A stretch of DNA of 20,916 nt from a virus, in the IMG/VR virus record IMGVR_UViG_3300037488_001720, positions 1 through 20,916 of that record. One strand, given 5' to 3'. Positions 1 through 20,916 of the stretch are shown piece by piece. Each line of letters starts with the position of its first letter. Position 1 is the stretch's first letter. The position numbers and the translations under genes were made by a program. Below the pieces are notes generated by a model. It ran no database searches, was not told where the DNA came from, and saw only the letters and a list, made by a program, of their open reading frames with translations.

Positions 1-2
1 AA

Positions 3-25
3 TTCCAAAAAGAAATTCTGGAATT
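3..25. repeat. TTCC/GGAA inverted half-sites at left edge
   Basis: AATTCC at 1-6 and GGAATT at 20-25 form an inverted pair just upstream of the plus-strand ORF at 44. The left arm begins TTCCAAAA, the same core as the 13-bp units at 2698-2736. The TTCC and TTCTGGAA segments start 13 bases apart (3 and 16). This could be a second binding site for the same regulator. The site is cut by the window edge and more copies may lie outside. Confidence 0.4.
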
Positions 26-43
26 AAGTTTGTTTATACAATT

Positions 44-379
44 ATGATAGCAATAACAGAACACGGTTCACTATGGTTCGAATCATTATGCGGACTCGAA
101 CCACTCTACGCAGACCCAACCGCTAAGATGCATGGATTTTACATATCACGATCCAGCATACCACGCATGAGAGAGTACATGAGACGCACAGGTCATGGTC
201 AATCACGACTCGTGAGAGGACTCATCAACGCGATACCGTGGGATGCGACTGATACTGAGTTGGTACTACTATGTATCCCTCGTGATATCCTACATGACCC
301 CGTACGACTCCTAGGATGGCTTCAGAACGCTTCTAACGAGGTTATAGAGCATTATTGCGGGGACTCGGGAAAACGTTAG
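44..379 (+). CDS. Hypothetical protein, 111 aa
   Basis: I do not recognise this protein. It is soluble-looking and mixed in character, with a basic helical stretch around residues 38-60 (PRMREYMRRTGHGQSRLVRG) and an acidic-hydrophobic C-terminal half. No membrane segment or signal peptide is visible. The ATG at 44 has no Shine-Dalgarno sequence; an ATG at residue 29 is an alternative start. The only promoter-like element is TATACA at 35-40, too close to the start for a normal leader. It converges with the minus-strand gene ending at 342, overlapping it by 38 bp. TTCC/GGAA half-sites lie just upstream. It may be an early gene, but coding status is uncertain. Confidence 0.45.
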   Translation: MIAITEHGSLWFESLCGLEPLYADPTAKMHGFYISRSSIPRMREYMRRTGHGQSRLVRGLINAIPWDATDTELVLLCIPRDILHDPVRLLGWLQNASNEVIEHYCGDSGKR

Positions 380-716
380 AAGCCGCCTGCTTGTAGTTTG
401 CGATCAACGCTGGACACACCCCATCTTTATCCCATCCGCACTCTATAAGCAATTCTAATGCGGTTATGATCCTATCGGTAATCAATTTTGGGTCATTTAT
501 AACACTATCTAATGTCGATTTAAGACTCATTTTCATCTTATAAACCGCCAATATTTTATTGGTTACCCACTTGCCATTAGACGTTTTTTTACGTTTGATT
601 TCCCAGCCACTCTTATCATGTTCAAAATAATCTGCCAGTTTTTTATTTGTCTCGGGTAAGTGTACCACTTTGCGAGGTTGAAAAGGTTTATTAATTGGTG
701 TGAGTTTAAAGGTCAC
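342..716 (-). CDS. Hypothetical protein co-transcribed with primase, 124 aa
   Basis: The function is not recognised. The protein is basic in its N-terminal half (residues 14-57 rich in Lys and Arg, including EIKRKKTSNGKW). A helical C-terminal half around residues 75-110 includes DRIITALELLIECGWDKDG. Its ATG overlaps the stop of the primase gene by 4 bases (713-716, ATGA type), so it is almost certainly translated by coupling to the primase. The basic N-terminus suggests nucleic-acid contact or partnership with the primase, but this is inferred from position and charge only. Its 3' end runs 38 bp into the convergent plus-strand ORF. Confidence 0.7.
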   Translation of the reverse strand: MTFKLTPINKPFQPRKVVHLPETNKKLADYFEHDKSGWEIKRKKTSNGKWVTNKILAVYKMKMSLKSTLDSVINDPKLITDRIITALELLIECGWDKDGVCPALIANYKQAASNVFPSPRNNAL

Positions 717-2113
717 GCTGCGGCTCCGTAGGGTTGTATGATTTGATCTAATTCATCCACTCTGGACCATATGTCCTTGATGACTTGATACATTTTAACG
801 GGTTTAAATGTCAAGTTCAACATTGTTATAACAATAATGTTGTTATTAATTGGTTCTTTAATGTTCTCATTGGAAAAGTTCCCTTCAAGTACCAGTATCT
901 TAACATTTGGGGTTTCCTGCTGCTTTTCCCAGACTTGGTGCATCAACTCTGACGCACACCATTCCATTGCTTTTCCCTTTTTGATGATATTACCTTCCGC
1001 ATCCTTTATTGGTGGTTTATAACACTCATCAATAATGTCAATAAACCCTAATTTAGTTGCGTAATTTCTTGTGAACGTAAACCTATGACCATCCCATGAG
1101 CGGGTAGTGTACCCTGCTGCTTTCCACGCTTTATGATTGACTTCGAACCGTAACGTTGGCATGGATTGATCGGGGTTGCTTTTTTCATCAAATTGATAGA
1201 ACATACTGAGGAAGATCGCTAAATCTTCGACTGTCATTCGACCTCGGTCATGGGGTAATTGAACATACCCACATGGTAATAATTTTTTGGCTATTTTACG
1301 CCAAGCGGGTAAATCATCTGCTGTAATACATTTGATTGACCCATTATTATTCATCTTCTTTAATTTTTCAACTTTGGTCTCATCAACAATTTCATTAGGG
1401 TTATTATCAATGAGTTGTTCTAACTCAATACCCATCATGGTGGTAGTGTTTACGGCTGCTTCACCTCGGGGTAGTTTCGCTGGAACACCCATGTTTAGAA
1501 CGGTGCCGTCCTCCGCAATGATGCTGCTCGTACCTTTAATTTCGACTAATTCAACGTCCAAATTACCACTTGCTAGGTCGTTTTTTAACCATTTGTCGAA
1601 CTTATCACATAATTTATTGTATTCTTCGTCTTTCCATGATGTTCGTTCGAGTATTAGGTAGCCGTGGACCCCGTTGCCGTTGGTACTGACTTCGTAGTAG
1701 AGGTTTGGGAACCACCTCTCTTTGAGCGATTCTGCGTAGGCAAGAGCCGCTTTTAAAGTACCACAATGATGACAGTCAATGTCTATGAGGAGGAATGTTT
1801 CTACTTTTTGTAATCCAGAGCGGATATAACGACCGTATTTACCTACCAACCAACTGTTGGCGGTAAAGTAGAGTGTTTTGGTTGCGTTTTGGTGGTCGTT
1901 TATTAGGTATTGGGGGATGGTGCGGGGTCTGTCGTACCCGTAGATTTTTTGTGAATTGACAGTTTTTTTATAAAATTGGGTTAAATTGACTTTAAAGTTG
2001 ATGTGTGCGGGGTGATCATTTTCCCCGTCTAGTAACTCACGAAAGTCTGTTGTTTTTTGACCCCAGATGTGTGGGTGTGTGAGTTCTTGAAAGCGTTTTA
2101 ATGTGTTATTCAA
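713..2113 (-). CDS. Archaeo-eukaryotic primase (AEP)-type primase/polymerase
   Basis: The 466-residue protein shows the three AEP-superfamily catalytic motifs in order. The metal-binding hhhDhD motif is LLIDID (D111, D113). The nucleotide-binding sxH motif is STNGNGVH (H150). An acidic third motif on a beta strand is DVELVEIKG (D186, E188, E191). These enzymes make primers, or prime and extend, at phage and plasmid origins. The C-terminal half (about 250-466) is not recognised; no helicase Walker motif is visible, so a separate helicase would be needed. The only plausible start is TTG at 2113: the frame is closed by TGA 11 codons upstream, and there is no Shine-Dalgarno sequence. That start codon lies inside a predicted leader hairpin arm. 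The neighbouring DNA is repeat-rich and origin-like. Confidence 0.85.
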   Translation of the reverse strand: MNNTLKRFQELTHPHIWGQKTTDFRELLDGENDHPAHINFKVNLTQFYKKTVNSQKIYGYDRPRTIPQYLINDHQNATKTLYFTANSWLVGKYGRYIRSGLQKVETFLLIDIDCHHCGTLKAALAYAESLKERWFPNLYYEVSTNGNGVHGYLILERTSWKDEEYNKLCDKFDKWLKNDLASGNLDVELVEIKGTSSIIAEDGTVLNMGVPAKLPRGEAAVNTTTMMGIELEQLIDNNPNEIVDETKVEKLKKMNNNGSIKCITADDLPAWRKIAKKLLPCGYVQLPHDRGRMTVEDLAIFLSMFYQFDEKSNPDQSMPTLRFEVNHKAWKAAGYTTRSWDGHRFTFTRNYATKLGFIDIIDECYKPPIKDAEGNIIKKGKAMEWCASELMHQVWEKQQETPNVKILVLEGNFSNENIKEPINNNIIVITMLNLTFKPVKMYQVIKDIWSRVDELDQIIQPYGAAA

Positions 2114-2215
2114 AATAAAAAGACCCGAGAAATGGGTGTGTTGTCAAGACATACCGTTCTCGGGTCTTCTTCTCGGTCTTATTTTGATTTCACACCCAAC
2201 GGTAATGTCTTGACA
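2111..2215 (-). promoter_or_regulatory. Structured leader with interleaved inverted repeats and terminator-like hairpin (candidate attenuator)
   Basis: Read on the minus strand, segment x (2215-2198) complements x' (2158-2142), 17 of 18 positions with one bulged base. Segment y (2197-2191, GGGTGTG) complements y' (2140-2134). Segment A' (2168-2157, AAGACCCGAGAA) complements A (2131-2120) perfectly over 12 bp. A further arm (2186-2171) complements 2111-2130 imperfectly and includes the TTG start codon. The order x, y, A', x', y', A means x:x' and A':A interleave, as in a pseudoknot or two exclusive folds. The A':A hairpin is followed by TTTTTATTTT, the form of a Rho-independent terminator, ending at the primase start. 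Control of primase expression is inferred. Confidence 0.6.
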
Positions 2216-2220
2216 TCAAT

Positions 2221-2249
2221 ATAATAGTAGTAATCATGATGTGATTCAA
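2221..2249 (-). promoter_or_regulatory. Candidate primase promoter, TTGAAT-17-TATTAT
   Basis: On the minus strand, TTGAAT (2249-2244, 4/6 to the sigma70 -35) is followed after exactly 17 bases by TATTAT (2226-2221, 5/6 to the -10). Initiation about seven bases downstream would fall near 2214, precisely where the first arm of the structured leader begins. That coincidence makes the promoter more credible than its match score alone. The region is AT-rich, so a chance match is possible. Confidence 0.5.
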
Positions 2250-2283
2250 TCCCAATTTCAAAAATATTTTCAAAATATTTTTT

Positions 2284-2329
2284 AATTGTAAATTGTATCG
2301 TGAACCGACCCGTCTTACAATTTACAATT
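2284..2329. repeat. Perfect 14-bp inverted repeat in primase upstream region
   Basis: AATTGTAAATTGTA (2284-2297) is repeated in perfect inverse orientation at 2316-2329 around an 18-base spacer. It lies in a 271-bp non-coding stretch (2114-2384) beside the primase gene. That stretch also carries a tandem AAAATATTTT block (about 2262-2282), a GAACAT/ATGTTC pair (2338-2343, 2354-2359) and the leader repeats. The AT-richness and density of inverted repeats next to a primase suggest a replication origin or multi-operator region. The arm itself contains ATTGTA as a direct repeat. Confidence 0.7.
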
Positions 2330-2365
2330 GCCACCCAGAACATACATTTTACAATGTTCGGTGTT

Positions 2366-2384
2366 TTATTGATAACATCAATAA
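2366..2384. repeat. 7-bp inverted repeat at the 3' end of the helix-turn-helix gene
   Basis: TTATTGA (2366-2372) and TCAATAA (2378-2384) form a perfect 7-bp stem with a 5-base loop, directly after the stop codon of the gene ending at 2385. It is followed by A residues rather than T on the minus strand. It is therefore a poor intrinsic terminator and could equally be a protein-binding site. Confidence 0.4.
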
Positions 2385-2663
2385 TTAAGATTCCAACTCT
2401 TGCTTCAACTTGCTCAACAAATTGTGTTTCTTCGCCGCACGGTTTAATTCCAACGTTTTAAAATACTCATTGACTCTCGTAATATCTTGTGGGGTACACA
2501 CCCAAGACCCACCTACCCTCGGCAAGTGTAAGAGTCCTCTTTGTAGGTGCGACCAGCAACGGTTATACGACGTTTTAATTAACCCCGCATTCGTTGCAGC
2601 ATTTAAACTCACGTAACTGATCTTGGGAATACTCAATTGCGATTCATGTGAAAAATGTACCAT
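2385..2663 (-). CDS. Small helix-turn-helix DNA-binding protein (excisionase/MerR-like)
   Basis: Residues 17-70 fit the winged helix-turn-helix pattern of excisionase and MerR-type families. A helical stretch (SLNAATNAGLIKTSYN) is followed by RGLLHLPRVGGSWVCTPQDI, in which RVGGSW resembles the RVGGxW wing typical of these proteins, and a terminal helix (TRVNEYFKTLE). A basic C-terminal helix follows. The ATG at 2663 has a GGAGG sequence four bases upstream. The gene is divergent from the nuclease-like gene at 2803, and the 139-bp gap carries 13-bp TTCCAAAA repeats overlapping both promoters. An autoregulatory repressor, origin-binding protein or directionality factor are all possible. The gene context favours a local transcription or replication regulator. 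Direct binding to the repeats is inferred. Confidence 0.75.
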   Translation of the reverse strand: MVHFSHESQLSIPKISYVSLNAATNAGLIKTSYNRCWSHLQRGLLHLPRVGGSWVCTPQDITRVNEYFKTLELNRAAKKHNLLSKLKQELES

Positions 2664-2674
2664 AATACCTCCAA

Positions 2675-2703
2675 ATTATATAAGCAACAAAATTAATTTC
2701 CAA
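2675..2703 (-). promoter_or_regulatory. Candidate promoter of the helix-turn-helix gene, TTGGAA-17-TATAAT
   Basis: On the minus strand, TTGGAA (2703-2698) and a perfect TATAAT (2680-2675) are 17 bases apart. The -35 element coincides with the first TTCCAA repeat, so a repeat-binding protein would block it. One weakness is that the predicted transcription start falls inside the Shine-Dalgarno sequence (2672-2668), leaving an almost leaderless message. The true promoter may therefore lie further upstream. Confidence 0.4.
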
Positions 2704-2744
2704 AATTACGTTCCAAAAATATATTCCAAAACGTACTTTGGGAA
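2698..2744. repeat. Iteron-like array: three 13-bp TTCCAAAA direct units plus an inverted half-site
   Basis: Three units start exactly 13 bases apart: TTCCAAAATTACG (2698-2710), TTCCAAAAATATA (2711-2723) and TTCCAAAACGTAC (2724-2736). They abut an inverted copy, TTTGGGAA (2737-2744). The first seven or eight bases are conserved and the remaining five vary. This is the pattern of iterons or of a cooperative operator array. It occupies the divergent promoter region between 2663 and 2803. Related TTCC half-sites are seen at 3-25. Confidence 0.7.
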
Positions 2745-2766
2745 TATTTAATAATTTAGTTATTAA
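2738..2766 (+). promoter_or_regulatory. Candidate promoter of the nuclease-like gene, TTGGGA-17-TATTAA
   Basis: TTGGGA (2738-2743) is followed after 17 bases by TATTAA (2761-2766), a weak sigma70-like match. Initiation near 2773 would give a 30-base leader containing the GGAGG at 2795-2799. The -35 lies in the inverted half-site of the iteron-like array, mirroring the arrangement on the other strand. Confidence 0.4.
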
Positions 2767-2773
2767 GTGTAGA

Positions 2774-2788
2774 TATTATGACATAATA
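2774..2788. promoter_or_regulatory. 15-bp palindrome at predicted transcription start (operator candidate)
   Basis: TATTATG, a central A and CATAATA form a perfect palindrome with 7-base arms, at the predicted transcription start and before the Shine-Dalgarno sequence of the gene at 2803. It differs in sequence from the TTCCAAAA units, so a second regulator is possible; the ribbon-helix-helix protein encoded next door is a candidate. The AT-rich composition lowers its significance. Confidence 0.4.
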
Positions 2789-2802
2789 ATAACTGGAGGC
2801 AC

Positions 2803-3324
2803 ATGGATTATTCAAGATTATCAGACTCTTATAGAACAGGACACGAACTCATTGAATTCAATTCGGATCTCAATAAGTTTCTGCATGAGAATTGTACGAA
2901 AGAAATGAGTGTTATGGACGTAGACTGTATCACCTATAAGCGGTCGAAGAGACGCTTAAGATTTATTGAGAGTAAGCATGTATCCGAAGGATTTACAGGG
3001 TACGGTCAACCTGAGCTTCTCCAGTTACTAGCCAAAGCCGCTACCGTTTTTAATTATCTATTTAGCATATTCCAACAGCCGGGTGGTTTCGGTCGACTGG
3101 AAGCGTTTTTACCCCCGTCCATTTTGGGTTGTCTTGGCTCATTGGGTGCGAGGTGGGACGTGGTAATTATTTGGGGTAATGCACCTTTTGACGAGGTTAT
3201 GGTGCATGATTTAGTTGGTAAGCATACCTATCATTTGAATAAGGAGCAACTCATAAGTTACTTAGAATTCCGTAGTGAGTTGGAGGAATTAGAATGTCAA
3301 GAGCCATTGATCGAAGCCAGTTGA
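2803..3324 (+). CDS. Putative PD-(D/E)xK-fold nuclease-like protein, 173 aa
   Basis: Residues 35-58 read MSVMDVDCITYKRSK...FIESKH. Candidate D39/D41 precede E56-S57-K58 on a following hydrophobic strand, the signature layout of PD-(D/E)xK nucleases (D, then ExK about 15 residues later). Q69 follows in a helix, as in several families of this fold. The family includes Holliday-junction resolvases, recombination exonucleases and repair nucleases; I cannot choose between them. The C-terminal part (about 115-173) has a strand-rich segment (WDVVIIWGN) and an acidic tail. The start has GGAGG three bases upstream, a short spacing. It overlaps the next gene by 31 bp and forms a short plus-strand operon with it, divergent from the helix-turn-helix gene. 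Confidence 0.7.
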   Translation: MDYSRLSDSYRTGHELIEFNSDLNKFLHENCTKEMSVMDVDCITYKRSKRRLRFIESKHVSEGFTGYGQPELLQLLAKAATVFNYLFSIFQQPGGFGRLEAFLPPSILGCLGSLGARWDVVIIWGNAPFDEVMVHDLVGKHTYHLNKEQLISYLEFRSELEELECQEPLIEAS

Positions 3325-3539
3325 AAAAGTTAGTGTGTTGGGTCGACCCCAAACTACATCGTCATTTAAAAAAGTTTGCTTTCCATAATGATCGTTCGAT
3401 GCAATCGGTTATCAATGCGGCTATCGCACGTTACACGAGTTATGGCGAGGTTAACTTGGTGTTACAGGCATTCCCTCGTCCATTGCCTCCGTTGCAACCG
3501 GACACGATTGTGGGGTATCCAGAGGTGACGCAACTGTAG
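3294..3539 (+). CDS. Ribbon-helix-helix (CopG/Arc-like) DNA-binding protein, 81 aa
   Basis: Residues 11-48 match the ribbon-helix-helix plan. A short strand (KKLVCWVD) is followed by helix A (PKLHRHLKKFAFHN), a polar turn (DRSM) and helix B (SVINAAIARYTSY). Such proteins dimerise and insert the paired strand into the DNA major groove, usually as repressors. A strong GGAGG lies seven bases before the ATG, inside the preceding gene, supporting this start. The tail after residue 50 is proline-rich (FPRPLPPLQP). Its last 89 bp overlap the convergent methyltransferase gene. Likely targets are the local operators, such as the palindrome at 2774-2788, by inference. Confidence 0.75.
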   Translation: MSRAIDRSQLKKLVCWVDPKLHRHLKKFAFHNDRSMQSVINAAIARYTSYGEVNLVLQAFPRPLPPLQPDTIVGYPEVTQL

Positions 3540-4605
3540 GTTTTTGAGTCCAGTGGTCAATACGCTCCTGAGCCATGAGTAGGTAATCATCACGGGAATC
3601 TATTCCCGTGATGTGCGACCACCCTGCTAACGCGGCTCCAATGATTTCAGACCCAGCACCACAATAGGGAACTAATAATTGGTTCTCTTCGGGTTGTCTA
3701 ATGAGCGTTGCCAAGTAGGAACAGAGTTTAATGGGTTTTAACGTGGGGTGTTTGTTCACCGTAGCATGACAACCCGCTTTACGCTCACTCGTGGACGTTT
3801 TTGGGACGTAATAGTACCGGATTGGTAATTCTTCCGCAATGTTCTCATCAATAATCACATTGCTCGGGTAACGACCCACGTAGGTAGCACCCGTATACGT
3901 TCCACCCGGTGTCAACATTCCACCACCCGTGGGTCTATCGTAGGAACACGTTTCGGTAGTTCGAGTTGTAGAATTGAACGTGCGTTCTTCCGTCCCGATA
4001 CGGGTCTCATCCACGTTTAACCCCCCACAACCCCATTTCTCAGCGTTTAGAACGAAGTTCCCGTCTAACGGTTTTTGTGCTAATATAATGGGTTCGAAAG
4101 CGGGTTTTAATTGTGTATTATACCCGTTAAACTCCGGTAGTTTCTTACCGATATTCAATCCTTTCGGGAAACCGGACCCGTACAACCAAATTAGCGTGGT
4201 TCGGATTTCCCATCCAGCGTCTTCGATATTGACGGTTAGGCGGTGAACAGTGCGGGGACTACCGAACATGAGCATGTAGCCACCCGGTCTCGTGACGCGG
4301 AGGAGTTCCTGAAACACTTTTATACTCGGTAAATCGTAGTCCCATTTATGATTATTAAAACTCAAACCATAGGGTGGGTCGCTGAATATTCCCGTGTACA
4401 CATTATCTTGAAACTTGGCTAGTGCGTTGAGTACATCATCACAAATTAAATTAACCATTGGTTTTCCCTCTATTGTTTGAGTTTCATCTTTAATGATTTT
4501 GAAGTAGCGACTTGGTCCGCCTTTATCGTTAGGACGACCAGATTCGATTCCCAGTGAACCATCAAAAAATCCAGTCCCTTTTTCAAATGCGTTATGGTGT
4601 ACCAT
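3451..4605 (-). CDS. DNA methyltransferase, N4/N6 type, with rearranged N-terminus
   Basis: Amino-methyltransferase motifs are present in motif IV-before-I order. A DPPYG catalytic motif sits near the N-terminus, HPTLKP lies in the C-terminal half, and VPYCGAGSE (the AdoMet-binding DPFxGxGT equivalent, with V for D) follows. It probably methylates phage DNA against host restriction. The start is ambiguous. The open frame begins at TTG 4677 without a Shine-Dalgarno. ATG 4605 has AGAGGA close upstream; ATG 4458 has GAGGG seven bases upstream and is the usual family start, with DPPY about 27 residues in. The 49 residues between them contain GRPNDKGGPSRYF, a stretch that in relatives precedes the YFYCAK-like strand and is absent there here (EELPIRYYYVPK). 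The extra region carries a 57-60-bp direct repeat. Confidence 0.85.
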   Translation of the reverse strand: MVHHNAFEKGTGFFDGSLGIESGRPNDKGGPSRYFKIIKDETQTIEGKPMVNLICDDVLNALAKFQDNVYTGIFSDPPYGLSFNNHKWDYDLPSIKVFQELLRVTRPGGYMLMFGSPRTVHRLTVNIEDAGWEIRTTLIWLYGSGFPKGLNIGKKLPEFNGYNTQLKPAFEPIILAQKPLDGNFVLNAEKWGCGGLNVDETRIGTEERTFNSTTRTTETCSYDRPTGGGMLTPGGTYTGATYVGRYPSNVIIDENIAEELPIRYYYVPKTSTSERKAGCHATVNKHPTLKPIKLCSYLATLIRQPEENQLLVPYCGAGSEIIGAALAGWSHITGIDSRDDYLLMAQERIDHWTQKPTVASPLDTPQSCPVATEAMDEGMPVTPS

Positions 4606-4659
4606 TTCTTCCTCTATTCTATTTTGAGTATTTTTAATTATTTGGAAGTAGCGGCTTGG
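4456..4659 (-). repeat. Imperfect 57-60-bp direct repeat spanning the two methyltransferase genes' junction
   Basis: Unit 1 (4659-4603) and unit 2 (4515-4456), read on the minus strand, share CCAAG, CGCTACTTC, ATTAAA, ACTCAAA and TAGA blocks in the same order, and both end in a purine-rich Shine-Dalgarno and ATGGT. In one frame both encode PSRYF(Q/K)IIK. In another, unit 1 encodes the last residues of the Dam-like protein (SKPLLPNN, stop) and unit 2 a decayed counterpart (TKSLLQNH, stop). The junction between the two genes therefore looks duplicated. Confidence 0.7.
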
Positions 4660-5485
4660 ACATGTATAATCGTTCAATTGCCGTGGGTTTAATTGCCTCC
4701 GATGATGTATGTTTAATCACGGTCTTATCACTCGTGTACCACCCCTCGTATAATGCGTCGTACGTGTCATGTGCGTAACTTTGGACGATCACGTTCCCAA
4801 CTAGTCCACGAACCACTGACGCTAATTGTGCGTGATCCTGCGTGGTGAATTCGTCATCGTACCCCGCACCGTTTCTAGTACGGGTATCCAGTGGGTAGGG
4901 GGGATCACAATAATAGGTGGTGGTGGGGGAATCGTACTTGGGTAAGAGTTCCAGAGCATTACCGTGGATGATTTCAATGTTTTTTAATTTTTCATGATAA
5001 GCGTCTAGAATGTCATTATGCCGTGACCATTGACTTACTTTGGCTTTTAACCCGTCTTTTAAAACTCGTTTATCATCAGAGAAACCAGCAGAGGGTAACC
5101 CCCCTCGACTCATGGATAAAACACAATAAGTTAAACACGCTTGTTGTAAGTGTGGGTACGTGGGAAACTCGGGTGCTAGGTACCAGCGTTTGAGTTGTTC
5201 GTAGGTGGTGCGTTCGTAATCCCATCGAGAGATTTCGGCGGTGAGCCAGTGGTGTTCGTGTTTGATGCACCCCAATAATGTTGTAAGACGTTCATTACTG
5301 TCAATGAGGACGTGTCGCTGGACTTTAAAAGGGAGGTTTGTACTGATTGTTCCAGTGCCTGCGAAAGCGTCAATAAAGATATCGGTCTTGGGGAAGTGTT
5401 CGTAAATCCAAGAGCGTTGTTTATACTTTGACCCGTAATAGGGGAAGAGGGGTCCAATTTTAGGGGGTTCATCATGATATCGCAT
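4634..5485 (-). CDS. Dam-like D12-class N6-adenine DNA methyltransferase
   Basis: The 283-residue protein has the D12-class hallmarks. An N-terminal FPYYGSK (14-20) is followed by the AdoMet-binding motif FIDAFAGTGT (37-46), the acidic end of the next strand (VLIDSN, D62) and the catalytic YYCDPPY (191-197). The C-terminal region SSEAIKPTAIERLYMS matches the end of this family. The alpha-group motif order (I before IV) distinguishes it from the second enzyme downstream. The likely role is adenine methylation of phage DNA for evasion of restriction or for regulation. The target site cannot be read from sequence. The ATG at 5485 lacks a clear Shine-Dalgarno. Its 3' end overlaps the upstream extension of the next methyltransferase frame. 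Confidence 0.92.
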   Translation of the reverse strand: MRYHDEPPKIGPLFPYYGSKYKQRSWIYEHFPKTDIFIDAFAGTGTISTNLPFKVQRHVLIDSNERLTTLLGCIKHEHHWLTAEISRWDYERTTYEQLKRWYLAPEFPTYPHLQQACLTYCVLSMSRGGLPSAGFSDDKRVLKDGLKAKVSQWSRHNDILDAYHEKLKNIEIIHGNALELLPKYDSPTTTYYCDPPYPLDTRTRNGAGYDDEFTTQDHAQLASVVRGLVGNVIVQSYAHDTYDALYEGWYTSDKTVIKHTSSEAIKPTAIERLYMSKPLLPNN

Positions 5486-5506
5486 CTTATATTAGAGTGT
5501 ATTTAC

Positions 5507-5704
5507 TTATTCTTCGTCGGTGACTAAGCACATGTATTCCAGAGCCATGTCTAACATTTTTAAACAGTCGAGTTTAGTCGTATTAAAGTTGAGGTGCCTA
5601 TTTCCGTCTTGTTCGAAGGCGACTATGGCGAAGGCGAGGGGTCTGCTAGCTAATTCTTTGGTAATATCTTCGATAGTTGCTTCTTCGAGTGTTTTATTTT
5701 CCAC
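5507..5704 (-). CDS. Small hypothetical phage protein, 65 aa (GTG start)
   Basis: The 65-residue product (ENKTLEEATIEDITKELA onwards) is acidic and has a helix-strand-helix character: ASRPLAFAIVAFEQDGN looks like a helix-to-strand core, and LDCLKMLDMALEYM an amphipathic helix. I chose GTG 5704 because GAGG lies seven bases upstream. The frame stays open to 5830, but that extension is His/Pro-rich (PHPHPHPY) and is best explained as the other frame of the neighbouring gene. It overlaps the zinc-binding candidate by 11 bp. Function unknown; position before the methyltransferases suggests an accessory late gene. Confidence 0.6.
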   Translation of the reverse strand: MENKTLEEATIEDITKELASRPLAFAIVAFEQDGNRHLNFNTTKLDCLKMLDMALEYMCLVTDEE

Positions 5705-5921
5705 AACATTTCCTCTTTTTTGGTGAGAGAGCATTTGCTCGGGTGGGGTTTGCGGTGTATGAGTGTTGTATGGGTGCGGGTGCGGGTGTGGATAGGAGTG
5801 TAATGGGTGGGGGTGGGTCTTGGTTCGCACACGGTACGTTCATGATGTGGTCACTTTGCCAGCCACAACGTGAGCATAAATAATTATTCACTGGTTGTTC
5901 GACCCATACGTGATAATACAT
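5694..5921 (-). CDS. Small putative zinc-binding protein, 75 aa
   Basis: The N-terminal half has CSRCGWQ (C16, C19) and a third cysteine in VPCANQ (C31), resembling half of a zinc ribbon. C72 and C73 near the end could complete a site. Residues 36-60 are Pro/Ala-rich and look unstructured. The ATG at 5921 directly follows a duplicated copy of the vWA gene's stop (TAA ATG), with only a distant AAGG upstream. Translation probably depends on reinitiation after the vWA gene. It overlaps the next small gene by 11 bp. The CxxC motif argues for real coding; the lack of a ribosome-binding site and the low-complexity centre argue for caution. Confidence 0.5.
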   Translation of the reverse strand: MYYHVWVEQPVNNYLCSRCGWQSDHIMNVPCANQDPPPPITLLSTPAPAPIQHSYTANPTRANALSPKKRKCCGK

Positions 5922-5951
5922 TTAACTTAGTGCCTTTTAACTTAGTGCCTT
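5922..5951. repeat. Perfect 15-bp tandem duplication across the vWA gene stop codon
   Basis: TTAACTTAGTGCCTT occurs at 5922-5936 and again at 5937-5951 with no mismatch. On the minus strand each copy reads AAG GCA CTA AGT TAA, so the last four codons and the stop of the vWA gene are duplicated in frame behind the first stop. Confidence 0.95.
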
Positions 5952-6623
5952 ACATAAAACGTTTTCTATTTCTGCAACGGTAAAATTAGTATCCCAGAGT
6001 TGACCATTCGTTGCTTCCGTGATAGCGGTTGCTTGTCCCCCCACACAATTGGAAAACCTATATTTACCGTCGAGACCCAGCCACGCGGATTCGGGTCCGG
6101 GTATCTTATAACTGATCCCATAGACTTTGAGTCGATCCACATCGGTGAGCGAACTAATGGTATCGTTTAGAGTTGGGTAAGGGTACCCTTTTTCACCATC
6201 GCAATGACCAGGGTTATCCCCACCCCAAATAATAATGCGTTTAACGTTCGCATCTGTACGACCCGTAAGTGTTGTAAACCATTCGTCACCAGCGTGTTTT
6301 AAAGCGGATAAATTTTGCTCTTGTTGATCGTCACCACCACCTGCATACATCCAATTGATTGTGGACTGTACTAAACCATAATCATTCGTGAACGGCAATC
6401 TAAGATTCCAACCGTTAGCGTATGGTCCCCTATCCTCGTAATCCCGATAATCAGCCACACCCCAGCGACACGTAGGCGAATTAAACTTATTTTTTAAACT
6501 ACTAAAAATAAGTTTTAAAGCTTCCAAATAGGAACTCATACTTCCCGTCGTATCCGTCAACAATAAAATATCACTATTACGACACGTACAGCCGCAACAA
6601 CAACCAGCCGAAAATCTAAACAC
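5937..6623 (-). CDS. von Willebrand factor A (vWA) domain virion-associated protein
   Basis: Residues 18-29 (DILLLTDTTGSM) form the first strand and MIDAS metal site (D24, T26, S28). GGGDDQQEQNLSAL (95-108) fits the second conserved loop of secreted vWA families, and IIIWGGDNPGH (130-140) supplies a later metal-site acidic residue (D136). The domain fills most of the 228 residues. A cysteine knot-like N-terminus (CCCGCTC, residues 8-14) precedes it and is unusual in a virion protein. vWA domains bind proteins or glycans through a divalent cation. Downstream of the tail-tip genes, a tail-tip or receptor-binding role is likely, by inference. The start is GTG at 6623 with a G-rich Shine-Dalgarno, overlapping the preceding gene by 8 bp. 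Confidence 0.85.
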   Translation of the reverse strand: MFRFSAGCCCGCTCRNSDILLLTDTTGSMSSYLEALKLIFSSLKNKFNSPTCRWGVADYRDYEDRGPYANGWNLRLPFTNDYGLVQSTINWMYAGGGDDQQEQNLSALKHAGDEWFTTLTGRTDANVKRIIIWGGDNPGHCDGEKGYPYPTLNDTISSLTDVDRLKVYGISYKIPGPESAWLGLDGKYRFSNCVGGQATAITEATNGQLWDTNFTVAEIENVLCKALS

Positions 6624-7422
6624 GAGTACCCCCCATATAACTTAGGAGTTGCACCCCCGTACTCGTATCACTGGAACAGACCGCCGACGTGATCACCCAC
6701 CCACCATTCGTGTAAGTACAAATAACCCGATCACCCGCCAAAATTTGTTCATCACCACTTAATAACCAATCTTTACAAATCACAAATAGGTTCGTATCAG
6801 AACACTCCGTAGTGCGACATGTACCCGATGAGACTTGAACACGAATAGCCGTATCCTCGGCATTGATAGTGCTTTCAGAAACGCCTAGGATCGATTGTAG
6901 CGGGGTTAAGTAGATCCAACAGTATGAATGCTCCGTATCGGTTGCTTCGTTGTCTAGCACGAACCAGCCGGGGTATTCCCATGTGAGCGTGGGGTCGTTG
7001 GGGGTGAGTCCCCAAATCTCACCAGCAATCGGGGGACCGTAACCCGTATCCGTATAGATTGCTCTACAGGGACCAGATACGGTACACTTGCCAATGGCTT
7101 GGGGTTCGAGGTCTTCTTCTGCGACCACGTACCAGCCAACTTCGTCATTAGGTTTAGTACCTTTAAGTGTGCTTATATCCACCATTCCAGTGATTTTAAT
7201 AATGCTACCTTTTAAGAGTTTAACTGGATCATCATTGCGTATTCGCCATGATGAGTTACTTGATGTATCCACGCCTAGGTGAACACCGCCTGCATCGTGA
7301 ACAACTCTTACGCCGGAACCGTACATGTTGCCGAGTCGTCTTAGTTCGTTGACAATGAGGTTCATGTCATCGCTAGTGAGGATTTTCCCTTTATTAAATG
7401 TGGGTAGTTTTCGGTGTTGCAT
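6616..7422 (-). CDS. Putative tail-tip/virion structural protein, 268 aa
   Basis: No family is recognised with confidence. The N-terminus (LPTFNKGKILTSDDMNLIVN) resembles the start of many phage tail appendage proteins. The rest is strand-rich with many Gly, Thr and Trp residues and about eight cysteines (such as CTVSGPC and CRTTEC), more than usual for cytoplasmic proteins. A basic AAAGG Shine-Dalgarno precedes the ATG. It lies between the distal tail candidate and the vWA gene and overlaps the latter by 8 bp. Structural role inferred from position. The shared cysteine richness with the vWA protein hints that the two may assemble together. Confidence 0.75.
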   Translation of the reverse strand: MQHRKLPTFNKGKILTSDDMNLIVNELRRLGNMYGSGVRVVHDAGGVHLGVDTSSNSSWRIRNDDPVKLLKGSIIKITGMVDISTLKGTKPNDEVGWYVVAEEDLEPQAIGKCTVSGPCRAIYTDTGYGPPIAGEIWGLTPNDPTLTWEYPGWFVLDNEATDTEHSYCWIYLTPLQSILGVSESTINAEDTAIRVQVSSGTCRTTECSDTNLFVICKDWLLSGDEQILAGDRVICTYTNGGWVITSAVCSSDTSTGVQLLSYMGGTRV

Positions 7423-7431
7423 CTTAACCTT

Positions 7432-8232
7432 TTAATAGAATAATAGTTCGAGGTTTGTGTACCCGTATTGGGACTCTTGTCCTTCTTTCATGACCTTTTG
7501 GTACTTAGCAATTGCGGGTCGCCAGACACCATCCCACCCGAGTCCTTCGTTGACTCTGACCCCGAACTTTAAATCTCTTTCATATAGTGCGATCCCCGTA
7601 TCAATGGTTTGGGTTTGAAAGGACTCTTGAACGCCTAGGAACCGTACTTGACCTACCCCGAACGAGTCGTACCCCATTGGTACCATCGCATTGTTCAGCA
7701 TACCCATTGCGTCACTGTAAGCGTCTAAACGTAACCGAGGCATATAACGTTGCTTAAAGGTGACCTCTAAATATGGAAATACCATGTAGGGTGTGCTATC
7801 TTCGGTGGTGAGTTTTTTTCCGTAGTCGGGTGATTGCGTACCACCAGTTGCGGTGGCTCCCCAGACGAGTCCTGCGTCTTTGAGTTGAATACCCTCAGCG
7901 GCTATTTCGACTCGAATGTCAAATACGTTGTGGTTTAAGTCGAGCATTTTTTCTACGGCGAATGTTGCGGTTAGTCTAGCACAGTAGAAATCACCGTACA
8001 TGAATCCTTGGGGTTCTATGTCGACTGATACGCAATGGAGTCCTTGGGTGCCTACGCTGAGAATCCACGGGACTTCGAAGTAGGATGCACTACCGTACCT
8101 ACCTCCAATTAATGCTCGGACGGCTTCTAAGCGTTCGAGCCATAAGCAACGTAGTTCGACGGTTACTTGTGATTGATCTTTGTCCCAGCGTTCGTTTAAC
8201 GTTTTTACGTATTGTAAACTTGCGAAACTCAT
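7432..8232 (-). CDS. Putative distal tail/baseplate protein, 266 aa
   Basis: This is the first gene after the tape measure, the slot usually taken by the distal tail protein in siphoviruses. The 266 residues are predicted strand-rich with aromatic patches (FYCARLTATFAVEKM, MVFPYLEVTFKQRYMP), in keeping with a tail-tip ring protein. I see no enzymatic motif. The ATG has GAGG six bases upstream. The assignment comes from synteny and composition, not from a recognised domain; a minor tail protein is the alternative. Confidence 0.7.
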   Translation of the reverse strand: MSFASLQYVKTLNERWDKDQSQVTVELRCLWLERLEAVRALIGGRYGSASYFEVPWILSVGTQGLHCVSVDIEPQGFMYGDFYCARLTATFAVEKMLDLNHNVFDIRVEIAAEGIQLKDAGLVWGATATGGTQSPDYGKKLTTEDSTPYMVFPYLEVTFKQRYMPRLRLDAYSDAMGMLNNAMVPMGYDSFGVGQVRFLGVQESFQTQTIDTGIALYERDLKFGVRVNEGLGWDGVWRPAIAKYQKVMKEGQESQYGYTNLELLFY

Positions 8233-8242
8233 GTGTGTCCTC

Positions 8243-10012
8243 TTATTTCAATAATGCGTATGCGGAGTCCATTGTGTTTTTAGCACCCGCCGTGAACCAA
8301 TCGTATAGACTTTTGATTGTCTTGGCCATTTCGGTGGTGTTTTCGGCGGTTTTCTTTTGTGGGTCGTCGCCACCCATGATACCGGATTGCATCTTTTTCC
8401 AGTCATCCCCGAGAGCGGTCCAACTGACTTTATCTTCTTTTTCTTTTTTGCCAACTTCACCGGGTAATCCTGCGGCTCCTTCTAATGCTTTTTTAATTGC
8501 GTCCTTAGCCGCATCTTTACCCATTGGACCGTTGTCTTTTAGTTTATCGAGAAACTTGTTAATGCCTTCTTGTTGACCTGCGGTTGCTTTTTTGAGTGCT
8601 GCTTCAGCCGCTATGGTTCCCGAAGATGCCGAAAGCGTTGGCATAGCGTTTTTGCGTTCGTCAATCGCTTTTTGTTCGGCTAAACCAGCGGCTCTCATCT
8701 CGTTAAACTTTGCTGCTAATGCGGGGTTTTTAGCGAGTGCTTGGGTATCCCAATTTTGGGAACCAGAACGACCGTACATTGCTTCCCCAGCAACACCCAT
8801 CCCACCAAACATACCGGCTTTGCCGTACCGTTTACCTTTATCGAGTAAACCTTCTTCTTTAATCAAACCATTCTCACGCATAAACGCATCAATCTCCGCT
8901 TCTTTTGTCCCCACATTTAACGGTGATTGTCCATACGCATTTTTCTGTACCTCATCACGCATGAAATCCGGCATAGGTAAAGCAAGAATTGCTTCGGATG
9001 CTTTCGACACTAGTGCATCAAACATCTTCTTAAAAACATCATCAAAAATCTTCTCAACCATCTTACCCAACCACTGGAACAAATCGTACATGTACATAAC
9101 CAAAACATTAAACGCTGCTTTAACAATCTCAAAAGATTCATTCCAATTGATAATAGCGTACGTAATGATCGCCAACTTCTCACCCACCTGCGTGAAAAAC
9201 TTATTAAAACCTTCTTTGAGTGCTTCCACCCAATCCGACATCGTCTTGATTTCCGTACCCCATCGCAAATTAATAAACTCCTGAGCGGTAATCATGAGTG
9301 CTTCCAACCAATTAATAACATTATCCAACTCCGAAGCAACGTACTTAATGACAGGTAATAGGTTCTCACCCATTTTAGTATACAAGTTATTGATACTACC
9401 GAGCATATGGTCGAACGCACCCTTGGTAGTTTCTAAATCACCAGCCAGCATATCCGTACCCTGCCGAGCCATATCCATGACCACCTTCCACTTTTCCTCA
9501 ATGGAAGACACCCTAGCAATCGCTGGATACATCTTATCCAATGCTTTCGTCTTACCTGCGAGCAACGCTTGTAACATCCGCAAACCTTCTTGCGGTTCCA
9601 CCCCCGCACGCTTCGACCACGTCACGCTCACCGCCGTCAATCGTTCCGCTTGCTCTGCGGTCAAACCCATCTCTAAACCGATCTGCATCAACCCACGAGT
9701 TGTCTCACGACTCGTATTCGAGATCGACCACAACGCTTTCTCTAACGCATGAAACCGAGCCATACCCGATTCCACATCCTGACCCGTAGCGGCTAACACG
9801 TCCCGCATGTCATCTAGTGCTTCTTCTAAGTCCATTGCTTTCTTAGCGGCGAACCCAATACCAGCCGCTAGACCACCACCAATAGCAAGAGTTTTTAACG
9901 AGAAACCTAGTGGGTTCAAAATACCCAGAATACCACCTAGTGCTGCTTTGACCTTCTCAGCACCCGTGACGGTTACGTTGATTGCCGCTTCAGATAAAGT
10001 AAATGCTGCCAT
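8243..10012 (-). CDS. Tail tape measure protein
   Basis: The 589-residue protein has the features of a tape measure. It is largely helical and Ala-rich, with a hydrophobic glycine-rich segment (residues about 24-57, including LAIGGGLAAGIGFAAKKAM). Residues 60-230 match tape-measure N-terminal domains (DMRDVLAATGQ, LMQIGLEMGLTAEQAERL, GDLETTKGAFDHMLGSI). A low-complexity Lys/Ala/Gly region lies at 430-540. The established scaling of about 0.15 nm per residue predicts a tail of roughly 85-90 nm, assuming no processing. It follows the frameshifted chaperone pair, as in lambda-like tails. AAGGGG lies upstream of the ATG. No peptidase or transglycosylase motif is visible. Confidence 0.92.
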   Translation of the reverse strand: MAAFTLSEAAINVTVTGAEKVKAALGGILGILNPLGFSLKTLAIGGGLAAGIGFAAKKAMDLEEALDDMRDVLAATGQDVESGMARFHALEKALWSISNTSRETTRGLMQIGLEMGLTAEQAERLTAVSVTWSKRAGVEPQEGLRMLQALLAGKTKALDKMYPAIARVSSIEEKWKVVMDMARQGTDMLAGDLETTKGAFDHMLGSINNLYTKMGENLLPVIKYVASELDNVINWLEALMITAQEFINLRWGTEIKTMSDWVEALKEGFNKFFTQVGEKLAIITYAIINWNESFEIVKAAFNVLVMYMYDLFQWLGKMVEKIFDDVFKKMFDALVSKASEAILALPMPDFMRDEVQKNAYGQSPLNVGTKEAEIDAFMRENGLIKEEGLLDKGKRYGKAGMFGGMGVAGEAMYGRSGSQNWDTQALAKNPALAAKFNEMRAAGLAEQKAIDERKNAMPTLSASSGTIAAEAALKKATAGQQEGINKFLDKLKDNGPMGKDAAKDAIKKALEGAAGLPGEVGKKEKEDKVSWTALGDDWKKMQSGIMGGDDPQKKTAENTTEMAKTIKSLYDWFTAGAKNTMDSAYALLK

Positions 10013-10039
10013 AATTAGTATTTACCCCTTAAATGTATT

Positions 10040-10659
10040 TTATCCGAACAACATTTCTAAGTGTTCTTCCTCCATGTCAATGATTTCATCATCACCATCA
10101 TTAGAAGATAAGAAAATACATAAAATCTCATCGGGGTACAATGAACGCACACTCAGAGGCGTCCACTTAAACTTCTTAGCGGCAATCGGGTAGATAAAAG
10201 TTGGGTCTAAGATGAACCTTTCTTCGGTCGAGACCCCTTTTTTTCGGGAGTCTTACCCTTAGCAACATCCAACTCATCCTCCGTCATCGCACCCGTGAGA
10301 ATCACCAATTTCTCAGCAATTTCTGCTAGCATATCCATTGATAGAATCGATTCAATCTTAGCAACCGTAATATCAGCATACTTTTGCTTTAAACTGAGTC
10401 TTAACATTTCCGCTTGAACATCAAACTCGGTAATGGCTAAGAGACCATCCTGACGGGTGACCTTCTTCTTAGAACAATCCACCCGTATTTGCGTGGATTG
10501 TTCTTTAAACTCCTCGGGGTCCGTGAACATGGGTCGCATACGCTGAAAGAGAACCCATTCCCGATACTGTAAGTATTGATCTAAATCAATCAAATCCCCG
10601 TACGTGAGTTTTGACAATTGGTAGGATTGACCATCCGTACCTTTAAACGATAGTTCCAC
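10040..10659 (-). CDS. Tail assembly chaperone fusion gpGT (-1 frameshift product)
   Basis: This is the predicted 206-residue product of a -1 ribosomal frameshift at A AAA AAG (10243-10237). It has the first 141 residues of gpG and then 65 residues read in the -1 frame, beginning GVSTEERFILDPTFIYPIAA and ending EEEHLEMLFG before TAA at 10042-10040. The extension is protein-like and acidic near its end, and explains the otherwise empty 10013-10206 gap before the tape measure. In lambda and many long-tailed phages the minor gpGT product bridges tape measure and tail-tube subunits during assembly. The arrangement here is the same, although the sequence is unrelated as far as I can tell. Confidence 0.85.
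10207..10659 (-). CDS. Tail assembly chaperone gpG, 150 aa
   Basis: This is the 0-frame product upstream of the slip site. An N-terminal strand pair (MELSFKGTDGQSYQLSKLTY) is followed by helices (DLIDLDQYLQYREWVL, AEMLRLSLKQKYADITVAKI) and a basic tail after the slip site (GSRPKKGSS). This composition and its position between tail tube and tape measure match gpG chaperones, which coat the tape measure before tube polymerisation. The 0-frame protein is expected to be the major product, with gpGT the minor one. Confidence 0.85.
   Translation of the reverse strand: MELSFKGTDGQSYQLSKLTYGDLIDLDQYLQYREWVLFQRMRPMFTDPEEFKEQSTQIRVDCSKKKVTRQDGLLAITEFDVQAEMLRLSLKQKYADITVAKIESILSMDMLAEIAEKLVILTGAMTEDELDVAKGKTPEKKGSRPKKGSS
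10237..10243 (-). promoter_or_regulatory. Programmed -1 frameshift slippery site A AAA AAG
   Basis: In the gpG frame the codons are GAA AAA AAG GGG, so the heptamer A AAA AAG sits in the correct X XXY YYZ phase. It is the most efficient slip sequence known in Escherichia coli (dnaX type). The zero frame stops ten codons later and the -1 frame stays open for 65 codons. Only a short GGTC/GACC pairing is obvious just downstream, so any stimulatory structure needs folding to identify. Confidence 0.85.
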
Positions 10660-10712
10660 TTGTAACCCTTCTTTCTAAGTGCTGTGCAGATCGGTGCTGT
10701 TTTTCAGTTCCA

Positions 10713-11090
10713 TTAGGTAATGGTAACTTCACCGCTGGACTCAAAAGAACACGTTACGGTCACAAGACCTTGGTTCCCTTTTTTCATGTCGAAGTCGTAT
10801 ATGGCGGCGGAAAACGCAATCGTCTTATTACCAACGTTCGCCACAAAAGTACCCAATGTGTCCGCCATCGGAGCCGGTAAGTTACCAGTACCTATTTTAG
10901 TATCTTCCCAAGGAAACTCCATTGTACCCGTAAGTTTTTTAGAACCTTTCGGAAATTGTTCCGGCCACCCGCCGCCGCCTTGAAAAAGTAACTCGATCTT
11001 CTCACGCTCGAATTTCAGATTCACGCTCGTGTTCTCGTAATTAATACCACTAACAGTCAATGTACCTTCTAATGCGTATGCTTTCGACAT
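10713..11090 (-). CDS. Putative major tail (tube) protein, 125 aa
   Basis: This small strand-rich protein is placed between the tail terminator candidate and the chaperone pair, the usual tube-protein slot. Alternating hydrophobic strands are clear (ALEGTLTVSGINYENTSVNL, KTIAFSAAIYDFDM, GLVTVTCSFESSGEVTIT). It is shorter than lambda gpV but within the range of compact tube proteins. A glycine-rich turn (QGGGGW) follows the third strand. The ATG has GAGG ten bases upstream. The call is from synteny and composition. Confidence 0.75.
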   Translation of the reverse strand: MSKAYALEGTLTVSGINYENTSVNLKFEREKIELLFQGGGGWPEQFPKGSKKLTGTMEFPWEDTKIGTGNLPAPMADTLGTFVANVGNKTIAFSAAIYDFDMKKGNQGLVTVTCSFESSGEVTIT

Positions 11091-11134
11091 AATTAAAAAT
11101 CCTCTTTTAAAAGATACTGTATTTATCTACCCAA

Positions 11135-11554
11135 CTATATTTTTTGAGTCGTATAAAGCAACTGTAAAAAACCCGACCAATTATCGAGTTCCCAAAATGC
11201 TTGACGATACGACCCCGGAGCCACCACCACACCCACCACCTCACACGAATCAATCAACCCCAACTCCGCACCCAAAAAACAATCCTCCAACGCATCCAAC
11301 AATTGAACCACTTCCACCCGAGACCTAGCAAAAACATTAAATTGTATTTTCTCATTATCCACTCGAAACGTCGCATCAAACCCCTCGGATAACTTAGTCG
11401 TACCGAGTTCCTGAACGATCATATATGGTAAACTCACATCACTATCGGACTCAAAATCAGCCACCATCTTCCCCGTACCTATCAAATTACGCAATGCACC
11501 CGCACCCGCATTATTCGTATAATAATCAACTATCGCCGCAATTAAATCAATCAT
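11135..11554 (-). CDS. Tail terminator/completion protein (DUF3168-like)
   Basis: The 139-residue protein has the plan of gpU-like tail terminators. An N-terminal helix (MIDLIAAIVDYYTNNAGAG) is followed by strands (LPYMIVQEL), then IQFNVFARSRVEVVQLLDAL, where a strand leads into a long helix as in DUF3168 proteins, and a final strand set. These proteins cap the tail tube and fix its length. Its ATG overlaps the stop of the gp10-like gene by 4 bp (11551-11554), indicating translational coupling. Confidence 0.78.
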   Translation of the reverse strand: MIDLIAAIVDYYTNNAGAGALRNLIGTGKMVADFESDSDVSLPYMIVQELGTTKLSEGFDATFRVDNEKIQFNVFARSRVEVVQLLDALEDCFLGAELGLIDSCEVVGVVVAPGSYRQAFWELDNWSGFLQLLYTTQKI

Positions 11555-11913
11555 TCTATCGGATCTCCTACTACAATTTGATTCACAGCATCCGACTTAT
11601 CCGTTAAAGTAACCCCAATAAACGGACGAGCATCCATCTTACTAGTACCCGCTTCCAAATACTTCGCATAATCCGTCTCAACACCCACCGTCAAACTCAA
11701 CTTATTCACATTCGGTTGAACACTAGCAATTAAACGACCCGACCGAGACCCCGGTGGTTCACCCGGCGACGACACCGCACGAGACCCAATCTTCGACCTA
11801 ATCGCATCCGCCAACATATCCCCCGCTAACGCTAACCGTTGTTCCAAAGTATCATTTAATAACTCAACGTATTGTTTGCTATTATCCGTATAAGTCAACT
11901 CAAACTCCGGCAT
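11551..11913 (-). CDS. HK97 gp10-like head-tail joining/tail completion protein
   Basis: The C-terminal half carries the hallmark of this family, TDYAKYLEAGTSKMDARPFI (residues about 80-99). A basic loop with SSPGEPPGSRSGRL (49-62) and an N-terminal helical region precede it. At 120 residues it is of usual length. It acts at the neck, preparing the head side or tail end for joining. It starts one base into the stop of the preceding gene (TAATG) and is followed by a 4-bp overlap, so this stretch is a tightly coupled translational block. Confidence 0.88.
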   Translation of the reverse strand: MPEFELTYTDNSKQYVELLNDTLEQRLALAGDMLADAIRSKIGSRAVSSPGEPPGSRSGRLIASVQPNVNKLSLTVGVETDYAKYLEAGTSKMDARPFIGVTLTDKSDAVNQIVVGDPIE

Positions 11914-12263
11914 TACAGCACCTCAGATTGAACGTCAATTTGGAATACCCGATCCAAACCAGATAAGTTTTTCTTACCCACCACACGATAATTCAACCCC
12001 TTATACGTCAATCGATCCTTCACCTTAATCAATTCCCAAATCGTCTTTTCTAACGTGAACACTACCGCACTAACTCTCTCATCACGCTGCTTATATTCCG
12101 TAAACACCTCGGTAGTAGGATCTTGCCAAGCACATTGAACGTGAGCGTACGTTGGAACCGTGGGATAACTAGCCACCTGACCCCCACCCGATAATGTGAA
12201 AGTAACTGGATAGAAATCAAAAGAATGTATCATCAAACGATACGGTGTCATATTTAAACCCAT
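11913..12263 (-). CDS. Head closure (stopper) protein, 116 aa
   Basis: This is a compact strand-rich protein with the motif DRLTYKGLNYRVVGKKNLSG (residues about 84-103), typical of head-tail joining stoppers of the SPP1 gp16/HK97 gp7-type group. The order connector, stopper, gp10-like, terminator matches these phages. It joins the preceding gene through a one-base TAATG overlap. The first five residues before MTPYRL could be omitted if the second ATG is used. Confidence 0.75.
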   Translation of the reverse strand: MGLNMTPYRLMIHSFDFYPVTFTLSGGGQVASYPTVPTYAHVQCAWQDPTTEVFTEYKQRDERVSAVVFTLEKTIWELIKVKDRLTYKGLNYRVVGKKNLSGLDRVFQIDVQSEVL

Positions 12264-13099
12264 TACACAACCCTCCGCACACGATACAACGCTAGAATCT
12301 TCCGATCCGTAACCAAGAGATCCTCGGGTGAGAAAATCGAATAACTGTAAGAACCCAACGTTTCCGAACTCATAATTTGATCATTCGCATAAAACTGTTT
12401 AACCAGTTTGCTAGTTACCAACAGGATCGGATCGGGTACTGTTAAAAAACCACCCACGTATACTACCCGAACCTTCGTCCAGCGTGGTAAAGTTGATGCA
12501 TAATATGACCACGGATAAAATCCTAATTCAAAAGGAATATCGGTATGAACGATACCCGTGTCTACATCACACTGATACCACCCATCCACGTCCTTCCACA
12601 GGTCTAACTTAGTTTTACCCATCTGTTGTGGGATAATATCACTGGAGCATAAGTTACCAGAGTCAGCACCCACTAAACTCACCACCCACGGCGACGGTGT
12701 AGCCGCTACGATAGCGTTGAGCGTGGTATGGGTAATAAACGGCAGAACGGTCTCGGTGCGTGTACCGTTCACCCAAGCGTTTAAATAGATTGCGGTCGTA
12801 CTTGTACTCACTGATACATTCGTAGCGGTGGGGTGTGTAAATTGTAGGACTTCCGTACCCACGCTACACAACCGAATCACTCGTTCCACGGGTGGTGAGT
12901 TAAGTATGATCGTACCATCTTGCTGGACTTTATATTGCTCATCTAACTCACACTTTAAAAAGGTGCGACCACAATATTTTTCAATAAACTCACTTGCCGC
13001 TCGGATCAGAGCAGATACCCGCATCCGATCCGCATCACTCGTGATAATTAAATCACTAAAAAACGGGTGAGCGTAAGTAAACCAACAGGAAATGCTCAT
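12263..13099 (-). CDS. Head-tail connector (gp6/gp15-like adaptor) with large insertion
   Basis: The N-terminal helices (DRMRVSALIRAASEFIEKYC, then GRTF) and the C-terminal block (VRVVYVGGFLTVPDPILLVT, with LGSYSYSI about 25 residues later) match the connector family that binds the portal. Members are usually about 100-200 residues; this one has 278. The extra length is a Thr/Ser/Val-rich, strand-like region around residues 75-190 (such as TNVSVSTSTTAIYLNAWVNG). The insert could decorate the neck or interact with the next protein. It overlaps the 100-residue gene by 4 bp. Confidence 0.82.
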   Translation of the reverse strand: MSISCWFTYAHPFFSDLIITSDADRMRVSALIRAASEFIEKYCGRTFLKCELDEQYKVQQDGTIILNSPPVERVIRLCSVGTEVLQFTHPTATNVSVSTSTTAIYLNAWVNGTRTETVLPFITHTTLNAIVAATPSPWVVSLVGADSGNLCSSDIIPQQMGKTKLDLWKDVDGWYQCDVDTGIVHTDIPFELGFYPWSYYASTLPRWTKVRVVYVGGFLTVPDPILLVTSKLVKQFYANDQIMSSETLGSYSYSIFSPEDLLVTDRKILALYRVRRVV

Positions 13100-13398
13100 T
13101 CTTCGAATCCTCTAAAAGCGGCTATTTCAGTACGTCGTCTACGTTCAATCGATGCACCCTCGGTTGCTTCGACCTCAACCAAATATTCCCCACAGGTTAA
13201 ATGTTCGCTTGCGGATGCGGGGTAAGTACCACGATAACACCCATTTGATCCCGCTACGTGGAGCATGGTGAACGTGTAGGGGGTGGTATCGTTTTCCCAT
13301 ACGGTTGCGGTCACGGTAGCGGTATTGATCCACTCCAACGTGATACTATCCCGCATACCTTCCCAATAAAAGATTGTGTCAGAGTCTAAGTAAATCAT
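13096..13398 (-). CDS. Small beta-sandwich-like neck/head protein, 100 aa
   Basis: This strand-rich protein has alternating hydrophobic residues (DSITLEWINTATVTATVWEN, CGEYLVEVEATEG), suggesting an immunoglobulin-like fold. No family is recognised. Similar small beta proteins encoded next to connectors in other phages are neck or decoration proteins, so that is the inferred role. It shares ATGA overlaps with both neighbours (13096-13099 and 13395-13398), so it is translated as part of the connector block. Confidence 0.7.
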   Translation of the reverse strand: MIYLDSDTIFYWEGMRDSITLEWINTATVTATVWENDTTPYTFTMLHVAGSNGCYRGTYPASASEHLTCGEYLVEVEATEGASIERRRRTEIAAFRGFEE

Positions 13399-13586
13399 TT
13401 TACCCTCTTAATTATTCGTTGTACCCGAGCATCCTCGGCTCTCAATGCTCGGTCTTTTAGTGTTTCTGTCCCAGTGTTTAGGTGTTTCTTGATACCCCAT
13501 TCCGTATTGGCTAACTCTTCACTTAGGTAAATCACCTTTTTATTAAAAGCATCATGAATGCTTTTATCAGCATACTTTTTCAACAT
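13395..13586 (-). CDS. Small basic helical protein, 63 aa
   Basis: This Lys/Arg-rich, mostly helical protein (LKKYADKSIHDAFNKK, KDRALRAEDARVQRIIKRVK) is of unknown function. It is the first gene after the capsid terminator and overlaps the next gene by 4 bp. The upstream sequence has no obvious Shine-Dalgarno. An isolated TATAAT (minus strand, 13656-13651) about 65 bases upstream could belong to a promoter for the connector block, though no good -35 accompanies it. A role at the head vertex or in DNA contact is only a guess from charge and position. Confidence 0.65.
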   Translation of the reverse strand: MLKKYADKSIHDAFNKKVIYLSEELANTEWGIKKHLNTGTETLKDRALRAEDARVQRIIKRVK

Positions 13587-13690
13587 AATGTTATTTAGTA
13601 TTGTTTTACCCTATTTAAAATGCTAAACTACGAGCGTGCTGATTTACTTCATTATACGTAAGTCAACGCACCGGTTATAAAAAAAGATTT

Positions 13691-13724
13691 AAAAAAAGAG
13701 GACCAGTCGTAAAACTGGTCCTCT
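13691..13724 (-). terminator. Strong Rho-independent terminator after the major capsid gene
   Basis: On the minus strand a perfect 11-bp stem, AGAGGACCAGT (13724-13714) and ACTGGTCCTCT (13707-13697), closes a 6-base loop. It is followed by an uninterrupted T run (the T pairing at 13697 included, to 13691). It begins 39 bases after the capsid stop. A smaller CTCTGTT/AACAGAG hairpin (13752-13737) lies between. On the plus strand no T run follows, so the direction is clear. Confidence 0.93.
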
Positions 13725-13762
13725 CTCTTTACTTGTCTCTGTTAAAACAGAGTTGATTACAA

Positions 13763-15052
13763 TTAAGAAGCTACGGTCGAATCCAATTGGATATACGGGG
13801 AAACCGTGCTAGTTCCGTCCATCAACGTGATCGGAGCGGTCAACATTGGTTTACCATCCAAACGACTAATAACACGATACACAATCTTATCTGACGTGAA
13901 AGCGTAATGAATACTAGCGTCAATCGTGATTGCTTTATTAATCGCAACCACATATTGTCGCAGGTCAGCCAACACAACACTACCAGCGGAACCGATACCC
14001 GGCAACACTTCGGTGGGAATAATCGGCAAACCAAACACGCTCAACACGGGGTTAGCCGCAGCACCGTTCGGCCACAGCCAGCACATGAACTGAGACGTCC
14101 CGAGCAACGGCAACTTGCTTAGCACGAGAGGATTGATGAACCAAGCAGCATTCGTTCGACTCGAAGGAGCCAACCGAGACCACATGTTCGCAAAGTCTTC
14201 CAAACTTACCGTATTGATCGTCTTGCGATTAACAGAGATCGTAGCAGCGTGTTCGATCAAACCAGTAACGTTGGTCGTGCCGTTTCCATTGAAAACACCA
14301 TAATCAACAAAACTCTGAATAGCACCACGGAAGTTTTCGCTAACGATACTTTCGAGACTAATTGGGGAATCTTGGAGCAATTCGGAACTAACTTCCGTAT
14401 ACGCCATGACCTTCTTAGCGGTGAATTCAAGTTGCTTGAACAGCGAACGAGTGCTATCCGTGGGGATAGTATTTTCGCTGATAATACCAACGCTCACACC
14501 ACCATAAAACGCTGATTGACCAGCGGCGGGGGTGATAGTTTGATCCAAAACCGGCATAAACAGATGATTCGAACTCATCGGAATATTACGGGTTCTAGTG
14601 GGGAATGCAGCCGATTCGTAACCGTCTTGCTTGAGCAATAGGTTCACGTATTCGGTAGGAACGAGGAAACCACCAGCCGTGGTTGTACCTTCCACTTGGG
14701 GATAAGAGGTCTTCTCATATTGAGAATTATACTTATTCACCAAAATGTTATAAGCCGTTTCTTGAACTCGACTCGACTTGCTAGCCATGAGTCCAACCCA
14801 CTTCAAATAATCACTGAACGACTTATCGTTGTGATCAGTAGCGGTAGCGGGGGTCTTAGCAACGGTTTTCAAACCTTTACTAATTTTCTCAACTTTTTCC
14901 TCGACCATTTGGTTGAGAGTCTCGTCGATTTCTACGATTTCACAGTAACCTTTTTCCACCCAAGCCGTTGCGGTCTCGGTATCGAGTTCGAGGGTTACGC
15001 CTGCTTTATGACCACATTGGTCAGCCAGCATCTTAACAATTGATTTTTCCAT
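13763..15052 (-). CDS. Major capsid protein, HK97 fold
   Basis: The 429-residue protein fits the HK97 phage capsid family. Residues 1-115 form a charged, coil-forming scaffolding (delta) region (ETLNQMVEEKVEKISKGLK). A conserved GTTTAGGFLVPTEY boundary follows, where mature capsids begin. Then come the E-loop/P-domain features (TAKKVMAYTEVSSELLQDS, SFVDYGVFNGNGT) and A-domain segments (VFGLPIIPTEVLPG, VVLADLRQYVVAI). The neighbouring S78 protease probably removes the delta region. AAAGG is placed 11 bases before the ATG. Uniquely in this operon it is flanked by terminators and has its own candidate promoter, which would allow high expression. Confidence 0.95.
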   Translation of the reverse strand: MEKSIVKMLADQCGHKAGVTLELDTETATAWVEKGYCEIVEIDETLNQMVEEKVEKISKGLKTVAKTPATATDHNDKSFSDYLKWVGLMASKSSRVQETAYNILVNKYNSQYEKTSYPQVEGTTTAGGFLVPTEYVNLLLKQDGYESAAFPTRTRNIPMSSNHLFMPVLDQTITPAAGQSAFYGGVSVGIISENTIPTDSTRSLFKQLEFTAKKVMAYTEVSSELLQDSPISLESIVSENFRGAIQSFVDYGVFNGNGTTNVTGLIEHAATISVNRKTINTVSLEDFANMWSRLAPSSRTNAAWFINPLVLSKLPLLGTSQFMCWLWPNGAAANPVLSVFGLPIIPTEVLPGIGSAGSVVLADLRQYVVAINKAITIDASIHYAFTSDKIVYRVISRLDGKPMLTAPITLMDGTSTVSPYIQLDSTVAS

Positions 15053-15078
15053 TTGAATAATACCTTTAAAATGTGTTT

Positions 15079-15106
15079 ATTATCAGCAACGCTTGCTGCG
15101 TCTCAA
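15079..15106 (-). promoter_or_regulatory. Candidate major capsid promoter, TTGAGA-16-GATAAT
   Basis: On the minus strand, TTGAGA (15106-15101, 5/6) and GATAAT (15084-15079, 5/6) are 16 bases apart. Initiation near 15072 would leave a short leader that includes the AAAGG ribosome-binding site. Both elements are near consensus for a sigma70-type promoter, assuming the host uses that consensus. Confidence 0.6.
15084..15098. promoter_or_regulatory. Palindrome in the capsid promoter spacer (operator candidate)
   Basis: CAGCAA and TTGCTG form perfect 6-base arms around CGC. The palindrome fills the spacer between the predicted -35 and -10 and touches the -10. A bound protein would block polymerase or, as in MerR-type control, realign a 16-base spacer. 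Because it is mostly upstream of the expected start, it would not be part of the transcript. Confidence 0.5.
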
Positions 15107-15240
15107 GTTGGTTGATGCCATAGTCGGTTCACGCTAATGGTCATGTTCTGTTCCTAACGAGCCAAGGTATCGGGAATATTTAGACAGGTGTGTTATTATT
15201 TTTTAATCGTGAGTTTATTATTTCCACCATCTCCAAATTA

Positions 15241-15271
15241 AAAAAAGGGAACCAAGAACAACTTGACCCCC
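15241..15271 (-). terminator. Candidate terminator between protease and capsid genes
   Basis: On the minus strand, GGGGTCAAG followed by TTGTT and CTTGGTTCCC can form a 10-bp stem with three consecutive G-U wobbles in its middle and a 5-base loop, followed by TTTTTT (15246-15241). It lies in a 277-bp gap (15053-15329) with no gene. It would separate the portal-protease transcript from the capsid gene, with some read-through expected because of the wobbles. Confidence 0.55.
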
Positions 15272-15282
15272 CCTGCCTTTTT

Positions 15283-15320
15283 ATGGGTGTAGACGACGAG
15301 TAAAACAGTAAAACACCCAT
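15283..15320. repeat. 8-bp inverted repeat just after the protease gene
   Basis: ATGGGTGT (15283-15290) and ACACCCAT (15313-15320) form a perfect stem with a 22-base loop, 10 bases after the protease stop. On the minus strand it is followed by A residues, so it does not terminate by itself. It may stabilise the 3' end or fold together with the adjacent terminator. Confidence 0.5.
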
Positions 15321-15329
15321 CAGTACTAT

Positions 15330-16061
15330 TTAGAGTTTACCTCGGAGTTTTCTCAAAATCTCAGATTCCAGTTTCCCAACACGATCTGCTAGGTAAGCAT
15401 CTAAATCAATCACACGAGCGAACTTCGGTTCAATACGATCCACCAATGCAATCAATTCAACCACTTCTTCAATTTGTTCAATTTCAATTTGTTTAATTTC
15501 AATCGCATCATTCATTTCACTATTATTAAACCCCAAACACTTCAACGTATCGGGGTGATACCCTTTCGCAACCGCCAAAGCCAACGCCTCGGGGTTCGCT
15601 GGAACACTCACCACACTAAACTCCAACAATTCCCATGACCGAATCACGTTCTTACACGTTTCCCAATCCGGTCGAATACCCACCTCTGCTTTCGTAGGCG
15701 GCGAACATTTAGTAACTTGGAACCCAATAGAATGAGCACGCAGACAACCCTCTTGGAGCAACGAGAACACATCCCGAGCCAACTGAGTTTTATCCGATAA
15801 GTAATACTTAGCGATCAAACGTGATTTATCGGCTTTCACACCATCCGGTTTAACCCACCGAGTTACACCAATGGGTGGTAAATCATAATTATGTCCCCAG
15901 AGTACCACGGGGTTACCACCGTAATTCTGTTTACTTAATCCACGGGGTAGGACGACTTCCCCGTCTCGATCCACGCAATCCGTGCTAATCACGGCTACAA
16001 CCTCACGGGATGCTTCGTCAATTTCCAAATCGTCCACAACGTATTGCTTTGTTATGTTCAT
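15330..16061 (-). CDS. Prohead protease, S78 family
   Basis: This protein has the family's expected catalytic layout. WGHNYD carries the histidine (H57), AHSIGF the nucleophile (S111) and LLEFSVVSVPANPEA the acidic residue (E147). An N-terminal strand pair (VVAVISTDCVDRDGEVV) is conserved with other S78 proteases. Residues about 184-243 form an acidic helical tail that may bind the scaffold region of the capsid protein. The enzyme cleaves the capsid delta domain and itself inside the procapsid. GAGGAA, in the last codons of the portal gene, lies 13 bases upstream of the ATG. Gene order portal, protease, capsid is canonical. Confidence 0.93.
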   Translation of the reverse strand: MNITKQYVVDDLEIDEASREVVAVISTDCVDRDGEVVLPRGLSKQNYGGNPVVLWGHNYDLPPIGVTRWVKPDGVKADKSRLIAKYYLSDKTQLARDVFSLLQEGCLRAHSIGFQVTKCSPPTKAEVGIRPDWETCKNVIRSWELLEFSVVSVPANPEALALAVAKGYHPDTLKCLGFNNSEMNDAIEIKQIEIEQIEEVVELIALVDRIEPKFARVIDLDAYLADRVGKLESEILRKLRGKL

Positions 16062-16069
16062 AATATTAT

Positions 16070-17407
16070 TTATTCCTCGGATTGTGTTTCTTCTTCGGGT
16101 AACTCAACTTCTACTTCGGATTCCTTAGCCGCATCCGTACTAGCCGCATTATACATACCAGCGGGTAAACTACCCCAATCCGTTTCCTCGTACCCTAATT
16201 GAATACGTGCCTCATTTGGGGTGATGATTCCAGTCGTCACATAAACTTGTAGGTTCTCACGTTCCATCTCTTGGTTCGTGGGGGATGGGTCATCAAAAGC
16301 AACAAATAAATCACCAGAATCATCATAACGTGATATTAAACCACGATTTAAACACTCTTGTAAACGCCTGAGTCGTGGTACAATTGCTCTCTCAACGTGC
16401 CTATTAGCAATCGTAACATCCACATTATATTGACTGGAACCACCCTCACTAATCATCTCATAGGGTACCCCACTAGCGTTCGCCACACTCAACCGAGCAT
16501 TATCCAACACACTCAGCCGTGCTAAGTCTCTCGGAGCCCAACTTATTGGGGTAAAGTCCGCATCATCTTCCAACACGAGAACACCACCCGCACCCGCACG
16601 ACGGAACTTATTATTATACCTATGTTCCCACCTAATTGCTTCCTCGGGGGACAACCCATCCTTGGCTTTAATTATTCCTTTTGGCAAACCCTCGTTGTCT
16701 AAGATAGCGGCTTCGGTCGCATTGTACTTATCGAGAATATTCAATTGCTCGTAAATCGCATAGATCCAACTGTACCCGTCTAGCCACGGTCTGCGGGGGT
16801 TCGGGAGTAGGAAAGGTAGGACTTCTTCTACACTATAATCCACTTTATTCACACCTTGAATGTACTCGTAATGTGAAATGAAACCGTCAATAATAACGGG
16901 TCGTAACCATTGCGGTGGTAAGACCCAGATTTCACCCGGTATCCCCATTTGGTTATTATTCACGTACCAGTAACAGGAACCCGTGAGTTCCAAATAGGTT
17001 TGAGACATTTCAATGATCTCAGTCCAACTTGCTTTGGGGTTCGGGTGGTCTTTTAGCCAGAGGAAAGGGTGGTTCGTAATTTCCACGATTTCCTCACCAC
17101 TGTTTAAACGTACTTTTTGTCGTTTACAAAATGACTCTAAGTTGCGAACTCGTTTAATATTATACAATGATTTTTCGCTTGTGCGTTTGCGTTGGTATAA
17201 GCGGAGTTCGGGTTTAATTACCTCGTTCACGTTTAATTGTGAGCAAGCATAAACGGCTCCTTTAAAGTCGTTGATGAGCATTGCTTTATCGGGTTCACGT
17301 TGTTTTCGCCATTGATCGGTGAATGCTTGGTCGGAACCAAGATAGGATCGAGCGTCAACCCCACGACCTTTAAACCAACTCGTAAATCGTTTTAACATAT
17401 TTGCCAT
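16070..17407 (-). CDS. Portal protein, HK97 type
   Basis: The 445-residue protein matches the HK97-type portal family. The N-terminus has KRFTSWFKGRG, followed by a conserved AVYACSQLNVN helix. A wing region includes LELTGSCYWYVNNN and MGIPGEIWVLPPQWLRPVI. A stem and tunnel region includes LSVANASGVPYEMISEGG, and a glutamate-rich end (about 431-445) closes the protein. The dodecameric portal occupies one capsid vertex, docks the terminase and passes DNA. The first residues overlap the 68-residue gene by 16 bp. The length is normal for the family. Confidence 0.95.
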   Translation of the reverse strand: MANMLKRFTSWFKGRGVDARSYLGSDQAFTDQWRKQREPDKAMLINDFKGAVYACSQLNVNEVIKPELRLYQRKRTSEKSLYNIKRVRNLESFCKRQKVRLNSGEEIVEITNHPFLWLKDHPNPKASWTEIIEMSQTYLELTGSCYWYVNNNQMGIPGEIWVLPPQWLRPVIIDGFISHYEYIQGVNKVDYSVEEVLPFLLPNPRRPWLDGYSWIYAIYEQLNILDKYNATEAAILDNEGLPKGIIKAKDGLSPEEAIRWEHRYNNKFRRAGAGGVLVLEDDADFTPISWAPRDLARLSVLDNARLSVANASGVPYEMISEGGSSQYNVDVTIANRHVERAIVPRLRRLQECLNRGLISRYDDSGDLFVAFDDPSPTNQEMERENLQVYVTTGIITPNEARIQLGYEETDWGSLPAGMYNAASTDAAKESEVEVELPEEETQSEE

Positions 17408-17598
17408 GAAGTTATTTCCTCGAAAATTGCATCATTAGAAATTGAGAGCCAAGCGGCTTGCAACTGTTTTTCCATTACAGTTTGCTCCACCACGTCCCGA
17501 GTAGCACTAATAACCACCTCGGTATCTTTTACGGAACCCTGCGACAATTCATTAAACAGGTCTAAATTACCAGTTTTATCTTTATCTTTACGACTCAT
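17392..17598 (-). CDS. Small hypothetical protein between terminase and portal, 68 aa
   Basis: This small charged protein has a Lys/Asp-rich start (SRKDKDKTGNLDLF) and a helical middle (RDVVEQTVMEKQLQAAWLSI). No motif is recognised. It overlaps TerL by 11 bp and the portal gene by 16 bp, so its reading frame is locked between two certain genes, which supports real coding. It may assist packaging or portal assembly, but nothing in the sequence proves it. Confidence 0.65.
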   Translation of the reverse strand: MSRKDKDKTGNLDLFNELSQGSVKDTEVVISATRDVVEQTVMEKQLQAAWLSISNDAIFEEITSWQIC

Positions 17599-18820
17599 AA
17601 TTACTATTTATCGTTTGCGTTGCTAGTTTACGAACCTTACGTCTATCTATTCCCAAACACAAATACCTTAACGCATCACAAGCGTGGTTATTATCATCCA
17701 CTGGAACATCACCAAACACTTCCTCATCATGATCGGGATAACGATATAATTCCGCTTCCTCGAACAATGCACTCACCGTACCCCGCACGATTTTTAATGT
17801 CTTATTAGCGATACGTGCTTGGACGAGTTCGATCCCGTATTCAATTGATCCGGGTACTCTTCTACTTGGTTTACACGAAAACCCCATCCTGCGTAGGTCT
17901 TTGATACTATCGGGTCTAGCACCATCACACCACCATAGTACAGTTTTTGGTAAAAACGCTGCGTGTTGATCCAGTACTTGGTTTCTTTGGTATCGTTCAA
18001 AGAACACCCATAACACGTCATCATGATCCACGACCCCTGCTAACGCGGCAAGCGGATCATTAAAACCAAAGTCTAAACCGCCAACTAATCTTCCTTTCGG
18101 GAACTCCTCGGGTCGATCCACCAAACACGAATCTAACCCGCCGTAAACGAGACCCTCCGGTTGTGCGAATTGTCCCAAATGAAACATCGCAAACTTCCAC
18201 GGGGGTAAACTCGATTTCGCACGCTCCAATTCCTCTTGCGAATACGTGGGGTTAGCGGTACTAGGAAACTGAACGACAAAATAATTCTTATCACCCGCAC
18301 GCCACTTCGCGTAAAAATCTTTGTACAACCAGTTATTAGCGTAGGGTGTGGTTGTGATGAGACAATTCCCCTTTTTGCTACCGAGTCGTCGCATTGCTGA
18401 ATGCCAAGCCGCGATACTAATTTGACCACCTTCATCTATCCAGATCCCGTCCGCTTGAACACCCTCAAATGAGTTGGGGTCATCGGCGGATCTACAAAAT
18501 ATTTTAGCACCAGACGGACACCGATATTCCATTCGAGTCTCTTTGAATTCGCCTTCTAAATCCGTTCCTTCTACGGTATTGATCCAGCACGGCATGGTCG
18601 CACTATGTAATACTTTGTACCGTGGTACGATAATTAAAAACGTTCCTTGGGGTTTCTTTTGTACCTGCATTGCTAACCATAATGCACCTCCTGAAGATTT
18701 ACCGCCACCGCTACCGCAGATCGCTGCGGTAAATCGTGCATAAGAACGTAGGATAGCTAATTGTCCTTCATGACATGGGAAGTGTTTGACCCCGTTGATA
18801 ATTTCCCCCCAATTATTCAC
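17588..18820 (-). CDS. terL: Terminase large subunit
   Basis: Both domains of the packaging motor are visible. The ATPase has an N-terminal adenine-binding Q region, Walker A GSGGGKSS (36-43, K41), Walker B GIWIDEGG (125-132, with D129 and catalytic E130) and coupling motif TTTP (156-159). The RNase H-like nuclease has GGLDFGFNDP (247-256, D250), a middle acidic residue in WWCDGARPDS (D299) and HACDALRY (379-386, D382). At 410 residues it is compact but complete. It cuts concatemeric DNA and pumps it through the portal. The start overlaps the small-terminase-like gene by 8 bp. Confidence 0.96.
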   Translation of the reverse strand: MNNWGEIINGVKHFPCHEGQLAILRSYARFTAAICGSGGGKSSGGALWLAMQVQKKPQGTFLIIVPRYKVLHSATMPCWINTVEGTDLEGEFKETRMEYRCPSGAKIFCRSADDPNSFEGVQADGIWIDEGGQISIAAWHSAMRRLGSKKGNCLITTTPYANNWLYKDFYAKWRAGDKNYFVVQFPSTANPTYSQEELERAKSSLPPWKFAMFHLGQFAQPEGLVYGGLDSCLVDRPEEFPKGRLVGGLDFGFNDPLAALAGVVDHDDVLWVFFERYQRNQVLDQHAAFLPKTVLWWCDGARPDSIKDLRRMGFSCKPSRRVPGSIEYGIELVQARIANKTLKIVRGTVSALFEEAELYRYPDHDEEVFGDVPVDDNNHACDALRYLCLGIDRRKVRKLATQTINSNYES

Positions 18821-19166
18821 TCGTACCCCCTTCGACCGTTATGGTTCTTGTACGGTCTTGGGGGATCTCAATGCGGATCGCAACCTTCTCTTTGGTTTTC
18901 TCGACTTGAGTTTCTTTGGGGATGAGCGGCAGGTAAATCTCTTTTAAAACTTTAATCGCATCTTTGTCGAATCTTCCCTTAATTTGTTCCATAAACTTGG
19001 CTTTACCGTAGTCGTCCCATACTTCGCTTAAAGCAGCAACTAGGTTGCCTTTTAATTCCTTACCGGTAGCGGGTGGTTTAGATTTTTTAATTAATGCGGT
19101 ACCCGAACTCATCAATTTGAGTTTCTTATGACTGTTGACTATAAAATGTTGTTGCGGTTCGTTCAT
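18813..19166 (-). CDS. Putative terminase small subunit-like protein, 117 aa
   Basis: The position directly before TerL and the helical core (KGNLVAALSEVWDDYGKAKF to KVLKEIYLPLIPKETQ) resemble short small-terminase-like proteins encoded beside TerL in many phages. No clear helix-turn-helix is seen. Its terminal residues (IRIEIPQDRTRTITVEGG) are strand-like. I chose ATG 19166 because it overlaps the stop of the upstream repeat-protein gene as ATGA. AGGAAG lies 12 bases upstream. The frame also opens at GTG 19193. If correct, it recognises the packaging site and loads TerL. Confidence 0.65.
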   Translation of the reverse strand: MNEPQQHFIVNSHKKLKLMSSGTALIKKSKPPATGKELKGNLVAALSEVWDDYGKAKFMEQIKGRFDKDAIKVLKEIYLPLIPKETQVEKTKEKVAIRIEIPQDRTRTITVEGGTSE

Positions 19167-20916
19167 GACGTGATGATACTTCCTAGTAACCACGGTTCTA
19201 ACCGTAGACTACCTGCTAATTGTTTTCTATACCGATCAAACTCTGCGTTACCATAAAAAGTTAGTAACCCAGTTGGGTAAAAACTATAATTAAGTATGAG
19301 TCCAGCCGTCCCACCAACCGTGATGACTACCGAACCAATCACTACCGAGTTGGCTTGTGCATCCCCGTTGAATACTAGGTTACCCGCACCAGTAAAGGGT
19401 ACATGGACTTGATTGACCCCGTCCCCATAATAGAGGATATCTCCGCCACCATAAAAAATGTTGTCCCCTGCTATGGTTGCTCGACCGTAGAATCTTAGGG
19501 TTCCTGACCCGATAGCATTGATGACTCGTTCAAATGTTGATTCACCGTTAAATGTGAGTTTACCAGTGGTGTTAAAATTATAAGTTGGGGTAATGGTCGC
19601 ATCACCCGTGTACGTGAGCGTGCCGCTACCGTCATGGTACTTGTGAGTCCCGTAAGTTGCTTCCCCACTGAACGTTATCGTGCCGGTGCTAGTGTGGTCG
19701 TTGTTTAAATAGAGTCCTGCGTTACCCGTGAATAGGATGCTACCATTACTGTCGAGTTGGTAGATGACGTAAGAACCACTGAATGTGATAACGCCAGAAC
19801 CTACCCCGTGCTGGACGTAGGACGCTTCACAATCACCGTTAAAGCGTAGTTTTCCTACGGTTGAGATAAACTCTTTATGGTTCGGTGCGTCGGTTTGTGC
19901 GACACCCCAGTAAGTTATTGAACCAGTCCCGCTTGTGATGTAGGTTGCGGCTACTTCGGCTTCCCCGCTGAGTGTAATACCACCAGTTGGGATGCTAATG
20001 ATCTGGACGTTCAATTCACTCACACCCGTGTAAGCAATATTACCATTACCCACGTAACCATAAGTTTGTTGTGCAATAGATTCGCCACTGAGAGTGATAC
20101 CACCCGTGGGATCATAATATAATTGAATTGTGGTGAGACTGGAACCGCTTACAATTATTTCAATTGAACGATCATAATTGTATTGAATGATGATTTCGGA
20201 TTCACCACTAATAATGATCCCACCCGTGGGGTCATACGTTAGGTTGATTGAGTATACGTTAGTACTTGAACCAGTGAATAGTAAATTACCATTACCATAA
20301 AAATTAAAACCGTAATAACATAATGATTCACCGCTAATGGTAATGGTGGTGTTTGTATCGTACCAGAGTATTATAATTACACCACTGGAACCCTCAATAA
20401 TTAAGCCACCCGTTGGGTCATAAGTGTAATTTGTCCCACCCGTGTGGGTGCAAGTTGCGGCTCCACTGAATACTAGGATTCCTGATCCAATAAACTCAGT
20501 AGTGTAAGTTGCAGCACCATTAAATGTGATATTACCGTAAGATTGATAAGTGATAACTATTACGGCAATGATTTCCCCACTGATAACGATACCACCCGTC
20601 ATGGTGTACGTGTAAGCATCACCCATCTGATAAGTTGCTTCACCACTGATAATAATGATGCAATCACCGTCCACGTTGTATTGGATGGTTAGTTCGTGAG
20701 TTGGGTCTATCGTGATCCCACCACTAACATCATACGGGATATTTAATTGTGTCAGTGCTTCACCACTGAGTATGATCCCACCCTCGGGATCGTAATTGTA
20801 TTGTGGTATGGGGTCAGTTTCCCCACTGATAACGATACCACCCGTCATGGTGTACGTGTAAGCATCACCCATCTGATAAGTTGCTTCACCACTGATAATA
20901 ATGATGCAATCACCGT
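19163..20916 (-). CDS. Beta-repeat fibre-like protein, 5' end outside window
   Basis: The product is made of about 27 imperfect repeats of roughly 17-27 residues built on a core such as GGIVISGEA, GKLTFNGES or GTLTYTGDA. The core is a glycine-led strand followed by a small-residue turn. This pattern suggests a beta-solenoid or stacked-strand fibre. The frame remains open through 20916; the ATG at 20872 is internal, because codons before it continue the repeat (SGEATYQ), so the gene is incomplete. There is no signal peptide in view. The last residues (RLEPWLLGSIITS) leave the pattern. Stop and the next start overlap as ATGA, coupling it to the terminase genes, an odd place for a fibre. A tail fibre or capsid spike is inferred. 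Confidence 0.8.
   Translation of the reverse strand, partial: GDCIIIISGEATYQMGDAYTYTMTGGIVISGETDPIPQYNYDPEGGIILSGEALTQLNIPYDVSGGITIDPTHELTIQYNVDGDCIIIISGEATYQMGDAYTYTMTGGIVISGEIIAVIVITYQSYGNITFNGAATYTTEFIGSGILVFSGAATCTHTGGTNYTYDPTGGLIIEGSSGVIIILWYDTNTTITISGESLCYYGFNFYGNGNLLFTGSSTNVYSINLTYDPTGGIIISGESEIIIQYNYDRSIEIIVSGSSLTTIQLYYDPTGGITLSGESIAQQTYGYVGNGNIAYTGVSELNVQIISIPTGGITLSGEAEVAATYITSGTGSITYWGVAQTDAPNHKEFISTVGKLRFNGDCEASYVQHGVGSGVITFSGSYVIYQLDSNGSILFTGNAGLYLNNDHTSTGTITFSGEATYGTHKYHDGSGTLTYTGDATITPTYNFNTTGKLTFNGESTFERVINAIGSGTLRFYGRATIAGDNIFYGGGDILYYGDGVNQVHVPFTGAGNLVFNGDAQANSVVIGSVVITVGGTAGLILNYSFYPTGLLTFYGNAEFDRYRKQLAGSLRLEPWLLGSIITS
20572..20916. repeat. Exact 99-bp direct repeat, 246 bp apart, reaching the window edge
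   Basis: Positions 20572-20670 and 20818-20916 are identical over all 99 bases; the base before each copy differs (A and G). The 246-bp offset equals 82 codons, so the repeat is in frame within the beta-repeat gene and both copies encode the same segment (SGEATYQMGDAYTYTMTGGI). Other repeats in this gene are much more diverged. Confidence 0.97.

Follow-up and report, generated by a model that had tools for sequence, protein, structure and literature searches.

This locus raises the question of whether the DNA directly ahead of a primase-like gene holds an RNA switch that sets the level of the gene product, an origin of replication, or an ordinary intergenic signal. The window, i.e., the whole stretch analysed, comprises the full 20,916 bases of IMG/VR virus record IMGVR_UViG_3300037488_001720. 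Terminase, portal, capsid and tail-type genes form a block on its minus strand; two DNA methyltransferases (3451–5485) are also encoded, and the gene for a 466-aa primase-like protein lies at the left end. No end repeats were found when the ends of the record were checked. The host of the phage is probably a planctomycete. A long protein of degenerate repeats (TGGIxxSGEA...) is encoded beside the small terminase (19163–20914, minus strand) and runs off the end of the record. An earlier note on this DNA had described a predicted promoter followed by interleaved complementary segments ahead of the gene, and had proposed control of replication initiation by RNA folding or an origin structure. The answer we favour, at slightly less than an even chance, is that the leader (2215–2113) is a conditional transcription terminator, similar to the pT181 and pIP501 attenuators, that sets the primase level.

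The leader (2215–2110, minus strand) contains complementary segments in the order x-y-z-A'-x'-y'-A, followed by a T-run (Table 1). This is the order x, y, A', x', y', A of the earlier note with z added between y and A'. All pairs in the leader cross, because the partners occur in the same order. Stem S1 (x:x') has 17 pairs and one bulged T (duplex −24.6 kcal/mol), and no other copies of x were found within the window; y:y' has seven pairs (−13.9 kcal/mol). Stem S2 (A':A) has 12 perfect pairs (−23.4 kcal/mol) enclosing a 25-nt loop and ends 7 nt from the TTG start, so that the hairpin and T-run are placed as the earlier note had them. The interleaving of S1 with S2 needed only the correction that A' and x' overlap by two bases (2157–2158), and the additional arm thought to pair with the start codon region proved to be z, whose partner covers 2131–2110 and includes TTATTTTGA, pairing with TCAAAATAA over the start codon (z:z' duplex −18.5 kcal/mol). 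In a modelled alternative pairing of y, its GGGT would lengthen S1 by pairing with the ACCC of A', so that the terminator arm is trapped. The TTG at 2113 is the sole possible ATG, GTG or TTG start of the 466-aa protein: on the upstream side the frame closes at about 2146, and downstream no other candidate comes before codon 89. The homologous domain starts at about residue 5–8. The predicted TTGAAT-17-TATTAT promoter was the best sense site within 200 bases upstream (p = 0.03 versus shuffles), which agrees with its earlier identification. The resemblance of x:x' to 80-bp terminal repeats suggested a MITE or transposon end, which we rejected: the partners of y and z fall outside such an element, and there was no sign of a target-site duplication. 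Two short frames also lie on the minus strand here: one of eight codons (MSRHYRWV, 2216–2190) lies at the predicted 5' end of the transcript and coincides with x plus y, and one of 54 aa (2343–2179) includes four Tyr codons in a row and stops within z.

Table 1. Features of the primase-like gene, its leader and the region upstream, with positions in the window.
Feature	Positions	Strand	Sequence or remark
x, 5' arm of stem S1; proposed early stem or antiterminator	2198–2215	−	TGTCAAGACATTACCGTT
y	2191–2197	−	GGGTGTG; partner y'
z, partial duplicate of A' extended by TCAAAATAA	2170–2187	−	can pair with A, T-run and start codon
A', 5' arm of terminator-like stem S2	2157–2168	−	AAGACCCGAGAA
x', 3' arm of S1	2142–2158	−	AACGGTATGTCTTGACA
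y'	2134–2140	−	CACACCC
A, 3' arm of terminator-like hairpin S2	2120–2131	−	TTCTCGGGTCTT
U-tract after S2, into the TTG start	2112–2121	−	TTTTTATTTT; sense tail score 4.8, control mean 0.8
Predicted sigma-70-like promoter	2221–2249	−	TTGAAT-17-TATTAT; predicted start of transcription about 2216–2214
Weak candidate counter-transcript promoter	2087–2116	+	TTGAAA-18-CAAAAT; p = 0.06
Same hairpin read antisense, with T-rich tail; possible counter-transcript terminator	2117–2187	+	TTCTTCTC..CTTATTTTG; terminator-like site 2160–2176; antisense tail 2.8
AEP-primase-like protein, 466 aa	713–2113	−	IDID, STNGNGVHGY and VEIKG motifs; C-terminal ...GAAA
Small protein, 92 aa, HTH_17/MerR-like pattern	2385–2663	−	pattern judged by eye
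Further inverted repeats between HTH-like gene and leader	2284–2384		14-bp AATTGTAAATTGTA/TACAATTTACAATT; TTATTGAT-GTT-ATCAATAA

Such interleaving had been called unlikely by chance, and the tests agreed. None of 200 shuffles gave an RNA as stable as the leader (z = −5.0), none of 300 matched its crossing stems, and the leader was the highest-scoring site for crossing arms in the whole window, exceeding all 4000 Markov sequences. Folding of the minus-strand leader, as the earlier note had proposed, gave this strong stability together with two near-equal nested states. In nested folding, x:x' with GGGT:ACCC was the MFE structure from the completion of x' until the T-run, and the A':A state became the minimum only once the start region was included. 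At the T-run, S1 reached −33.5 kcal/mol and S2 −31.0 to −33.9 kcal/mol, a gap (about 0.4–2.5) that is smaller than the error of the energy model. The leader is thus bistable in the folding model, with x:x' forming first and two near-equal states thereafter; an early stem followed by a terminator is the order expected of an attenuator with an early-forming antiterminator. As S1 and S2 abut, sharing two bases, with a 10-nt bridge to the 3' arm of S2, a pseudoknot containing both is also conceivable.

The protein downstream was called a primase in the earlier note, which was right in kind, the family assignment being likely and not proven. For the 466-aa protein, sequence searches of Pfam, PHROG and PDB returned no match, nor did tblastn in 50,697 phage and 72,556 plasmid records, and single-protein scans of viral and genome contigs returned no relative. 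The DNA pattern of the STNGNGVHGY catalytic motif found relatives only in Planctomycetes (30% identity, E = 4e-43). Family members are about 30–34% identical to the window protein and were present in 10 of the 45 genomes from a single order and in only a few others, by a whole-genome search for which Planctomycetota was the only phylum covered; one further homologue came from another virus contig. The protein likely belongs to a rare family of AEP-primase-like proteins carried by mobile elements of Planctomycetota. D111, D113, H150 and E191 are invariant in eight sequences and fit the AEP motifs hhhDhD, S..GxGxH and the third acidic motif. AlphaFold reached a pLDDT of 35 without an alignment and of 60 with six sequences. 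With the latter, low-confidence model, Foldseek placed Prim-PolC, the LigD polymerase domain and the primase of phage NrS-1 among the first matches, although none of the matches to AEP structures was significant (E no better than 0.09). The invariant residues and the AEP structures among the first matches make an AEP-like primase, rather than one of the DnaG type, likely. No helicase domain was recognised in the protein, and a 25-sequence tree placed the window on a long branch with no supported sister. Most full-length homologues end in -AA (LAA, MAA, FAA, IAA or TAA; GAAA in the window), and a few in AV, RA, TA or SA (window, L007, L009, L015, L016, L017, L018, L022, L024, L025, L034, L059, L061, L065, L072, L073 and L075). 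These termini resemble an ssrA-like ClpXP degron, and it is possible that the primase would be short-lived.

The neighbourhood of the gene is also partly common to the family. BLAST and Pfam gave no significant match for the 92-aa HTH-like protein, whose gene occupies the position of the small DNA-binding genes found 5' of homologous primases. Many homologues have such an HTH or RHH gene, of the RHH type in L022, L024 and L025. An Arc-like ribbon-helix-helix gene (3294–3539, plus strand) adjoins the primase module in the window. Of the inverted repeats between the HTH-like gene and the leader, the 14-bp pair is perfect, with an 18-nt loop; the AT-rich AAAATATTTTGAAAATATTTTT lies in the same interval. 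In two homologous elements, L040 (9363–14537) and L067 (5669–10513), the primase is adjacent to a ParB-like gene and a DNA methyltransferase, an enzyme type that the window encodes as well; close to the edge of L040, an integrase-like gene was recognised by eye.

Alignment of the leader with relatives, which the earlier note had also proposed, yielded no DNA relative, as the 50,697 phage and 72,556 plasmid records contained none beyond short AT-rich matches; comparison of the leaders of protein homologues was informative instead. A strong hairpin was found in 16 of 23 homologue leaders (130 bases before start codons chosen by the analyst; homologues not fully independent) versus 41 of 354 leaders that precede other genes of these regions and served as controls (Fisher p = 1e-9). 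The enrichment persisted against controls with at least 80 intergenic bases (p = 1e-8), and 18 homologue leaders were hairpin-bearing at p = 0.03 or below versus their own shuffles. The hairpin sequences were wholly different between clades, and no shared motif was seen by eye in the loops. The leader hairpin is thus kept in structure, not in sequence, across the family. Close relatives retain the stem despite substitutions. Among L015, L059 and L073, two of ten pairs were changed on both sides (C-G/T-A and A-T/G-C) and the inner pairs were eroded; covariation in this set, too small at n = 3, was not above shuffles. One paired A-T to C-G change was present in the stem of L007 and L010. In L072, the primase start nearly abuts the stop of the HTH gene, and a 10-bp hairpin (AACGACACTC/GAGTGTCGTT) precedes the HTH gene, as if moved to the head of the operon.

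A second crossing case was found in L016, whose protein is 31% identical to that of the window. Its S1 pairs GGGGAACGGA and AAAGCACCG with CGGTGCTTT and TCCGTTTCCC (19 pairs, 10 + 9 with a 7-nt bulge), and its S2 pairs GGACGCCTCGGC with GCTGAGGCGTTC (12 pairs including G-U). One or two nt separate the 5' arm of S2 from the 3' arm of S1, and 12 nt lead on to the 3' arm of S2, which is followed by the U-rich TTTATTTG and the start region. The two stems are again close in energy (S1 −34.4 versus S2 −36.5 kcal/mol). As the two sequences are unrelated, the layout is common by structure only, and the same stem order in a distant homologue gives comparative support to a switch of this form. A crossing score of at least 16, a cut-off set after the window and L016 had been seen, was reached by these two of 27 family leaders and by none of 354 controls (p = 0.005). 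Pairing of the loop to upstream sequence was significant (p of 0.004 or less) in the window, L016 and L030 among 19 leaders tested, and L061, the sister of L016, has a weaker crossing version (p = 0.07).

The tails of the hairpins indicate a direction. The window has tails on both strands, its sense tail being by far the strongest of the family set. An antisense U-tract was present in 65% of family hairpins versus 7% of control hairpins (p = 2e-7), and within the family the antisense tail exceeded the sense tail (p = 1e-4). By this bias, the family hairpins resemble terminators for transcripts leaving the primase gene against its direction, which suggests that counter-transcripts end at these leaders, in the same direction as the antisense regulators of plasmid rep genes. 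Antisense promoters were generally not recognisable in the family leaders. A sense promoter lies 5' of the hairpin in the window, L015, L065 and L073. In L009, L026, L027 and L017, the start is separated from the hairpin by a -10-like box (TATATA or TATAAT), and transcripts of the gene may therefore lack the hairpin there.

The closest parallels to the favoured attenuator are the leaders of pT181 repC and pIP501 repR, in which a terminator-like stem precedes the start codon and is controlled by pre-emptor pairing and an antisense RNA; in pIP501, the gene for a 92-aa HTH repressor, CopR, lies upstream (PMC5703833). The window likewise has a terminator-like stem whose T-tract immediately precedes the initiator start, a segment earlier in the leader that pre-empts the 5' arm of the terminator and forms first in nested folding, a small Cop-like gene upstream, in this case for the 92-aa HTH-like protein, and a hairpin that is also terminator-like for the opposite strand. 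The window differs in that its initiator is AEP-like, belongs to a tailed phage and has no sequence relation to RepC or RepR, that its pre-emption consists mostly of the crossing 17-pair x:x', with only GGGT on the terminator arm, and that a counterpart of the antisense RNA is only predicted (Table 1). The earlier note knew of no described phage primase leader of this form; we also found none in open-access papers, but the plasmid rep-leader attenuators are a close parallel (PMC5703833). In the mechanism that we infer, transcription would begin near 2215, and x would pair with x' once RNA polymerase passes 2142, with the GGGT of y holding the ACCC of A'. From this default state, polymerase would read through into the primase. 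When x is blocked, the A':A stem and U-tract would form and transcription would stop at the start codon, and in transcripts escaping termination the start region would be paired. A plus-strand counter-transcript could occupy x, as could a ribosome or the small DNA-binding protein whose gene lies upstream; S1 and S2 might also be present together in an H-type pseudoknot, blocking initiation. The folding switch proposed earlier thus gains from the bistability of the model and from L016, with the regulation itself inferred and an origin role still a rival. Points against the attenuator are the length of the A':A loop, long for a terminator, the crossing form in only two of 27 leaders, antisense promoters that are generally undetectable, and, in some homologues, the -10-like box after the hairpin.

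The main rival, rather unlikely in our judgement, is a DNA-level role for the stem-loop, as an origin of replication used by the AEP-type primase next to it, with the interleaved repeats forming alternative hairpins on single-stranded DNA. The Sulfolobus plasmid pRN1 provides the model: it encodes an AEP protein and an RHH repressor, and carries an essential stem-loop, conserved in structure and not in sequence, that is the proposed origin (PMC4234260). The window and its family resemble it in the AEP-type (here putatively AEP-like) replication protein, the small DNA-binding gene (RHH for orf56 and in the three homologues named above) and the stem-loop kept only in structure; the whole intergenic stretch 2100–2384 also folds strongly as DNA (z = −6.8), the variable placement of promoters among homologues, with -10-like boxes between hairpin and start in some, fits this rival, and the hairpin of L022 and L024 lies within a 48-nt gap after the RHH gene. 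However, the pRN1 stem-loop (about 100 nt, required in cis) lies downstream of orf904, whereas the window hairpin lies upstream with U-tracts, and both a one-sided U-tract and the sense promoters 5' of the hairpin are features of transcription. A less probable, and unlikely, reading has a counter-transcribed small RNA blocking primase translation; the hairpin would mainly be its terminator, ending sense transcription as well, and x:x' would be part of the structures for sense–antisense recognition and not an antiterminator. Plasmids such as ColE2 and R1 (CopA) control rep translation in this manner, through a small counter-transcript that ends in a stem-loop over the initiator leader. The predicted counter-transcript of the window would do the same, and the antisense U-tracts, the excess of A-C/C-A mismatches (G-U on the other strand) over G-T in family stems, and the position of the hairpin directly 5' of the Shine-Dalgarno sequence in L015, L059 and L073 are consistent with it. 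Unlike in ColE2 and R1, the window has a terminator-like sense stem; antisense promoters are weak or absent in most leaders, the antisense U-tract is matched or exceeded by the sense one in the window and L016, and the crossing S1 stem is left unexplained.

Still less likely is that an ordinary bidirectional terminator separates the 92-aa gene from the primase, combined with dyads for a DNA-binding repressor (TGTCAAGACA twice) and no switch. T-tracts on both strands accord with it, intergenic hairpins are common, and TGTCNNGACA occurs at only these two places in the window. However, the asymmetric ACCGTT and y are repeated too, the crossing layout is common to L016, and a plain terminator at the start of the next gene, 3' of the predicted promoter, would silence the primase gene. 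Very improbable, finally, is ribosome-coupled attenuation, in which translation over x and y, through the 8-codon or the 54-aa frame, decides which stem forms. The frames are present and cover x and y, and although no Rfam model matched the leader at gathering score, there was a weak full-length match to Thr_leader (RF00506; 25.4 bits, cut-off 55, E = 0.008), a model with which the leader has alternative stems and a terminal T-tract in common. This score is far below gathering and mostly reflects the terminator; the gene is not an amino-acid gene, no convincing leader peptide is present, no Shine-Dalgarno sequence and, in L016, no such frame were seen by eye, and the 54-aa frame begins 5' of the predicted promoter.

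A few plasmids are known to attenuate an initiator gene through leader folds that compete. If the attenuator reading is true, the same logic would have arisen with a different initiator, here an AEP-type primase encoded by a tailed phage of a little-studied phylum. A further parallel is a cyanobacterial plasmid, where an abundant antisense RNA lies upstream of a primase-helicase Rep (PMC9978351). The leader hairpin found across the family provides a natural set of variants for testing an RNA switch against an origin role, the latter suggested for pRN1 and some phages. More speculatively, and with a chance that we consider modest, AEP primases of Planctomycetota phages and mobile elements may be under RNA-level control by leaders kept in topology and not in sequence, mostly simple hairpins that end counter-transcripts and in some cases a giant H-type pseudoknot switch at the start codon (S1 of 17–19 pairs abutting S2 of 12). 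Together with a possible C-terminal degron, such leaders would throttle replication initiation by transcription and proteolysis.
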